This document shows, piece after piece, positions 1-64,000 of a stretch of DNA of 64,000 nt (positions are counted from its first letter, which is position 1; each line of letters starts with the position of its first letter). The position numbers and the translations under genes were made by a program. The stretch is from Aequorivita sp. H23M31 (lineage in GTDB: Bacteria > Bacteroidota > Bacteroidia > Flavobacteriales > Flavobacteriaceae): contig NZ_CP034951.1 of assembly GCF_004022485.1 (NCBI RefSeq), forward strand, positions 3,472,001-3,536,000, read 5' to 3'. The notes beneath the pieces are model-generated. The model did not search any database. It was not told where the DNA came from and saw only the letters and a program-made list of their open reading frames with translations.

Positions 1-946
1 AAGCGATATCGGCATAACTATACAACTTGGTTAAAAGCCCTATGCAGTCTATTACGAGAACTTCATATGCTGAAATATTTACTTTATCTTTTTCGGAATA
101 TAGAATAGTTTTCCTTTTGAGCTTGCTCTTAAATCCATCAATTTGAGACCTTTCCATTTTATGAGGTGCTATGATAAATTTTACTTTTTTTGGAGCGGAA
201 TTTATATAATCCAAAAGCACGGCTTCATCTTCCGGCCAGGTACTTCCGCAGACAATACATATTGAGTTTCCTTTAAAATCTTCTGCAAAATTTAAGGTAT
301 TGTCCATTTCAATCTGATGTGAAACCCTGTCAAAACGAGTGTCGCCGCTAACTGTTATGTTGGTAAAGCCAATATTTTTTAATAGTTCTCGGGATTCCTC
401 ATCCTGTAAAAAGAAGTGGTTAAAGGCGGTAAGCGCTTTCCTCATAAAACCTCCATAACTTTGAAAAAACCATTGGTTGGGTCTAAAAACTCCCGAAATT
501 AGGAGGGTCGGGATATCTTTTTGTTGAAGTTCAAACAGGTAATTGGGCCAAAATTCATATTTCACGAAAAAAACTAGTGAAGGATGCGTTATGGAAATAA
601 ATTTTCGGGCATTTGAAGGAGTGTCCATTGGTAAATACACTACAACATCGGCCAAAGATGTATTTTTTTTAATCTCGAAACCTGAAGGAGAGAAAAAACT
701 GATTATAATTTTATGGTCGGGTTTCCGTTTTCTAATTTCCTCCATTATGGGGACTCCTTGTTCAAATTCACCCAGAGATGCACAATGGAACCAAACGCTT
801 TTATCGGAGGAGGCTATGTCTGCCTTGAGAATTTCAAAAACATTTTCCCTACCCTTCACAAAGAGTTTCATCTTATTGCTGAACAATCCTACAATTCGCA
901 ATCCGAATGAGGTAAGATGGATCAATAAATTATAAAGGATGTGCAT
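1..946 (-). CDS. waaA: 3-deoxy-D-manno-octulosonic acid (Kdo) transferase, 3' end outside window
   Basis: This enzyme moves Kdo from CMP-Kdo onto lipid A at the inner membrane, an early step of LPS core assembly. I translated it by hand from the ATG at 946; it stays open to the window edge (315 codons) and the C-terminus is missing. It starts with a hydrophobic membrane anchor (MHILYNLLIHLTSFGLRIVG), followed by the family motif HCASLGEFEQG near residue 54, then YEFWPN, GDTRFDR and APHKME, all typical of WaaA/KdtA glycosyltransferases. The active-site Glu is expected within the ASLGE motif. It is transcribed away from the sugar aminotransferase gene at 1212. kdsA, which makes the Kdo precursor, lies about 52 kb away in the same window. 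Identification is secure; only the 3' end is unknown. Confidence 0.93.
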   Translation of the reverse strand, partial: MHILYNLLIHLTSFGLRIVGLFSNKMKLFVKGRENVFEILKADIASSDKSVWFHCASLGEFEQGVPIMEEIRKRKPDHKIIISFFSPSGFEIKKNTSLADVVVYLPMDTPSNARKFISITHPSLVFFVKYEFWPNYLFELQQKDIPTLLISGVFRPNQWFFQSYGGFMRKALTAFNHFFLQDEESRELLKNIGFTNITVSGDTRFDRVSHQIEMDNTLNFAEDFKGNSICIVCGSTWPEDEAVLLDYINSAPKKVKFIIAPHKMERSQIDGFKSKLKRKTILYSEKDKVNISAYEVLVIDCIGLLTKLYSYADIA

Positions 947-1092
947 AGAAGGCAAAAGTAGCGAATTCACCTATCAAATTTTGAAGTTATGACTGAACAC
1001 AATTCGAGAATTCAGATAAAATAAACTGTGCGAATGTTTACACATATCCTAAACTGGGTCTAACTGCACCGGATTTCTTTTTATACATAATT

Positions 1093-1113
1093 CATAACTC
1101 ATAACTCATAACT
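1093..1113. repeat. Short tandem repeat, 7-nt unit ATAACTC x3
   Basis: Three copies of ATAACTC lie in the divergent intergenic region between waaA and the aminotransferase gene. The same 21 nt occurs exactly, in inverse orientation, between etfA and etfB at 22573-22593. No function is evident; it looks like a lineage-specific intergenic repeat. The rest of 947-1211 holds only the promoter noted at 1183. Confidence 0.6.
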
Positions 1114-1182
1114 GGATGCGATATTGGTTTTTGCATTATTTTTTATTGTTTTAAAAGATATAGAGGTCAAATTTCAATTTCG

Positions 1183-1190
1183 TAATTTTG
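1183..1190 (+). promoter_or_regulatory. Promoter -7 element (TAATTTTG)
   Basis: It matches the Bacteroidota -7 consensus TAnnTTTG and ends 21 nt before the ATG of the gene at 1212, so the 5' UTR would be very short. No TTG -33 element is present at 17-23 nt spacing, so only the -7 half is supported. Confidence 0.55.
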
Positions 1191-1211
1191 CGCCACTTAT
1201 AATAAACGTAG

Positions 1212-2369
1212 ATGAAAAAGATTCAGATGGTTGACCTTAAGGGTCAGTATAAAAATATAAAACAACAAGTGGATAGTTCTATTATGGATGTAATTGAAAC
1301 TACCGCTTTTATTAATGGTCCTGAAGTTCACGAGTTTCAAAAGGAACTTGAGGAATATCTAAATGTAAAACACGTGATTCCTTGTGCCAATGGTACAGAT
1401 GCGTTACAAATTGCTATGATGGGGCTGGGATTAAAACCTGAGGATGAAGTAATCACGGCCGATTTTACTTTTGCAGCAACCGTGGAGGTCATTGCTCTTT
1501 TGGGCTTAACTCCTGTTTTGGTCGACGTGGACCCGGTTACCTTTAACATAGATGTGGAGGCCGTTAAAAGAGCGATCACACCAAAAACAAAAGCCATCGT
1601 TCCTGTACATTTATTTGGTTTAGCATCAGATATGGACGCGATTATGGCAATAGCCAGGGAACATGATTTATATGTTATTGAGGATAATGCTCAGGGAATT
1701 GGTGCGGATTATATTTCGGCAGATGGTTCCAAACAAAAAACTGGAACCATTGGGCACGTTGCGGCAACTTCCTTCTTTCCTTCCAAAAATTTAGGATGTT
1801 ACGGCGATGGTGGTGCTATTTTTACCAATGATGATGAGCTCGCGCATACAATAAGAGGAATTGTAAATCACGGTATGTATGTACGTTATCACCACGATGT
1901 GGTGGGCGTAAACAGTAGATTAGATTCCATACAGGCGGCAGTGTTAAGAGCAAAACTTCCGCATTTGGATGAATATAACAATGCGAGAAAAAAGACGGCA
2001 ACCAAATATTCCGAAGCTTTTAAGGACATACCGGAGATAGTTACTCCCCAAAATTGTGAGGCGTGTAAGAGTGATAAGTATGAAGATTGTAATTGTCACG
2101 TATTCCATCAGTACACTTTAAGATTTAAGAATACAGATCGGGATGCACTGGTAAAATATTTGACCGATAAGGATATTCCTTGCGGAGTTTATTATCCCAT
2201 TCCCCTGCATCTACAGAAAGCATATAGGGATGAAAGGTATAAGGAAGAAGACTTTGTCGTTACGAACCAATTAGTTAAAGAAGTTCTTTCCCTACCTATG
2301 CATACCGAACTTGATGACGAACAGATTAACTATATTGCCAAGTCTGTAATTGAATTTATTAAAGGTTAA
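1212..2369 (+). CDS. DegT/DnrJ/EryC1/StrS family PLP-dependent sugar aminotransferase
   Basis: Members of this family transaminate nucleotide-linked keto sugars for LPS O-antigen, capsule or glycoprotein glycans. The 385 residues are full length for the family. Visible landmarks are the substrate-loop start CANGTDALQ (58-66), the PLP-binding Asp of IEDNAQ (Asp158) and the Schiff-base lysine in SFFPSKNLGCYGDGG (Lys192). The overall look is closest to WbpE-like UDP-3-keto-GlcNAcA aminotransferases, but the substrate cannot be proven. A small insertion carries four cysteines (282, 285, 293, 295; C-X2-C-X7-C-X-C) just before the conserved HVFHQYT strand, which could bind a metal. It is followed 29 nt later by galE on the same strand, so both probably form one nucleotide-sugar operon. 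Confidence 0.9.
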   Translation: MKKIQMVDLKGQYKNIKQQVDSSIMDVIETTAFINGPEVHEFQKELEEYLNVKHVIPCANGTDALQIAMMGLGLKPEDEVITADFTFAATVEVIALLGLTPVLVDVDPVTFNIDVEAVKRAITPKTKAIVPVHLFGLASDMDAIMAIAREHDLYVIEDNAQGIGADYISADGSKQKTGTIGHVAATSFFPSKNLGCYGDGGAIFTNDDELAHTIRGIVNHGMYVRYHHDVVGVNSRLDSIQAAVLRAKLPHLDEYNNARKKTATKYSEAFKDIPEIVTPQNCEACKSDKYEDCNCHVFHQYTLRFKNTDRDALVKYLTDKDIPCGVYYPIPLHLQKAYRDERYKEEDFVVTNQLVKEVLSLPMHTELDDEQINYIAKSVIEFIKG

Positions 2370-2398
2370 TTAGGGCTCCGTTTTGATACGGAATAATT

Positions 2399-3421
2399 AT
2401 GAAAAAAATATTAGTTACCGGTGGTTTGGGCTACATAGGTTCTCACACCGTTGTCGAATTGCAAAATTCTGGATATCAGGTTATAATAATTGACAATCTC
2501 TCGAATTCTTCTATTGATGTTCTCGAGGGAATTACGGATATAACCAAGAATCCTCCCGAGTTTGAGAGATTGGATCTGCGAATTAAATCGGATGTTTCGG
2601 AGTTTTTTAAAATAAATCAAGATATAGAAGGTATTATCCATTTTGCGGCCAGTAAAGCTGTAGGAGAAAGTGTTGAAAATCCGCTGCTATATTATGAGAA
2701 CAATTTAAATACCTTAATTTATCTTCTCCAGGAATGTAAATCATACGATATAAAGAATTTTATTTTCAGTTCTTCGTGTACGGTTTATGGGGAGCCCGAT
2801 TCCTTACCTATTACTGAGAGCGCGCCTGTGAAGGAACCCACTTCGCCTTATGGTAATACCAAGCAGATAAGCGAGGAAATTTTAAAAGATGTTTGTGCGA
2901 TATCTTCACTAAAGACAATCGCTTTGCGTTATTTTAATCCGATAGGGGCCCATGATACCGTCAAAATTGGAGAACTTCCTGCTGGGGTACCCCAAAATTT
3001 GGTTCCGTTTATTACACAGACCGCAGCTGGAATCCGAGAGCGACTTTCAGTTTTTGGAGATGATTATCCTACCGAGGATGGTAGTTGTATTCGTGATTAC
3101 ATACACGTTGTTGATCTTGCAAAGGCTCATGTTGTTGCGTTGGAACGTTTGCTTTTGGAGAAGAATGAAAGCAATTATGAAGTATTCAACTTGGGTACGG
3201 GAAGAGGTAGTTCCGTATTGGAGGTAGTGAATTCTTTTGAGAAAACCACAGGTGAGAAACTTAATTATAAAATTGTAGATCGTCGTCCCGGAGATGTTAT
3301 TGCTGTTTATGCCGATACCCAGAAAGCAAATGAAGTTTTAGGTTGGAAAGCTGAAAAAACGATGGAGGAAGCACTTGCTTCTGCGTGGAAGTGGGAAAAG
3401 AAATTACGCGAGATTGAGTAA
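2399..3421 (+). CDS. galE: UDP-glucose 4-epimerase
   Basis: It interconverts UDP-glucose and UDP-galactose with tightly bound NAD+, feeding galactose into surface polysaccharide. The 340 residues match GalE length. The Rossmann motif GGLGYIGS is at 8-15, the catalytic Ser region SSSCTVYG at 124-131, and the YxxxK pair at Tyr151/Lys155 (YGNTK). The RYFNPIGAH and GDD motifs of extended SDR epimerases are present. It lies 29 nt after the aminotransferase with no terminator between them, so co-transcription is likely. Epimerases acting on UDP-GlcNAc look similar, so substrate range is inferred. Confidence 0.92.
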   Translation: MKKILVTGGLGYIGSHTVVELQNSGYQVIIIDNLSNSSIDVLEGITDITKNPPEFERLDLRIKSDVSEFFKINQDIEGIIHFAASKAVGESVENPLLYYENNLNTLIYLLQECKSYDIKNFIFSSSCTVYGEPDSLPITESAPVKEPTSPYGNTKQISEEILKDVCAISSLKTIALRYFNPIGAHDTVKIGELPAGVPQNLVPFITQTAAGIRERLSVFGDDYPTEDGSCIRDYIHVVDLAKAHVVALERLLLEKNESNYEVFNLGTGRGSSVLEVVNSFEKTTGEKLNYKIVDRRPGDVIAVYADTQKANEVLGWKAEKTMEEALASAWKWEKKLREIE

Positions 3422-3490
3422 TTAAGAGTCTCGGTTTCCAACAGAGCCTATATTCAAATTCAACTTCTCCCGAAGCTTCTGGACCAATTT

Positions 3491-3523
3491 CCCAGGTTTA
3501 ACCCAGGTTTAACCCAGGTTTAA
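3491..3523. repeat. Triple 11-bp direct repeat (CCCAGGTTTAA x3)
   Basis: Three perfect, head-to-tail 11-bp copies lie 5 bp upstream of the -7 element at 3529. A period of 11 bp is about one helical turn, so the copies face the same side of the DNA. They occupy the place where a -33 element would sit, which makes an operator plausible, but this is inference. Confidence 0.7.
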
Positions 3524-3528
3524 CGCCC

Positions 3529-3536
3529 TATCTTTG
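3529..3536 (+). promoter_or_regulatory. Promoter -7 element (TATCTTTG)
   Basis: Exact match to TAnnTTTG, 92 nt before the small gene at 3629. No TTG is found upstream at the normal spacing; the 11-bp repeats fill that space. Confidence 0.55.
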
Positions 3537-3628
3537 GAAATGGCCATTGTCATTTGTTTCTTTGCACCTGAACCGTACTTATATCTTAATCCGTTAATTA
3601 AAAGGGTTTAAGAGAAGTCAAAAAAACA

Positions 3629-3823
3629 ATGATGAATTTAATTTCCGTAAAAAGAAAAACAAAAACAGAAAAGAGATTTACACAACAAATGGGGATGTTT
3701 ACAGCCAATGTGGTTTACATTCAAAAAACCTTTCTTAAGGTTCCGTTTAAAACCGTCCACAAATACAGAGAAACCTATTATGGTGAGATAAAGGATTGTG
3801 CGGACTGTGTTATAAGTGCTTAA
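3629..3823 (+). CDS. Small conserved flavobacterial protein of unknown function
   Basis: A basic 64-residue protein without a signal peptide. Its C-terminal part (VVYIQKTFLKVPFKTVHKY, then RETYYGEIKDCADC) resembles a small protein family I recall from Flavobacteriaceae, with a Lys-rich N-terminus and a closing C-X2-C pair. The gene has its own -7 element (3529) and a strong terminator (3849-3885), which supports a real, single-gene transcript. The start could be either of the two adjacent Met codons. Function unknown. Confidence 0.75.
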   Translation: MMNLISVKRKTKTEKRFTQQMGMFTANVVYIQKTFLKVPFKTVHKYRETYYGEIKDCADCVISA

Positions 3824-3848
3824 ATAATTATGAATTCAAAATAAAAAC

Positions 3849-3885
3849 AACTCCGGATGGATTTTAATCATTCGGAGTTTTTTTT
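3849..3885 (+). terminator. Intrinsic terminator after the small protein gene
   Basis: Inverted arms AACTCCG / CGGAGTT around a short AT-rich loop, followed by an uninterrupted T run. It separates this gene from the convergent hemerythrin-like gene. Confidence 0.85.
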
Positions 3886-3897
3886 AACAGGTTTGAT

Positions 3898-4365
3898 CTA
3901 CAGCTTCCAAAATTTATCTTCCCAACCATCTTCCGAAAATCCCAGTTTTTGATGGTTGTTTTCCATTTCTTCCCATTGTTGTGGCGTGGCAATTTCGCGG
4001 ATTTCATTATATAGAACCCGTTCTTCGAATCCAATGTAAGTGCTTAATTCTTCTTCAATCTTATTTAAGACTTTATTCAGTTCGGTGGTTTCAGATAGTA
4101 AGCGGCTCAATCTTCTATGATTTGCCAAGGCTCTTTTTACCCTTACGTTATTGATTCCGAGGATAGGGAAGATGTGTTCTTTCTCAATCTCAAAATGAGG
4201 ATCTAAATAATGCTCCTTAAACCAATCGACATATTTTTTTATCCGTTCCACGGCAATGTCATTTTTAAGACCAAATCTTATCCGCTCGCACAATAGTATC
4301 ACCTCATTATGTTCTTCGATAATAGGGGTTAAAGCTAAATGCTGTTTTGGATTTTTCTTTTTCAT
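3898..4365 (-). CDS. Hemerythrin-like (HHE cation-binding) domain protein
   Basis: A 155-residue all-alpha protein with spaced His/Glu ligands: an early His in the first helix (EEHNEVILLCE), then HYLDPHFEIEKEHIFP, NHRRL and a late FEERVLYNEI. This pattern fits the HHE/hemerythrin family, which binds a di-iron centre and can sense or buffer O2, NO or iron. I chose the ATG at 4365; the reading frame extends to a TTG at 4380, but the ATG is the better start. It converges with the small gene before it. The partner and ligand are unknown. Confidence 0.8.
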   Translation of the reverse strand: MKKKNPKQHLALTPIIEEHNEVILLCERIRFGLKNDIAVERIKKYVDWFKEHYLDPHFEIEKEHIFPILGINNVRVKRALANHRRLSRLLSETTELNKVLNKIEEELSTYIGFEERVLYNEIREIATPQQWEEMENNHQKLGFSEDGWEDKFWKL

Positions 4366-4506
4366 ATTTAAAGATACCAATTCTTAAGATTTTATTTGAG
4401 ACCACCTTTTCGGGAAGTTCCACAAAATAATCTTTGTCAATCTTTCTTGAAATATCAAGCTACTAAAGTTTGTCCAAAAAAGGAAGGCGAGTTAATTTAT
4501 AATTCG

Positions 4507-4514
4507 TAATTTTG
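4507..4514 (+). promoter_or_regulatory. Promoter -7 element (TAATTTTG)
   Basis: TAnnTTTG match 35 nt before the cupin gene at 4550. No -33 TTG at standard spacing. Confidence 0.5.
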
Positions 4515-4549
4515 AATGATTCTAAATAAGAACTAAAAAAAAGAAGATT

Positions 4550-4891
4550 ATGAAATTAGCATCATTAGTAAATGACATCCAATACAATGAAAACCGACCG
4601 ACAATTCAGGTCTTAATGGAAACCGATGCCGGAAAGGAAATCAGAATAGCTTTTAAGGAAGGACAAGTAATGAAAGAGCACAAAACCCCTTTTCCCATCG
4701 TGGTTGAAATTTTTGAGGGATCCATAGAATTTGGAGTGAATGGAGAAACCCATCAATTGAAAAAAGGAGATCTAATTGGTCTTGAAGGTGGCGTGCCTCA
4801 CGATTTAAAAGCGGTTGAAACCAGCACTGTCCGTTTAAGTTTAAACAAGGCTGATTCGGCCAAAAGAGTAGAGGGAGTCGTAAATCAATAA
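4550..4891 (+). CDS. Small cupin-domain protein
   Basis: A 113-residue single-domain cupin: the stretch EHKTPFPIVVEIFEGSIEFG followed by KKGDLIGLEGGVPHDLKA matches the two cupin motifs, with candidate metal ligands His, Glu and a late His. No signal peptide. It overlaps functionally with the methyltransferase gene that starts 6 nt after its stop codon, so the two are surely co-transcribed. Stand-alone cupins can be sensors or small enzymes; no substrate can be named. Confidence 0.85.
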   Translation: MKLASLVNDIQYNENRPTIQVLMETDAGKEIRIAFKEGQVMKEHKTPFPIVVEIFEGSIEFGVNGETHQLKKGDLIGLEGGVPHDLKAVETSTVRLSLNKADSAKRVEGVVNQ

Positions 4892-4896
4892 TAATA

Positions 4897-5679
4897 ATGA
4901 GCAATAAAACCATAAATACGGAGCAAGGCCACTGGATATTGGCCAAAATGGGTAAGCGAGTATTGCGCCCGGGAGGAAAGGAATTGACCGAAAAACTTGT
5001 GGAATGTTTGCACATTACCCATCAAGATGATTTGGTGGAATTTGCTCCGGGTATGGGTTTTACAGCTTCCATGCTATTGTTCAAGAAACCACATTCTTAT
5101 TCTGGTATCGAACTTAATGAGGAAGCGGCAGAAAATTTGAGAACGAAGATAAATGGAAATCCAGATGCTTGCATTATCAATACTTCCGCAGCCCAAACCG
5201 GATTAAAGGATTGTTGTGCAGATAAAGTTTTGGGAGAGGCTATGCTTACCATGCAGGCAGATCATAGAAAATCCGAAATTATCAAGGAAGCTTTCAGGAT
5301 CCTGAAAAAAGGTGGTCTCTACGGAATTCATGAATTGGGACTGACACCCGACGATATGCCTCAGGAAACAAAAGATGACATTCAGAAAAATCTTTCGCAA
5401 ACAATTAAGGTAAATGCACGACCACTTACCAAATTTGAGTGGTGTACTTTATTGAAAAACGAAGGTTTTGAAATTAAGGAAGTGTATGCTTCTCCAATGC
5501 ACCTTCTAAAACCAGCGAGAGTGGTTGCAGATGAAGGCATTTTCCGGACAATGAAAATAGGATTTAACGTGTTGACACATCCTGCTGCCAGAAAGAAAAT
5601 AATGAAGATGCGTGGAGTTTTTCAAAAGTATGAAAAGCAAATGACGGCTTATGCTATTGTTGCCCAAAAGCCTGCTTAA
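4897..5679 (+). CDS. Class I SAM-dependent methyltransferase
   Basis: A 260-residue soluble protein with SAM motif I at about 47-55 (VEFAPGMGF), an acidic residue after strand 2 (GIELNEEA) and a motif IV-like region (DKVLGEAMLTM). The fold fits small-molecule methyltransferases of the UbiE/phospholipid type. It sits directly behind the cupin gene in a two-gene operon, so the pair may act on the same compound or one may respond to the other's substrate. The substrate is unknown. Confidence 0.82.
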   Translation: MSNKTINTEQGHWILAKMGKRVLRPGGKELTEKLVECLHITHQDDLVEFAPGMGFTASMLLFKKPHSYSGIELNEEAAENLRTKINGNPDACIINTSAAQTGLKDCCADKVLGEAMLTMQADHRKSEIIKEAFRILKKGGLYGIHELGLTPDDMPQETKDDIQKNLSQTIKVNARPLTKFEWCTLLKNEGFEIKEVYASPMHLLKPARVVADEGIFRTMKIGFNVLTHPAARKKIMKMRGVFQKYEKQMTAYAIVAQKPA

Positions 5680-5751
5680 ATTCTCCAAAATCGTTTAAAA
5701 TGGTTAGAGATTATTTATAACTGATTATAAATTTTTAAAAAACAAAATGAA

Positions 5752-6171
5752 ATGAAAAGAACAGCAAATGCAGAATGGAAAGGATCCTTAAAAGAAGGAA
5801 CAGGACATATAACTACTCAAAGTAAAGTTCTTAATGATAACGAATATTGCTTTAATTCCCGTTTTGGGGAGGGCAAAGCTACCAATCCTGACGAGTTGCT
5901 TGCAGCGGCGCACGCTGGATGTTTCGCAATGGCCTTGAGTTTAATTCTAGGGAAAGAAGGATATACCCCAGATTCTTTAAAGGCAACTTCTGCAGTTACT
6001 ATGGATGCCGATAAATTGGAACTTACTGGTTCGCACCTAACTCTAAAAGCACGTATTCCTAATATCAGTAAAGATAAGTTTATGGAATGCGCGAATGCAG
6101 CCAAAGAAAATTGTCCTGTTAGTAAGGCATTAAGCTTCAAAATTACTCTCGACGCCGAATTATTGTCATAA
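5752..6171 (+). CDS. OsmC/Ohr-family peroxiredoxin
   Basis: A thiol peroxidase that reduces organic hydroperoxides. The 139 residues contain both redox cysteines: Cys57 in AHAGCFAMA and Cys121 in ENCPVSKAL, in the spacing of OsmC proteins, with DELLAAAHAGC as the family signature. The sequence resembles the OsmC branch more than Ohr. It lies between the methyltransferase and dsdA genes; a hairpin after it suggests a separate transcript. A second ATG lies 4 nt upstream in another frame and is not used. Confidence 0.92.
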   Translation: MKRTANAEWKGSLKEGTGHITTQSKVLNDNEYCFNSRFGEGKATNPDELLAAAHAGCFAMALSLILGKEGYTPDSLKATSAVTMDADKLELTGSHLTLKARIPNISKDKFMECANAAKENCPVSKALSFKITLDAELLS

Positions 6172-6182
6172 AATTAATCAGT

Positions 6183-6210
6183 AGCAAATCTTACATTCGT
6201 TGGATTTGCT
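6183..6210 (+). terminator. Weak hairpin between osmC-like gene and dsdA
   Basis: Perfect 8-bp arms AGCAAATC / GATTTGCT around a 12-nt loop, 12 nt after the stop codon. The T run that follows is poor, so it may attenuate rather than terminate. Confidence 0.45.
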
Positions 6211-6240
6211 GTTTCACTTATAAAACCTTAAATTAAAGGT

Positions 6241-7569
6241 ATGTACACAAAAGATAAAATCCACAGTTTAATAAATGAAGTACCGCTTCTTGAGGATATA
6301 ATGAATCTTAAACCTGTGGTGTGGCTTAATCCTAATAAAAAATCGGAAGCTGAAATGCCTTCTTTTCCCATTAAAGGAGAGGAGATATTTGAGGCGGAAA
6401 AACTGTGGGACCGTTTTGCTCCGTTCTTTGTAAAAGTTTTTCCCGAAACCCAAAGTTCGAATGGAACCATTGAGTCACCGCTAAAGGAGATTTCAAATAT
6501 GAAGTCGGTTCTAAACCAAGAATCGCCCAAAATAATAGGAAGAATGATGTTAAAGTGCGATAACGCTCTTCCCATTGCGGGTTCTATTAAAGCTCGTGGT
6601 GGGTTTTATGAAGTACTTCATTATGCGGAGGAATTGGCATTGCATTCTGGTATTTTAAACAAAACGGACGACTATAGTATTTTTGCCAGTGATAAATTCA
6701 AAGAATTTTTCAGCAGGTATAAAATTGGAGTCGGCTCTACGGGAAATCTTGGATTGAGCATAGGCATTATTAGTGCCAGTTTGGGTTTTCAGGTTACCGT
6801 ATATGTTTCTTCGGATGCCAAAGAATGGAAGAAAAATCTCCTACGAAAAAAGGGCGCCACCGTTATTGAATTTGGAGGAGATTTTAGTGAAGCCATTCTG
6901 GCTGGTCGACAGAAAACCAATGCCGATCCTATGGGGTATTTTGTAGACGATGAGAATTCAAATGAACTTTATTTGGGTTATGCCGTAGGGGCATTGCGCT
7001 TAGCAAGACAATTGAAAGACCAAAACATTTCGGTTGATAAGGACCATCCTTTGTTTGTATACTCTCCTTGTGGAGTAGGCGGCTCTCCTGGTGGAACTGC
7101 ATTTGGATTAAAACACTTATTTGGAGATAACGTTCATTGTTTTTTTGTTGAACCTACACATTCTCCTGCCGTTCTAACTGCTTTGGCAACTGGTGAAATG
7201 AGCAATATTAGCGTCCAGGATATTGGCATTGACAATAAAACCGAAGCCGATGGATTGGCTGTAGGGCAGGCTTCCAACTTTGCCACCAATATTAGCAACC
7301 ATCTAATAAGTGGCATGTATACCATTGAAGACGATCATCTTTTTACGCTTTTGGCTCAATTGATGGATTCAGAAAACATATTTTTGGAGCCTTCGGCCAC
7401 TGCAGGATTAATAGGTCCTCAAATGATTGCCCAAACGGATTATGCAAAGAAGAACCATTTAAATATGAAAAATGCTACCCATATAGCTTGGGCTACTGGC
7501 GGCGATCTTGTTCCGAAGGAGGAGAGGAAGAGATTCTATGAACAAGGAAAAAGTGAGTTGGCGCTCTAA
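6241..7569 (+). CDS. dsdA: D-serine ammonia-lyase (D-serine dehydratase)
   Basis: A PLP enzyme that deaminates D-serine to pyruvate and ammonia, protecting against D-serine toxicity and providing carbon. The 442 residues match DsdA. The Schiff-base lysine is Lys117 in GSIKARGGF; the phosphate-binding loop VGSTGNLGLS starts near 164; SPCGVGGSPGG lies near 277. It is a single gene with a strong terminator and no visible regulator beside it, unlike the enterobacterial dsdCXA operon. Confidence 0.93.
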   Translation: MYTKDKIHSLINEVPLLEDIMNLKPVVWLNPNKKSEAEMPSFPIKGEEIFEAEKLWDRFAPFFVKVFPETQSSNGTIESPLKEISNMKSVLNQESPKIIGRMMLKCDNALPIAGSIKARGGFYEVLHYAEELALHSGILNKTDDYSIFASDKFKEFFSRYKIGVGSTGNLGLSIGIISASLGFQVTVYVSSDAKEWKKNLLRKKGATVIEFGGDFSEAILAGRQKTNADPMGYFVDDENSNELYLGYAVGALRLARQLKDQNISVDKDHPLFVYSPCGVGGSPGGTAFGLKHLFGDNVHCFFVEPTHSPAVLTALATGEMSNISVQDIGIDNKTEADGLAVGQASNFATNISNHLISGMYTIEDDHLFTLLAQLMDSENIFLEPSATAGLIGPQMIAQTDYAKKNHLNMKNATHIAWATGGDLVPKEERKRFYEQGKSELAL

Positions 7570-7590
7570 AAATCTCCATTTTGAAGATTA

Positions 7591-7625
7591 AAACACCGAA
7601 GGAACTTTTCTTTCGGTGTTTTTAT
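7591..7625 (+). terminator. Intrinsic terminator of dsdA
   Basis: Ten-base arms AAACACCGAA / TTCGGTGTTT followed by Ts. The remaining 7626-7872 is AT-rich and I see no gene in it. Confidence 0.88.
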
Positions 7626-7872
7626 TATAAATGGATTCATTGAAATTTCTGTTGTTTCCACAGAAAATAAAATTTGAAAAGTAAAATTTCTGAAACTCTA
7701 GATTTTTTAAGTTGGGGATCTTTCCCTATTCTTTTGACATTGAGTAGAATGTATTTCGAGTTAAAAAATGTCTTTTTTATTTTCGTATTTAAGCAGATAG
7801 AAATTTTAGATTTCTTAATATTGGCCTGCTTTTTGGAATTCCGATTAGGTATAAACCAATTAATTTTCACCT

Positions 7873-8445
7873 ATGAAAAAACTATTTTTTATTGCAATAA
7901 TTCTAACAGCTTTTGATGGATTTTCCCAGGAAACGGATAATTCCCAAGAAATTCCCCAGGGTAAGCACGATTTGAGATTTGACGGATTTGAAGCCCTTGT
8001 TTTTGAAACATTAGAATTTAATTATGAATATGTTATCGGAAAGTATTCTGGTGCTGGAGCGGCCATAAGCTTCAATTTGGGAGAGAAATCTTTTGAAGGC
8101 AGCGGTACTAAATTTGCCTTTACACCTTATTATCGACAATATTTTCTGAACAAGAAAGACTATGGAGCGAGAGGACTTTTTGTTGAGGGCTCCATACAAT
8201 TTGCTTCAGGAAAATATGATGGATATTCCTATTTTTATGATCCTTCAATTGATTATTACCAGCAAATTATGACTACTGAAAAATGGTTTGAAACTGGTAT
8301 CGGACTTTCTGTGGGACAAAAATGGGTTAGCCACAATGGGTTCATATTTGAAATCAGTGCCGGCGGTGGGAGGTATCTTCTAAATGACGAAGCTGCACCT
8401 GCAGGATATTTTAGAGGAGGAATTTTAGTGGGATATAGATTTTAG
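7873..8445 (+). CDS. Secreted/outer-membrane beta-barrel protein, DUF3575-like
   Basis: The 190-residue product begins with a clear signal peptide (MKKLFFIAIILTAFDGFSQ) and continues with alternating hydrophobic strands, ending in GYFRGGILVGYRF, with a terminal Phe as in outer-membrane barrels. It resembles DUF3575/outer-membrane beta-barrel proteins of Flavobacteriaceae. No specific substrate or partner is visible. It is a single gene bounded by terminators. Confidence 0.78.
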   Translation: MKKLFFIAIILTAFDGFSQETDNSQEIPQGKHDLRFDGFEALVFETLEFNYEYVIGKYSGAGAAISFNLGEKSFEGSGTKFAFTPYYRQYFLNKKDYGARGLFVEGSIQFASGKYDGYSYFYDPSIDYYQQIMTTEKWFETGIGLSVGQKWVSHNGFIFEISAGGGRYLLNDEAAPAGYFRGGILVGYRF

Positions 8446-8465
8446 AATTGAGGATTGGAAAAGGC

Positions 8466-8500
8466 AAAAAACCTTCAAAAAGAAAATTTTGAAGGTTTTT
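8466..8500. terminator. Bidirectional terminator between convergent genes
   Basis: Long arms AAAAACCTTCAAAA / TTTTGAAGGTTTTT with T runs on both strands, placed between the outer-membrane protein gene and fabD. Confidence 0.85.
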
Positions 8501-8567
8501 ATATTTATTGTTTTTTCTGATGTAGGGTGAATGGTAATTAAACTCGACAAGATTTATTATTCTTTGT

Positions 8568-9450
8568 TTAGATTTCTCCTTTTTCAGTAGTTGCGGAAGA
8601 ATCAATCTTTTTTACCAATCCTTGCAAAACATTTCCAGGTCCTACCTCAATAAAGCTTGTAGCGCCATCCTTTATCATATTTTGAATACTTTGTGTCCAT
8701 CTTACAGGAGCCGTTAGTTGCGAAATAAGATTTCTTCTTATTTCCGATGGATCCGTTACCGCATAAGTGGATACATTTTGATAAATAGGGCAGGAAGGAT
8801 TTCTAAAATCTGTGTTTTCTATGGCCGTGGCAAGTTCTTCGCGGGCGGGTTCCATTAAAGGGCTATGGAAGGCTCCCCCTACGGGTAGGATCAAGGCTCT
8901 TCTTGCGCCAGCTTCCTTCAGACTCTCACAAGCTCTTTCTACCGCATCAATTTCACCTGAAATTACAAGTTGTCCGGGACAATTATAATTTGCTGCAACC
9001 ACGATGCCCGAGGTTTTGGCACATATTTTTTCTACCACGGAATCATCCAAACCTAACACTGCAGCCATTGTTGACGGAACCACCTCACAAGCCTCCTGCA
9101 TAGCCAAGGCCCTTTTATATACCAATTGGAGACCATCATTAAATGCCAAAGTTCCGTTTGCTACAAGCGCAGAAATCTCACCAAGAGAATGCCCTGCTAC
9201 CATATCTGGCGTAAAGTTATCGCCCATTACTTCAGCCAAGATTGTTGAATGAAGAAAAATTGCAGGTTGGGTAACTTTCGTCTGCTTCAATTCTTCAGCA
9301 GTTCCTTCAAACATAATTTTGGTAATATCAAAGCCCAGGATATCGTTGGCATTTTCAAACATTTTTTTTTGCGGTTGAGGACGCTTCGTACAGGTCTTTT
9401 CCCATTCCTGAAAATTGTGCACCCTGACCGGGAAATATGTATGCTTTCAT
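8568..9450 (-). CDS. fabD: Malonyl-CoA:ACP transacylase, frameshifted as written
   Basis: FabD loads malonate onto acyl carrier protein for fatty-acid synthesis and is normally essential. The true start is the ATG at 9450, giving MKAYIFPGQGAQFSGMGKDL with the family GQGAQ motif. Reading then breaks in a run of nine As (9362-9370 on the plus strand as Ts): with eight As the frame continues into MFENANDILGFD and the rest of the protein. The corrected product is 293 residues, the usual length. The nucleophile is in GHSLGE (Ser88) and the catalytic His in GGAFHSPLM. The length of 883 bases equals 294 codons plus one base, confirming a single +1 event. The cause may be a sequencing error or slippage. 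Confidence 0.9.
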
Positions 9451-9476
9451 ATATGATGGTATTTAAGATTGAATTG

Positions 9477-9484
9477 CAAAAATA
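9477..9484 (-). promoter_or_regulatory. Promoter -7 element of fabD (TATTTTTG)
   Basis: TAnnTTTG on the minus strand, 26 nt before the corrected fabD start at 9450. Its position supports 9450 as the true start. Confidence 0.55.
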
Positions 9485-9546
9485 GGATTAATAACTTTTA
9501 TTCGGTTAGCTTTTGCAATTTTGGTTTGCAGTCTCAATTCCTATAA

Positions 9547-9581
9547 TAAAAAAATCCTCTTTCCTAAAAACAAAGAGGATT
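9547..9581 (-). terminator. Intrinsic terminator of the stress-protein gene
   Basis: Arms AATCCTCTTT / AAAGAGGATT with a T run at the left end on the minus strand, 24 nt after the stop codon of the gene at 9605. Confidence 0.85.
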
Positions 9582-9604
9582 GTATTAAATGCAAAGTAAT
9601 CTAC

Positions 9605-10102
9605 TTATAGATTCATTTTTCCTGAAGTGCCTAAATCTTGGTCTTTTCCCGTAACTGCGGCCACACCCATTTTGAACAAGGACACCAGTTTGTTGCCATC
9701 GGCACTCCAATACGCTGCTTCCTTTGGAGAAAATTTTATAGCTCTTATTTGAGGATCTTCTGGCCCATCAAAATAGGCATTATCCATTTTCTTGTACAAG
9801 GATTCAATAGTATCTCGATCGTCAATAATTTCTGCATTACCATAAACGCTTAAAAAGTTTGAGGTGCCTGCACTATAAAACAATTGACAATCAGGGTCCT
9901 GAAGTATATTGTGGTTATGATCGCTATTCTTACTACTTAAAAACCAAAGATTTCCAGATTCGTCGACTCTCTTTGTATACATCGGAGCCACGTCTAAGGG
10001 CTTTTTGGTGAGATTCGTGGCAAACATGGTGACTTTAATGTCGTCTACCATTTCCCTAAATTTCTTTTTAGCTTCTACTTCGGATAAATTTTCTGTGCTC
10101 AT
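9605..10102 (-). CDS. Pyridoxamine-phosphate-oxidase-fold protein (general stress protein 26 type)
   Basis: A 165-residue split-barrel flavin-binding protein. The order VTMFATNLTKKPLDVAPM, GNLWFLSSKNSDH, CQLFYSAGTSNFLSVYGNAEI and a late AAYWSADGNK matches the GSP26/PNPOx-like family. Such proteins bind FMN, FAD or F420-like cofactors and are linked to stress responses; they are usually not genuine pyridoxine oxidases. It is a single gene with its own terminator. Cofactor and reaction are not deducible. Confidence 0.85.
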   Translation of the reverse strand: MSTENLSEVEAKKKFREMVDDIKVTMFATNLTKKPLDVAPMYTKRVDESGNLWFLSSKNSDHNHNILQDPDCQLFYSAGTSNFLSVYGNAEIIDDRDTIESLYKKMDNAYFDGPEDPQIRAIKFSPKEAAYWSADGNKLVSLFKMGVAAVTGKDQDLGTSGKMNL

Positions 10103-10183
10103 AATTAAGTTCTTTTTTCTAAAAATAGAAACTTAATAGGGAGCCACTCCCCAAATCAATGCTAAATTAAATTAAAGAGAATG

Positions 10184-11029
10184 TTAAGAATAATTTGAAA
10201 CAATGGATTTTACCCGATTAAGATAGCCGGATCCAAACAAATTAAGATGGACCAATAGATAATATAATTGCCATAGCGCGTGCCGATCTGTCCAGCCATC
10301 CGTCAGAGGGAAGATTTCATTGTAGGTAGTAAATACTACGTTATCAAACCCACCGAAAAGTTTCATCATTGCCAAATCCATTTCGCGGGGAGCAAATGCA
10401 ACTGCTGGATCTATTAAAGTGGGTCTACCTTCCTCTGAAACCATATAATTCCCGCCCCACAAATCTCCGTGGATCAATGAAGATGGTTCTTTCGGAATTT
10501 CTTCGGAAATATTTTTATAGAACTTCTCCAAGTCTTTGAAATTAAAACCATTTTCTGAAGCCATTCTGAATTGGGGTTGCAATCGTTGAGAAATGAAAAA
10601 TTCGGAGGCCGATATACATTTCAGATTTGTTTGATGTAAACTGCCGATATAATTGTCGTGATCCAACCCGAAATATGATTGACTATTTTTATGAAGCTTG
10701 GCGAGATGGGAAGCGAATTGACTCCAGAAATTTTTTGTTTTATTCCCATCCTGAAGGAATTCCATTAATAAATAAGAAGTACCTTCAATAGCACCATTTG
10801 AGATTATCTCGGGAATTCTGAAACTATCCGAATCCCGAAGAAGATTTAGGCCTTTTGCCTCTGCCTCAAACATTCTGGGAAATCTGGATGCATCATTTAA
10901 CTTGATGACAAAATTTCCTTCTTCACACTTTAAAAGAAAGACAGTATTAATATCACCTCCAGACAGGGTTTTTGTCTGTAAAAGGTTGAGATTGTTTTCG
11001 GCTGTTATTTTAAAATGAAGTTTTTCCAA
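10184..11029 (-). CDS. Fructosamine kinase-family protein
   Basis: A 281-residue protein of the aminoglycoside-phosphotransferase/FN3K fold. The N-lobe lysine is in NFVIKLND; the catalytic loop HGDLWGGN is at 187-194 and the metal-binding Asp in LIDPAV at 207. Bacterial members phosphorylate ribulosamines or fructosamines on glycated proteins so that the adduct falls off, a protein-repair function. It stands upstream of nothing obvious and follows the folA operon on the same strand with a 58-nt gap. Confidence 0.9.
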   Translation of the reverse strand: MEKLHFKITAENNLNLLQTKTLSGGDINTVFLLKCEEGNFVIKLNDASRFPRMFEAEAKGLNLLRDSDSFRIPEIISNGAIEGTSYLLMEFLQDGNKTKNFWSQFASHLAKLHKNSQSYFGLDHDNYIGSLHQTNLKCISASEFFISQRLQPQFRMASENGFNFKDLEKFYKNISEEIPKEPSSLIHGDLWGGNYMVSEEGRPTLIDPAVAFAPREMDLAMMKLFGGFDNVVFTTYNEIFPLTDGWTDRHALWQLYYLLVHLNLFGSGYLNRVKSIVSNYS

Positions 11030-11087
11030 GAAGTTTTTTAATCACTATATAATCAGTCTCGGCGTTATTACAATTTATAGGTATAAA

Positions 11088-11573
11088 TTATTTCCGAACC
11101 CAAGTTTCATAAGTAAATGCATACTTATGTTTTTCATCTTTTTCGTGCTTTTTCTCCGAAATGAGTTTCCAGTTATCAGTGGAAAATTCAGGGAAAAAAG
11201 TATCGGCGTCCTTAAATGTGGCCTGCACTCGTGTGAGTTCGATTTTATCTGCCACATCCAATGCTTGCTTGAAAATTTCTCCGCCTCCAATGATAAAAAC
11301 ATCTTTTGTTGATGTAGCTTTCTCTAAGGCTTCTGGAAGGCTATAAACAACTTCTGCCCCTACATTTCCATAATTTTTATCGTGGGTAATCACAATATGG
11401 ACTCTATCAGGCAAAGTCTTGGGTAAGGATTCAAATGTTTTCCTTCCCATAATTATAAAATGATGACTAGTGAGTTTTTTAAAGCGTTTAAAATCATCAG
11501 GTAAATGCCAAGGCAGATCGTTGTCTTTTCCTAGTTCGTTATTTTCGCCAGCGGCTGCAATTATTGTTATCAT
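11088..11573 (-). CDS. folA: Dihydrofolate reductase
   Basis: It reduces dihydrofolate with NADPH to regenerate tetrahydrofolate. The 161 residues include the N-terminal strand IIAAAGENNELGKDNDLPWHLPDD with the conserved Pro-Trp and Asp/Glu active site, GRKTFESLP and the FIIGGGEIF glycine pair. Its start overlaps the stop of the upstream 2TM gene by 4 nt (translational coupling). thyA, its metabolic partner that produces dihydrofolate, lies 6 kb away on the same strand. Confidence 0.95.
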   Translation of the reverse strand: MITIIAAAGENNELGKDNDLPWHLPDDFKRFKKLTSHHFIIMGRKTFESLPKTLPDRVHIVITHDKNYGNVGAEVVYSLPEALEKATSTKDVFIIGGGEIFKQALDVADKIELTRVQATFKDADTFFPEFSTDNWKLISEKKHEKDEKHKYAFTYETWVRK

Positions 11574-12004
11574 TGTACGTCAGGTGGTAATGGATTATTT
11601 AAAGAATTTCTATGGGTTGAAGGTGGAGTAGTGGGAAGTTGTAGCTCATTATCCACTTTCTTTTGTAATTCAGCTATTTTTTCTGCCTGTTTCAATTTCA
11701 ACTTTTCCAGTTGTCGGTTTTCCCATTCTTTTCCCATAAAAGAATTCATTAGGAATACGTTCAGGGCGTGCACAAGAAATATAAATGCCCATATTAAAAT
11801 TGCCCATATATACCAGTCATCGAAAAAGAAATCATTTCCATATCCTAAAACAGGATTGATGATAATAATGAAAATGGCGCCAACCAGAAAAACAATAAAA
11901 TGGCGCATTAGGTTTTTCTTTTCGCTTATGCGTCTACGTGCGTAGTCATATTGTTCCCTTTGCTCCGAATCTATTGTTCCGGGATTTTTAGCTTTAAAGG
12001 CCAT
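11570..12004 (-). CDS. 2TM-domain membrane protein
   Basis: A 144-residue protein with two adjacent transmembrane helices (FIVFLVGAIFIIIINPVLGY and WYIWAILIWAFIFLVHALNV), preceded by a YDYARRRISEKK segment and followed by a coiled-coil-like Lys/Glu-rich stretch. This is the 2TM domain family common in Bacteroidota; function unknown. It is translationally coupled to folA. The IS element at 12086 lies only 82 nt upstream of its start codon. Confidence 0.85.
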   Translation of the reverse strand: MAFKAKNPGTIDSEQREQYDYARRRISEKKNLMRHFIVFLVGAIFIIIINPVLGYGNDFFFDDWYIWAILIWAFIFLVHALNVFLMNSFMGKEWENRQLEKLKLKQAEKIAELQKKVDNELQLPTTPPSTHRNSLNNPLPPDVQ

Positions 12005-12058
12005 AGTTGCTTACTTTTATTATTAAATATTGGCTCGTTCTATCCATTATATAACGAG

Positions 12059-12066
12059 TAAAGATA
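12059..12066 (-). promoter_or_regulatory. Possible -7 element (TATCTTTA) of the 2TM-folA operon
   Basis: One mismatch from TAnnTTTG, 54 nt before the start at 12004. The place where a -33 element would fall coincides with the edge of the IS insertion and its target duplication. Confidence 0.4.
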
Positions 12067-12076
12067 CCTAAATTTA

Positions 12077-12085
12077 ATCTGGTTT
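12077..12085. repeat. Left 9-bp target-site duplication of the IS (ATCTGGTTT)
   Basis: Identical to 13472-13480 and directly abutting the inferred left end of the element. Confidence 0.8.
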
Positions 12086-13471
12086 CATTGTTGTCCGATA
12101 AAAATCTAAAGTAGCAAAAATAGCATTGTCGTTGCCATATTTTACTGGATTGTGTTCCGATTTTCAAAACAGAACCCCCTAAGGATCGAAAAAGCTCAAT
12201 TGGCCAATGTTTTTTGTGGTGATTTCTTCCCATTTGGAGTCTGGGTTTTTCAGGAACTTGAACAGATCGATGTAGGTCATCAAATGGTAGCGTATTACAG
12301 ACACCATATTTGAATATGCCCAACTTCTCTGCGCCTTTCTTTGTATTACCAGCATTATGAGTTGAATGATCAGACTGACCCAGATCTGTATCTCTATTGC
12401 ATTTTGGTTGTCGCCCAGAAAGTATTTGAGGGGAAAGTTCTGTTTTAGGCGTTTGAACATGGTCTCTATCTGCCAGCGATTTTTGTAGATATCAGTGATC
12501 CTGTCGGCCTCCACTTCATAGTTGTTGGTGATGAACTCATATACCTTGCCCTTCTCCTGGTGCCAAAAGGCTATCCGCCGTAGGTGGAATTCGTTGCCTT
12601 CCTTATCGGCAAGCGTTATTTTTTCATCCTTTAGGACAGCATCGTCCACGTTGTCCGGAATATCAAACTCTTCAAGGCTCGTATAGCGTGCATTGCTCTT
12701 TTGCCTGGTCACAAAGTAGATGCCATCCAACGTCCATTGCTCGTATTGCTGATAATCTACGTATCCTTTGTCAAAGACAACATAGGAACCCTTCTTTAGA
12801 TCGAGTTCTTTCAAAAACGTATGATCGTGCGTCGCGGCATCTGAAAATTTTATCAGACAAGGAACATCCTCCATGGCGTTGATCATCGTGTGCATTTTTA
12901 TCCCGCCCTTCTTCTTGCCGTTGAGCGGGTTCCGGCCAACACCCCTCAATATGTCGCTAAAGAGCGCTATTGTCGAGGAATCGACTATTTTGAGGCCTTT
13001 TATGGCGGGCTCCCTGGTTCTGCTGTCCGATAAAAACCGGTGGTAACGTTTATAGAGACCAGAGTAAATATCAGCAAAGACCTCTGCACTTCTTCTTTTG
13101 TTGGCATCGGACAACGTACTGCGTTTTGGAAAGTCCCGTAGCCCTAAATGGTTGATCTTGCCCTCGCACGCCAGCATTATGCTTGTTACTTCGCGAAGTG
13201 AGTTGCAGCCACTGATAACGGCGAATATCATCGTAACCAAGTGATCATAGGTCGTGAACTTTTTGGTGTACCTGTCGCTGTTGTGCTTCTTTGCTGTCCG
13301 ATAAATATCTTTGGCGTCAAGGAAGTTTAAAACCTGTTTGATAATAGGTTGTCCACTGAAATTTTTACTTTTGTTCATATCTCGAGTTTTGTGGTAAAAA
13401 CTAAGATATAAATAAAGCGGGAAATCCTTCTTGGAAATCCCGCTTTTAAAAATGTTTATCGGACACTACTG
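12086..13471 (-). mobile_element. Complete IS4-family insertion sequence, 1386 bp
   Basis: The ends are imperfect inverted repeats: CATTGTTGTCCGATAAA at the left and, read from the right end inward, CAGTAGTGTCCGATAAA. They share the outer CA and a perfect TGTCCGATAAA core. A 9-bp direct repeat ATCTGGTTT flanks both ends, so the element is bounded exactly and moved in as one unit. It carries one intact transposase gene. It is inserted in the short region between the divergent 2TM-folA operon and the class V aminotransferase gene. Confidence 0.9.
12179..13378 (-). CDS. IS4-family DDE transposase with DUF4372-type N-terminus
   Basis: A full-length 399-residue transposase. The N-terminal part (GQPIIKQVLNFLDAKDIYRT, then TTYDHLVTMIFAVISGCNSL) is the DUF4372-like domain found before DDE_Tnp_1 domains. 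The catalytic triad is visible: Asp133 in KIVDSSTIALF, Asp203 in VVFDKGYVDY and Glu305 in the YREK-type motif YKNRWQIE with a downstream Lys312. No frameshift or stop, so it may be active. Confidence 0.93.
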   Translation of the reverse strand: MNKSKNFSGQPIIKQVLNFLDAKDIYRTAKKHNSDRYTKKFTTYDHLVTMIFAVISGCNSLREVTSIMLACEGKINHLGLRDFPKRSTLSDANKRRSAEVFADIYSGLYKRYHRFLSDSRTREPAIKGLKIVDSSTIALFSDILRGVGRNPLNGKKKGGIKMHTMINAMEDVPCLIKFSDAATHDHTFLKELDLKKGSYVVFDKGYVDYQQYEQWTLDGIYFVTRQKSNARYTSLEEFDIPDNVDDAVLKDEKITLADKEGNEFHLRRIAFWHQEKGKVYEFITNNYEVEADRITDIYKNRWQIETMFKRLKQNFPLKYFLGDNQNAIEIQIWVSLIIQLIMLVIQRKAQRSWAYSNMVSVIRYHLMTYIDLFKFLKNPDSKWEEITTKNIGQLSFFDP

Positions 13472-13480
13472 ATCTGGTTT
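13472..13480. repeat. Right 9-bp target-site duplication of the IS (ATCTGGTTT)
   Basis: Partner of 12077-12085. Only 12 nt separate it from the ATG of the next gene. Confidence 0.8.
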
Positions 13481-13492
13481 ATAATCTAGAAA

Positions 13493-14569
13493 ATGGAAGA
13501 AATTAGAAAACACTTTCCCGCTCTCGACTCCTGCACTTATCTAAATACCGCGGCAAACGGTATTGTTCCAAAGTCAGTTATTGACTGGCGAAGACAGCAG
13601 GATTTGGATTTAATGAATCACGCTAGCACATTCCGAGATAAGCATAAAAATCATATTGAGCAGATACGTAAATCAATTGCAGATTTTTTTTCTTCATCTA
13701 TTTTTGAGACGGCGCTTGTTCCTAACTTTTCCTTTGGAATAAATATGATTTTGGAAGGACTGCCTGAAGGTCAGAAGATCCTGCTTTTAAAAAATGACTA
13801 TCCCTCGGTTAATTGGCCAGTTGAAACTCGTGATTTTAATGTGTGTTATGCGAATATTGATGAAAATTTAGAGAGAAATATCGAAGCAGCGGTTACCAAA
13901 CACAAACCTGAGGTATTTATATTTAGTGTAGTGCAATGGCTCAATGGAATTAAAATTGATTTGGGCTTTTTAAAGAAATTGAAAAACGAATATACCGATT
14001 TACTAATCATTGCTGATGGCACTCAATATTTGGGCACTGAAAGCTTCAATTTTGCCGAAAGTGCCATAGACGTACTGTGCGCAAGTGGTTATAAATGGAT
14101 GACAGCCGGATATGGTAATGGTTTTTTAATGATAAAGGAATCGGCACAGAGACGAATATTTCCAAAGACAATCGGATTTAATTCTGCGGAAAGATTTGAA
14201 AGCTGCGCGACGGATACAGCTTATATGAAACATTTTGAACCGGGTCATCAAGATACTCTCAATTATGGCAGCTTAGAGCAATCCATTTTATTCGTTAAAT
14301 CTTTGGGAAAAGAAAAACTCTACGAAAAAATCAAGTCACTTTCCGAGAAAGCTAAAAACGAGTTTGGGGCAAGAAACTTATTAAGGAAGGATACCTTACT
14401 AAGAAAAGACCATTCGTCAATTTTTAATCTTATAGGCGATGGGGAGCTCTATAAAAAATTACAGCAGAAAAAGATAATAACCTCCTTGCGTGGAGATGGT
14501 ATTCGAGTGAGTTTCCATTATTATAACTCTGAAGAGGATTTGGAGCGTCTTTTGGAGGTTTTAGGGTGA
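13493..14569 (+). CDS. Class V aminotransferase-fold PLP enzyme; EgtE candidate
   Basis: A 358-residue fold type I PLP enzyme of the NifS/isopenicillin-N-epimerase-like class. Visible are YLNTAANG (16-23), the cofactor Asp in IIADGTQYLG (Asp175) and the Schiff-base lysine in CASGYKWMTAGYGNG (Lys201). No active-site Cys loop of a cysteine desulfurase is apparent. It points toward egtD-egtB on the opposite strand. Because EgtE, the C-S lyase that finishes ergothioneine, belongs to this same superfamily, it is a reasonable EgtE candidate; a selenocysteine-lyase-like or kynureninase-like role cannot be excluded. The IS insertion ends 21 nt before its start codon and has likely removed or replaced its promoter. 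Confidence 0.8.
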   Translation: MEEIRKHFPALDSCTYLNTAANGIVPKSVIDWRRQQDLDLMNHASTFRDKHKNHIEQIRKSIADFFSSSIFETALVPNFSFGINMILEGLPEGQKILLLKNDYPSVNWPVETRDFNVCYANIDENLERNIEAAVTKHKPEVFIFSVVQWLNGIKIDLGFLKKLKNEYTDLLIIADGTQYLGTESFNFAESAIDVLCASGYKWMTAGYGNGFLMIKESAQRRIFPKTIGFNSAERFESCATDTAYMKHFEPGHQDTLNYGSLEQSILFVKSLGKEKLYEKIKSLSEKAKNEFGARNLLRKDTLLRKDHSSIFNLIGDGELYKKLQQKKIITSLRGDGIRVSFHYYNSEEDLERLLEVLG

Positions 14570-14615
14570 GTTGGGATATGAAGTCTTAAAGTCTATGAGT
14601 TGAAGATTCGAGTGG

Positions 14616-14906
14616 AATTATTCAAATTATTGATCTATTCTTCTAAACTCATCGACCTCTCGACTCATCGACTATAGGCCTGAGTAGTTGAGGAATTATT
14701 CAAATTATTGGTCTAATCTTCTAAACTCATCGACCTCTCGACTCATCGATTAAAGGCCTGAGTAGTTGAGGAGTTATTCAAATTATTGATCTATTCTTCT
14801 AAACTCATCGACCTATCGACTCATCGACTATAGGCTTGAGTAGTTGAGGAATTATTCAAATTATTGATCTATTCTTCTAAACTCATCGACCTCTCGATTC
14901 ATCGAC
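14616..14906. repeat. Minisatellite, 78-bp unit, about 3.7 copies
   Basis: Units start at 14616, 14694, 14772 and 14850, exactly 78 bp apart, with only scattered substitutions between copies. Each unit contains shorter internal echoes of CTCATCGAC / TCTCGACTCATCGAC. The array fills the gap between two convergent genes (stop codons at 14569 and 14918). It has no spacers, so it is not a CRISPR array. Confidence 0.92.
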
Positions 14907-14917
14907 ATCATCACGCT

Positions 14918-15889
14918 TTACGCTTTTTTAAAAATATAGTTCTTATAATATTCCTTGTCGTCAAAAAGTGAGGTAATGATTTCCAAACCAGATTCCTGAG
15001 CTAACCACGCTACGGTTTTGTCATCATATTTTTGTGAAATTTCTACATGGATAGTCTCCCATTGATCGAAATGTATTTTTAGATCCAATCCACTAATCAA
15101 TACCTCCATTGCTTCAATGGCAACCAAGAAGCTCTTAGCAGTTCCTGTTTCAGGATTATAGCTTTCCCAATGTTTAAATTTATCAATATCAAAATTCGCA
15201 TCGAGTTCGCGGTTAATCCTTTTCAGAATATTTTTATTAAATGCTGCCGTGATTCCCGTTTTATCATTGTAAGCATCCAGCACAATTTGTGGATCTTTTT
15301 TCTGATCAAATCCCATAAACAGCAAATCTTCTGGGCGTAGGGCATCTTTGAGTTTGGACAGAAAATCGATAGCATTTGGATGGCGGATATTTCCGATGTT
15401 ACTGCCCAAGACCATTATTACCTTTTTCCGTTTGTCAAAACTCTTCAACCTTTCCAAAACCTCAAAATATTCCCCTACCTCAGCGTCCACGCTCAGAGTT
15501 GGCATTTCCGCGGCGAGGTTTTCTGTAAGCATTTCGATGGCATTTTCGCTTATATCTATAGGCTTATAAACAAAGTTGAATTTGTTATCTGCCATATACT
15601 TGAGAAGAAGTTTGGTCTTTTTTCCATCCCCCGCTCCTAGTTCTATTAGGTCTAGGCCATTTTCTCTGTCGCGAAATAATTCCCCAATGGTTTCTGTATT
15701 ATTCGAAATAATGGAAAATTCGCATCCAGTAAGATAATATTCGGGCATCGCCATTATTTCCTGAAAGAGCTTATCGCCCTTCTTATCGTAAATATATTTT
15801 GAGGGAAGATGCTTTGGGAATGCCGTTAGTCCTCCCAAAATATCTCTTTTAAATGCAGAGTTACGTACTGTCTGTGGGTTTATTTTCAT
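14918..15889 (-). CDS. egtD: L-histidine N-alpha-methyltransferase (ergothioneine)
   Basis: EgtD adds three methyl groups to the histidine amine to give hercynine. The 323 residues match the family. Seen are the N-terminal KHLPSKYIYDKKGDKLFQEI and PEYYLTGCE motifs and the SAM-binding loop LIELGAGDGKKT (81-92), followed by YKPIDIS and VMVLGSNIGN. It follows egtB by 15 nt on the same strand, so the two form an operon. The stop codon is next to the 78-bp repeat array. Confidence 0.92.
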   Translation of the reverse strand: MKINPQTVRNSAFKRDILGGLTAFPKHLPSKYIYDKKGDKLFQEIMAMPEYYLTGCEFSIISNNTETIGELFRDRENGLDLIELGAGDGKKTKLLLKYMADNKFNFVYKPIDISENAIEMLTENLAAEMPTLSVDAEVGEYFEVLERLKSFDKRKKVIMVLGSNIGNIRHPNAIDFLSKLKDALRPEDLLFMGFDQKKDPQIVLDAYNDKTGITAAFNKNILKRINRELDANFDIDKFKHWESYNPETGTAKSFLVAIEAMEVLISGLDLKIHFDQWETIHVEISQKYDDKTVAWLAQESGLEIITSLFDDKEYYKNYIFKKA

Positions 15890-15904
15890 AAATGTGGGTC
15901 GAGA

Positions 15905-17068
15905 TTATCTTGCTAGCCTTAAGCCTGTGAATTGCCAGCGTAAGTTTGTTTGGAAAAAGTTGCGATAAGTTGGTCGGGTGTGATTTGCTGGAGTTGCTAC
16001 GGATCCGCCACGAAGTACTTTTTGGTTGACCATAAATTTTCCATTATATTCTCCTATGGCTCCAGGAGCTTTTATATAGCCAGGATAGGGGAGATAGGCG
16101 CTTTCTGTCCATTCCCAACGACTGCCCCAGTCGAATTTATCCTGGGCGGCTTCCCATTCAAATTCGGTGGGTAAGCGGCATCCTTTCCACTGGGCATAAG
16201 CAAACGCTTCGTAAAAGGAAATATGGGATAAGGGCGCATCATGGTTCAATTTCTTAAGACCTTGTAGAGTATAGTGATACCATTCCCCATCTATCTTATG
16301 CCAGTACATTGGTTGCGAAATGTTATTTGTATTTATCCAATCCCAGGCCTCGGCGTGCCAAAGATTAAAATTTTTATACCCACCGTCATTTATAAATTCC
16401 AAATACTCGGAATTGGTTACCAGTTTATCTGAAATCATATAATTTTGAAGATATACTTTGTGTCTGTTCAGTTCATTATCGTAACAAAATTCCCCGTTAT
16501 TTTCGTGGCCTATTTCATAAATACCTTCCTCCATTTCAATCCATTCCTGTGGAAAATCTTGCACGGGATTCTCTAAAAATGAATCAGTGTATTTTGGAAA
16601 TAAGGGATTGTTTCCCAGAATATATTTAATATCGGTAACAAGTAATTCCTGATGCTGTTTTTCGTGATGTATTCCTATCAATAAAATTCCCTCAATTTCT
16701 TTTGATATTCCATTGGAAAGAAACCCCTTCATTTCATTCGTAATATAATGACGATATTCATAAATCTGCGGAACGGTGGGTCTTGAGAGATTACCTCGGT
16801 CCGTACGTAGTACTCGCTTACCTACATTTTCGTAATAACTGTTAAAGACAAATGCGAAGTCTTCATGAAAAATTTTATAATTGGGTTTATACGGTTTTAA
16901 AAGGAATTCCTCAAAGAACCATGAAGTATGTCCCAAATGCCATTTGGGTGGGGAGACATCTACAATGGGTTGTACAACATAATCTTCTATCTCTAGAGGC
17001 TTGCAGAGGTTTTCGGTATGCTGGCGGGTTTCTAAAAATAGATGTTTTAAAGTATCGGTAGCAATCAT
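15905..17068 (-). CDS. egtB: Ergothioneine biosynthesis sulfoxide synthase
   Basis: A non-haem iron enzyme that joins hercynine to a thiol (cysteine or gamma-glutamylcysteine) as a sulfoxide using O2. The 387 residues show an N-terminal DinB-type domain with iron ligands His47 (WHLGHTSWFFEE), His135 and His139 (IGIHHEKQHQELL), then a C-terminal formylglycine-generating-enzyme fold (ISFYEAFAYAQWKGCRLPTE, VLRGGSVATPANHTRPTYRN). It lacks the third methyltransferase domain of OvoA, so EgtB is the better call. No egtA or egtC is nearby, which would fit direct use of cysteine. Confidence 0.92.
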   Translation of the reverse strand: MIATDTLKHLFLETRQHTENLCKPLEIEDYVVQPIVDVSPPKWHLGHTSWFFEEFLLKPYKPNYKIFHEDFAFVFNSYYENVGKRVLRTDRGNLSRPTVPQIYEYRHYITNEMKGFLSNGISKEIEGILLIGIHHEKQHQELLVTDIKYILGNNPLFPKYTDSFLENPVQDFPQEWIEMEEGIYEIGHENNGEFCYDNELNRHKVYLQNYMISDKLVTNSEYLEFINDGGYKNFNLWHAEAWDWINTNNISQPMYWHKIDGEWYHYTLQGLKKLNHDAPLSHISFYEAFAYAQWKGCRLPTEFEWEAAQDKFDWGSRWEWTESAYLPYPGYIKAPGAIGEYNGKFMVNQKVLRGGSVATPANHTRPTYRNFFQTNLRWQFTGLRLAR

Positions 17069-17100
17069 ATTAAAGCGTCGCCATTATTTTAGTGACTCTT

Positions 17101-17108
17101 TAAAGATA
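17101..17108 (-). promoter_or_regulatory. Possible -7 element (TATCTTTA) of egtBD
   Basis: One base from TAnnTTTG, about 33 nt before the egtB start; the only promoter-like element seen between egtB and the next gene. Confidence 0.35.
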
Positions 17109-17262
17109 AGTATTCTATATATTATCGATTTTAAATTCTTGTTAAAGCGAGGATTTTGGCCTGTTTCGGTATTAGGTTATAGAACCCCAAAAAGTCAAGG
17201 TTACTAGATTTGAAGTGCCATAAGGGACGGTTTTCCGGCGCCTAACATAAAAAGACCTTAAG

Positions 17263-17445
17263 TTATGAAGGATTTTTTTTGGGAAATCTATTTAGAAGAT
17301 AAATTGACCCGAGCACAACTGCTATTATGAATAAAATATATTCCTTCCCATTTTCTTGGTAACTCGGGTCTTCAAAATTAAAACCTGTTATCGCAAAGAC
17401 CAGGACTAAGAGAAAAAATAAAATTAAGAAATTCATTTTCTTCAT
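17263..17445 (-). CDS. Small two-helix membrane protein, unknown
   Basis: Sixty residues: a first hydrophobic helix (NFLILFFLLVLVFAITGF) that could be a signal anchor, a short polar loop and a second helix (YILFIIAVVLGSIYLL) with a basic tail. The composition is that of a real membrane peptide rather than a chance frame. It lies between the TonB-domain gene and egtB. No family recognised. Confidence 0.5.
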   Translation of the reverse strand: MKKMNFLILFFLLVLVFAITGFNFEDPSYQENGKEYILFIIAVVLGSIYLLNRFPKKNPS

Positions 17446-17488
17446 AAGTACGATAAATTTTTCTGTGGTGATACCTTGAAGTTAAAAC

Positions 17489-17926
17489 CTATTTTCCAGT
17501 TTTAAAAGTTATGGGGACGGTGAATTTGATAGCACGAGGTTTTCCTGCAAACATTCCTGGTTTCGACATTTTTGGAATGGATAGGATATTCCTTTTGGCC
17601 TCATTTTGAAGGGCCTTTGTGCCACCAGATACTTTTTGGATTTCAACTACTCCTTTCTCATTTATAATGAAATCTACCAATACCCTTCCTTGTTCATTCT
17701 TTTTATAAGCGTCAGTGGGGTATTTAAAATTGGCAGTTATATGTTGTATGAGCTTGGTATCGAAACAATCGCTACGTTTCGCAGCATCGTCGTTTTCACA
17801 ACCTGGCCAGATAGGACCAATTTCATTTAGAGTCACCTTGTTTGCTTTAACATTACCCCATTCTTCTTGGGAAAAAACGGTAGAACCGGAAACTAAAATA
17901 AGTGAGAGAATGAGGAGGTATTTCAT
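17489..17926 (-). CDS. Secreted TonB C-terminal-domain protein
   Basis: A 145-residue protein with a signal peptide (MKYLLILSLILVSGSTVFSQ) followed by a TonB C-terminal-like domain: GPIWPGCEND, NFKYPTDAYKKNEQGRVLVDFIINEKG and a final KFTVPITF strand. Unlike true TonB it has no long transmembrane linker, so it is probably periplasmic. The conserved Cys pair (WPGCE and SDCFD) is typical of this Bacteroidota group. It starts 14 nt after the thyA stop and is probably in its operon. Its exact role is unknown. Confidence 0.85.
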   Translation of the reverse strand: MKYLLILSLILVSGSTVFSQEEWGNVKANKVTLNEIGPIWPGCENDDAAKRSDCFDTKLIQHITANFKYPTDAYKKNEQGRVLVDFIINEKGVVEIQKVSGGTKALQNEAKRNILSIPKMSKPGMFAGKPRAIKFTVPITFKTGK

Positions 17927-17940
17927 TATAAGTGGTTTTT

Positions 17941-18765
17941 TTATATGGCTACAGATGCTTTTATATGTGGATGTGGGTTGTAATCCACTAGTGTAAAGTC
18001 ATCAAAAGTGAAGCCAAAGATATCTTTTACCTTAGGATTGAGGATCATTTTAGGTAATGGTCGGGGTTCTCGCGATAATTGAAGTTGCACTTGCTCATAG
18101 TGGTTGCTGTAAATATGAGCATCTCCAAAAGTGTGAACAAAATCCCCTGCTTCGTAGCCACATACTTGTGCCATCATCATTGTTAATAGGGCATAGGAAG
18201 CTATATTAAAAGGAACTCCCAAAAACGTATCTGCGCTGCGCTGGTATAATTGGCAGGATAGTTTCCCATTGGCTACATAAAACTGAAAGAAGGCATGGCA
18301 CGGGGGAAGAGCAGCCTTTCCGTTGGCGACGTTTTCCGAAAAAGATTTGGAAGTATCCGGCAGAACGCTCGGGTTCCAGGCGCTCACTAGCATACGTCGA
18401 CTATCAGGATTTGTTTTAAGGGTTTGGACTATTTCAGCAATCTGGTCTATCTCCTCGTTGTTCCAATTTCGCCATTGATGGCCATATACGGGTCCAAGGT
18501 CGCCATTTTCGTCTGCCCATTCGTTCCATATCCGTACTCCATTTTCTTGAAGGTAATTGATATTGGTATCCCCATTCAAAAACCATAACAGTTCGTAAAC
18601 TATGGATTTTAAATGTAGTTTTTTGGTGGTTACCATTGGAAATCCTTGGCTGAGGTCGAACCGCATTTGGTAGCCAAAGACACTTTTTGTACCGGTTCCC
18701 GTCCTATCTTGTTTGTCCGAACCGTTCTCCAGAACGTGTTTTAGGAGGTCGTGATATTGCTTCAT
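17941..18765 (-). CDS. thyA: Thymidylate synthase
   Basis: It methylates dUMP to dTMP using methylene-tetrahydrofolate. I start it at the ATG at 18765 ([20 protein letters not shown]), preceded by AAAGGA, although the frame is open for 23 more codons upstream; the resulting 274 residues fit ThyA. The folate/dUMP landmarks [12 protein letters not shown], the catalytic Cys in [12 protein letters not shown] and the [18 protein letters not shown] motif are present. folA is on the same strand in the window and the nucleoside transporter lies directly upstream. Confidence 0.95.
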
Positions 18766-18863
18766 TTTCCTTTCTTTATAAAGGTTTGTAAAATACGGAA
18801 ATCCTTGTGAGGATGCTAAGATAAGCAAACCCAAGTTTTAAAAAGTTATTAACGAAATGGTTT

Positions 18864-20576
18864 TTAGCCGATTATCATACCGGCAATTGTAGCTGAGATG
18901 AGAGAAGCTATGGATCCTCCAATTAACGCTTTCATCCCAAATCGTGAAAGTGTTTTTCGTTGGCCGGGAGCAAGAGAACCAATTCCCCCGATCTGAATGC
19001 CGATGGAGGCAAAATTGGCAAACCCGCAAAGCATATAAGTAGCCATTATAATGCTTTTTTCATAGTGTAGATGCAGACCGCTGGAAACATCTTTTAATTC
19101 CGCCAATTGGATATAGCCTACGAATTCACTGGCCACAAGTTTTATTCCCAAAAGCTGCCCCATCATCATCATATCTTCCTTTGCTACCCCTATCAACCAC
19201 ATAAGCGGTGCGAAAATAGTTCCGAGAATGGCTTCCAGCGAGAGACTATCATAAGCGGAATTTGAGGCTACCCAGCTATTGAGAGAGGTAATGCCACCAA
19301 ACCAGCCCAATATTCCATTGATCATGGCAATAAATGCCACAAAAACTAGAAGCATTGCGCCCACATTTACTGCTAGTCTTAAACCTTCAGTGGTTCCATT
19401 TGCAATGGCATCAAGAAAGTTGGAGCCTATTTTGTCTGCGGAAACTTTCACATCGGTATTAATGGGTTCCGTTTGTGGATAAAGTATTTTCGAAATTACG
19501 ATTGCGCCGGGTGCTGCCATTACAGAAGCAGCTAGAAGATGTTTGGCAAAAGTTAGACGAAGAACGGGATCATCACCCCCCAAGAATCCGATATAGGCGG
19601 CCAGAACAGCACCTGCCACCGTAGCCATACCGCCAATCATAACCAGAAGGATTTCGCTTTTGTTCATCTTTTCCAAATAGGCTTTGATAAGGAGTGGAGC
19701 TTCCGTTTGTCCAAGAAAAATATTTCCTGCGACGCTCAAACTTTCAGCTCCGGAGATATTCAAGAGTTTTGTGAGTAGCCAACCCATTCCGCGAACTACT
19801 ATCTGTATGATTCCAAAGTAAAAAAGGACTGAGGTCAGTGCCGAGAAAAAGATTATCGTAGGCAATACCTGAAAGGCGAAAATAAATCCAAATGAATTGA
19901 CGTCCAACATACCTCCGAATAGGAATTCACTTCCCGCACGGGTATATTCGAGAACGTTGACGAAAAGTTGTCCTACGGTTTCAAAACCATCCTTTATAAA
20001 TTCGACCTGAAGTACGCCAATTGCGATTAATAATTGGAAAAGTAAACCAATTCCCACCGTTTTCCATGCTATTGCTTTTCGGTTTGAACTAAAAAGAAAG
20101 GCGATAAAGATTAAAGAGACCATTCCAAGAATCCCCCGCCATAGACTGTTGATAGAAAAACCTCGACTCTCTGTTATTTGAGGAGATTCTGTAACCGCTA
20201 GAGGAGCGTTTTGTATGTTAGTGTCAGGAGTTTTTAGGCTGTAATGGATTTTTCCTTCGGATAGAGTCATTGTGCTATCAGTTATATTAGAAACACGATA
20301 GCGTTTTATGAAACCCTCAGGATTGTCGAGAAATAATACAAGGAGATTATTTTGAAAGATATAATCACCTTTAGATTGAAGGCTGTCTATTGCACTCGAT
20401 TTGATCTCAAATGTGCCGTTTCCGAGCTTTAGAAAATTTTCTTTTGGATCTAAATGACTGGAAGATAATTTAATGGAATCTGATGCTTCCGAGATTATCC
20501 AACTCTTTTCGATGCTTTGCGCGGACATATTTCCAAAGATGAAAAGAGTAAAGGCTAAAAGTAAAATTCTGTGCAT
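18864..20576 (-). CDS. Concentrative nucleoside transporter (NupC/CNT) with N-terminal extracytoplasmic domain
   Basis: An inner-membrane symporter that takes up nucleosides. It begins with a signal peptide (ending MSAQS) and about 120 residues that look like a small beta-rich extracytoplasmic domain. After a linker at about 140 come the CNT helices. Diagnostic CNT motifs are GNIFLGQTEAPLLIKAYL, GGMATVAGAVLAAYI, a long NVGAMLLVFVAFIAMING and CGFANFASIGIQIGGIG. At 570 residues it is longer than NupC (about 400), the excess being the N-terminal domain. The neighbouring thyA suggests a nucleotide-salvage context. Confidence 0.9.
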   Translation of the reverse strand: MHRILLLAFTLFIFGNMSAQSIEKSWIISEASDSIKLSSSHLDPKENFLKLGNGTFEIKSSAIDSLQSKGDYIFQNNLLVLFLDNPEGFIKRYRVSNITDSTMTLSEGKIHYSLKTPDTNIQNAPLAVTESPQITESRGFSINSLWRGILGMVSLIFIAFLFSSNRKAIAWKTVGIGLLFQLLIAIGVLQVEFIKDGFETVGQLFVNVLEYTRAGSEFLFGGMLDVNSFGFIFAFQVLPTIIFFSALTSVLFYFGIIQIVVRGMGWLLTKLLNISGAESLSVAGNIFLGQTEAPLLIKAYLEKMNKSEILLVMIGGMATVAGAVLAAYIGFLGGDDPVLRLTFAKHLLAASVMAAPGAIVISKILYPQTEPINTDVKVSADKIGSNFLDAIANGTTEGLRLAVNVGAMLLVFVAFIAMINGILGWFGGITSLNSWVASNSAYDSLSLEAILGTIFAPLMWLIGVAKEDMMMMGQLLGIKLVASEFVGYIQLAELKDVSSGLHLHYEKSIIMATYMLCGFANFASIGIQIGGIGSLAPGQRKTLSRFGMKALIGGSIASLISATIAGMIIG

Positions 20577-20689
20577 AAATAATTATCTAATACCCATTGT
20601 TAAAATACCTGGTCTTTCCACCTTAATCCCGATTGGAGGCCGAAACCCAGCAATCACAATTTTTTTATTAAGTCCACGTCAACTCCTTC

Positions 20690-21304
20690 TTATTGTCTCT
20701 TGGAAATTTCATCCCGTACCCGAGCTGCCAACTCGTAATTTTCATTTTTAACAGCCTCATCTAGCATGGTGTTCAGTTCCTTTACACTTAATCGACTGTA
20801 GTCATCTTTGGAAGAGACCACGGACTCCCCCATTATCAAATCCTCTAAAACGGATTCATCCTCCTTGGTTAAGTCTTTTTGTGAAGGAGCCGTTTTTAGA
20901 TAGATTCCTGCCTTGTCCAATATATTTTTATAAGTGAAAATAGGTGCTTTGAATCGAAGCGCCAATGCGATCGCATCACTTGTTCTAGCATCAATAATTT
21001 CCTCAATTTTATCTCTCTCGCAAATAATGCTGGAATAGAAAACTCCATCAACGAGTTTGTGGATAATAACTTGCTTTACCACGATGCCAAAACGTTCCGC
21101 GAAGTTTTTAAATAGATCGTGGGTTAGGGGACGGGGAGGAGTAATATCTTTCTCAAGCGCAATAGCAATAGATTGAGCTTCAAAGGCTCCAATGACTATG
21201 GGTAATTTTCTTTCACCGTCCACTTCATTTAGAATTAGTGCATAAGCACCATTCTGTGTTTGGCTATATGATATTCCTTTTATGGTAAGCTTAACTAAAC
21301 TCAT
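20690..21304 (-). CDS. Bifunctional nuclease-domain (DUF151) protein with UVR motif
   Basis: A 204-residue protein with the DUF151 bifunctional nuclease domain (GAYALILNEVDGERKLPIVIGAFEAQSIA, RTSDAIALALRFKAPIF) and a C-terminal UvrB/UvrC-type motif (LNTMLDEAVKNENYELAARVRDEI). The family shows RNase/DNase activity in plants and archaea, but the bacterial role is unclear. I prefer the ATG at 21304; the frame extends to a TTG at 21316. It lies upstream of the nucleoside transporter gene on the same strand. Confidence 0.87.
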   Translation of the reverse strand: MSLVKLTIKGISYSQTQNGAYALILNEVDGERKLPIVIGAFEAQSIAIALEKDITPPRPLTHDLFKNFAERFGIVVKQVIIHKLVDGVFYSSIICERDKIEEIIDARTSDAIALALRFKAPIFTYKNILDKAGIYLKTAPSQKDLTKEDESVLEDLIMGESVVSSKDDYSRLSVKELNTMLDEAVKNENYELAARVRDEISKRQ

Positions 21305-21403
21305 TTTTTTCGGCAATCAATGTTCAGAAATCAGTCGTCGGTAATCATGATTCAGTCTTCTATAGAAACTGAATTATAAATGTAATGAATATAAAACTAT
21401 AAG

Positions 21404-21446
21404 AAAAAGGCTGTTTAAACTAGGGTGTTTCCTTATTTAAACAGCC
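21404..21446 (-). terminator. Intrinsic terminator of the etf operon
   Basis: Perfect 11-bp arms GGCTGTTTAAA / TTTAAACAGCC followed on the minus strand by a T run. It lies about 150 nt past the etfA stop; that stretch holds no gene. Confidence 0.8.
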
Positions 21447-21595
21447 TCTTTACGGGGCACAAATTAATAAAAAATTATGGGCTTCCCAGCTATTTGTCTT
21501 TTTTTCAAAAAATAAATAATCGGATCGCGGTCTGGGTTATTGTATCTGTTTATTCTATTGAAAAACAAAAAATAAATGGATCAATTATAAGAGCA

Positions 21596-22564
21596 TCAAT
21601 TATTTTGGGCTTTAAATTCTTTAAGTTTTTCGGTGAGTTTTGGAACTATTTCAAAAGCATCTCCTACCATACCATAATCTGCTGCCTTAAAGAATGGAGC
21701 TTCAGGGTCGTTATTTATAACTACTTTTACCTTAGAGGCGTTAATGCCTGCAAGATGTTGGATGGCACCTGAAATACCAATAGCTATGTACAAATTTGCC
21801 GCTACAGGTTTTCCTGTTTGGCCCACGTGCTCAGAATGGGGACGCCATCCCATATCGCTCACAGGTTTAGAGCATGCTGTAGCTGCGCCCAGTGTCTTTG
21901 CCAAATCTTCGATAATTCCCCAATTTTCGGGTCCCTTTAAACCGCGACCGCCAGAAACCACAATTTCCGCATCTGCAATAGTTACCTGGTCCGTGGCTTT
22001 ATCTACAGAAACAATTTCCATGTCAAAATCGTGCGAATCTAGATTAGGTGAAAAGGCTTCACTTGTTATAGAAGTTTCGTTTTCCTTTACTCCAAATGAG
22101 TTTTTACCCAAGCCAATTATACTAATGTCGGTTTTGAATTCGGTATAGGCAAAAGCCTTATTGGTAAATACACTGTGTTTAACTTTTAGTGGCGATGTGC
22201 TTTCTGGAAGTCCAACTACATTAGGAACAAATCCGGCATTTAAATCTACAGCTAGGGTAGGGGCGAGGAATTTGCTGTTCGCACTGGAGGTCATCACTAC
22301 TATTTTTGCACCTTCCTTTTTGGCTGCCTGCGCAATTAAATCGGCATAAGCTTCACCATTGAATTTTGCCAACTTGTCGTTGGAAACCTCTAAAACTTTT
22401 GATGCACCATATTTTCCTAGTTCCGAAGTGTTATCGGCATTGATGCATACTGCTGTAACGGTAGTTCCCATTTGGTCGGCAATAGCTTTTGCGTATGAAA
22501 CTGCTTCTAGAGCAATCTTTTTTATTTTTCTTTCTTCTGATTCGGTATATACTAAAACTGACAT
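21596..22564 (-). CDS. etfA: Electron transfer flavoprotein, alpha subunit
   Basis: The FAD-binding subunit of ETF, which carries electrons from acyl-CoA and other dehydrogenases to the quinone pool. The 322 residues have an N-terminal domain starting MSVLVYTESEERKIKK and the C-terminal FAD domain with IVVSGGRGLKGPENW and GQTGKPVAANLYIAIGISGA, the ETF-alpha signature. It follows etfB by 71 nt; the gap holds the ATAACTC repeats. Confidence 0.95.
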   Translation of the reverse strand: MSVLVYTESEERKIKKIALEAVSYAKAIADQMGTTVTAVCINADNTSELGKYGASKVLEVSNDKLAKFNGEAYADLIAQAAKKEGAKIVVMTSSANSKFLAPTLAVDLNAGFVPNVVGLPESTSPLKVKHSVFTNKAFAYTEFKTDISIIGLGKNSFGVKENETSITSEAFSPNLDSHDFDMEIVSVDKATDQVTIADAEIVVSGGRGLKGPENWGIIEDLAKTLGAATACSKPVSDMGWRPHSEHVGQTGKPVAANLYIAIGISGAIQHLAGINASKVKVVINNDPEAPFFKAADYGMVGDAFEIVPKLTEKLKEFKAQNN

Positions 22565-22572
22565 AGTTTTTG

Positions 22573-22593
22573 AGTTATGAGTTATGAGTTATG
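22573..22593. repeat. Short tandem repeat, ATAACTC x3 in inverse orientation
   Basis: Exact reverse complement of the 21 nt at 1093-1113, placed between etfB and etfA, followed by a palindromic CTGAATTCAG segment. Confidence 0.6.
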
Positions 22594-22635
22594 AATTTTG
22601 AATTCCTTCTGAATTCAGAATTCAGTTTTTTTAAT

Positions 22636-23376
22636 TTAAATAACTTTTGCTTCGTTATGCAAAAGGTTGATTAATTCATCTACGCTATCCACTAATTTTA
22701 CTTGACCTTTTGGGGCCGGTTTTTCAAATCCTACTGTTGCGGTTTCAGGATTCGATTCTATCGGTTCTTTTACCGTCAAAGGTTTTGTGCGGGCTTGCAT
22801 AATTCCGCGCATATTTGGTATGCGCAGATCACTCTCCTCAACAATTCCTTTTTGACCTCCAATAACCAGAGGTAAGGAGGTTTTCAAGGTTTCTTTTCCA
22901 CCGTCAATCTCTCTGATTGCCGTGGCTTTTTCACCATCGATTTCAAGACCGATGCAGGTGTTGACAAAATTATTGCCGGTCAACTTGGCTAGCATTCCAG
23001 GAACCATTCCTCCATTGTAATCAATAGATTCACGGCCAGCGATTACAAGATCGTATCCCCCTTCCTTTACAACATGTGCAAGTTGTTTTGCAACTGAAAA
23101 TCCATCGACAGCCGGAGTATTAATTCTTATAGCTTCATCTGCGCCAATGGCCAAAGCTTTTCTCAACGTAGGTTCGGTTTCAGCACCTCCTACATTTATT
23201 ACGTGAACGGTCGCGCCCTGTTTTTCTTTAAACCACATTGCGCGTGTTAAACCAAATTCATCATTGGGATTGATTACAAACTGAACTCCGCTTGTGTCAA
23301 ACTTGGTATCGCCATCGGTGAAATTGATTTTTGATGTCGTATCTGGAACATGACTTATACAGACTAATATCTTCAT
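22636..23376 (-). CDS. etfB: Electron transfer flavoprotein, beta subunit
   Basis: The AMP-binding partner of EtfA. The 246 residues contain MKILVCISHVPDTTSKINFT, the NPNDEFGLTRAMWFKE segment, the AMP-loop region LVIAGRESIDYNGG and the ETF-beta signature near VEESDLRIPNMRGIMQARTK. First gene of the etfBA operon. Confidence 0.95.
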   Translation of the reverse strand: MKILVCISHVPDTTSKINFTDGDTKFDTSGVQFVINPNDEFGLTRAMWFKEKQGATVHVINVGGAETEPTLRKALAIGADEAIRINTPAVDGFSVAKQLAHVVKEGGYDLVIAGRESIDYNGGMVPGMLAKLTGNNFVNTCIGLEIDGEKATAIREIDGGKETLKTSLPLVIGGQKGIVEESDLRIPNMRGIMQARTKPLTVKEPIESNPETATVGFEKPAPKGQVKLVDSVDELINLLHNEAKVI

Positions 23377-23483
23377 ATTTAGACTTCGCTCGATAACATT
23401 CGAGACTTATTTGGGATTAAACTTGATTTAATTGTAAAATTCGACATCCTCTTTTCATTTAAAAAGGAAAAAACCGTCGCGTG

Positions 23484-23526
23484 CGAAGTTAAGCATATTT
23501 TAAATTTTATTTGCTATGCATGCATA
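23484..23526 (-). promoter_or_regulatory. Possible etfBA promoter with palindromic operator
   Basis: A -7-like element TAACTTCG (23484-23491, minus strand) lies about 110 nt before etfB. A perfect 12-bp palindrome TATGCATGCATA (23515-23526) falls where the -33 element would start and could be a dimeric regulator site. Inference from position only. Confidence 0.35.
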
Positions 23527-23653
23527 ATAAGTTTGGGTTTAATACCGACATGTCTTAAAGTGGATTGTTTTTCTAAAGTCAGTGTTTAGAAATTGGGATA
23601 TGCTGGGTTTTTAACCGATTACTAAGTCAAACCTACCGAATACTAAGTTTAGA

Positions 23654-23967
23654 TTGTAAGGTTGTCCTTCCTTTTTTACTTTCGCAATTATTAAATTATG
23701 TTAAATTTTCTCTGGTACCATAAATTTCTTCCCCAATCCCGAGTATAGAGTTAATTGTCTTTTGCATTCGCTGTGGATAAGAAGGATTAAAGACATAAAA
23801 TATTTGATGCGTAACAACCTTTGATTTTTAGGTTTGGCAGTTCCGAATTCAAGAACCCTCAACCTTGTTGGCGAGCTAAAGTTTGTATGAAAAAATTTCA
23901 AGATTGTCAACTATATAAAAATTACCCTAGCCAGTCAAAAACTCCAATCTAACCAAAATAATGAATT
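23654..23967 (+). promoter_or_regulatory. Promoter and structured leader of adhesin 1
   Basis: TTG at 23654-23656 and TACTTTCG at 23677-23684 are 20 nt apart, the Flavobacteriaceae promoter layout. The expected leader is about 280 nt. It opens with a 16-codon ORF (ATG at 23698, stop TAG), then CTTTTGCATTCG..AAGGATTAAAG and TTGGCAGTT. Related segments occur at similar distances in the leaders of adhesins 2 and 3. No credible protein gene is present between 23377 and 23967. Confidence 0.5.
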
Positions 23968-26900
23968 ATGAAAAATCTTTACTTTTTTCTACTATGCTCT
24001 TTCATTCTACTGCCGGTGCAGACCTTTGCCCAGGCACCCACAGTTCCATCGAGTAATTTATCCACAACCAATGTTGATGGGAATCGTTACCGTATAAATT
24101 TTACCAGGGGGAATGGTGATAAAAGAATAATAGTAATGAAAGCGGGTTCGCCAGTAATGGCAACCCCAGTGAATGGAACAGATTATCTTGCTGGAGCTTT
24201 TGGAGAAGGGAATCAAATATTGCCGGGAGAATATGTTGTTTATAAAGGCTCTTCAAATTATGCTACAATAACAGGATTAATGCCCTCGACCACCTATCAT
24301 TTCAAGATTTTTGAATATAATGGGACCGACTTTTCAACAGAATATTTGACCTCAAGTTTTTTGGAAGGTAGTCAAGCTACGGTCACTAATCCTTCAGTTC
24401 AAGCTAATGACATTACTTTTAGCGAAATCTTTGGAAGTAAAATGAAGGTTTCATGGGTCAATGGAAATGGAGCTGGTCGTATTCTTATTGCACGAGCCAA
24501 TAGTCCAGTGGACGTAGAGCCACAGGATCTTGTGACCTATAATTCAAATTACGCAGGTTATGGCAATTCTTACTATGAAATAGGTACTGGTAATTATGTG
24601 CTCTATTCTGGGAGTGCAAACAATGTAAATATTACCAACCTTTCACCTAATATGACTTATCACTTTGCGCTTTATGAGTACAATGGAAGTAGCGGAAAGG
24701 TATATCTAAAGTCTACGAGCATAACCAATCCTGCTCCTGGAGCTATCGCAAGCCAGGCTACGAATGCCTATCCCACAGAAAATGCCACCGGTATGAACTT
24801 TCGTTCCTTTGATGGCAATCGTTTTATCTTTGATATGGATTACTATACCGCAAACCAATCTGGAAATGGCGAAAAAAGAATGATCATAGCCAAAGCAGGA
24901 AGCGCAGTTACAGCGGTTCCAGTGGATGGGGTTGAATATACGGCCAGCCGTACCTTTGGAAATGGAGCTGAAATAGCCCCTGGCGAATTCGTGGTTTATA
25001 ATGGAAGCGGATCCATATACGAGACTCTTTTGAACTTACAGCCACGCACCACCTATCATTTTAAGGTGTTTGAGTATAACGGCAGTGGAACGGAAACCTA
25101 TTATCTAACCACTGTTGACGGCAACGGAAACCCTGTATTTACAACAAGCCAGTCAACGCTATCAAATCCTACGGTACAGGCCAGTAACCTTATCTTTAGT
25201 AATGTTGAATTTACCAAGATGAAAGCCTCATGGACCAATGGCGATGGTTCGAGCCGTATACTTATTGCACGAGCCAATAGTCCAGTGGACATAGAGCCAC
25301 AGGATCTTGTGACCTATAATTCAAATTACGCAGGTTATGGCAATTCTTACTATGAAATAGGTACTGGTAATTATGTGCTCTATTCAGGGACCGGCTCCAG
25401 CGTGAATATTACCAACCTTGACCCCGGTACTACCTATCATTTTGCTCTTTTTGAGTACACAGGGAATTACGGGCGACTTTATCAAACGGCCTCTTCCCCA
25501 ACCAATCCTGCCCCGGGGGCTACGGCCAGTCAAGCCACCAATGGCTATACAAGTCCCACAGAAAATGCCACCGGTATGAACTTTCGTTCCCTTGATGGCA
25601 ATCGTTTTATCTTTGATATGGATTACTATACCGCAAACCAATCTGGAAATGGCGAAAAAAGAATGATCATAGCCAAAGCAGGAAGCGCAGTTACAGCGGT
25701 TCCGGTGGATGGGGTTGAATATACGGCCAGCCGTACCTTTGGAAATGGAGCTGAAATAGCCCCTGGCGAATTCGTGGTTTATAATGGAAGCGGATCCATA
25801 TACGAGACTCTTTTGAACTTACAGCCACGCACCACCTATCATTTTAAGGTGTTTGAGTATAACGGCAGTGGAACGGAAACCTATTATCTAACCACTGTTG
25901 ACGGCAACGGAGACCCTGTTTTTACAACCAGCCAGTCAACGCTATCAAATCCTACGGTACAGGCCAGTAACCTTGTCTTTAGTAATGTTGAATTTACCAA
26001 GATGAAAGCCTCATGGACCAATGGCGATGGTTCGAGCCGTATACTTATTGCACGAGCCAATAGTCCAGTGGACATAGAGCCACAGGATCTTGTGACCTAT
26101 AATTCAAATTACGCAGGTTATGGCAATTCCTACTATGAAATAGGTACTGGTAATTATGTGCTCTATTCAGGGACCGGCTCCAGCGTGAATATTACCAACC
26201 TTGACCCCGGTACTACCTATCATTTTGCTCTTTTTGAGTACACAGGGAATTACGGGCGACTGTATCAAACGGCCTCTTCCCCAACCAATCCTGCCCCGGG
26301 GGCTACGGCCAGTCAAGCCACCAATGGCTATACAAGTCCCACAGAAAATGCCACCGGTATGAACTTTCGTTCCCTTGATGGCAATCGTTTTATCTTTGAT
26401 ATGGATTACTATACCGCAAACCAATCTGGAAATGGCGAAAAAAGAATGATCATAGCCAAAGCAGGAAGCGCAGTTACAGCGGTTCCGGTGGATGGGGTTG
26501 AATATACGGCCAGCCGTACCTTTGGAAATGGAGCTGAAATAGCCCCTGGCGAGTTCGTGGTTTATAATGGAAGCGGATCCATATACGAGACTCTTTTGAA
26601 CTTACAGCCACGCACCACCTATCATTTTAAGGTATTTGAGTATAACGGCAGTGGAACGGAAACCTATTATCTAACCACTGTTGACGGCAATGGGGACCCT
26701 GTATTTACAACCAGCCAGTCAACGCTTTCCAATCCTACAGTTCAAACCAATAATATTTTTATAAATAGTAAGACAACCTCTTCCTTTAATGTCAACTGGA
26801 CGAATGGAAATGGAGCCAGGAGAATTCTTGTCGCAAGAGCCTATGATCCAGTTAATGCAGAACCCCAGGATCTCGTGAGCTATAATGCGAATTCCGCGGG

Positions 26901-29900
26901 GTATGGCCATTCTTCTTATGAACTTGGAAATGGAAATTATGTACTCTATGACGGTACCGGGATTTCAGTTAATGTTACCAATCTCCTTCCTGGAACAAAT
27001 TATCACTTTGCTTTATTTGAATATAATGGAAATTACGGAAAGTTATACTTAAGACCGGGATATACCTTTGAGGCAGAAACATTTGGGGATACTCCAACAA
27101 CACAAGTTTCAAACGCAACTTTTGACAATATCGGTGCTTCTTCCATGCTCTTAAGGTTCAATAGAGGTAATGGCTCGGCACGTCTGGTTATAGCGCGGGA
27201 AGGGGCAGCGGTTAACGTAACTCCAACCGATGGAACAACCTATACTGCAAATGGGGAGTTTGGGCAGGGACAAAACCTTGGTTCCGGAAATTTTGTGGTG
27301 TACAATGGAACAGCAGAGGAATTTCAGCTCTCCAATTTAAATGCGAATACCCAATACCATTTTGCCTACTTTGAATATTCCATAAATGAAAATAATGAAT
27401 TATACGTCACTCCTGGTTTAAATGCCTCGAGAAGCACCCCAGGCACACCGACGGTAGTCGCAAGGGAATTAAACTATACCAGATCCTGTGATGGCAATGT
27501 GGTCTTAAACTGGACTTCAGGAAACGGTAAAGGACGTTTGGTTGTTGTGAGTGAGGCCCCCCTGAGCGCAATTCCCCAAAATACAAATCATTATACTGCC
27601 GATTTCGATTACGGAATGGGGGATGCAATAGGAAACGGATATGTAATCTACAATGGCTCTGGAAATACGAGCCCCATAAATTTATTGCAACCCTCTTCAG
27701 ACTACTACGTCAATATATTTGAATATAATGGAACAAAAGAAGATCCGATATTTAATGCAACTCCCTTGGAAGGGGTTATAGGAAATGTAACCCTGCCAAA
27801 TGTGAGCTGTAACAATATCCAGGTGTTTCTGGATGAAAATGGAAATGCTTCTATCGTCCCCGAAGATATTGCTACCCTTCCAGGTGGAGATTGTGGAACA
27901 TTGTCCGCAACTCTAGACATCAGTAGTTTTGATTGTACCAACTTAGGGGCCAATAATGTAACCCTAACCCTAACCGACGAGAACAATAATTCCACATCTT
28001 GCGTAAGCATTGTTACGGTGGTAGATCAAACTGCTCCGGCTGTAATAACCAAAAATATAACTGTACAACTTGATTCCAATGGAACGGCAACAATCGCAGA
28101 AGACGCCGTAAATGATGGGTCTACGGATGCTTGTGGACCTTTAAGTTTCAATACAGATATCACTACTTTTAATAGTAGCCATATTGGCGATAACACGGTA
28201 ACCTTAACAGTTACGGATGGAAGCAATAACTCCAGCTCTGCAACTGCCATCGTCACCGTAACAGGGCCTGGTGCTCCTATTAACGATGATCTTTGCAATG
28301 CAATTGCATTGACAGTGGGTGCCTCTTCTGCCGGTGACGCCTATTCAAACATTGGGGCAACATTTCAGAATAATGAACCTACCGGCTCCTGCTGGAATGG
28401 AACAGGAACTAAAACTGTTTGGTTCTCATTTGTAGCTCCTGCTAGCGGAAATGCCATTGTCAGCACCGATATTGCAGGGGGTACCTTGACAGATACCCAT
28501 ATTGCCATTTACAAGGCACCTACCGATTGTAATGATCTTTCTACCCTGGTAGAAGTGGGGTGCGATGGCCAGGGCGGAATAATCGTTCCGAATAATTCTA
28601 TTGCTAATTTAACGGGACTTATTGCTGGGAATATTTATTATGTACAGGTGGAAGGCTATAATTCGCTAACAGGTACTTTCGGAATTGAAGTTATGGATGA
28701 TGATAACACTGATTGCGGAATTGCCGACTTGCCTTTCTTCGATGGATTTGAAAATGGCCAGGTTCATAACCAAACCTTGGCCTGCTGGTCACAACAATCA
28801 ATTTCCGGAAATGAATGGTGGATCGCTAGAAAAGAAGCTTACCATACCCATACTGGATTGTGGTACACTGCATTAAAATACAACAACGAAACGTGGATGT
28901 ACCGACCCTTTAATCTAACCGCTGGTATCACTTACGAAGTTGAGCTATATGCGAAGCAGACTTTTACGCAATCCGGGATATCCTTAAGTGCAGCCTTTGG
29001 TTCTTCTCCAAATGCAGTAGATATGACAAACGAGGTATTTACTAATGTAGGAGTCCTTTCTAGTACTCAGACAAAATTTAGTGGAAATTTCACCCCGTCA
29101 GTTTCAGGTATTTATTATTTGGGAATTCATGGGAAAAACAATTCCAACTCGTCCTGGATCGATATGGATGATATTTCAGTGAAACAAATCGATGGATGTT
29201 TAACCCCTTCAGATTTCCAATTAAATGAAGTTACGGATGTTAGTGCAGAAATCTCATGGACAGAAGGGGGATCTGCCACCCAATGGGAAGTTGCCTATGG
29301 ACCTACAGGGTTTGATCCTGATGAGGCGGGAACCCTGTCCCAGATTGTCAATGGTTTATCCAATACTACTATAACCGGGCTATCTCCAGATAGCAATTAT
29401 AGTGCTTATGTGCGAGCAATTTGTGAGGTGAATGGTTCGAGTGCCTGGTCAGCTCCCATCACCTTCACTACCAATTGCAATGGGAATCCAACGCTAACCT
29501 TCTTGGGGACTGGGGAGTTTACCAACAGTATTGTAACCCCTACACACGGAACTCCTGAAACAACCTATGAATTTGCAGTTGTTTATACCAATACAGCGGG
29601 AGAGTTGCCCCCATACGGATTCCCGAGAGTCCTCCTGGATTACGAAGGAAATGGCAGATATACCGATATTAATGACCGAGCCGTAGTATTATCTCCGGCC
29701 GATGTTAATGATTTGGATACAACCGATGGAAAAGTTTATATAGGCTCTATCAGTCAATTGCCCTCTGGCACAAATTGGCAGGCAGTTGTCCAGGTGCAGG
29801 CAAATGGTTGTACTACAGAAACAGAAGCCTATAATGTTCCACAGGTTTTGGTAGGGCCAGATCTAGAGATTTTTGCCAATGATATTACATTCGACAATCC

Positions 29901-32900
29901 TAATCCAGATGTCTCATCGCCTTTGCAGATAAACGCTACCATCCATAATAAATCAGATTTTCCTGCAGAGAATTTCATAGTACATCTTGAGAACCAATTT
30001 GATTTCACCGCCGTTTATCCTGATATAACCGTGGATTTCCTGGATGCTCGCCAAAGCATAACCGTCACTTGGGATATAATTACGCCTTCAATCCCATCGT
30101 GGAACCCAATGGAGGTTTTTGTGGACTATACAAATGTAATTATCGAAAGTAATGAATTGAACAACCGGGCGATTAGACCCTTTACCAATGGGGATTTTAA
30201 TCTTCCGGGAGCAATTAATGTACAGGCTTCCGCCAGCCCTGCCGTAACTTATCTGCCATCTTCCGAAACAAGTGTTACCGTTTCCGGATATGCCTATTAT
30301 ACGGATACAGCCATCCAACTGCAGGATTCAACGGTTGCCGGGGCCACGGTTACTTATGTAAACCCGATTACCGGGCTTACACATCAGGCACATACCAACT
30401 CACGTGGATATTTCTCTTTTAGAACACGACGTGGCAATCAGCCCGGAGTTTACACCGCTCCTTTGGAAGTTACAGACTTTACTTTAACCGGTGAAACATC
30501 TATAACCTGGGAGCTTATTGAAGGACCATGTCTACCCGATTTGATTGCTAGAATTAGTCCTGATTATAGTAGCATAATTCCGGGACAATCAGTTTCAGGC
30601 ACAATAACCGTAAGAAATAACGGTTGCGCTCCAGTAGAAGTAGAAACTCTTTTGGAAATGGACCAAACAGGAGGACTACCTATTATTGGCAATATGCCCG
30701 TTCCTCCCCTTGCTCCTGGAGAATCTTTTAGCCATCCATTTACTGCTGAATTTAATGCCGAGGGAACGTACTATATTACCGCACTAGCTGATGCCGGCTC
30801 GGTTGTGGAGGAGGCTTCAGAAAATAATAATCTAGGGACGGCCAGAATTAAAGTTAATCCACCATTACCAGATATTACACCATATGGTAGTGGAAGAATT
30901 CCTTCCCAATATTTATGTACTGCCGGCACATCCCAAAGTTTTTCCATTAGGAACATAGGATATGTTTCCACGGATTATTTTGATAATACTATTGATGTGT
31001 ATTTTAATGATACGTTAATCCACACTTATGTTAGATCGGTCACAAATATTGATCCGGGCCAAATGGCTTCAGTGTCTATCCCTATTAACTATGAAAACCT
31101 AGGTAGATACAAATTCGTTTTAAATTGTGATGTTCCCGATATTGTGGTTGAGCTCAATGAAAATAACAATAGCAGTAGTTATTATATCGATATCTTGGAG
31201 TGTCGTCCAGATTTATATGTGTCGTCTTATTGTAGTGATTTAGCAGTAAATCCGGTAGATCCAGAATTTCCCGGGACGGTAACTTATTCTGCCGAAGTAG
31301 GAAATAGAGGGAATGCCACTGCCTCGGGACCTATAGAATTTAAATTTACCTTGAGCAATGGCGAAGTTTACCCTCTTGTTTATAATCAAGATATTCTTCC
31401 AGGAGAAAGGGTTACCTTCTCTACCTCTGCGCCCACAGTAAGTTCGGGAGGAACAACCTTGACAGCCACGGTTGATCCCAACAATTCTATAGACGATACC
31501 GATAGAAATAATAACTCGTTAACCAAGGTATTGTGCTGGGAGTTTGAACCTGTTCCTTTATGTGGCTATGATTTTTGGAACAGAGTGTATCACGAAAATG
31601 AATCTGCTATTCCAACAGTGGGTGTTAAGGTGAAACATCTTTATAAGGCCTCGGAAGTAAAAGTGCGTTTTGAAGTAAAAGAACCAGGAGCCACAAATTG
31701 GATGTTGGTTGGTGATACTACGGTACAGAATGTTGACGGATGTCAAGGTTGTCCGTATTACGCAGCTCTTCCTTCAAGATTTGTATTCAATGAAAGTGGT
31801 ATTTACACCTTCAGAATGACCACGGATCCTGATAATGATTATGCGGAATGCAATGAAGAAAATAATGTTCTTATAAAAGAGGTTCTCGTTCAGAACAAAC
31901 CAGATATGCGTATACTATCGCAATATATCAATCCAACACTGTTAAATCCGGAACCTGGAGAATACACATTCTTCGATATTTCTTATGAGAATATTGGGTA
32001 TTCCAATATTAACGACAGAATGGATTTAACCTTGATGATTAATAATGATGTTCTGGCAGTAGTTACCAATCTACCTGGTTTGATAAAAGATAGGATCAAT
32101 ACTATAGCCGTTCCAATGCCGTATTCATCAGAAATAGAAGGACTTCATGTTGCTAGGGCAATAATTGATTCAGGTCATGATGTGAACGATGCTAATAGGT
32201 CGAACAATGAAGCAACAAGATCTTTTGTGGTAGGAGCAGCGGCAAACCTTTCCTTTAACGAATTTGTTGCATCCAATGATACGCCCGAGGTGGGAGAAAC
32301 TATCGATATTGATGCTCTCATCGGAAATGATGGAGAGCTCGATGTTGATGCGGAAATATTGTTTTCCTACATTTCTGCCACTGGCGATACCATACCCATT
32401 GGAACGAGACCTATAAGTGTTCCGGTCGATGGAGGGGGAACGCCACGAGGCCTACCATTTGGACCTAGAGGCGGGCAGAACCTTAATAATGGTGAAGCTG
32501 TTTCTATTCCTTGGACGGTGGTAGAAATACCGGTAAGAATTGTGGGAGAAATTATTAATAGCACAGAACTGGAATTTGATTATACAGATAACTTTGCCTA
32601 TACACAACTAAATAATTATACGGTAGCCCTAACTTCAACATTCTCTTGTGGGGATCAAAATACACTTGGTTCCTTGACGGCAGTTGCAGGGAATGGTACT
32701 GCACCCTATTCATATTATTGGGATAACGGTTATGTAGGAGAGATTTTGGAAGCAATCGCCGGCACTTATAGTGTAACTGTTGTTGATGCGAACGGAAGGA
32801 GAGCCATTGCAACGGGGACAATTGAAGAGGACCCGGATTGTATAATTGCAGATTGTTCAATTTCTGCAGTAAGTTTTAATGTCCCGTCTTCCTGTAATCC

Positions 32901-35661
32901 AGAAACTGGAATATATTCCACAACAGTAGTTGTAGCATATGAAAATGCGCCTATGGATGGGAATATTTCCGTAAACGGAATAGAACATCTAATTACGGGA
33001 AGTCCACAAACTTTTGGAGTTGAATTTAATTCAGGGCCTGTAATTTTCAATATATATTTTACCGAAAACGATAATTGTAACCTGACGATTGTAACGGGAG
33101 TAACCTTGGAGGAATGTGTACCTGATTGTGAAGGAATTTACGGTGGCTCCGCATTACCCGGAGCATCCTGTCTCGACGCAAATGGTGATCCCGGTATTTT
33201 AGACGAAGATTGTAATTGTGAGCCGGATACAATTCCAACATGTACCTCGCCTGAATTAACTCTTGCGACCCAAGATGTAGCGGGTAATCCAATTGACGAT
33301 TGTATTGAAGCAGGTGGAAACTACTATGTCCTTGCAACCCTTACTGGTGGTTCAGGCAATAGCACTTATACGCTCATTGCTAATGGTGAAGGTCCCGAAT
33401 CCATTGAAGCTAACGAGTCCATTGTATTGGGTCCATTCGATGCGGGAACAGACGTTTCTGTAACAGTAGTAGGAAATGAAGATGACTCTTGTGGAGTTGT
33501 GGGTGAGATAGATTCTCCGGTGGTTTGCGCTACAGATTGCACTTCGCCTGAATTGACACTAGTGGCACAAGATGCAGATGGAAATCTGATCACTGAATGT
33601 GTTGAAGCGGGTGAAAATTACTTTGTTCTTGCTACTTTAATTGGTGGTTCAGGCAATAGTACTTATACGGTTACGGCTAATGGAGGAGATCCCGAATCCA
33701 TTGGAACTAACGAATCCATTGTATTGGGTCCATTCGTCGCCGGAACAGACGTTTCTGTAATAGTGGTGGGAAATGAGGATGACTCTTGTGGGGTTATCGG
33801 CAACATCGATTCACCGGCGGTTTGCGAAACAGAGTGTACTTCACCTGAATTGACCGTAGAGGCACAGGATGCGGATGGAAATCCAATTACCGAATGTATT
33901 GAAGCGGATAGCTCTTACTATGTATTGGCAACTTTAACAGGGGGAACAGGAAATGATTCCTATATGATAACCGCTAATTCTGGGGATCCAATAAATATTG
34001 ATAGCGAAGACTCAGTGATTTTAGGGCCATTTGTTGCTGGTACGCTAGTTTCAGTAACTGTAACAGGTAATGATAATCCTAGTTGTGGTGTGAGTGGTGA
34101 CCTTGATTCTCCTGAGGTTTGTAGTGATACTCCGTGTAATGAGCTGGAGGCTTTTGTTACGACCTGGACCATCTCAGACAATTCCATAACCATCCCAACC
34201 TATCCTGGAGCGGATTATGAATATACCGTGGACTGGGGAGATGGCCACAGCGACAGTAATGTAGGGGGTAATATTACCCATACCTACGATAGCCCGGGTA
34301 CATATACAGTGTCCATTTGCGGAATTTTCCCACGTATCTATTTCAACAATAGCGGAGATAGAATGAAGATCCGCTCTATCGAGCATTGGGGTACCAATGT
34401 TTGGACTTCTATGAACAGTGCCTTCGCCGGTGCCGAGAACCTGGTGAGCAACGCAACGGATACGCCGGACCTCTCCATGGTCACGGATATGTATGGAATG
34501 TTTGCTTTTGCACGTAAATTTAACGGGGATGCCAACTTCGGAAATTGGAATGTAAGCAATGTTACCAATATGTACGGAATGTTTGGCGGCGCTTCTGTCT
34601 TTAACTACCCGATCGGTAGCTGGAATGTGGGCAACGTAACAGATATGGCTAATATGTTTAACGGTGCCACAAAGTTCAACCAGAACCTCAATTCATGGAA
34701 TGTGGGCAATGTGATTTCTATGAATAGGATGTTCAACACAGCCAGTATGTTTAACGGCGTAATTGGCGATTGGAACGTGAGCAACGTGATCGATATGGAG
34801 GGAATGTTTGCCTATGCGAGAAAGTTTAACCAGTCTATCGGTGATTGGAACGTTGAGAGCGTGACCAGTATGAGAGGTATGTTCGGTGGAGCTTCCGTTT
34901 TCAACCAATATATAGGTGATTGGAACGTGGCTAATGTGACCAATATGGCACAGATGTTCAATGGGGCCACCCTCTTCAATCAGGATCTTGGGGCTTGGGA
35001 TGTTGGCAATGTTGTCAATATGGAAAGAATGTTCAGAACGGCAATGAGGTTCAACCAAGACATTGGCTCCTGGAACGTTGGTAGTGTGACGGATATGAGC
35101 TATATGTTCTTCCACGCCAACAGGTTCGATCAGGACCTAGGTGGCTGGGACGTAGGCCAGGTCAACGATATGAGGGGAATGTTCAAGAACGTTACCCTGT
35201 CAAGGGACAATTACGATTCGCTGCTTAACGGATGGAGCTCACTACCTACGCTTAAGCAAGGCGTGGCCTTCGACGGTGGCAACAGTAAGTACTGTGCGGG
35301 TGAGCCGGGCAGGATTATCCTGACCTCAAGTCCAAACAATTGGATCATTAATGACGGCGGAAAAGATTGTTCCATTCCATTTAATGGAGATAGAGTGGGG
35401 GATGGGGACAACGCTTCTTTGTTTGCAGTTTCGTTACATCCGAATCCAATGAAAAATGAGCTTGTTCTCGAAAATCCAGATCAATATTCTTTGGAGAGTA
35501 TTTCAATTTTCGATCTTACAGGAAGATTGGTCCAAAAGGTAGAGCTTAACAATATCACAATTAGAACTGTCATTGATGTGTCAAGACTTTCCAGCGCTAC
35601 TTACTTGGTATTAGTGACTGGTGAAGATGGAATGATATCTGAACTAATGATTAAAGAATAG
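23968..35661 (+). CDS. Giant T9SS-secreted multidomain adhesin (3897 aa)
   Basis: A cell-surface or secreted protein, inferred to act in adhesion or gliding. In order: signal peptide 1-21; about ten fibronectin-III-like repeats of about 115-130 residues to near 1275, several nearly identical; HYR-like domains about 1278-1433; a PPC-like domain about 1438-1578; a cleaved-adhesin/MAM-like domain about 1582-1745; another FnIII domain; several CARDB-like domains about 1960-2885; a SprB-type repeat (GNGTAPYSYYWDNG) near 2900; three copies of a roughly 97-residue Cys-flanked module (3092, 3192, 3291); a PKD-like domain; nine 25-residue DUF285-type repeats about 3490-3745; and a type A T9SS sorting domain about 3815-3897 (HPNPMKNEL, IFDLTGRLVQ, TYLVLV). 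The sorting domain means export through the type IX system; its machinery is not in this window. First of three related genes. Confidence 0.9.
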   Translation: MKNLYFFLLCSFILLPVQTFAQAPTVPSSNLSTTNVDGNRYRINFTRGNGDKRIIVMKAGSPVMATPVNGTDYLAGAFGEGNQILPGEYVVYKGSSNYATITGLMPSTTYHFKIFEYNGTDFSTEYLTSSFLEGSQATVTNPSVQANDITFSEIFGSKMKVSWVNGNGAGRILIARANSPVDVEPQDLVTYNSNYAGYGNSYYEIGTGNYVLYSGSANNVNITNLSPNMTYHFALYEYNGSSGKVYLKSTSITNPAPGAIASQATNAYPTENATGMNFRSFDGNRFIFDMDYYTANQSGNGEKRMIIAKAGSAVTAVPVDGVEYTASRTFGNGAEIAPGEFVVYNGSGSIYETLLNLQPRTTYHFKVFEYNGSGTETYYLTTVDGNGNPVFTTSQSTLSNPTVQASNLIFSNVEFTKMKASWTNGDGSSRILIARANSPVDIEPQDLVTYNSNYAGYGNSYYEIGTGNYVLYSGTGSSVNITNLDPGTTYHFALFEYTGNYGRLYQTASSPTNPAPGATASQATNGYTSPTENATGMNFRSLDGNRFIFDMDYYTANQSGNGEKRMIIAKAGSAVTAVPVDGVEYTASRTFGNGAEIAPGEFVVYNGSGSIYETLLNLQPRTTYHFKVFEYNGSGTETYYLTTVDGNGDPVFTTSQSTLSNPTVQASNLVFSNVEFTKMKASWTNGDGSSRILIARANSPVDIEPQDLVTYNSNYAGYGNSYYEIGTGNYVLYSGTGSSVNITNLDPGTTYHFALFEYTGNYGRLYQTASSPTNPAPGATASQATNGYTSPTENATGMNFRSLDGNRFIFDMDYYTANQSGNGEKRMIIAKAGSAVTAVPVDGVEYTASRTFGNGAEIAPGEFVVYNGSGSIYETLLNLQPRTTYHFKVFEYNGSGTETYYLTTVDGNGDPVFTTSQSTLSNPTVQTNNIFINSKTTSSFNVNWTNGNGARRILVARAYDPVNAEPQDLVSYNANSAGYGHSSYELGNGNYVLYDGTGISVNVTNLLPGTNYHFALFEYNGNYGKLYLRPGYTFEAETFGDTPTTQVSNATFDNIGASSMLLRFNRGNGSARLVIAREGAAVNVTPTDGTTYTANGEFGQGQNLGSGNFVVYNGTAEEFQLSNLNANTQYHFAYFEYSINENNELYVTPGLNASRSTPGTPTVVARELNYTRSCDGNVVLNWTSGNGKGRLVVVSEAPLSAIPQNTNHYTADFDYGMGDAIGNGYVIYNGSGNTSPINLLQPSSDYYVNIFEYNGTKEDPIFNATPLEGVIGNVTLPNVSCNNIQVFLDENGNASIVPEDIATLPGGDCGTLSATLDISSFDCTNLGANNVTLTLTDENNNSTSCVSIVTVVDQTAPAVITKNITVQLDSNGTATIAEDAVNDGSTDACGPLSFNTDITTFNSSHIGDNTVTLTVTDGSNNSSSATAIVTVTGPGAPINDDLCNAIALTVGASSAGDAYSNIGATFQNNEPTGSCWNGTGTKTVWFSFVAPASGNAIVSTDIAGGTLTDTHIAIYKAPTDCNDLSTLVEVGCDGQGGIIVPNNSIANLTGLIAGNIYYVQVEGYNSLTGTFGIEVMDDDNTDCGIADLPFFDGFENGQVHNQTLACWSQQSISGNEWWIARKEAYHTHTGLWYTALKYNNETWMYRPFNLTAGITYEVELYAKQTFTQSGISLSAAFGSSPNAVDMTNEVFTNVGVLSSTQTKFSGNFTPSVSGIYYLGIHGKNNSNSSWIDMDDISVKQIDGCLTPSDFQLNEVTDVSAEISWTEGGSATQWEVAYGPTGFDPDEAGTLSQIVNGLSNTTITGLSPDSNYSAYVRAICEVNGSSAWSAPITFTTNCNGNPTLTFLGTGEFTNSIVTPTHGTPETTYEFAVVYTNTAGELPPYGFPRVLLDYEGNGRYTDINDRAVVLSPADVNDLDTTDGKVYIGSISQLPSGTNWQAVVQVQANGCTTETEAYNVPQVLVGPDLEIFANDITFDNPNPDVSSPLQINATIHNKSDFPAENFIVHLENQFDFTAVYPDITVDFLDARQSITVTWDIITPSIPSWNPMEVFVDYTNVIIESNELNNRAIRPFTNGDFNLPGAINVQASASPAVTYLPSSETSVTVSGYAYYTDTAIQLQDSTVAGATVTYVNPITGLTHQAHTNSRGYFSFRTRRGNQPGVYTAPLEVTDFTLTGETSITWELIEGPCLPDLIARISPDYSSIIPGQSVSGTITVRNNGCAPVEVETLLEMDQTGGLPIIGNMPVPPLAPGESFSHPFTAEFNAEGTYYITALADAGSVVEEASENNNLGTARIKVNPPLPDITPYGSGRIPSQYLCTAGTSQSFSIRNIGYVSTDYFDNTIDVYFNDTLIHTYVRSVTNIDPGQMASVSIPINYENLGRYKFVLNCDVPDIVVELNENNNSSSYYIDILECRPDLYVSSYCSDLAVNPVDPEFPGTVTYSAEVGNRGNATASGPIEFKFTLSNGEVYPLVYNQDILPGERVTFSTSAPTVSSGGTTLTATVDPNNSIDDTDRNNNSLTKVLCWEFEPVPLCGYDFWNRVYHENESAIPTVGVKVKHLYKASEVKVRFEVKEPGATNWMLVGDTTVQNVDGCQGCPYYAALPSRFVFNESGIYTFRMTTDPDNDYAECNEENNVLIKEVLVQNKPDMRILSQYINPTLLNPEPGEYTFFDISYENIGYSNINDRMDLTLMINNDVLAVVTNLPGLIKDRINTIAVPMPYSSEIEGLHVARAIIDSGHDVNDANRSNNEATRSFVVGAAANLSFNEFVASNDTPEVGETIDIDALIGNDGELDVDAEILFSYISATGDTIPIGTRPISVPVDGGGTPRGLPFGPRGGQNLNNGEAVSIPWTVVEIPVRIVGEIINSTELEFDYTDNFAYTQLNNYTVALTSTFSCGDQNTLGSLTAVAGNGTAPYSYYWDNGYVGEILEAIAGTYSVTVVDANGRRAIATGTIEEDPDCIIADCSISAVSFNVPSSCNPETGIYSTTVVVAYENAPMDGNISVNGIEHLITGSPQTFGVEFNSGPVIFNIYFTENDNCNLTIVTGVTLEECVPDCEGIYGGSALPGASCLDANGDPGILDEDCNCEPDTIPTCTSPELTLATQDVAGNPIDDCIEAGGNYYVLATLTGGSGNSTYTLIANGEGPESIEANESIVLGPFDAGTDVSVTVVGNEDDSCGVVGEIDSPVVCATDCTSPELTLVAQDADGNLITECVEAGENYFVLATLIGGSGNSTYTVTANGGDPESIGTNESIVLGPFVAGTDVSVIVVGNEDDSCGVIGNIDSPAVCETECTSPELTVEAQDADGNPITECIEADSSYYVLATLTGGTGNDSYMITANSGDPINIDSEDSVILGPFVAGTLVSVTVTGNDNPSCGVSGDLDSPEVCSDTPCNELEAFVTTWTISDNSITIPTYPGADYEYTVDWGDGHSDSNVGGNITHTYDSPGTYTVSICGIFPRIYFNNSGDRMKIRSIEHWGTNVWTSMNSAFAGAENLVSNATDTPDLSMVTDMYGMFAFARKFNGDANFGNWNVSNVTNMYGMFGGASVFNYPIGSWNVGNVTDMANMFNGATKFNQNLNSWNVGNVISMNRMFNTASMFNGVIGDWNVSNVIDMEGMFAYARKFNQSIGDWNVESVTSMRGMFGGASVFNQYIGDWNVANVTNMAQMFNGATLFNQDLGAWDVGNVVNMERMFRTAMRFNQDIGSWNVGSVTDMSYMFFHANRFDQDLGGWDVGQVNDMRGMFKNVTLSRDNYDSLLNGWSSLPTLKQGVAFDGGNSKYCAGEPGRIILTSSPNNWIINDGGKDCSIPFNGDRVGDGDNASLFAVSLHPNPMKNELVLENPDQYSLESISIFDLTGRLVQKVELNNITIRTVIDVSRLSSATYLVLVTGEDGMISELMIKE
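24772..26735 (+). repeat. Near-identical 783-bp tandem repeats inside adhesin 1
   Basis: Unit starts at 24772, 25555 and 26338 are exactly 783 bp (261 codons, two FnIII-like domains) apart. Units one and two are complete and the third stops matching near 26735. Differences are few, pointing to recent amplification. Such a stretch is prone to copy-number change and assembly collapse. Confidence 0.93.
34540..35202 (+). repeat. Nine 75-bp/25-residue DUF285-type repeats
   Basis: Each unit follows the pattern G-x-W-[ND]-V-x-x-V-x-x-M-x-x-M-F-x-x-A-x-x-F-N-x-x-[IL]. Equivalent blocks in adhesins 2 and 3 have five units; the difference is exactly four units. Confidence 0.88.
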
Positions 35662-35682
35662 AAATAACAATTTATACAATTC

Positions 35683-35726
35683 ATAAAGCTCTCTAGTTGT
35701 GTTTTAAACTGGAGAGCTTTATTTTT
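35683..35726 (+). terminator. Intrinsic terminator of adhesin 1
   Basis: Arms ATAAAGCTCTC / GAGAGCTTTAT with following Ts, 22 nt after the stop codon. Confidence 0.85.
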
Positions 35727-35742
35727 AGATAAAACATATAAT

Positions 35743-35773
35743 TTGAACATTTTTTTTACCTCTATTATCTTTA
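35743..35773 (+). promoter_or_regulatory. Possible upstream promoter TTG-N20-TATCTTTA
   Basis: TTG at 35743-35745 and TATCTTTA at 35766-35773 are 20 nt apart. Downstream is a strong hairpin without T run (AAATCCAAT / ATTGGATTT, 35876-35900). Nothing coding is seen from 35727 to 36108, so this could serve a non-coding transcript or a long adhesin 2 leader. Confidence 0.35.
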
Positions 35774-36055
35774 TGGTTAATCATAAGTACTTGCAAATCC
35801 TTAAAAAGTAAAATACTTATTCCAAATGTCGAATTAGGTTAGAAAGTAACTTTATTCTAAAGGAAAAGCAATCTCAAATCCAATCAAAAGTATTGGATTT
35901 GGATAATCATAATTCATTATTGAATATAGATGCTAAAGCTAGACAAGTTGGGCTAAAATGTAATTCACTGATGGAATGTAGAATCGAATTTGTAAAATTG
36001 TAATGGATTAATTGATTTATTAACAGAAAATGGCTCTCAGTTTAAATTTTATTTA

Positions 36056-36467
36056 TATATTCGAATTAAATTATAAATCAATTAACAACTAAACTCCAAA
36101 TTAAAAAAATGAAAAAACTTACTTTTTTCTCTCTTTCGTACATCTATCCGTGATAGTATCTACAAAATTCTAGGCGAGTTCCTTGCGCTTCGAGGAAAGA
36201 TGGAATAAAACAATCTTTTTAAAGAATTTTATTGGCAGTTATTTATTAGCCTGTCCAATTGCGGCTACGCGCTATAGCTAAATTTCGAAAGCATTTTAAG
36301 AGAGGGTAAAATCTTTTAGAATCGGAATTTGCTTAAATCTTGTGTCTTCTATTCTTTTTTGGACTGTTTTATTAAACCATTAAAATCTCCAATATTCTTT
36401 TTAATGGAGTTTTGAACGGTGTTAAAATTTACCAAATTAATTAACTACTAACCTTAATTACTCAATC
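36056..36467 (+). promoter_or_regulatory. Promoter-like element and conserved leader of adhesin 2
   Basis: TATATTCG (36056-36063) is a variant -7 element shared with adhesin 3. Between it and the adhesin start lie a 14-codon ORF (36109), a short hairpin region CCTTGCGCTTCGAGG, the segment GGCAGTTATTTATTAGCC followed by TGTCCAA, and a hairpin with arms CTCCA / TGGAG at 36382-36413. The order and spacing match the leader of adhesin 3 although the sequence has diverged. Confidence 0.55.
36109..36153 (+). CDS. 14-residue leader ORF upstream of adhesin 2
   Basis: It encodes MKKLTFFSLSYIYP and stops. The first seven residues equal the start of the adhesin 3 signal peptide. A counterpart of the same length sits at the same distance (about 360 nt) upstream of adhesin 3. 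It is either a regulatory upstream ORF or the relic of an older adhesin start. Confidence 0.3.
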   Translation: MKKLTFFSLSYIYP

Positions 36468-39400
36468 ATGAAAAAAAATTTATTTTTTCTATTATCTCTC
36501 TTTTTGTCCACACTCACGTGGCAAGGGATGGCACAGGTGGTTCCCATAGGGACCGGAACGGCTACGCAGATGCAGCCATTGGCAAACTACTATGGCTTTG
36601 AACGCACTGCCGATCTATATTCAGCAAGTGAAATCGCCACTACAGGAGTGATTTCAGCGTTGTCTTGGACTGTAAACTCAATAGGATCCACGCATCCTGT
36701 GAGAATACTTTTAGCTACCACGGCTTATCAAGAATTTACATCTGCCAAATATGATGATTTTATTACAGCAACCAACCCCGTGGTGGTTTACGACGGATCG
36801 ATAAGCGCTAGATCCACTCCGGGAATAGTGACTATTAACCTAGCTACCCCTTTTGCCTATAATGGAATTGACAATCTGATCGTTATTGTAGAAAATAATG
36901 CCGGTGGCAGCGGTGTTGAAAACTTGGATGGAACTAAAGTGACCTTTACTTCGGGTCAGACCAATCGACACATGTTCTGGAGGAGAGACACCAGCCCTCC
37001 TGGCACTGTGACCACTCCTACTCTTAATGCAAATCGTTCAAACATTCAACTGGATTTTTCTGCACCACTACCTAATTGCACTGGTACTCCTGAGGCAGGT
37101 ATTGCCAGTACTTCTCCATCCACAGGAGGTACGGGTGTTAATGTTACGCTCTCTGCAACGGGATATACTTCTGGATTTCTTGGTATGTCGTATCAATGGG
37201 AATATAGATTTGTTGGTGAAGGTGATTGGGCAGATTTTGGTACTGCCACCTCCACCTATGCGGATGCAATAGCATACATTACAGGGCCTGTTGGAAGCAT
37301 AGCGGAGGTAAGATTGAAAGTAACTTGCTTAAATTCGCAGTCGTCTTCCTATTCTACCACCGCGACATATACAATTGTACCGTCTTTATGTATACCTTCC
37401 TCTACTTATTCGAGTGATTACTTAAGCTCAATAAGTTCGGATGGTGCCAATTCTGATATTTCTTACACGACTTCTTCCATGCCTGCTGGCGGGTATGCCG
37501 ATATGACTTCAGTTGTTTTGGATGCTAGTGCAGCACAGTCTTTCAATATCAACACTACTTATGTTGGAGGAGGAAATGGTGTGAACATTTGGGTCGATTG
37601 GAATAACGATTTGGAATTTGATGCAAGCGAAAGAGTGGTCCGTCTGGCCAACGCATCAGCAAATAAAACTCTTTTATTTACAGTTCCTGAAGGAACTCCT
37701 CAAGGAACCTACCGTATGCGCGTTCGTGCACAATACGGTTCAACGGCAAATCCTTCTCCATGCGGAAATATATCCTATGGATCGGCAGTGGATTTTAGCT
37801 TGAACGTATCTGCACTTGAAGGTTGTACAGAAGCAGTTGCTGGTACGCCAGACAATGCTTCTCTTCAGGTTTGTGGAGGAGTAGGATTTAACCTAAGTGT
37901 TACAGGCGCTTCTGAACCAGCCGATGGATTGGTAAGAATTTGGCAATCTTCACCTGCCGGTGATAATGACTGGATGGACATTGATGGTGCCAGCTCACCT
38001 TCCTATGCGGTATCTGCTGGCATCTCGGAATCTACAGATTTCCGATATGTTGTTAGCTGTAGCTATAGTCAAGATATTGATGAGTCAGATATAATCCAAG
38101 TGACGATGAAGCCTGCCTCTGAGTGCTATTGCGAATCGTATGCTACGAGTGTTGAGCCTATCACTTATGTAGGTTTCGGCGATATCGATAACACTACCGA
38201 TCCTGCATCGACGTATGGGTATGAAGATTTTACCGATCAGTCCACAAATTTAGCGTCAGGAGGTGTTTATGAAATCACCTTAAAAGGTAATACAGATGGA
38301 AGTTATACAAACCGTTTCACCGTGTTTTTCGATTGGAACCAAAACGGAATTTTGGATGACGAGGGAGAGATTTATGTTATTGCACAATCAATTAATGGTT
38401 CTACCGGAATTGACGGCAAAAGTGCTATTGGAAATATTGAGGTACCCAATGATGCTATGACTGGAATTACTCGAATGAGAGTTGTTAAAAACTTCTCTTC
38501 TCCACGAACGAATCCTTGCGGTTCATATAGCTACGGTCAGGTTGAAGATTATACAGTAAACGTTGTTATTCCAGAATGTACCGCCCCAGAAATGAGCGCT
38601 TATGCATCAGATGATGTTGGAGAGCCAATTCAAGGATGTCTCGAGACAGGTGGTGAATTCTATGTATATGCCACCTTATCTGGTGGATCTGGCAACAGTT
38701 CATATAACGTAACTGCAAATAGCGGAGATCCAGTTGTAGTAGATGCTGATGATTCTGTTGTTCTTGGACCATTTACGGTTGGTACAAATGTAAGTGTAAC
38801 CGCAGTAGGAGCTCAAGATGGGGATTGCAGTGTTTCTGCATCTGTTGATTCTCCAGCTTTATGTCCTCCATCTAATGATAATTGTGATGATGCAATTGTG
38901 TTGGAGTGCAACGCCGATCCGGTGACGTATTCCTCTGTTGGTTCAACTGCCACAAACACTACTGCATGTACAATGGGCAGTAGAGGAATTTGGTTTTCAT
39001 TTGAAGGTACGGGAGCCGATATTACTGTCAACTCCTCTGCCACCTTTGATCATGAGATGTCTATTAACACTGGATCCTGTGAGGAATTAGTGAATATTGT
39101 TTGTAAGGACAGTTCTACTGGTGCTGAATCATATACAGTAGCAACAACCGTTGCCGGTCAGATGTATTATGTCTATATAGCTCATTACAGTTCTTCGGGT
39201 ACAACAACTGGTGATATAACTATTAGTTTGGATTGTGCCGTGGTACCAGAATGCGTTGCTCCAGAATTGACCCTTACCGCACAGGATGCCAATGGCGGTG
39301 CAATAGAATGTCTTGAAACTGGAGGTGAATATTACGTTCTTGCCTCGCTTTCAGGGGGTGAAGGAAATGCGTCGTATAATGTTGCGGTAAATGATTTCGA

Positions 39401-42400
39401 CTTTGTTGAAGTACCTGCCGATGGTTCTGCCGTTTTCGGACCTATCGCTGTTGGAACAACTGCCAATGCCAGTGCCATTGGGGTTCAGGACGGAGATTGT
39501 GTAGCTTATGCAACCTTGAATTCTCCTTCATTATGTCCTCCATCAAATGATGATTGTGACGGCGCTATAGCTTTAGTGTGTGGTGAAACAATTACCGGAT
39601 CGACTTTAGGTGCATCTGCATCTGGATTGTCCGCTACTTGTGGTAACTATACATCATCTTCAGCACTGGATCTATTTTATTCTTTTGAAGCAGATGGTAC
39701 GAGTGATTACACAGTTTCTCTAGATGCAGCTCCCGGCAAATCCTTTGATGGAATCCTGTTTGTGTATTCGGGAGTTTGTGGACAACTTACCAGTCTGGGA
39801 TGTTCAGATTCCGGTAACCCTGAAGAAATGGAGCTTATTGCCCCAGCCGCAGGAACTTACACTGTAAGGATTTTTAGATATTCTGGGACCGGAGAGTTTA
39901 CTCTTGGATTGGAATGTATTGCCGCTCCGGAATGTGAAGCTCCAGAATTGACCCTTGCAGCGCAAGATGCCAATGGAGGTTCTATTGACTGTCTTGAGGT
40001 TGGTGGGGAATACTATGTATTGGCAACCCTATCAGGCGGATCTGGAAACACCTCTTACTATGTTGCTGCCAATGACTATAATGCAGTAGAGGTAAATGCA
40101 GATGGCTCCGTTGTTTTTGGTCCTTTCGATGCAGGAACCAACGTTAACGCTAGCGCAATTGGTGCTCAGGATCAGGATTGTACAGTTTATGCGACCTTGG
40201 ATTCTCCTACGATATGTCCTCCTGTTAACGAGAATTGTGCTGATGCAATTGTTTTGGAATGCAACGCCGATCCGGTGACCTATTCCTCTGTTGGCTCAAC
40301 AGCTACTGCTCCTGTTGGATGTACTAGCCAAGGTGATAATGGTATTTGGTTCTCCTTTGTGGGTACTGGTGCAGATATCACCATTAACTCCACGGCCAGT
40401 TTCGATCATAAAATGTCGATTCAGACAGGTTCATGTGAGGATCTTACATTTATTGCGTGTGAAGACTCCTATATTGGTGCTGAATCATACACGATTGAAA
40501 ATTCTGTAGCGGATCAGATGTACTACGTATATGTGGCCCACTGGAGTAGTTATACCAATGGAACTGGCGATATCACAATCAGTATTGATTGTGACGTAGT
40601 TCCGGAATGCGTTGCTCCAGAACTTATGCTTACGGCGCAAGATGCCAACGGTGGGTCAATTGACTGTCTTGAGGTTGGTGGCGAGTACTACGTACTGGCA
40701 ACCCTATCAGGTGGGTCAGGAAACACTTCCTATTATGTTGCTGCCAATGACTATGATGCAGTAGAGGTAAATGCAGATGGCTCTGTGATCTTTGGTCCTT
40801 TCGATCAGGGAACAACAGTCAATGCAAGTGCCCTTGGTGCTCAGGACGGAGATTGTGTAGCTTATGCAACCTTGGATTCTCCTTCAGTATGTCCTCCCGC
40901 CAATGATGATTGCGAAAATGCAATTGCACTTTCTTGCGGTGATTCCGTTGCGGGGACTACAATAGGTGCCACTTATAGTGGAACGACCGATGGTTGTACT
41001 TTCCGTACAACAGGTGATGTTTTCTACACACTTGACGTAGTTGAGGGCAATGAATATACCGTAACTGTACAGGGTGCCGATTATGACGCAGTACTTGCAA
41101 TTTACAGCGGTGTTTGTGGCCAATTAACTGAAATTGACTGTGCGGACAATGGATTCAGTGCTGGTGTAGCCGAAACTATTACCTTCATTGCCGATGCTAC
41201 CGGAACAGTTGTAATTCGAACCTATGATTGGAGTACTTCTGCCGGAAGCTTTACGATCAGTGTTAATTGTGAAGTAGTTGAAACATGTGAAATGCCAACG
41301 GATATAACCTTTGGCCAGGTCACCTACAGTGGAGGTATGGCGCATCTTCCTGTTTCCTGGATCCCGGGCGGCAGTGAGACCCAATGGGAGGTTTATTATT
41401 CCAATTGGAATGCCACTGATGAGGGATACATAATTGTGAATACCTACCCGAATACCGTTCTCGATCTGCAGTACTACGTGGAATATGATATTATGGTGAG
41501 GGCAATCTGTGGTGAGGGTAACTACAGTGAGTATTCAGATCTGGAAACGATCACAATTGATCCACCGTCCGAAGAATGTGATGAGGGCGACGCTTTCGTA
41601 ACCACCTGGAGGACTACCTCTGCAAATGAGACCATTACCATTCCGACCTATTTGGGTGAAACCTATAACTATACTGTAGAATGGGGCGATGGCAGCAGCG
41701 ATAGCAATGTGGGTGGCAATATTACCCATACATACGCAAATGCTGGAACCTATACTGTTTCCATCTGTGGTACTTTCCCCCGCATATATTTCAACAACAC
41801 TGCTACCAGCAGAATGAAGTTGAGATCTATCGAGCATTGGGGGACCAATGTATGGTCTTCCATGAACGGTGCATTTGCCGGAGCGGAGAATATGGTAAGT
41901 AATGCTACCGATATGCCAGATCTATCAATGGTTACCGATATGTACGGAATGTTCGCATATGCCAGATCCTTTAACGGAGATGCCAATTTTGGCAACTGGG
42001 ATGTTGGCAATGTTACCAACATGGCCGGTATGTTTGGCGGTGCCTCAGTTTTCAACTACCCTATCGGGGGCTGGGACGTGGGCAGTGTGACCAATATGGC
42101 ACAGATGTTCAATGGGGCCACCCTCTTCAATCAGGATCTTGGGGCCTGGAATGTTGCCAATGTTTCCAATATGGAAAGAATGTTCAGAACGGCAATGAGG
42201 TTCAACCAAGACATTGGCTCCTGGAACGTTGGTAGCGTGACGGATATGAGCTATATGTTCTTCCACGCCAACAGGTTCGATCAGGACCTAGGTGGCTGGG
42301 ACGTAGGCCAGGTCAACGATATGAGGAGAATGTTCAAGAACGTTACCCTGTCAAGGGACAATTACGATTCGCTGCTTAACGGATGGAGCTCACTACCTAC

Positions 42401-42806
42401 GCTTAAGCAAGGCGTGACCTTCGACGGTGGCAACAGTAAGTACTGTGCGGGTGAGCCGGGCAGGATCACCCTGACCTCAAGTCCAAACAATTGGATCATT
42501 ACTGACGGCGGAAAGGATTGTTCAATCCCGTTCAATGGGGATAGGATAGATGAAAGTGCCACCATGTTTGCAATTTCTTTGTACCCGAACCCCATGAAGG
42601 GACAGTTGAACCTGGGCAATCCCAATAGTGCTGAGCTTGAGAGTGTTTCTATTTTTGACCTGACCGGAAGGTTGGTCCAAAAAGTAGAGCTCAACGGCCT
42701 CACTACTGGAACTGTGATCGATGTTTCCAGACTGTCAAGTGCCACTTATATGGTCTTGGTTAAGGGCAGGCAAGGACAGGCCACGGAATTGTTGATCAAG
42801 GAATAG
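36468..42806 (+). CDS. Giant T9SS-secreted multidomain adhesin (2112 aa)
   Basis: Signal peptide 1-23 (ending GMAQ); an N-terminal beta-rich region; an Ig-like segment near 205-305; two GEVED-type domains about 307-448 and 553-701 (ending GYGQVEDYTVNV-like); then four copies of the roughly 95-residue Cys-flanked module starting near 704, 928, 1156 and 1381, each followed by a PPC-like domain (NDDCDGAIAL-type), so the combined unit repeats every ~226 residues. Next come a FnIII-like segment near 1606, a PKD-like domain near 1703, five 25-residue DUF285-type repeats about 1808-1961 and a T9SS type A sorting domain about 2033-2112. Its last 1.2 kb is nearly identical to adhesin 3. Function in adhesion is inferred from architecture. 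Confidence 0.9.
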   Translation: MKKNLFFLLSLFLSTLTWQGMAQVVPIGTGTATQMQPLANYYGFERTADLYSASEIATTGVISALSWTVNSIGSTHPVRILLATTAYQEFTSAKYDDFITATNPVVVYDGSISARSTPGIVTINLATPFAYNGIDNLIVIVENNAGGSGVENLDGTKVTFTSGQTNRHMFWRRDTSPPGTVTTPTLNANRSNIQLDFSAPLPNCTGTPEAGIASTSPSTGGTGVNVTLSATGYTSGFLGMSYQWEYRFVGEGDWADFGTATSTYADAIAYITGPVGSIAEVRLKVTCLNSQSSSYSTTATYTIVPSLCIPSSTYSSDYLSSISSDGANSDISYTTSSMPAGGYADMTSVVLDASAAQSFNINTTYVGGGNGVNIWVDWNNDLEFDASERVVRLANASANKTLLFTVPEGTPQGTYRMRVRAQYGSTANPSPCGNISYGSAVDFSLNVSALEGCTEAVAGTPDNASLQVCGGVGFNLSVTGASEPADGLVRIWQSSPAGDNDWMDIDGASSPSYAVSAGISESTDFRYVVSCSYSQDIDESDIIQVTMKPASECYCESYATSVEPITYVGFGDIDNTTDPASTYGYEDFTDQSTNLASGGVYEITLKGNTDGSYTNRFTVFFDWNQNGILDDEGEIYVIAQSINGSTGIDGKSAIGNIEVPNDAMTGITRMRVVKNFSSPRTNPCGSYSYGQVEDYTVNVVIPECTAPEMSAYASDDVGEPIQGCLETGGEFYVYATLSGGSGNSSYNVTANSGDPVVVDADDSVVLGPFTVGTNVSVTAVGAQDGDCSVSASVDSPALCPPSNDNCDDAIVLECNADPVTYSSVGSTATNTTACTMGSRGIWFSFEGTGADITVNSSATFDHEMSINTGSCEELVNIVCKDSSTGAESYTVATTVAGQMYYVYIAHYSSSGTTTGDITISLDCAVVPECVAPELTLTAQDANGGAIECLETGGEYYVLASLSGGEGNASYNVAVNDFDFVEVPADGSAVFGPIAVGTTANASAIGVQDGDCVAYATLNSPSLCPPSNDDCDGAIALVCGETITGSTLGASASGLSATCGNYTSSSALDLFYSFEADGTSDYTVSLDAAPGKSFDGILFVYSGVCGQLTSLGCSDSGNPEEMELIAPAAGTYTVRIFRYSGTGEFTLGLECIAAPECEAPELTLAAQDANGGSIDCLEVGGEYYVLATLSGGSGNTSYYVAANDYNAVEVNADGSVVFGPFDAGTNVNASAIGAQDQDCTVYATLDSPTICPPVNENCADAIVLECNADPVTYSSVGSTATAPVGCTSQGDNGIWFSFVGTGADITINSTASFDHKMSIQTGSCEDLTFIACEDSYIGAESYTIENSVADQMYYVYVAHWSSYTNGTGDITISIDCDVVPECVAPELMLTAQDANGGSIDCLEVGGEYYVLATLSGGSGNTSYYVAANDYDAVEVNADGSVIFGPFDQGTTVNASALGAQDGDCVAYATLDSPSVCPPANDDCENAIALSCGDSVAGTTIGATYSGTTDGCTFRTTGDVFYTLDVVEGNEYTVTVQGADYDAVLAIYSGVCGQLTEIDCADNGFSAGVAETITFIADATGTVVIRTYDWSTSAGSFTISVNCEVVETCEMPTDITFGQVTYSGGMAHLPVSWIPGGSETQWEVYYSNWNATDEGYIIVNTYPNTVLDLQYYVEYDIMVRAICGEGNYSEYSDLETITIDPPSEECDEGDAFVTTWRTTSANETITIPTYLGETYNYTVEWGDGSSDSNVGGNITHTYANAGTYTVSICGTFPRIYFNNTATSRMKLRSIEHWGTNVWSSMNGAFAGAENMVSNATDMPDLSMVTDMYGMFAYARSFNGDANFGNWDVGNVTNMAGMFGGASVFNYPIGGWDVGSVTNMAQMFNGATLFNQDLGAWNVANVSNMERMFRTAMRFNQDIGSWNVGSVTDMSYMFFHANRFDQDLGGWDVGQVNDMRRMFKNVTLSRDNYDSLLNGWSSLPTLKQGVTFDGGNSKYCAGEPGRITLTSSPNNWIITDGGKDCSIPFNGDRIDESATMFAISLYPNPMKGQLNLGNPNSAELESVSIFDLTGRLVQKVELNGLTTGTVIDVSRLSSATYMVLVKGRQGQATELLIKE

Positions 42807-42872
42807 GAATACCAATCTTAATCCAAATGCCAAAGAGCCCTCCCACTAAAAATGGGAGGGTTTTTTGTTTGC
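41601..42872 (+). repeat. Long homologous block shared with adhesin 3 (partner 48375-49646)
   Basis: Almost identical over about 1.27 kb, covering the PKD-like, DUF285 and sorting domains, the stop codon, the terminator and GTTTGC beyond it. Differences are isolated substitutions and one or two small indels. This points to recent duplication or gene conversion. Confidence 0.9.
42838..42866 (+). terminator. Intrinsic terminator of adhesin 2
   Basis: Arms CCCTCCCA / TGGGAGGG followed by six Ts. Confidence 0.88.
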
Positions 42873-43159
42873 AGTTAAAACTTTTGACAAAAAAATTACC
42901 CTCTTTTACCCTTGACCGATTTTTAATTCCTATTTTTTAATGAGAGGAATGTAATTAAAACTGAACGGAGAGGAGTTGGAAGTTGATACAAGGAAGAAAA
43001 CAATTTCCGTAAAATTGCTGTTTCATATTATTTATCATTGTCTTAATGATAGATTTCTTTTACTGAGATTATACCTCATACAAAGGCTTTAATTTATATT
43101 AATGTTCGTACTTTAATAAAATAAATGAGAATTTTCATTACCAATTGAGTTTTTATTTT

Positions 43160-43574
43160 TATATTCGGGGTATATTAAGAATCAATTAACATTTAAAACC
43201 CCAAATTTAAAAAATGAAAAAACTTACCTTTTTTTCTTTTCGTTACCTAGACCCGTAACGGGTAAATGGTTGTAAACAGATTCTTTGCATTCTTCCTGCA
43301 AAGGAACTAATGAAAGTTAATACATTAATTTTTTTTTGAAACGACATAGACAGCTATTAAATTAACCGTCCAAGTATCTAATCTCAAAATCTGATAAGAA
43401 TTTTTTTTCTTGAAAAATGAACTATCAGTTTCATGGAATCCTTACCTAAATTGAGATAAAAAATTTATTGTGTTATAACTCCTATAATTTCCCATATTCT
43501 CTTCTCATGGAAATTGATCAAGGTGTAGATATTTTTTCTAAATCAAATCTTTACTAAACTAAATTATTTAACAA
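43160..43574 (+). promoter_or_regulatory. Promoter-like element and conserved leader of adhesin 3
   Basis: TATATTCG at 43160-43167, then AATCAATTAACA, the 14-codon ORF at 43214, hairpins CGTTAC / GTAACG and CTTTGCA / TGCAAAG, the block GACAGCTATTAAATTAACCG followed by TCCAA, and a hairpin AATTTCC / GGAAATT at 43486-43515. The last hairpin begins 272 nt after the small ORF, against 273 nt in adhesin 2, with different but still pairing arms. From 42867 to 43159 I see no gene. Confidence 0.55.
43214..43258 (+). CDS. 14-residue leader ORF upstream of adhesin 3
   Basis: It encodes MKKLTFFSFRYLDP and stops. The first 14 codon-level bases equal those of the true adhesin 3 start 361 nt downstream, so the region is flanked by a direct repeat of the gene start. 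Confidence 0.3.
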   Translation: MKKLTFFSFRYLDP

Positions 43575-46500
43575 ATGAAAAAACTTACTTTTTTTCTCTG
43601 TGCGATATTTCTGACGATGGTCGGTTTTTCGCATGGTACTGAGCCCTATGCAGGCTTTGTAACTGCAACGGGAGACGGAAACGGAACTTTTAGTTCGTAC
43701 CAGGGATTAGCTTGGAGTACGATGGGCCAGTTAAACTGGATCGGAACTTCTGAAAGTCGTGTATTGGCCGGTCCTGGAGACACGTGCAATGACCCAGCTG
43801 TTATTACTTCTCTGCCATTTACTGTGACAGACAACACATCCAACTATGGCGATGATTACGGATCAGGTGATAGACCCCCTTCAGCTCCTAATGCGGTTGG
43901 AAATCCCAGCGGTAGTTACTTGCAAGGTGATGATGTGGTGTATGCTTACACTCCATCAGCAAACGGAGTAATCAATATCTCCGTAACCAATCATGATGCT
44001 TGGACTGGGTTGTTCGTCTTTACTGGGTGCCCTTTTGCGAGCACGGTAGGAGGACATACCAATTCTTCTGCTGCTGTACCTTTAGTAGTTAATGGGTTAA
44101 CGGTTAGTGCCGGCGTGACGTACTACATTGTAATCTCAACATGGCCTACTCCACAAAGTACTCCCTATACATTAACTATTGAGGCAGATGTTTTTGATTG
44201 TCCTGAACTAGAGGCTAACTTCGGAGATCCTTGTGATGACGGCAATCCGGATACATTGGGAGATTCAATAAATGAGAATTGCGAATGTGAAGGCATTGTG
44301 CCAGGTCCTGGTGCAGATTGCTCTTTGGCCATTTCTTTAGATTGTAATGGGGAACCAGTAACTTATGATTCCATAGGAAGTACTGCAACCAACACCACTA
44401 CCTGTTCAATGGGTAATGCTGGTTTATGGTTCACTTTTACAGGTACAGGAAATACCATAACCATTAATTCCTCTGCTCCTTTTGACCATGAAATGTCAAT
44501 TAATTCCGGAAGTTGTGAAAGCTTGACGAATATAGCGTGTAAGGATGGATCGACAGGTGCTGAAACCTATACTATGGCAACTTCAGTAGCAGGACAGGCT
44601 TATTACGTGTACATTGCTCATTATGCATCTGGCAATACCACTACAGAAGCTATTACCATTAGCTTGGTATGTGCTACTTCTTTTGACTGTCCAGAGCTTG
44701 AGGCAAATTTCGGAGATACTTGCGATCTTGGTGGTGGCGAAACTGGAGTAGTAAATGCTGATTGTGAGTGTGAGGCGGTTAGCTGTCAAAATACTACTAA
44801 ATATCCGTTCGCAGCTATAACTCCAAATCCTACTGGGGAATCTACTACTATTTCCGGTTGTACTTATTGGTCAGAATATTCTGAAATAACCGGTATTATA
44901 GCTGGCTATGACTACCAATTTGATTCTGTTAAAGCCGGAGTAAGCGCATATGTTACAGTTCGGGAAGGAAGTGTCGGAGGCCCTGTAGTAGCCAAAGGTT
45001 ACGGCCCTCTTACTGTTACTGCACCCTCATCCGCTAATCTTTTTGTTCATTGGAATGCAAATGCGGAATGCGGAACAGCAACTGGTTGTGCAACATCTAC
45101 AGTATCCTGTGTTTCCTGCGCTACAGAACTTGATTGCGAGGGGGTTCCAGGAGGACCTGCCCAACCAGGTACTCCTTGCGATGACGGAGATCCAAATACC
45201 CTAAATGACGTATATGATGAAGATTGTAATTGCGCAGGAGTAATTCCATCCCCTGGAGATTCTTGCGATCTTGCAATAGCAATTTCTTGTGATGATGAGC
45301 CAGCTACTTATTCAACTGCTAACTCCGTTGCTACCAATGTTACTACTTGTACAATGGGCAGTAGAGGAATTTGGTTTTCATTTGAAGGTACGGGAGCCGA
45401 TATTACTGTCAACTCCTCTGCCACCTTTGATCATGAGATGTCTATTAACACTGGATCCTGTGAGGAATTAGTGAATATTGTTTGTAAGGACAGCTCTACT
45501 GGTGCTGAATCATATACAGTAGCAACAACCGTTGCCGGTCAAATGTATTATGTCTATATAGCTCATTACAGTTCTTCGGGTACAACAACTGGTGATATAA
45601 CTATTAGTTTGGATTGTGCCGTGGTACCAGAATGCGTTGCTCCAGAATTGACCCTTACCGCACAGGATGCCAATGGCGGTGCAATAGAATGTCTTGAAAC
45701 TGGAGGTGAATATTACGTTCTTGCCTCGCTTTCAGGGGGTGAAGGAAACGCATCGTATAATGTTGCGGTAAATGATTTCGACTTTGTTGAAGTACCTGCT
45801 GATGGTTCTGCCGTTTTCGGACCTATCGCTGCTGGAACAACTGCCAATGCCAGTGCCATTGGGGTTCAGGATCAGGATTGTGTCGCTTATGCTACATTGA
45901 CCTCTCCTGGCATATGTGCTCCTGCAAATGATGGTTGTGATGGTGCCGTGGCTTTGGTCTGTGGCGAAACTATTACCGGATCTACCGTAGGCGCAACAGC
46001 ATCCGGAATGGATTCCACTTGTAACGGCTATACCTCATCTTCTGCTCTGGATGTATTCTATACATTTGAGGCAGATGGTTCAAGTAACTATACCATTACT
46101 TCAGATGCAGTTCAAGGGTCATTCTTTGATGGTGTCCTTTATGTATATTCAGGTGCCTGTGGAGAGCTTAGCAATATTGACTGCTCCGATTCAGGTAACC
46201 CGGAGTCAATAACTTTGGAGGCTCCAGAAGCTGGAACTTACACTGTTAGACTTTATCGTTATTCAGGAACAGGCGAATTTACGCTCGGATTGGAATGCTC
46301 TTCTGCTCCAGAATGTGTTGCTCCAGAATTGACACTTACAGCACAGGATGCCAATGGCGGTGCAATTGAATGTCTTGAAACTGGAGGTGAATATTACGTT
46401 CTTGCCTCGCTTTCAGGGGGTGAAGGAAACGCATCGTATAATGTTGCGGTAAATGATTTCGACTTTGTTGAAGTACCTGCCGACGGTTCTGCCGTTTTCG

Positions 46501-49500
46501 GACCTATCGCTGCTGGAACAACTGCCAATGCCAGTGCCATTGGGGTTCAGGATCAGGATTGTGTCGCTTATGCTACACTGGAATCTCCAATGATCTGCCC
46601 ACCATCCAATGACGATTGTGACAACGCTGTGCAGTTGGCTTGTGGTCAACCAATAACCGGTAGTACCGTCAATGCGACTGCTTCTGGTCTTCCAGCCACA
46701 TGTAACGGCTATACCTCATCTTCTGCACTTGATGTATTTTATAGTTTTGAGGCAGATGGTTCAAGTAGCTATACCGTTTCATTAAATGCAGTTGAAGGTT
46801 CATTCTTTGATGGTGTCCTTTATGTATATTCAGGTTCCTGTGGAGAGCTTACCAATATTGACTGCTCCGATTCGGGCAACCCCGAGACAATAACCTTGGA
46901 GGCTCCAGAGGCTGGAACTTACACCGTTAGACTATACCGTTATTCAGGAACAGGCGAATTCACGCTCGGATTGGAATGCTCTTCTGCTCCAGAATGTGTT
47001 GCTCCAGAACTTACGCTTACAGCAAAGGATGCCAATGGTGATGCAATAGAATGTCTTGAAATTGGAGGTGAATATTACGTTCTTGCCACGCTCTCAGGGG
47101 GTGAAGGAAACACATCCTATAATGTTGCGGTAAATGATTTCGACTTTGTTGAAGTGCCCGCTGGTGGCTCTGCCACTTTTGGTCCCATTGATGCGGATAC
47201 TATGGCAAATGCCAGTGCCATAGGTGTGCAGGACGGAGATTGCGTGGCCTATGCAACCCTTAATGCTCCTGTTACCTGTGCCCCGGCCAACGACGACTGT
47301 CTGGATGCAATAATGCTCTCCTGCGATGATTCCGTTGAGGGAACTACCTATGGTGCCACTTACAGTGGACTGACCGATGGCTGTACCTCACGTTCAACGG
47401 GAGACGTTTTCTATACACTTGCTGTTGAGGCAGGCAATGAATATACCGTAACTGTTATTGGTGAAGATTATGATGCCGTCCTAGCAATCTATAGTGGAAC
47501 TTGTGGTAGTTTAACTGAAATAGCCTGTGCGGACAATGGATTTAGTGCTGGTATGGCAGAAACCATTACCTGGACTGCTGATGCTACCGAAACCGTGGTT
47601 ATCAGAACTTACGATTGGAGTTCTTCTGCAGGAAGCTTTACTATTAGTGTTGAGTGTACTTCTGCTCCAGAATGTGTTGCTCCAGAATTGACTCTTACAG
47701 CACAGGATGCCAACGGTGGTCCTGTAGAATGTCTTGAGGTTGGTGGGGAGTATTACGTTCTTGCCTCGCTCTCAGGGGGTGAAGGAAACACATCCTATAA
47801 TGTTGCGGTAAATGATTTCGACTTTGTTGAAGTGCCCGCTGGTGGCTCTGCCACTTTTGGTCCCATTGATGCGGATACTATGGCAAATGCCAGTGCCATA
47901 GGTGTGCAGGACGGAGATTGCGTGGCCTATGCAACCCTTAATCCTCCTGTTACCTGCGCGCCAGACAACGATGATTGTACAGATGCAATGATGCTTTCTT
48001 GCGGTGATTCTGTTGAAGGAACTACTTATGGTGCTACTTATAGCGGTACCACAGATGGTTGTTCTTCCCGTACTTCTGGAGATGTTTTCTATACTCTTAA
48101 CGTAGAAGCGGGCAATGAATATACCGTAAGTGTTATTGGTGAAGATTATGATGCGGTCCTAGCAATCTATAGTGGAACTTGTGGTAGTTTAACTGAAATA
48201 GCCTGTGCGGACGATGGTTTCTCTGCAGGTATGGCAGAAACTATTACCTGGACTGCTGATGCTACCGAAACGGTAGTAATCAGAACCTACGATTGGAGTT
48301 CTTCTGCAGGAAGCTTCACTATCAGTGTGGATTGTACTCAAGGTGGAGGTTCTTGTGATGAGAATGCATTTGTTACCACCTGGAGGACTACCTCTGCAAA
48401 TGAGACCATTACCATTCCGACCTATTTGGGTGAAACCTATAACTATACTGTAGAATGGGGCGATGGCAGCAGCGATAGCAATGTGGGTGGCAATATTACC
48501 CATACATACGCAAATGCTGGAACCTATACTGTTTCTATCTGTGGTACTTTCCCCCGCATATATTTCAACAACACTGCTACCAGCAGAATGAAGTTGAGAT
48601 CTATCGAGCATTGGGGGACCAATGTATGGTCTTCCATGAACGGTGCATTTGCCGGAGCGGAGAATATGGTAAGTAATGCTACCGATATGCCAGATCTATC
48701 AATGGTTACCGATATGTACGGAATGTTCGCATATGCCAGATCCTTTAACGGAGATGCCAATTTTGGCAACTGGGATGTTGGCAATGTTACCAACATGGCC
48801 GGTATGTTTGGCGGTGCCTCAGTTTTCAACTACCCTATCGGGGGCTGGGACGTGGGCAGTGTGACCAATATGGCACAGATGTTCAATGGGGCCACCCTCT
48901 TCAATCAGGATCTTGGGGCCTGGAATGTTGCCAATGTTTCCAATATGGAAAGAATGTTCAGAACGGCAATGAGGTTCAACCAAGACATTGGCTCCTGGAA
49001 CGTTGGTAGCGTGACGGATATGAGCTATATGTTCTTTCACGCCAATAGGTTCGATCAGGACCTAGGTGGCTGGGACGTAGGCCAGGTCAACGATATGAGG
49101 AGAATGTTCAAGAACGTTACCCTGTCCAGGGACAATTACGATTCGCTGCTTAACGGATGGAGCTCACTACCTACGCTTAAGCAAGGCGTGACCTTCGACG
49201 GTGGCAACAGTAAGTACTGTGCGGGTGAGCCGGGCAGGATCACCCTGACCTCAAGTCCAAACAATTGGATCATTACTGACGGCGGAAAGGATTGTTCAAT
49301 CCCGTTCAATGGAGATAGGATAGATGAAAGTGCCACCATATTTGCAATTTCTTTGTACCCGAACCCCATGAAGGGACAGTTGAACCTGGGCAATCCCAAT
49401 AGTGCTGAGCTTGAGAGTGTTTCTATTTTTGATCTGACCGGTAGGTTGGTCCAAAAAGTAGAGCTCAACGGCCTCGCTACTGGAACTGTGATCGATGTTT

Positions 49501-49580
49501 CCAGACTATCAAGTGCCACTTATATGGTCTTGGTTAAGGGCAGGCAAGGACAGGCCACGGAATTGTTGATCAAGGAATAG
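43575..49580 (+). CDS. Giant T9SS-secreted multidomain adhesin (2001 aa)
   Basis: Signal peptide MKKLTFFLCAIFLTMVGFSH; an N-terminal PPC-like domain about 60-205; short Cys-rich linkers of the type PCDDGNPDTLGDSINENCEC (three variants); PPC-like domains; four Cys-flanked modules starting near 686, 914, 1140 and 1366, alternating with PPC-like domains (unit ~226 residues); a PKD-like domain near 1596; five DUF285-type repeats about 1696-1853; a T9SS type A sorting domain about 1922-2001. About 0.6 kb near 45.35-45.9 kb is nearly identical to 38.96-39.5 kb of adhesin 2, a second patch besides the 3' block. Expected at the cell surface or released; ligand unknown. Confidence 0.9.
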   Translation: MKKLTFFLCAIFLTMVGFSHGTEPYAGFVTATGDGNGTFSSYQGLAWSTMGQLNWIGTSESRVLAGPGDTCNDPAVITSLPFTVTDNTSNYGDDYGSGDRPPSAPNAVGNPSGSYLQGDDVVYAYTPSANGVINISVTNHDAWTGLFVFTGCPFASTVGGHTNSSAAVPLVVNGLTVSAGVTYYIVISTWPTPQSTPYTLTIEADVFDCPELEANFGDPCDDGNPDTLGDSINENCECEGIVPGPGADCSLAISLDCNGEPVTYDSIGSTATNTTTCSMGNAGLWFTFTGTGNTITINSSAPFDHEMSINSGSCESLTNIACKDGSTGAETYTMATSVAGQAYYVYIAHYASGNTTTEAITISLVCATSFDCPELEANFGDTCDLGGGETGVVNADCECEAVSCQNTTKYPFAAITPNPTGESTTISGCTYWSEYSEITGIIAGYDYQFDSVKAGVSAYVTVREGSVGGPVVAKGYGPLTVTAPSSANLFVHWNANAECGTATGCATSTVSCVSCATELDCEGVPGGPAQPGTPCDDGDPNTLNDVYDEDCNCAGVIPSPGDSCDLAIAISCDDEPATYSTANSVATNVTTCTMGSRGIWFSFEGTGADITVNSSATFDHEMSINTGSCEELVNIVCKDSSTGAESYTVATTVAGQMYYVYIAHYSSSGTTTGDITISLDCAVVPECVAPELTLTAQDANGGAIECLETGGEYYVLASLSGGEGNASYNVAVNDFDFVEVPADGSAVFGPIAAGTTANASAIGVQDQDCVAYATLTSPGICAPANDGCDGAVALVCGETITGSTVGATASGMDSTCNGYTSSSALDVFYTFEADGSSNYTITSDAVQGSFFDGVLYVYSGACGELSNIDCSDSGNPESITLEAPEAGTYTVRLYRYSGTGEFTLGLECSSAPECVAPELTLTAQDANGGAIECLETGGEYYVLASLSGGEGNASYNVAVNDFDFVEVPADGSAVFGPIAAGTTANASAIGVQDQDCVAYATLESPMICPPSNDDCDNAVQLACGQPITGSTVNATASGLPATCNGYTSSSALDVFYSFEADGSSSYTVSLNAVEGSFFDGVLYVYSGSCGELTNIDCSDSGNPETITLEAPEAGTYTVRLYRYSGTGEFTLGLECSSAPECVAPELTLTAKDANGDAIECLEIGGEYYVLATLSGGEGNTSYNVAVNDFDFVEVPAGGSATFGPIDADTMANASAIGVQDGDCVAYATLNAPVTCAPANDDCLDAIMLSCDDSVEGTTYGATYSGLTDGCTSRSTGDVFYTLAVEAGNEYTVTVIGEDYDAVLAIYSGTCGSLTEIACADNGFSAGMAETITWTADATETVVIRTYDWSSSAGSFTISVECTSAPECVAPELTLTAQDANGGPVECLEVGGEYYVLASLSGGEGNTSYNVAVNDFDFVEVPAGGSATFGPIDADTMANASAIGVQDGDCVAYATLNPPVTCAPDNDDCTDAMMLSCGDSVEGTTYGATYSGTTDGCSSRTSGDVFYTLNVEAGNEYTVSVIGEDYDAVLAIYSGTCGSLTEIACADDGFSAGMAETITWTADATETVVIRTYDWSSSAGSFTISVDCTQGGGSCDENAFVTTWRTTSANETITIPTYLGETYNYTVEWGDGSSDSNVGGNITHTYANAGTYTVSICGTFPRIYFNNTATSRMKLRSIEHWGTNVWSSMNGAFAGAENMVSNATDMPDLSMVTDMYGMFAYARSFNGDANFGNWDVGNVTNMAGMFGGASVFNYPIGGWDVGSVTNMAQMFNGATLFNQDLGAWNVANVSNMERMFRTAMRFNQDIGSWNVGSVTDMSYMFFHANRFDQDLGGWDVGQVNDMRRMFKNVTLSRDNYDSLLNGWSSLPTLKQGVTFDGGNSKYCAGEPGRITLTSSPNNWIITDGGKDCSIPFNGDRIDESATIFAISLYPNPMKGQLNLGNPNSAELESVSIFDLTGRLVQKVELNGLATGTVIDVSRLSSATYMVLVKGRQGQATELLIKE

Positions 49581-49612
49581 GACTAACCAATCTTAATCCA
49601 AATGCCAAAGAG

Positions 49613-49640
49613 CCCTCCCTCTAAAAATGGGAGGGTTTTT
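49613..49640 (+). terminator. Intrinsic terminator of adhesin 3
   Basis: Arms CCCTCCC / GGGAGGG and five Ts; the group II intron begins at or within six bases of its T run. Confidence 0.88.
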
Positions 49641-50057
49641 GTTTGCTATGCATGTTCATTATCTATAGGGTTAAAGTCCCGAACGAGCTTATTTTGACGA
49701 GAACCGTTAGTTGAGGGGAAAGGTCTTTGCCGTGAGGTAATCCCGATAGCTATCGGAAGAAAGAAGCCTAAAACAAAAGTCGGTACCAACGAACACAAAC
49801 TGCATACTAAGGCTTGCCCGGAGGGTTATGTGGCAATAGACACAGACGCCCGAAAGTCGTCCATAATTCAGGGTAGTAAATGCAGTGGTATTGACTGGAA
49901 GATAATGGACTTAACGTAGGAGGTCTCCAGCCCGAGAGGGGTGGAGAAGTCAGCAGAGGCCATAGTACCGGTACCGGTATAAGTATTGGGTAACGCCAAT
50001 ATAGGGAAGGGCCGAATTTTCAATTAAGGAGCAGTAGTTCTGTAAATCGTAACATCT

Positions 50058-51494
50058 ATGATGAAGCCAGAAAAATACGAAAGCTCTCAGATGGGTCTTT
50101 TTGACGAATGGGAGTGTAACCAAACGGTGGAAGGCACTGACATATTCAGTGTCCGAAGCGGTCTGGTAAGGCGTGAGTGGCTGTCGAGGTGCAGAAAAGA
50201 ACGAGCCTTGACCCAAGATTTGATGAGTGAGATAGCGGACTTAAAGAATCTTGATACCGCATTGCGGAAAGTAATCAGTAACAAGGGCAGTGCAGGCATT
50301 GACGGAATAAACGTTGAAGAATTAGGGGGTGGTTTTCCACCCACTACCAAGGACTTCAACACCAGTTAATGGCAGGCACCTATCAGGTTACGGCAGTTAA
50401 AGAGGTATTGATAACCAAACCGAACGGCGGTAAACGCCAGTTCGGCATCCCACGGTTAAAGACCGCTTGGTACAACAATCTATAAGCCAAGTATTGTCAA
50501 AACGCTATGGCCCCACATTCTCAGACCCCAGCTACGGCTTTCGCCCCAAGCGCAATGCCCATCAGGCACTGCGCAAAGCAGGTGGTTATGTAGCAGAGGG
50601 CAAGAATAGGAGCGTCGATATAGACTTGGCGAAATTCTTTGACGAAGTGAACCACGATTGTTTGCTGTGGCAGCTAAGCACCCGTATTGGCGACAAGAAA
50701 GTGCTTAAACTGATTGGGAAATTCCTTCGGACAGGAATGTTGAGCGGAGGAATGACCAGTCAGCGGGTAAATGGGACGCCACAGGGCATTCCGTTGTCCC
50801 CGCTACTGTCCAATATCGTTTTAGACGAACGGGACAAGGAACTGGAGCGAAGAGGACACGGTTTTGTGCGATATGCCGAGGACATTATTATCATGGTCGG
50901 GAGCGAACTGGCATCAGAACGAGTGATGAAAAGCCCTTCAGAGTTTATCGAAAACCGAATGCGGCTAAAGATAAACAAAGAAAAGAGCCAAATCATCCGA
51001 CCTTATCAACTCAGTTTTCCTGGACATAGCATTTTAATGGACGGAAGTTTAGGACTGATCCGAAAGAGCTTACAACGCTTCAAGGCGAAACTTAAACAGC
51101 TTACCAAACGCAACAGGGGCATCAGCTTTGAGCAAATGATAAGTGAATTAAACCCTGTTCTTCGGTTGGCTGAACTACTTCAAATATGCAAAAATGAGAA
51201 ACCGTTTAGGCGGAACAGAAGCTTGGCTGCGTCGGAGATTAAGGTGCTACCGTTTAAAACAATGCAAACGGGCATTGGGCAAGGTTTTTGACAAAATTGG
51301 GCGTCCCCTGGAACCGAAGTTGGACAACAGCAGGAAGTTCCAGAGGATGGTTTAGGTTGTCAATGACCCACACTGCACACGAGGGAATGAACCTGAAATG
51401 GTTCAAGAAAAGGGGATTGTATAGTTTAACAGCCAATTACGGTTCACCATTGAGAAAACCGCCTAATACGAGAGACGTACGTTGGGTGGTGTGA
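50058..51494 (+). pseudogene. Group II intron reverse transcriptase/maturase, multiply frameshifted
   Basis: Pieces of one LtrA-like protein lie in different frames: RT0-RT1 (ALRKVISNKGSAGIDGINVEEL) up to about 50330, then AGTYQVTAVKEV..KPNGGKRQFGIP (from 50369), then DRLVQQSISQVL to the RT core (from about 50450: YGFRPKRNAHQAL, DIDLAKFFDEVNH, GTPQGIPLSPLLSN), then GWLNYFKYAKMRNR (from 51164) and finally KWFKKRGLYSLTANY. At least four shifts are needed. In addition the catalytic YADD box reads YAED. The protein is therefore very probably inactive. Confidence 0.9.
51457..51490 (+). ncRNA. Group II intron domain V
   Basis: ACCGCC pairs with GGTGGT, inner arms TACG / CGTA close a short AGAGA loop, with a two-base CG bulge and the CGC triad at 51460-51462, as in domain V. 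Its pairing looks intact although the maturase is decayed. Confidence 0.8.
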
Positions 51495-51712
51495 GATGAC
51501 ATCAAAGTTAGGAATGATCACCTACCTTTGCTTCCTACTCGATTGTTTGTCGTTGTTACTACTTTTAGTAGCTCTTTGCGTACTGAAACCTATTTAGGTA
51601 AATAGCGTCCTATCTAATTTTATTTAAACCGGAATAAATTTTCCCAGAATCATGTTGGTAGGAATTTCCTTTCTAAATAGGCGAAATACTTAATAAAAGG
51701 GGAAAAACCCTC

Positions 51713-51743
51713 TTGTCTTGAATAAAGATATATTACATCTTTG
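51713..51743 (+). promoter_or_regulatory. Promoter of small RNA 1 (TTG-N20-CATCTTTG)
   Basis: TTG 51713-51715, CATCTTTG 51736-51743. Upstream AAATACTTAATAA..GGGG..ACCCTC is shared with unit 3. Confidence 0.6.
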
Positions 51744-51749
51744 TTTTAC

Positions 51750-51827
51750 TTTATAATTAATTGGGGAGTTAACATAAAGTTGAGTTTAAGAAAAGGTTGT
51801 TTGTGAAAGCATTCAACCTTTTTTTTT
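51750..51827 (+). ncRNA. Candidate small RNA 1, about 78 nt
   Basis: Between the promoter above and an intrinsic terminator (AAAGGTTG / CAACCTTT plus nine Ts, 51792-51827). The body begins with a stem ACTTTAT / ATAAAGT whose loop contains AATTAATTGGGGAGTTAAC. The first 36 nt from ACTTTAT are identical in unit 2. No ORF. No known family recognised. Confidence 0.6.
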
Positions 51828-52218
51828 CAATTTCAAAGTAAATAATTAATCCTGCTTCGCTCTCAAAAATTCAAATATGTGTTATAGTATCAAAAGCATT
51901 TCTTTTTTTATTATTAAAAAAAAGTTGTGATAATTCAAAATTCGACTATGAGATTCTATAATTCACATTTTGGTTGATCCCAAATTGCGATTTTTCGTAA
52001 ATAGAAATTCCATACGCCAGCTAAGATTCTGGCTCTTGGCGAACCTTCCAATCTATTTTGAATATTTTTAGGACCCACTCTTGCTTCACTAGGGCAATGA
52101 GATCTTTTGGATTTGACCGTAGAATCAAGATTTTCCTCAGATGCGGATGATGAGAAAAATTAATACCTTCTATTTTTGCTAATGGGGAAAAACCTAGGGA
52201 ATTAGAGGAAAAATCCTC

Positions 52219-52249
52219 TTGATTCGAGATGAGGTTTATTGCATCTTTG
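52219..52249 (+). promoter_or_regulatory. Promoter of small RNA 2 (TTG-N20-CATCTTTG)
   Basis: TTG 52219-52221 and CATCTTTG 52242-52249, again with 20-nt spacing and an upstream ATCCTC. Confidence 0.6.
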
Positions 52250-52255
52250 TTATAC

Positions 52256-52332
52256 TTTATAATTAATTGGGGAGTTAACATAAAGTTGATTTGAAAAAAG
52301 GTCGCCTGGATAAATCGGGATGACCTTTTTTT
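52256..52332 (+). ncRNA. Candidate small RNA 2, about 77 nt
   Basis: Same 5' stem-loop with the GGGGAG loop as unit 1, then a different terminator hairpin with arms AAAAAAGGTC / GACCTTTTTT. The conserved 5' part with divergent but functional terminators suggests selection on the 5' hairpin. Confidence 0.6.
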
Positions 52333-52704
52333 ATTCTTATACGTAATATTCCAAAATCATCAAATCACTGTATAGGCAAGATCCCTTTTACTTTGGTGTA
52401 TACATCGTTTTATATAATCAAATTTCATTTCTGGCAGAATTTGAATCAATAAAACGACCTCTTTTTTGAATACTGAACGTCTTTAAACTCCAAGAAAACT
52501 TTTAAAAGTAAAATAAAAGTTCTGACTACCGTGAAATTATTGATTTCAATTAGATGTCCTAAATTCAGAATTTTTTAATAACTCTGGATCCCAAATTGAA
52601 TTTCTTTAATATGTTAAGTGGACTAAATAAAAGCTGAGGAATAATAGATTTTTAAAAAAATTGCGAGATAGGAAAAATACTTAATAATATGGGGCAAATA
52701 CCTC

Positions 52705-52735
52705 TTGAGAATATTTGAAAAATGGGGCATCTTTG
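52705..52735 (+). promoter_or_regulatory. Promoter of small RNA 3 (TTG-N20-CATCTTTG)
   Basis: TTG 52705-52707 and CATCTTTG 52728-52735; 20-nt spacing for the third time. Confidence 0.6.
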
Positions 52736-52741
52736 TGAGGC

Positions 52742-52810
52742 TTATTAGATTAATGTGGTTTTTAAATATTAATGAATACAAAGGTTGCCCCTCGAATAGG
52801 CAACCATTTT
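52742..52810 (+). ncRNA. Candidate small RNA 3, about 69 nt
   Basis: Promoter as in units 1 and 2, but the body has diverged: the 5' stem is ATTAAT / ATTAAT and the loop has GTGGTTTTT. It ends in hairpin GGTTGCC / GGCAACC with a weaker T tail. Confidence 0.5.
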
Positions 52811-53001
52811 AATTGATATTTATCATCTTTTGTAGCTCTTAATAGAAAAAATAATTTTAATAAAAGCTTTTTATTTGATTTTTTTGGAAAAATTAGTCTT
52901 AACATTAATTCCAAACGATCGATTTGGGGAGATGAATATTTTATAAGTGGGATTAAGATTCGGAATAGAATTCTCGTTTGATGAAGTGTTAGTATTAGCC
53001 A

Positions 53002-53037
53002 AAATACCCTGTTCTTTATGAAGCAGGGTATTTTTAT
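53002..53037 (+). terminator. Terminator of a possible fourth, degenerate unit
   Basis: Arms AAATACCCTG / CAGGGTATTT plus Ts. About 75 nt upstream is GATTTGGGGAG, resembling the loop of units 1 and 2, but no clear promoter is seen. Confidence 0.7.
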
Positions 53038-53215
53038 TTTAATAATCTAAACTTAATTAAATACATTTTCTTGGGTTAAAAATGACTAGAAAAATCTCTC
53101 TTTTAACCCAAACCCTACTTGAATTTTCAATATAAAATGTTCGAAGGAAACTGGATATATTAAGAAATCTCTTTAATTTTGAAATCAAGCTATTTTATTT
53201 TTTTCAATAAATTTG

Positions 53216-54034
53216 CTACAATTGATTAATGGTTTTGCGAATCGCAACGAGATCGGTAAGTAACTTTTCCAGAAGATTTAAATTGAGCATATTGGCGCCA
53301 TCACTTTTGGCATGGGCAGGATCGAAATGAGTTTCAATAAAAATTCCATCCGCTCCAGTAGCAATTCCTGCTCTCGCAATAGTAGAAATCATTTCTGGCC
53401 TTCCTCCAGTAACACCAGCACTTTGATTGGGTTGCTGTAAGCTGTGCGTTACATCTAGTACAACAGGGGCAAACTGTTTCATTGTTGGGATCCCACGAAA
53501 ATCCACAATCATGTCTTGATAGCCAAACATAGTCCCGCGATCAGTTATAAGTATCTGGTTGTTTTTGCAATCTGTTACCTTGGTAACGGCATATTTCATG
53601 CTCTCGGGACTCATGAATTGACCTTTTTTTAAGTTTACTACTTTCCCTGTTTCCGCAGCTGCAACCACCAAATCTGTTTGTCGAACTAGAAATGCTGGAA
53701 TTTGCAAAACATCCACATATTCTGCTGCCATAGAGGCGTCACTAACATCATGAATATCCGTAACCGTTGGAACATTAAAGGTTTCGGAAACTTTCTTTAG
53801 GATTTTTAATGCTTTTTCATCACCAATACCCGTGAAGCTATCTATACGGCTTCGATTGGCTTTTTTGAAGCTTCCCTTAAAAATGTATGGTATTCCCAGT
53901 TTATCAGTAATTGTAACAATTTTTTCAGCGATATGCAGGGCCATTTCCTCACCTTCGATCGCGCAGGGGCCTGCGAGAAGAAAAAAGTTATTGGAGGTTG
54001 CATGTTTTATCTTAGGAATGAGCGCTAGTTTCAT
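53216..54034 (-). CDS. kdsA: 3-deoxy-D-manno-octulosonate-8-phosphate synthase
   Basis: It condenses arabinose-5-phosphate and PEP to Kdo-8-phosphate, the first committed step to Kdo for LPS. The 272 residues match. Motifs include FFLLAGPCAIEG, FKGSFKKANRSRIDSFTG, TDIHDVSD, LQIPAFLVRQTDL and the substrate loop DVTHSLQQPNQSAGVTGG. An Asn in place of the metal Cys (LLAGPCAIEG has Cys) was not found, so the metal-dependent class is more likely. waaA, two steps later, is at the left end of the window. Confidence 0.95.
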   Translation of the reverse strand: MKLALIPKIKHATSNNFFLLAGPCAIEGEEMALHIAEKIVTITDKLGIPYIFKGSFKKANRSRIDSFTGIGDEKALKILKKVSETFNVPTVTDIHDVSDASMAAEYVDVLQIPAFLVRQTDLVVAAAETGKVVNLKKGQFMSPESMKYAVTKVTDCKNNQILITDRGTMFGYQDMIVDFRGIPTMKQFAPVVLDVTHSLQQPNQSAGVTGGRPEMISTIARAGIATGADGIFIETHFDPAHAKSDGANMLNLNLLEKLLTDLVAIRKTINQL

Positions 54035-54574
54035 TTTGCTGGATTAATTAATTTCTCTCTGGTTCTCGTTAATTACGAATTGGGCAATGGGTATTTATTT
54101 AAAATAACGACGATTGCAACCCCACATAATCTAGATGGTTGTCAATTATTTAATTCTGAAAAATAAGTACTTAAATTTCAATCCACCAAAGGTAATCAAC
54201 TTATTTAAAACGATTGCGCGCGAGTTTCTTTTAAGACTCGCAGATATAGGAGAAAAAGAGGTCTTAGGTATTATACCGAACGGCACTACCGTCAATATGA
54301 GATATTCCAGAACAAATTGCAGGAACCACTGTTTTCTATATTAATGAAGCTACCAATAACTTTCCAATCGCCACCACAAGCGATAGGAATATATATTGTC
54401 TTTAATTATTTATTAATAAAATAATTGCCAGAAGAGTCATTTTATTTGATTGTTCATCAAGACGTTTGGACATTTGTATTGGAGAAGATAAACTTTCAAA
54501 CCTTGGAAAACACCAACATTTTTAGCTCCTATATTGCATATCTTTTTTTCTAACGAATCCCCAATACTCGATCT
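54035..54574. other. Intergenic stretch without a recognisable gene
   Basis: AT-rich, with no supported coding region or clear repeat. Short open frames in it have no recognisable product. The only clear feature is the promoter at its right end. Confidence 0.6.
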
Positions 54575-54601
54575 TTGTTAAAAAAGAATAAACTATATTT
54601 G
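54575..54601 (+). promoter_or_regulatory. Promoter of the wza-wzc pair (TTG-N16-TATATTTG)
   Basis: TTG 54575-54577 and TATATTTG 54594-54601, 16 nt apart, slightly tighter than the usual 17-23. It lies 17 nt before the wza-like start. Confidence 0.6.
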
Positions 54602-54618
54602 TCGCAAAAAGTTTTTTT

Positions 54619-55401
54619 ATGAAATTTAGATCTTCCCACGTTCTTTTCCTCGTTATGATCCTGAGTTTGTTTTCCTCTTGTGTCTCGCGAGAAAAGATTG
54701 TCTATTTTCAAGATATTGAAAAATTGGCCGAAAAGTCCAGTATTGCTCAGCCATCTTTAACCTTTAAATCAAATGATTTAATCGGTATAATGGTCTCGGC
54801 TTCAACTCTTGAGGCAGCTCGACCTTTCAACGTAATTATTGAGGCTCGTCCAATGCCTGGAGCTTTTGATTATGGGAATACTCAGCTCCAGCAAGTTGGA
54901 TATGTAGTTGACCCAATGGGTAATATAAATTTTCCCGAGTTAGGAGAAATTAAAGTTGAGGGGATGACTCCGAAGGAACTAAATGAATATTTAACAAAGG
55001 AGCTCAGCGATTATATAAAGGATCCCATTGTAAATATACGTCTATTGAATTTTACCGTAAGCGTGCTCGGAGAAGTTAATAGACCTGGTACATACCCTGT
55101 TACCGGAGAAAAAATTTCTATTACTGAAGCAGTAGGTTTGGCTGGCGATCTGTCCATTTATGGAAAACGTAATAATGTTTTAGTTATTAGAGAAAATGGT
55201 GACTCGAAAAGTTATGCATATCTTGATTTTACCAGTGCAGAGCTAATGAATTCAGAGTATTATTATTTGAAACAAAATGACGTTGTCTATGTTGAGCCCA
55301 ATAATGCCCAACGTCAGTCTGCTGCTTTTAACAGAAATGCGGGAGTGTATGTTAGTATTGCTTCATTGCTACTTTCCGTAGTTGTATTAATAACCAGATA
55401 A
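54619..55401 (+). CDS. Polysaccharide export outer-membrane lipoprotein (Wza family)
   Basis: A 260-residue outer-membrane auxiliary protein that forms the export channel for capsule or exopolysaccharide. The lipobox LFSSC places the lipid on Cys21. It carries the poly-export domain (LIGIMVSASTLEAARPFN, VDPMGNINFPELGEIKVEG) and a SLBB-like segment (SVLGEVNRPGTYPVTGEKIS), ending with a hydrophobic helix (VSIASLLLSVVVLITR). The wzc-like gene follows 6 nt later, so they are co-transcribed. Confidence 0.9.
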   Translation: MKFRSSHVLFLVMILSLFSSCVSREKIVYFQDIEKLAEKSSIAQPSLTFKSNDLIGIMVSASTLEAARPFNVIIEARPMPGAFDYGNTQLQQVGYVVDPMGNINFPELGEIKVEGMTPKELNEYLTKELSDYIKDPIVNIRLLNFTVSVLGEVNRPGTYPVTGEKISITEAVGLAGDLSIYGKRNNVLVIRENGDSKSYAYLDFTSAELMNSEYYYLKQNDVVYVEPNNAQRQSAAFNRNAGVYVSIASLLLSVVVLITR

Positions 55402-55407
55402 ATTTTA

Positions 55408-57792
55408 ATGGAAGATTCGCAAAATATGGCTCAAGAGAGCCACGAAATAACCCTTAGGGAACAAATAGAACTATATACACGAAACTGGGTTTGGTTCGTT
55501 TTATTCGCTATAATGGCTCTTTTGGCATCCTTTATTTATTTAAGATATGCTACCCCAATATATAAATCAACGGCCACTATTCTTATTAAAGATGAAAAAA
55601 ATAGTTCGTTGTCGGAATTGGCAGCTTTTCAGGATCTGGGCTTAACAGGAAGTATGAACCAATCTGGTTTTGAAAATGAATTGTTGATATTGAAATCCAA
55701 AACAATCACGGAACGAGTAGCTAAGGAGTTAAATCTAGATATTAGGTATTACAGTGAGGGCAATATTAGTACAACGGAGCGGTACAAAAATGTACCATTT
55801 CGAATTACAATACTATCTCCACCAGATTCACTTAAATATTCATCGCCACCATTTTATGTTTCTACTATATCCGATAAGAAATTTGAACTATGGGATGACG
55901 AGATAATGGAGAAAACTGAATATAATTTTGGAAAGCGGATAGCTCTGCCAATTGGGAATATTATGATAACCCCAAATTTGGATATTTTAAAAAGAGAAGG
56001 AACTGAACATTTAACTCCAATACGAGTCGAAATTAGCAGTATCTCGGCAATAGGTGGTTATTATCGCCAGGGGATTGGAGTAGAGCAAATGGGCGATTTA
56101 AGTAGTGTGATTCAGCTATCACTGACCTCTCCAATTCCTCAAAAAGCGGAGGATATTTTAAATGAATTGATTCGACAATATAATCAAGATGCAATGGACG
56201 ACCGTAACATGGTAGCGGAGAATACTGCCGAATTTATAAAAGGTCGTTTGGAGATCATAACAAAGGAATTGGATTCGGTTGAAACTGGAAAAGTCGATTT
56301 CAAACAGGAGAATAGATTAACCGACATTGCCGTGGAGGGAGAAATGTTTCTTAATAATGCTAGCGAGTATTATAAACGACTTGTGGACGTGGAGATGCAA
56401 CTTGAATTAGTAAGGACAATGACGGATTATGTTAGAAAGGGTACGGAATCTGACCTTTTGCCTACTAATCTCGGTGTAGAAGCTGAGGGGGTTGCTAGTG
56501 CAATTGCTTCCTATAATCAATTGGTTCTTCAACGAAATAGGATATTGGCGAGCTCGACAGAAAGGAACCCTGCAGTAGTGGATTTAAATACCCAAATTGC
56601 CTCACTTAAAGGGACCATTTTAGGAAGTCTTTTTAATGCTAAAACTTCCTTGGAAATTGCAAAAAGTGATCTTCGGTCACAAGAAAATAATATAGGTTCA
56701 AAGATAATGTCCATTCCTTCCAAGGAAAAGACTTTTCGTAGTATTACTCGCCAGCAAAATGTTAAAGAAGCCCTTTATTTATACTTGTTGCAAAAAAGAG
56801 AGGAAAATGCTATTTCTCTAGCTGTTACTACTCCAAAAGCAAAAGTAGTAGACTATGCCTATACAATGCGGGCTCCTGTATTCCCAAGAAATAATATTGT
56901 CATTCTCATTGCGCTGATAATTGGTTTGTTAATTCCATTTGGTTTTATTTACCTAAAGAATCTAATTGACAACAAAATCCGTCATAGGGGGTACATAGAA
57001 CGTCGGGCAAATACTATTCCAGTAGTTGGAGAAATTCCCCAATTGTTGAGAACCGACTCGGAGATTATCGAGAAAAATGACCGTTCAATTTTAGCAGAAT
57101 CCTTTAGGATTTTACGTACCAATCTGGAATATTTGTATGTTAACAACTCAGAGGAAAATGAAAATAGAGGAAGGACAATTTTTGTGACTTCTACTATTAA
57201 AGGAGAAGGAAAAACGCTTGTAGCTTATAACCTTGCATTAACATTGGCTTATTCTGGCGCCAGGGTTGTAATTGTAGGAGGAGACGTGAGAAACCCTAAA
57301 TTACATCGATACACGCCAGGGATTCCATATAAGAATGGGGTTGTAGAGTTCTTGGTGAACGAAAATGAACCGAGTGTTTTTGATTATATTGTTCCCTCGG
57401 AAGAAAATCCAAATTTGAGTCTTTTATTTTCGGGGACTATTCCTCCTAACCCTGCAGAACTTTGGATGCGTTCTGGGACCAAGAAAATGTTTGCTGAATT
57501 AAAGCAAAATTTTGATTATGTAATTGTGGACACCGCTCCTTGTATGTTGGTGACCGATACTTTCTTGATCCAAAAGTACGCTGATGTTACATTATATGTG
57601 GTCAGGGCCGGTTTTACTGAGAAACGACTTCTGGAATTTCCATTGGAAAGTGTAAAAACTAAAAAGCTCGATAGAATGGCATTTGTACTCAATGATGTAA
57701 GTGAAGCCAATTACGGTTATGGTAATAAATATAGTTATATCTATGGAGCCAAAGAACCAACTTTATGGGAAAGGTTCAAGAAAAGTTTTTAA
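55408..57792 (+). CDS. Polysaccharide co-polymerase / tyrosine autokinase (Wzc family)
   Basis: A 794-residue inner-membrane protein that controls chain length and export with Wza. Helix 1 is at about 27-47 (VWFVLFAIMALLASFIYL), followed by a Wzz domain and periplasmic coiled coil, helix 2 near 495-518, then a cytoplasmic BY-kinase domain: Walker A STIKGEGKTL near 595, Walker A' VVIVGGDVRNPKL and Walker B YVIVDTAP near 706. The C-terminal tail has a tyrosine cluster (YGYGNKYSYIYG) for autophosphorylation. No glycosyltransferases or phosphatase gene (wzb) follow, so the synthesis genes must lie elsewhere. Confidence 0.92.
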   Translation: MEDSQNMAQESHEITLREQIELYTRNWVWFVLFAIMALLASFIYLRYATPIYKSTATILIKDEKNSSLSELAAFQDLGLTGSMNQSGFENELLILKSKTITERVAKELNLDIRYYSEGNISTTERYKNVPFRITILSPPDSLKYSSPPFYVSTISDKKFELWDDEIMEKTEYNFGKRIALPIGNIMITPNLDILKREGTEHLTPIRVEISSISAIGGYYRQGIGVEQMGDLSSVIQLSLTSPIPQKAEDILNELIRQYNQDAMDDRNMVAENTAEFIKGRLEIITKELDSVETGKVDFKQENRLTDIAVEGEMFLNNASEYYKRLVDVEMQLELVRTMTDYVRKGTESDLLPTNLGVEAEGVASAIASYNQLVLQRNRILASSTERNPAVVDLNTQIASLKGTILGSLFNAKTSLEIAKSDLRSQENNIGSKIMSIPSKEKTFRSITRQQNVKEALYLYLLQKREENAISLAVTTPKAKVVDYAYTMRAPVFPRNNIVILIALIIGLLIPFGFIYLKNLIDNKIRHRGYIERRANTIPVVGEIPQLLRTDSEIIEKNDRSILAESFRILRTNLEYLYVNNSEENENRGRTIFVTSTIKGEGKTLVAYNLALTLAYSGARVVIVGGDVRNPKLHRYTPGIPYKNGVVEFLVNENEPSVFDYIVPSEENPNLSLLFSGTIPPNPAELWMRSGTKKMFAELKQNFDYVIVDTAPCMLVTDTFLIQKYADVTLYVVRAGFTEKRLLEFPLESVKTKKLDRMAFVLNDVSEANYGYGNKYSYIYGAKEPTLWERFKKSF

Positions 57793-57896
57793 ATAATTTA
57801 ATTCTGAGATAGTTACTCAGGGGAATTTTTAAGGAAAGACCTTATTTTCTAAGATTTCCAGGATTTCACTTAGTGGATTTGATTCCCAAAAATAAT

Positions 57897-57937
57897 AATG
57901 GTCATTTTCTATTTGGAAAACGACCATTTTTTTTGAT
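57897..57937 (+). terminator. Intrinsic terminator after wzc
   Basis: Arms AATGGTC / GACCATT, extended by TTTTC / GAAAA, and a long T run, about 105 nt after the stop. The remainder to 58114 shows nothing else. Confidence 0.8.
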
Positions 57938-58114
57938 TAGAACCAACTCGGTGCTTTTTGTTTAATCTGGTTTTATTGAAATTTATGATGGAATATGCCT
58001 TCTTATTTCCAAATTGGTTATTAATTTTTACCTCTATAGACGAATATTTCATTTCATAAAGTATTCGAAATGTTGTAGTTTTCTTAAATTAAAGCAAAAA
58101 TTTCAATCTATATT

Positions 58115-58144
58115 TTGTAATCCTGAAAATTGAGGCTAATTTTG
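58115..58144 (+). promoter_or_regulatory. Promoter of the azurin gene (TTG-N19-TAATTTTG)
   Basis: TTG 58115-58117 and TAATTTTG 58137-58144, spacing 19 nt: the best full-consensus promoter in the window. Confidence 0.75.
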
Positions 58145-58177
58145 TTCCATATTTAAAAATAACTAAACTATACAACA

Positions 58178-58696
58178 ATGAATAAACTGATTCTAATATT
58201 TGCTGCTGCTTTAATTATTAGCTGTGGCGATAACAAAAAGGAAAAGACTTCTGACGATATGCAGATTGGTACTAAGGTGGAGGAAACAACTCCTGCTAAA
58301 GACGACGCAACTGATAATTCCGTTGCAGATGTAACAATTACAGCAAATGACCAAATGAAGTTCGATAAGAGCGAAATTCGTGTTAAAGCTGGTCAAAAAG
58401 TTAGACTTACTTTGAAACACGTTGGAACGATGGATAAAAGTGTAATGGGTCACGATTGGGTATTACTTAAAAAAGGTGTTGATATGGCTACTGTAGGCCA
58501 AGCCACTGCAGAAGCTCAAGATCACGACAATTTTCCAGATAGTGTTAAGGGTGATATCATTGCACACACTAAGATGTTAGGTGGTGGAGAAAGTGACACA
58601 ATTGAATTTGATGCTCCGGCTCCAGGAACCTATACTTTTATGTGTACTTTTCCTGGCCATTATGCTCTAATGAATGGTAAGTTTATCGTAGAATAA
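58178..58696 (+). CDS. Azurin-type blue copper lipoprotein
   Basis: A periplasmic or surface electron carrier. Signal peptide with lipobox ISC and lipidated Cys16, a charged linker to about residue 50, then the azurin domain. The type 1 copper ligands are His92 (MGHDWVLL), Cys156, His161 and Met165 (MCTFPGHYALMNG). The 172 residues equal azurin (about 128) plus the lipoprotein linker. It is a single gene with its own promoter and terminator. A partner oxidase or reductase is not nearby. Confidence 0.95.
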   Translation: MNKLILIFAAALIISCGDNKKEKTSDDMQIGTKVEETTPAKDDATDNSVADVTITANDQMKFDKSEIRVKAGQKVRLTLKHVGTMDKSVMGHDWVLLKKGVDMATVGQATAEAQDHDNFPDSVKGDIIAHTKMLGGGESDTIEFDAPAPGTYTFMCTFPGHYALMNGKFIVE

Positions 58697-58720
58697 TATC
58701 CCAAGGAATTAAATTATATT

Positions 58721-58751
58721 AAAAAAGGGTCACAAATTGTGATCCTTTTTT
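58721..58751 (+). terminator. Intrinsic terminator of the azurin gene
   Basis: Arms AAAAAAGGGTCACAA / TTGTGATCCTTTTTT (one G-T pair) with T run; symmetrical, so it could also act on the minus strand for the gene at 58869. Confidence 0.85.
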
Positions 58752-58868
58752 AATGGATATTAATTGAGATAGAAATATTCTAGTAAATCATTATCCGTTT
58801 AGACCAGTAGGCACTGATAGAAAATATTCACGATTCTGCGCCTATAAAAATTTAAAAATAAAGTCTAT

Positions 58869-59009
58869 TTATTCGGATTTGTCCCTATAATCCAACAGAA
58901 ATCCCAAGGGCAACCAGATAAATAAGAAAAGAAACTTGCCTGAAATAACGCCAAAGATTGTTATCAGTGCTGCGATAATCAATAACGCAATCTTGTACTT
59001 AGTTTTCAC
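58869..59009 (-). CDS. Small two-helix membrane protein, 46 aa, GTG start
   Basis: Translated by hand: a basic start (MKTKYKIALLIIAALITIFG) is followed by a second hydrophobic segment (FLFLFIWLPLGFLLDY) and the tail RDKSE. It starts 15 nt after the lplA stop, so it is probably the last gene of that transcript. The shape (short basic end, two helices, charged tail) is that of a real membrane peptide. No family recognised. Confidence 0.6.
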   Translation of the reverse strand: MKTKYKIALLIIAALITIFGVISGKFLFLFIWLPLGFLLDYRDKSE

Positions 59010-59024
59010 TTGAAAACCAAAAGT

Positions 59025-60035
59025 TTAAATTTCTATCTTATCTTCCCCATAAATCAATTCGATAAAATCGATTTTTGGGATGTCACCGAAATACTCTCTT
59101 AATTCAATGTCCTTTAATATATCCTCTATTTCCAATTTTTCATAGCGTGCCCCTTTTAAAAGTTTTTCCAATTTCTCTACAGGCTCCTTTCCAAAGAAAT
59201 CTCCGAAAATTTTAAAATTTTCGATATTTCCTTTTTCTACAAAAATTCTAAGATCTATTTCACCCACAGGAAAACGACGGGTACGATGAATATTGAATTT
59301 TGGTGATCGACCGTAATTCCAATTCCAGGTGTCATATTTCTCCTCTTTGAGCTGATGAACTTCCTTCCATTCTCCAGAGGTTAAATGATAGGTTTCAAAT
59401 CCAGCACTATGCTCATAAAGTCCCTCGAGTAGAAGATTTCTGAATTTTTCAATTGTAAGAGGTTCCTTCAGGAATTCGGATATATTCGCAACTCGACTTC
59501 TAACGGATTTATGTCCTTTAGATTCGATCTTGCTCATTTTAACAGTAAGTGCATTTGCTACCTCTGCAAGATCCGTATCAAATAAAAGCGTGCCGTGACT
59601 TACCATTCGTTTTCCGGTTGAAAACTGCGCTGTTCCTGATATTTTCTTGTCCCCTATTAGGATATCGTTCCGGCCCTTCAGTTCTGCATCAAGACCCAAG
59701 CTCTTTAAAACGCGTATAACCGGTTCGGTAAATTTTTTAAAATTATTAAGGCTTTTAACATCATGATCGGTGATGAAGCTAAAATTCAGGTTTCCAAAAT
59801 CATGATATACAGCCCCGCCGCCAGATACTCTTCTCACAACGTGAATATTATTCTCTTCTACATAATTTTGGTTAACCTCTTCCAAGGTATTTTGGTTTCG
59901 CCCAATAATTATAGAAGGTTCATTGATGTAGAATAATAAATAATCGGAATCTGCACTAAAATTTCGCAAAGCATATTCCTCCAATGCAAGGTTTAACTTG
60001 GGGTTGGTTATACCCTCATTATCAAGAAAGATCAT
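59025..60035 (-). CDS. lplA: Lipoate-protein ligase A
   Basis: It attaches lipoate to the E2 subunits of 2-oxoacid dehydrogenases and to glycine-cleavage H protein. The 336 residues contain the catalytic-domain motif RRVSGGGAVYHDFGNLNFSF starting at 68, the lipoyl-AMP lysine in KKISGTAQFS (Lys131) and a C-terminal accessory domain. Length and motifs match LplA rather than LipB. Confidence 0.93.
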   Translation of the reverse strand: MIFLDNEGITNPKLNLALEEYALRNFSADSDYLLFYINEPSIIIGRNQNTLEEVNQNYVEENNIHVVRRVSGGGAVYHDFGNLNFSFITDHDVKSLNNFKKFTEPVIRVLKSLGLDAELKGRNDILIGDKKISGTAQFSTGKRMVSHGTLLFDTDLAEVANALTVKMSKIESKGHKSVRSRVANISEFLKEPLTIEKFRNLLLEGLYEHSAGFETYHLTSGEWKEVHQLKEEKYDTWNWNYGRSPKFNIHRTRRFPVGEIDLRIFVEKGNIENFKIFGDFFGKEPVEKLEKLLKGARYEKLEIEDILKDIELREYFGDIPKIDFIELIYGEDKIEI

Positions 60036-60052
60036 ATAAATTTATTTATGTG

Positions 60053-60060
60053 CAAAGATA
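60053..60060 (-). promoter_or_regulatory. Promoter -7 element of lplA (TATCTTTG)
   Basis: Exact TAnnTTTG on the minus strand, 17 nt before the lplA start. Confidence 0.6.
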
Positions 60061-60184
60061 CTAAACGTTGCTAAGTTTTCCTGAAAACCATCCTAAACAT
60101 TTGAAATAAAAGTATAGACTAATCGTTGTGATTGATGGCATTAGAGGTTTTGGTAATAGCTTGAAATTTGCATAAAATTATTCT

Positions 60185-61825
60185 TTATTTTGGAAATGTA
60201 TTCGCCTTGATCTCCTTGGAATTTACATAGAAGTCCTTTTTAATCTCCACAGATTTTAAAGTTTGATGGATTTCAAGAGTCTTCCATTCCGCAGTGGGAT
60301 GTATCCAAACTTCCTTTCCATTTAAAACTGCGATTACCGGCATTTCAAAATTTTCAAGAATATCCACATATCTATATTTTAGGGTTTTACTCTCTACTTT
60401 ATATTCAACTTCCGGAATTGTTGTAGTCCTTAGATATTGGTTCCAAAATACATTGAGATTCATTCCGCTTTTTGCTGAGATGTATTCCTCGACTTGCTTG
60501 GTTGTTACTGTTTGATGGTAGAATTCTTGGTTTAGTCCTCGCAATATCTTTCGCCATTTTTTATCATTATCTATCAATTGCCGTATTGTATGAAGAATAT
60601 TGGCACCTTTATAATAAATATCACTACTTCCACGACCATCGACATTGTAATGACCAATTATGGGTCTGTCGTTCAATATATTTTTCCTGAGACCAATAAC
60701 GTATTCCGAGGAAGCTTTTTTTCCGAAGTAATAATCGAGATATAGATTTTCTGCATAACAGGTAAATCCTTCATGCACCCACATATCGGCAACATCTTTA
60801 TTTGTTATGTTATTGGCGAACCATTCATGGGCGCTTTCGTGAATAATTATAAAATCGAATTTCAATCCCCAACCAGAACCGGAAAGATCTTTACCCAAGT
60901 AGCCATTTTTGAAGCCGTTTCCGTAAGTTATACTGCTTTGGTGTTCCATTCCCAAATATGGAGCTTCAACCAGTTTATAACCATCTTCGTAAAAGGGATA
61001 TGGTCCAAACCAATATTCGAAAGCTTTTAACATCTTGGGGACTTGGTTAAACTGCTGCTTTGCTTTTGCCTCATTTTCGCGTATTGCATAATAATTGAGA
61101 TCAAGTGGCCCTTTTTCTCCTCTAAACGTTTCAGCCCAATGGATATAATCTCCAATATTTATATTTACGCCGTACGTATTAATTGGATTTACAACTTCCC
61201 ACAACCAAGTTTTGGTTTTCTTATTTTCTGTTACTTTTTTTAATTTTCCATTGCTTACATCCATTAAGTCTTTTGGAGCAGTAACCGCTATAGTAACCCC
61301 ACGGTCGGGTTCGTCTGAGGGATGATCCTTTAAGGGCCACCATACACTAGCTCCAATTCCCTGATTAGAGTTTGCTATAAAATCGTTGCCGTTGCTGTCT
61401 TTGATCCACGTAAATCCTCCATCCCAAGGTGGACGCTTTGCAACTTTAGGTTTTCCCGAAAAATAAATGGTCAATTCATATTCCTTACCTTTTATTTGAG
61501 GTTGTTGAAGATTTAAAAAATGTGCATTTCCATCATTTTTGACAGATAATTCCTTTCCATTTTGGGTTGCTTTTTCAATCTTCATTGGAACTTGAAGATC
61601 AATTTGCATAATATTTTTCGAATCAATTACTTTATAGGTAATTGTATTACTTCCTTTGATGCTTTGTATGGATGGGTTTACCGTAATATTTAGGTCATAA
61701 TGCATTACGTCCCACCAAGCCCGTTCTGGAGTAATACTTCCACGTAATGTGTCCGCTCTGGTATATTCTTGAGCTGAAACGGACAAGCTGATAAATAAAA
61801 TGATAAGATATAGATGGTTTTTCAT
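60185..61825 (-). CDS. Secreted M1-family zinc metallopeptidase
   Basis: A 546-residue exported aminopeptidase. Signal peptide ends near SVSAQ (18). The N-terminal beta domain is followed by the substrate motif GMEHQ (292-296, the GAMEN equivalent) and the zinc site HESAH (329-333) with the third ligand Glu352 in WVHEGFTCYAEN. It lacks the large C-terminal helical domain of PepN. A role in peptide utilisation is inferred. Confidence 0.93.
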   Translation of the reverse strand: MKNHLYLIILFISLSVSAQEYTRADTLRGSITPERAWWDVMHYDLNITVNPSIQSIKGSNTITYKVIDSKNIMQIDLQVPMKIEKATQNGKELSVKNDGNAHFLNLQQPQIKGKEYELTIYFSGKPKVAKRPPWDGGFTWIKDSNGNDFIANSNQGIGASVWWPLKDHPSDEPDRGVTIAVTAPKDLMDVSNGKLKKVTENKKTKTWLWEVVNPINTYGVNINIGDYIHWAETFRGEKGPLDLNYYAIRENEAKAKQQFNQVPKMLKAFEYWFGPYPFYEDGYKLVEAPYLGMEHQSSITYGNGFKNGYLGKDLSGSGWGLKFDFIIIHESAHEWFANNITNKDVADMWVHEGFTCYAENLYLDYYFGKKASSEYVIGLRKNILNDRPIIGHYNVDGRGSSDIYYKGANILHTIRQLIDNDKKWRKILRGLNQEFYHQTVTTKQVEEYISAKSGMNLNVFWNQYLRTTTIPEVEYKVESKTLKYRYVDILENFEMPVIAVLNGKEVWIHPTAEWKTLEIHQTLKSVEIKKDFYVNSKEIKANTFPK

Positions 61826-61916
61826 TTCATTTTTTTATAAAAATACCAAAAAAGAAGAGCAGACAATCTAAGAAAGAAAAAAACCTAAGTAATGGATGGA
61901 TTTTAAAATTTGTTGA

Positions 61917-62630
61917 TCAGTTTAATTCATTCACGAAAGCGACGCTGTGGCAAGCAACGATAGCTGCTGTCTCCGTTCTCAATCTACTTTCACCCAAGGT
62001 AACCGGTGAAAAACCATTTTTCTTTGCTAATTGGATTTCCTCGGGAGAAAAATCACCTTCTGGTCCAATCAATATCGTGATATTTTTCTTGGGAGTTAAT
62101 AATGATTTTAATGACTTTTTATCCGTATTCTCACAATGGGCTATAAACTTCATTGTTTTTGGAAATTCGGAATTCATGAAATCCGTAAAAGAGATTACTT
62201 CATTCAATGTAGGTATATATGCCTTTAAGGATTGTTTCATTGCACTCTGAATGATTTTTTCATATCGCTCCAGTTTAATGGTCTTTCGTTCGCTATGGTC
62301 ACAAATTAGAGGGGTGATTTCAGAAATTCCAATTTCGGTAGCCTTTTCTAAAAACCATTCGTATCTATCATTCAATTTTGTTGGTGCGACAGCTAAATGA
62401 AGGTGGTATTTCATTGGCTCAAGAATCTCTTGTGATAAGATTTGAGCTATACACTCTTTTGGTTGGGCACTAATAATTTCTGCCTCAAATATCAACCCTT
62501 TTCCATTGGTAATCTTGAAACAATCTCCTTCTTTCATTCGTAAAACCCTCACAATGTGTTTGCTTTCTTCCTTGTCAAAAGTTACTTGCTTTTCAGAATC
62601 TAATATATTGGGATTGTAGAAAAGTTGCAT
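61917..62630 (-). CDS. rsmE: 16S rRNA (uracil-1498-N3)-methyltransferase
   Basis: It methylates U1498 of 16S rRNA. The 237 residues show an N-terminal PUA-like domain (HIVRVLRMKEGDCFKITNGKG) and the SPOUT knot with IGPEGDFSPEE and LGESRLRTETAAIVACH, diagnostic for RsmE. Separated from tsaD by 93 nt. Confidence 0.95.
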   Translation of the reverse strand: MQLFYNPNILDSEKQVTFDKEESKHIVRVLRMKEGDCFKITNGKGLIFEAEIISAQPKECIAQILSQEILEPMKYHLHLAVAPTKLNDRYEWFLEKATEIGISEITPLICDHSERKTIKLERYEKIIQSAMKQSLKAYIPTLNEVISFTDFMNSEFPKTMKFIAHCENTDKKSLKSLLTPKKNITILIGPEGDFSPEEIQLAKKNGFSPVTLGESRLRTETAAIVACHSVAFVNELN

Positions 62631-62723
62631 TTTTTTTAGATTTAATTGGGGTGGGGTAATTTCATTTTTTCGGTAAATAGCAATTTATCGAATATACGTT
62701 TCTTTTCAAGACTGAAGTAACAA

Positions 62724-63746
62724 TCAAAATTTCATTCGCGCTGATGCAATGACACTGTTTTTGGCAAAATTATGATTTTTATATTTCAATTCACCTACTA
62801 TTGCAATCATGGCAGCATTGTCAGTACAGAATTCAAATTTTGGGATGTGTGTTTTCCATCCGTATTTTTTTTCGGCTCCTTTTAAAGCTTCCCGAATACC
62901 AGAATTAGCCGAAACCCCACCGCCAATTGCAATTTCCTTTATCCCTGTTTGTTTAACGGCATTTTTGAGCTTGTCCATTAAATATTCTACAATAGTAAAT
63001 TGAATACTGGCGCAGATATCAGCAATATTTTCAGAAATAAAATTGGGGTTTTTATGAGTTTCTTTTTCAACGAAATAGAGTATCGACGTTTTTAAACCAC
63101 TAAAACTAAAATCCATCGGACCAACCTTCGGTTTTGGAAATTTAAAAGCCTTTGGATTTCCTATTTGCGCATATTTATCCACCAAAGGCCCTCCAGGATA
63201 GGGAAGACCTAATATCTTTGCGCTCTTATCGTAGGCTTCTCCCACGGCATCATCAATAGTTTGGCCAATAATTTCCATCTCAAAATAGTCAGTTACCTTT
63301 ACAATTTGGGTATGCCCACCACTAATGGTCAAAGCCAGAAACGGAAAATTTGGGGGAGTTTGGCCATCGATTTTTATAAAATGCGCCAAAATATGAGCTT
63401 GAAGATGGTCCACATCAATCAATGGGATTCCCAAACCTAAAGCCAGGGATTTTGAAAAGGAGGTTCCCACCAATAATGAGCCCATTAAGCCAGGACCGCG
63501 AGTAAATGCAATAGCAGATAAATGATTTTTGTCGATATTTGCCTTGCGTAAAGCTTGGTGCACTACAGGAACGATATTTTGTTGGTGCGCCCGCGAGGCG
63601 AGCTCAGGAACAACACCTCCATATTGTTCATGAATTTCTTGAGTGGCAACAACATTGCTGAGTATTCTTCCGTTGTTGATAACGGCCGCTGCCGTGTCAT
63701 CACAGGAAGATTCAATACCAAGAATATAGCAGTCTTTTTGCTTCAA
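62724..63746 (-). CDS. tsaD: tRNA N6-adenosine threonylcarbamoyltransferase, catalytic subunit
   Basis: Makes t6A at position 37 of ANN-decoding tRNAs, with TsaB and TsaE (not in this window). The 340 residues have ILGIESSCDDTAAAV at the N-terminus, the metal-binding HxxxH at His114/His118 (DVDHLQAHILAH), the ASKH-fold motif SGGHTQIV and IAIGGGVSANSGIRE. Essential in most bacteria. Confidence 0.96.
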   Translation of the reverse strand: MKQKDCYILGIESSCDDTAAAVINNGRILSNVVATQEIHEQYGGVVPELASRAHQQNIVPVVHQALRKANIDKNHLSAIAFTRGPGLMGSLLVGTSFSKSLALGLGIPLIDVDHLQAHILAHFIKIDGQTPPNFPFLALTISGGHTQIVKVTDYFEMEIIGQTIDDAVGEAYDKSAKILGLPYPGGPLVDKYAQIGNPKAFKFPKPKVGPMDFSFSGLKTSILYFVEKETHKNPNFISENIADICASIQFTIVEYLMDKLKNAVKQTGIKEIAIGGGVSANSGIREALKGAEKKYGWKTHIPKFEFCTDNAAMIAIVGELKYKNHNFAKNSVIASARMKF

Positions 63747-63786
63747 AGCAGGGAAATTTTTAGGAGGGGTAAAATTAAAACATTAA

Positions 63787-64000
63787 AAGCGTATCAAAAA
63801 ACTTCGCAAAATAATACTTCGAATCTTTGCATTCTTTGTACTGCTGTTACTGCTTTTGATTATAGTTTTTTCAATACCATCAGTTCAAACCTGGGCAGCG
63901 AAAAAAGTTACTGACAATCTTAATGAAACTTATGGTACTGATATCAATATAAAACGGATTGGCTTGAACTGGAAAGGTGAGGTTGATATACGCGATGTAT
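63787..64000 (+). CDS. TamB-like translocation/assembly protein (DUF490), N-terminus only
   Basis: The frame encodes KKLRKIILRIFAFFVLLLLL, then SIPSVQTWAAKKVTDNLNET and INIKRIGLNWKGEVDIRDVY, matching the N-terminus of flavobacterial TamB proteins: a signal anchor, then the beta-helical lipid-transfer region. The gene runs off the window. No ATG, GTG or TTG precedes the hydrophobic segment in this frame; the frame opens after TAA at 63784-63786. A one-base gain in the A6 run at 63796-63801 or a non-standard start would be needed. AGGAGGGG lies at 63762. Confidence 0.75.

Follow-up and report, generated by a model that had tools for sequence, protein, structure and literature searches.

A conserved array of putative tandem small RNAs beside kdsA in Flavobacteriaceae and its possible control by a two-component system

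A 64,000-nucleotide stretch of the genome of Aequorivita sp. H23M31 (hereafter, the window) carries next to kdsA, an LPS-sugar gene, a tandem array of short units that appears to represent a conserved and probably regulatory RNA family. Among the explanations considered here, the best, and one that we hold to be probable, is that a two-component system drives tandem sibling small RNAs which would act in trans, forming a circuit like that of OmrA/OmrB in genomes without detectable Hfq. A first-pass annotation of the window had proposed a multicopy sRNA family, a proposal strengthened by the conservation of the units across genera, by their covarying 5' hairpin and by the presence of a promoter and a terminator in each unit. 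Its description of units 1 and 2 was accurate, whereas the operator palindromes and the kdsA synteny described below were absent from it.

RESULTS

Tandem units and promoters in the window

The features of the array and of its conserved neighbour are given below in window positions; unit start sites were placed from the promoters.

51700..51711, + strand: proximal operator box of unit 1, GGGAAAAACCCT, with the TTG one base 3' of it
~51679-51690, + strand: distal operator box of unit 1, degenerate, recognised by eye
51713..51743, + strand: predicted promoter of unit 1, with -33 TTG (51713-51715), N20 and -7 element CATCTTTG (51736-51743)
51748..51829, + strand: predicted body of the unit 1 sRNA (match to RNA model R1, E 4.2e-9, the unit being in the training set)
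51748-51780, + strand: 5' hairpin of unit 1, with GGGGAG at 51763-51768
51788-51799/51814-51825, + strand: terminator stem of unit 1, with T-run
52184..52217, + strand: double operator of unit 2, GGGGAAAAACCT (52184-52195) and AGGAAAAATCCT (52206-52217), 22 bp apart
52219..52249, + strand: predicted promoter of unit 2, TTG (at 52219), N20 and CATCTTTG
52254..52334, + strand: predicted body of the unit 2 sRNA with its own terminator (R1 match, E 5.3e-8, the unit being in the training set)
52254-52286, + strand: 5' hairpin of unit 2, with GGGGAG at 52269-52274
52692..52703, + strand: proximal operator box of unit 3, GGGCAAATACCT
52705..52735, + strand: predicted promoter of unit 3, TTG-N20-CATCTTTG
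52741..52815, + strand: body of unit 3, a putative diverged or decayed copy without the GGGGAG loop
52783-52805, + strand: terminator-like stem of unit 3, with a weak T-run
52917..52960, + strand: possible remnant of a kdsA-proximal unit, with GGGGAG (52926-52931) followed by TTTTATAAGT as in the third units of relatives
53216..54034, - strand: kdsA (3-deoxy-8-phosphooctulonate synthase), the convergent conserved neighbour of the array

As the first-pass annotation had stated, three copies of the promoter TTG-N20-CATCTTTG are present (their TTG at 51713, 52219 and 52705), and units 1 and 2 have an identical 36-nt hairpin sequence with GGGGAG while their terminators differ. Its assignment of all three units to one family holds for units 1 and 2, which are intact, but only in part for unit 3, which has the promoter and no GGGGAG hairpin. 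Likewise RNA model R1, built from 30 units including units 1 and 2, matches these two units of the window's genome (G000) and not unit 3. Because the GGGGAG loop is absent and the T-run weak, we read unit 3 as a diverged or decayed copy that would have kept its promoter and operator; the proximal boxes of all three units are retained in the window. The GGGGAG at 52926, for which neither a promoter nor a box was seen in the sequence, may be what is left of a kdsA-proximal copy.

Units 1, 2 and 3 gave folding z-scores of -4.6, -4.9 and -2.3, respectively. When only the 5' hairpin stretch of unit 1 was folded, the result was not unusual (z -1.1), and the structural case therefore rests on comparison. 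At the gathering score, a search of the window against Rfam returned only two group II intron families, and the best sub-threshold match inside the array was Yfr11 (25.3 bits, threshold 44), in agreement with the earlier remark that no named RNA family could be recognised.

On the other side of the array lies a group II intron (49739-51494, +; RF02001, RF01998), whose reverse-transcriptase ORF is broken across several frames and apparently degenerate, and reads YAED in place of the usual YADD. Directly upstream of the intron, positions 43575-49580 (+) encode a secreted repeat protein of 2001 aa, the C-terminal part of which, by eye, resembles a sorting domain. A strong hairpin with T-runs on both strands separates the array from kdsA (53001-53041) and looks, by eye, like a bidirectional terminator.

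Distribution and synteny of the array

Homologous tandem units are present in several genera, beyond what chance would give. A DNA search returned matches in 24 of 118 genomes (E <= 0.01; own genome included, some matches weak), and at many of the loci read in relatives, two or three units follow one another in tandem, each of them with a promoter and a terminator of its own. Among 397 genomes of the family, strong R1 matches (E < 2e-5) were obtained in 30, own genome included; the R1 units counted are those at this threshold together with units confirmed by reading in G178, G187, G191, G385 and G356 (genome labels are ours). Weaker R1 matches (E > ~1e-4), part of which were read, mostly resembled AT-rich terminators. 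Of 395 genomes sampled across the order, five had a match at E <= 1e-4, those in the own genome and in G068 being real and those in G552, G279 and G701 being judged terminators by eye. Besides units 1 and 2, R1 also matched the own genome at C1:931875, and it matched G016 at C1:194689; both sites are ordinary gene terminators and were discarded. Occurrences of GGGGAG near kdsA in G184 and G169 were not unit-like.

Scanning named genomes for the exact core yielded 102 stretches. Genera among the 80 titles listed were Aequorivita, Ulvibacter, Altibacter, Marixanthomonas, Cochleicola, Aureisphaera and Luteirhabdus, together with marine bins and apparent chance matches in Microcystis and others. 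For G025, a genome of the same genus as the window's, 150 nt around unit 1 recur without a difference in the A. capsosiphonis record. On 49 of the 102 stretches kdsA was also present, and at these loci every unit (86 of 86) lies on the 3' side of kdsA and runs toward it, with two units at 24 loci, one at 19, three at 5 and four at a single locus. Five further stretches have the promoter and box with no kdsA on the stretch; the remaining 48 have neither kdsA nor this pair, and most of their listed titles name unrelated organisms or unplaced bins. The link to kdsA is less tight in two genomes, G068 and G187, where the array is ~4 kb and ~6 kb away from it, respectively. As far as sampled, the family seems to be concentrated in one part of the Flavobacteriaceae.

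The array had earlier been placed between a selfish intron and envelope-polysaccharide genes. The kdsA side of this neighbourhood is conserved, but no reverse-transcriptase ORF was seen by eye in the loci of six relatives. In two relatives, a separate hairpin is found, by eye, between the array and kdsA.

The 5' hairpin covaries around an invariant loop

The first-pass annotation had made its claim depend on conservation of the hairpin in related genomes, and such conservation was found. In 82 of 83 distinct units, at least 4 bp close across the core and leave GGGG unpaired. Pairing of the core's own flanks averages -8.5 kcal/mol, compared with -6.3 kcal/mol for swapped flanks, and none of 200 shuffles was as good. 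Across 57 distinct 24-mers, 94.2% of the cells are paired and the covariation score is 0.133, where shuffles give 0.085 and slid controls no more than 0.081. Doubly changed cells number 9, against 1.7 in shuffles; two slid controls reach 11 and 10 such cells, but with pairing of only 20.6% and 49.6%. Most stretches having been fetched by the exact core, alignment A2 overstates how conserved the inner stem is; the stems that vary derive from neighbouring units and from genomes found other than by the core scan. The clearest cases belong to such genomes: in G356 the whole stem is replaced and the loop kept (GAGUCGAUU-GGGG-AGUCGACUC), and G359 and G191 have yet other stems with the GGGG loop retained. 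By covariation, the 5' hairpin is shown to be under selection as a predicted structure, which makes the family a covariation-supported candidate for Rfam.

The terminators also covary, as expected of any terminator, and at some loci the 5' part is longer and hairpin-like by eye. A closed ATG ORF is absent from 47 of 86 unit bodies, the longest one having 25 codons.

Candidate targets of the exposed loop

The first-pass annotation had suggested that GGGGAG could pair with CUCCCC in mRNAs, a suggestion that stays a lead. In eight genomes, loop complements with at most one mismatch numbered 189, versus 105 for the reversed control, array self-matches included. Perfect complements outside the arrays, listed for seven genomes (G346 in part; three G136 loci held array sites only), amount to five, near the three to four that a rough estimate from composition gives. 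For four of these five, the site falls, by inferred starts, in the leader or among the first codons of a gene encoding a secreted or surface protein, which was noticed post hoc. Two of the four are orthologous and have a poly-C tract. Sites with one mismatch, however, were not significantly enriched at gene starts (7 of 60, drawn from three of the eight genomes, versus 2 of 29 control sites from 30 loci of eight genomes; Fisher p 0.71). Duplex energies were discarded, as they mostly reflect terminators. Hfq (PF17209) was detected in none of 12 genomes, while 5 of 14 control genomes were positive.

These figures bear on an alternative in which the RNAs would titrate or carry a protein recognising the GGGG(AG) hairpin, of Csr/Rsm-like or RRM type, the number of copies setting the dose and no base pairing taking place. 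Such a role would suit an invariant loop on a stem of free sequence, several near-redundant copies and perfect loop complements without clear excess over the rough estimate. It would leave aside, however, that terminator arms and flanks differ between copies, as expected of base-pairing siblings, and that loop complements exceed their reversed control as given above; we consider it somewhat unlikely. Trans-acting base pairing by the array RNAs is a reading that we hold with moderate confidence, and envelope targets are at this point a lead only.

A predicted operator common to the array and a two-component operon

A promoter was recognised in 75 of the 86 units, 74 of which have sufficient upstream DNA. 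In 69 of these 74, a palindrome AGG-N6-CCT (pattern R-G-(G/T)-N6-C-C-Y) lies one base 5' of the -33 TTG, and in 64 of the 69 another box, conforming to the strict pattern, lies 22-24 bp further upstream. The background frequency of the box was 18 in 78,640 bp of other loci, an approximate value as these are mostly coding. Searching nine genomes for the box gave 29 matches (reversed control, 17). Of the 29, 11 belong to arrays, 4 to a kinase/regulator cluster, 2 to curlin genes and 12 to other sites.

The cluster sites concern a kinase of a first type in G163 and G374, and of a second type in G065 and G271. The operon of the first type consists, in this order, of genes for a small protein, a membrane protein, a HisKA_3 kinase and a LuxR-type response regulator, with HisKA_3/HATPase_c domains in the kinase and Response_reg/GerE domains in the regulator by profile search. 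At L239-L242 and L290, the first genes encode the small protein (~115 aa or a longer version) and the membrane protein; those tested matched no Pfam or NCBIfam model, and the two proteins could possibly form a sensing module for the kinase.

The first kinase is closely matched (E <= 4.2e-82) in 27 of 30 array genomes searched, the exceptions being G014, G023 and G431. Boxes lie upstream of the kinase operon in 23 of these 27 genomes, 22 of the 23 falling within one 105-bp stretch of the locus, and 13 of the 27 have two boxes 20-25 bp apart. In the four others, G000 (the window's genome), G001, G068 and G261, no box was found upstream of the operon. Among 16 further kinase-operon stretches, a box was present somewhere in 11 and absent from 5. 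The array promoters and the two-component operon are thereby shown to have a predicted operator in common, and because the paired box recurs at both in most of the genomes looked at, the response regulator is a testable candidate controller of the RNAs.

Kinase and array also tend to occur in the same genomes: of the 397 genomes of the family, 41 have the kinase (E <= 1e-75), 30 the array (E < 2e-5) and 27 both, giving a Fisher p of 2e-28 that ignores kinship, and shared ancestry inflates this co-occurrence. Diverged units were present in five more kinase genomes (G178, G187, G191, G385 and G356), and five genomes (G014, G023, G431, G162 and G359) have arrays without the first kinase at the cut-off. 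No array was found in 9 of the 41 kinase genomes, eight of which were read over ~1.5 kb 3' of kdsA, the ninth, G275, having no detected kdsA. In 11 kinase-less genomes, GGGGAG was found in none within 1.5 kb 3' of kdsA.

In G016 and G001, both Aequorivita genomes, a curlin gene too has a double box upstream; in G016 the box is followed by putative CsgE-, CsgF- and CsgG-like genes. None of the other curlin loci and leaders examined showed a double box when the strict pattern was applied. A single box is present in loci of G065, G136 and G147, in one case ~270 bp upstream of a curlin gene of G065; in addition, G025 has one loose box at a curlin locus and G147 a one-mismatch box between two curlin genes. 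Curli as a general target or partner was rejected, the double box being found at only two curlin loci. The long curlin mRNA leaders at L289 and L243 contain repeated UAUCCC(C)UUA-like motifs common to G001 and G016; pairing with the UAUCCCC motifs was dropped as only ~5 nt of the loop matched by hand. At L287 (G147:C54), a second, diverged kinase/response-regulator operon lies one gene from a curlin gene.

Conceivably, the AGG-N6-CCT boxes are bound by another regulator, either from a second kinase/regulator paralogue or an unrelated protein, which would also control the first kinase operon and leave the sRNA reading as it stands. Boxes do precede the second, more diverged kinase operon in G065 and G271 as well as two curli operons, and for two of the five array genomes lacking the first kinase, G014 and G023, the best match is of the second type. 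The strongest association conserved in position is nevertheless that with the first kinase operon (23 of 27), and inverted repeats are where LuxR-type dimers are expected, as for NarL-type regulators. We regard control by another regulator as unlikely. In a further reading, the units are mere terminators or insulators that keep transcription from running through between kdsA and the gene convergent with it, their promoters being cryptic and no free sRNAs being made. Their intergenic position convergent with kdsA and their terminator ends would fit. For termination, however, no copy would need its own promoter, paired operator boxes and covarying 5' hairpin, and the separate hairpin seen by eye between array and kdsA in two relatives also speaks against this reading, which we judge highly improbable.

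DISCUSSION

A model of the circuit

In the two-component model that we prefer, the array would produce tandem sibling RNAs of ~80 nt, each from its own promoter and ending at its own terminator, and each presenting a GGGG loop (UUGGGGAG) that is invariant, on a stem whose sequence varies. A response regulator of the NarL/LuxR type, the product of the operon encoding the small protein, the membrane protein, the HisKA_3 kinase and the regulator, would bind the two AGG-N6-CCT palindromes that immediately precede the -33 element and switch transcription on. In many activator-dependent promoters the operator box abuts the -33 element, and as the proximal box does so here, the regulator of the two-component operon is likely to activate the array rather than to repress it. 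The same boxes at the regulator operon in most genomes suggest that the regulator would also control itself. The RNAs would then act in trans, the exposed loop and perhaps also the variable terminator arm pairing with mRNA leaders, the targets being envelope or surface-protein mRNAs.

In the window's genome, this circuit may be eroding, as no box was found at the kinase operon, no curlin repeat was found in the genome and the third unit is decayed.

Relation to known small RNAs

The OmrA and OmrB sRNAs of Escherichia coli (88 and 82 nt) are tandem siblings that are alike in some parts and diverge in others, and they are transcribed under a two-component system. Their described targets include envelope genes and the circuit reaches curli, control of csgD requiring Hfq (PMC12692685, PMC4211561). 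The array resembles them in its tandem siblings, its link to a two-component system and its contact with curli (here in two genomes). The regulator of OmrA/OmrB is of the OmpR type, whereas that linked to the array is of the NarL type (GerE/LuxR); OmrA/OmrB depend on Hfq, whereas Hfq was detected in none of the 12 genomes searched here; and, compared by description only, the shared parts are the two ends in OmrA/OmrB and the hairpin loop in the array. The array may work like Omr, but is not Omr.

Within the same phylum, FopS of Bacteroides thetaiotaomicron is a multicopy family of 14 copies with a conserved part and a terminator and with a structure deposited in Rfam, its conserved seed being predicted single-stranded at the 5' end (PMC11697453). 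The array is likewise multicopy with a conserved part and a terminator, but has one to four units per locus rather than 14 copies per genome, and its core is a covarying stem-loop instead of a single-stranded seed, which sets it apart from FopS. Its promoters carry operator boxes, whereas the consulted part of the FopS description mentions no regulator operator. Rfp18 of Flavobacterium psychrophilum, from the same bacterial family, is an sRNA conserved beyond the species, linked to secreted proteases and described as pairing through a third stem-loop (PMC9723704); the likeness to the array, compared by description only, lies in being an sRNA of this family conserved beyond a species, and F. 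psychrophilum is absent among the 80 titles listed of the 102 exact-core stretches. The Qrr sRNAs of Vibrio are several siblings activated by one response regulator, LuxO, from scattered loci (PMC4211561). The array would share with Qrr the control of siblings by one response regulator, as proposed here, but its units are in tandem.

No description of this kdsA-side array was found in the open-access library searched. Paralogous units each with a promoter and a terminator are what tandem sibling sRNAs under a two-component system would be expected to have, and the array appears to be a new RNA family of this known kind. From the open-access papers searched, our impression is that regulation by sRNAs has been little explored in Bacteroidota other than Bacteroides. 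Here the structure of the family is defined, its genomic position is usually 3' of kdsA, and both a regulator and an operator can be proposed, making the circuit testable.

A more specific version, which we put forward tentatively as a possibility, is that the NarL-type system drives its own operon, the GGGG-loop RNAs and some curli genes, that Hfq-free pairing of the loop represses surface-protein mRNAs at their starts, and that the whole would form a self-regulating, envelope-sensing circuit of marine Flavobacteriaceae. The candidate targets to consider first have a perfect loop complement at their start: the gene for the secreted protein with the poly-C tract, found in two Aequorivita genomes, one for another surface protein, and one that is receptor-like. 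In the first of these (L342 and L353, ~1500-1600, oriented), the leader contains a site perfectly complementary to the sRNA loop, and a run of ~11 C, which suggests phase variation, follows a few codons into the gene.
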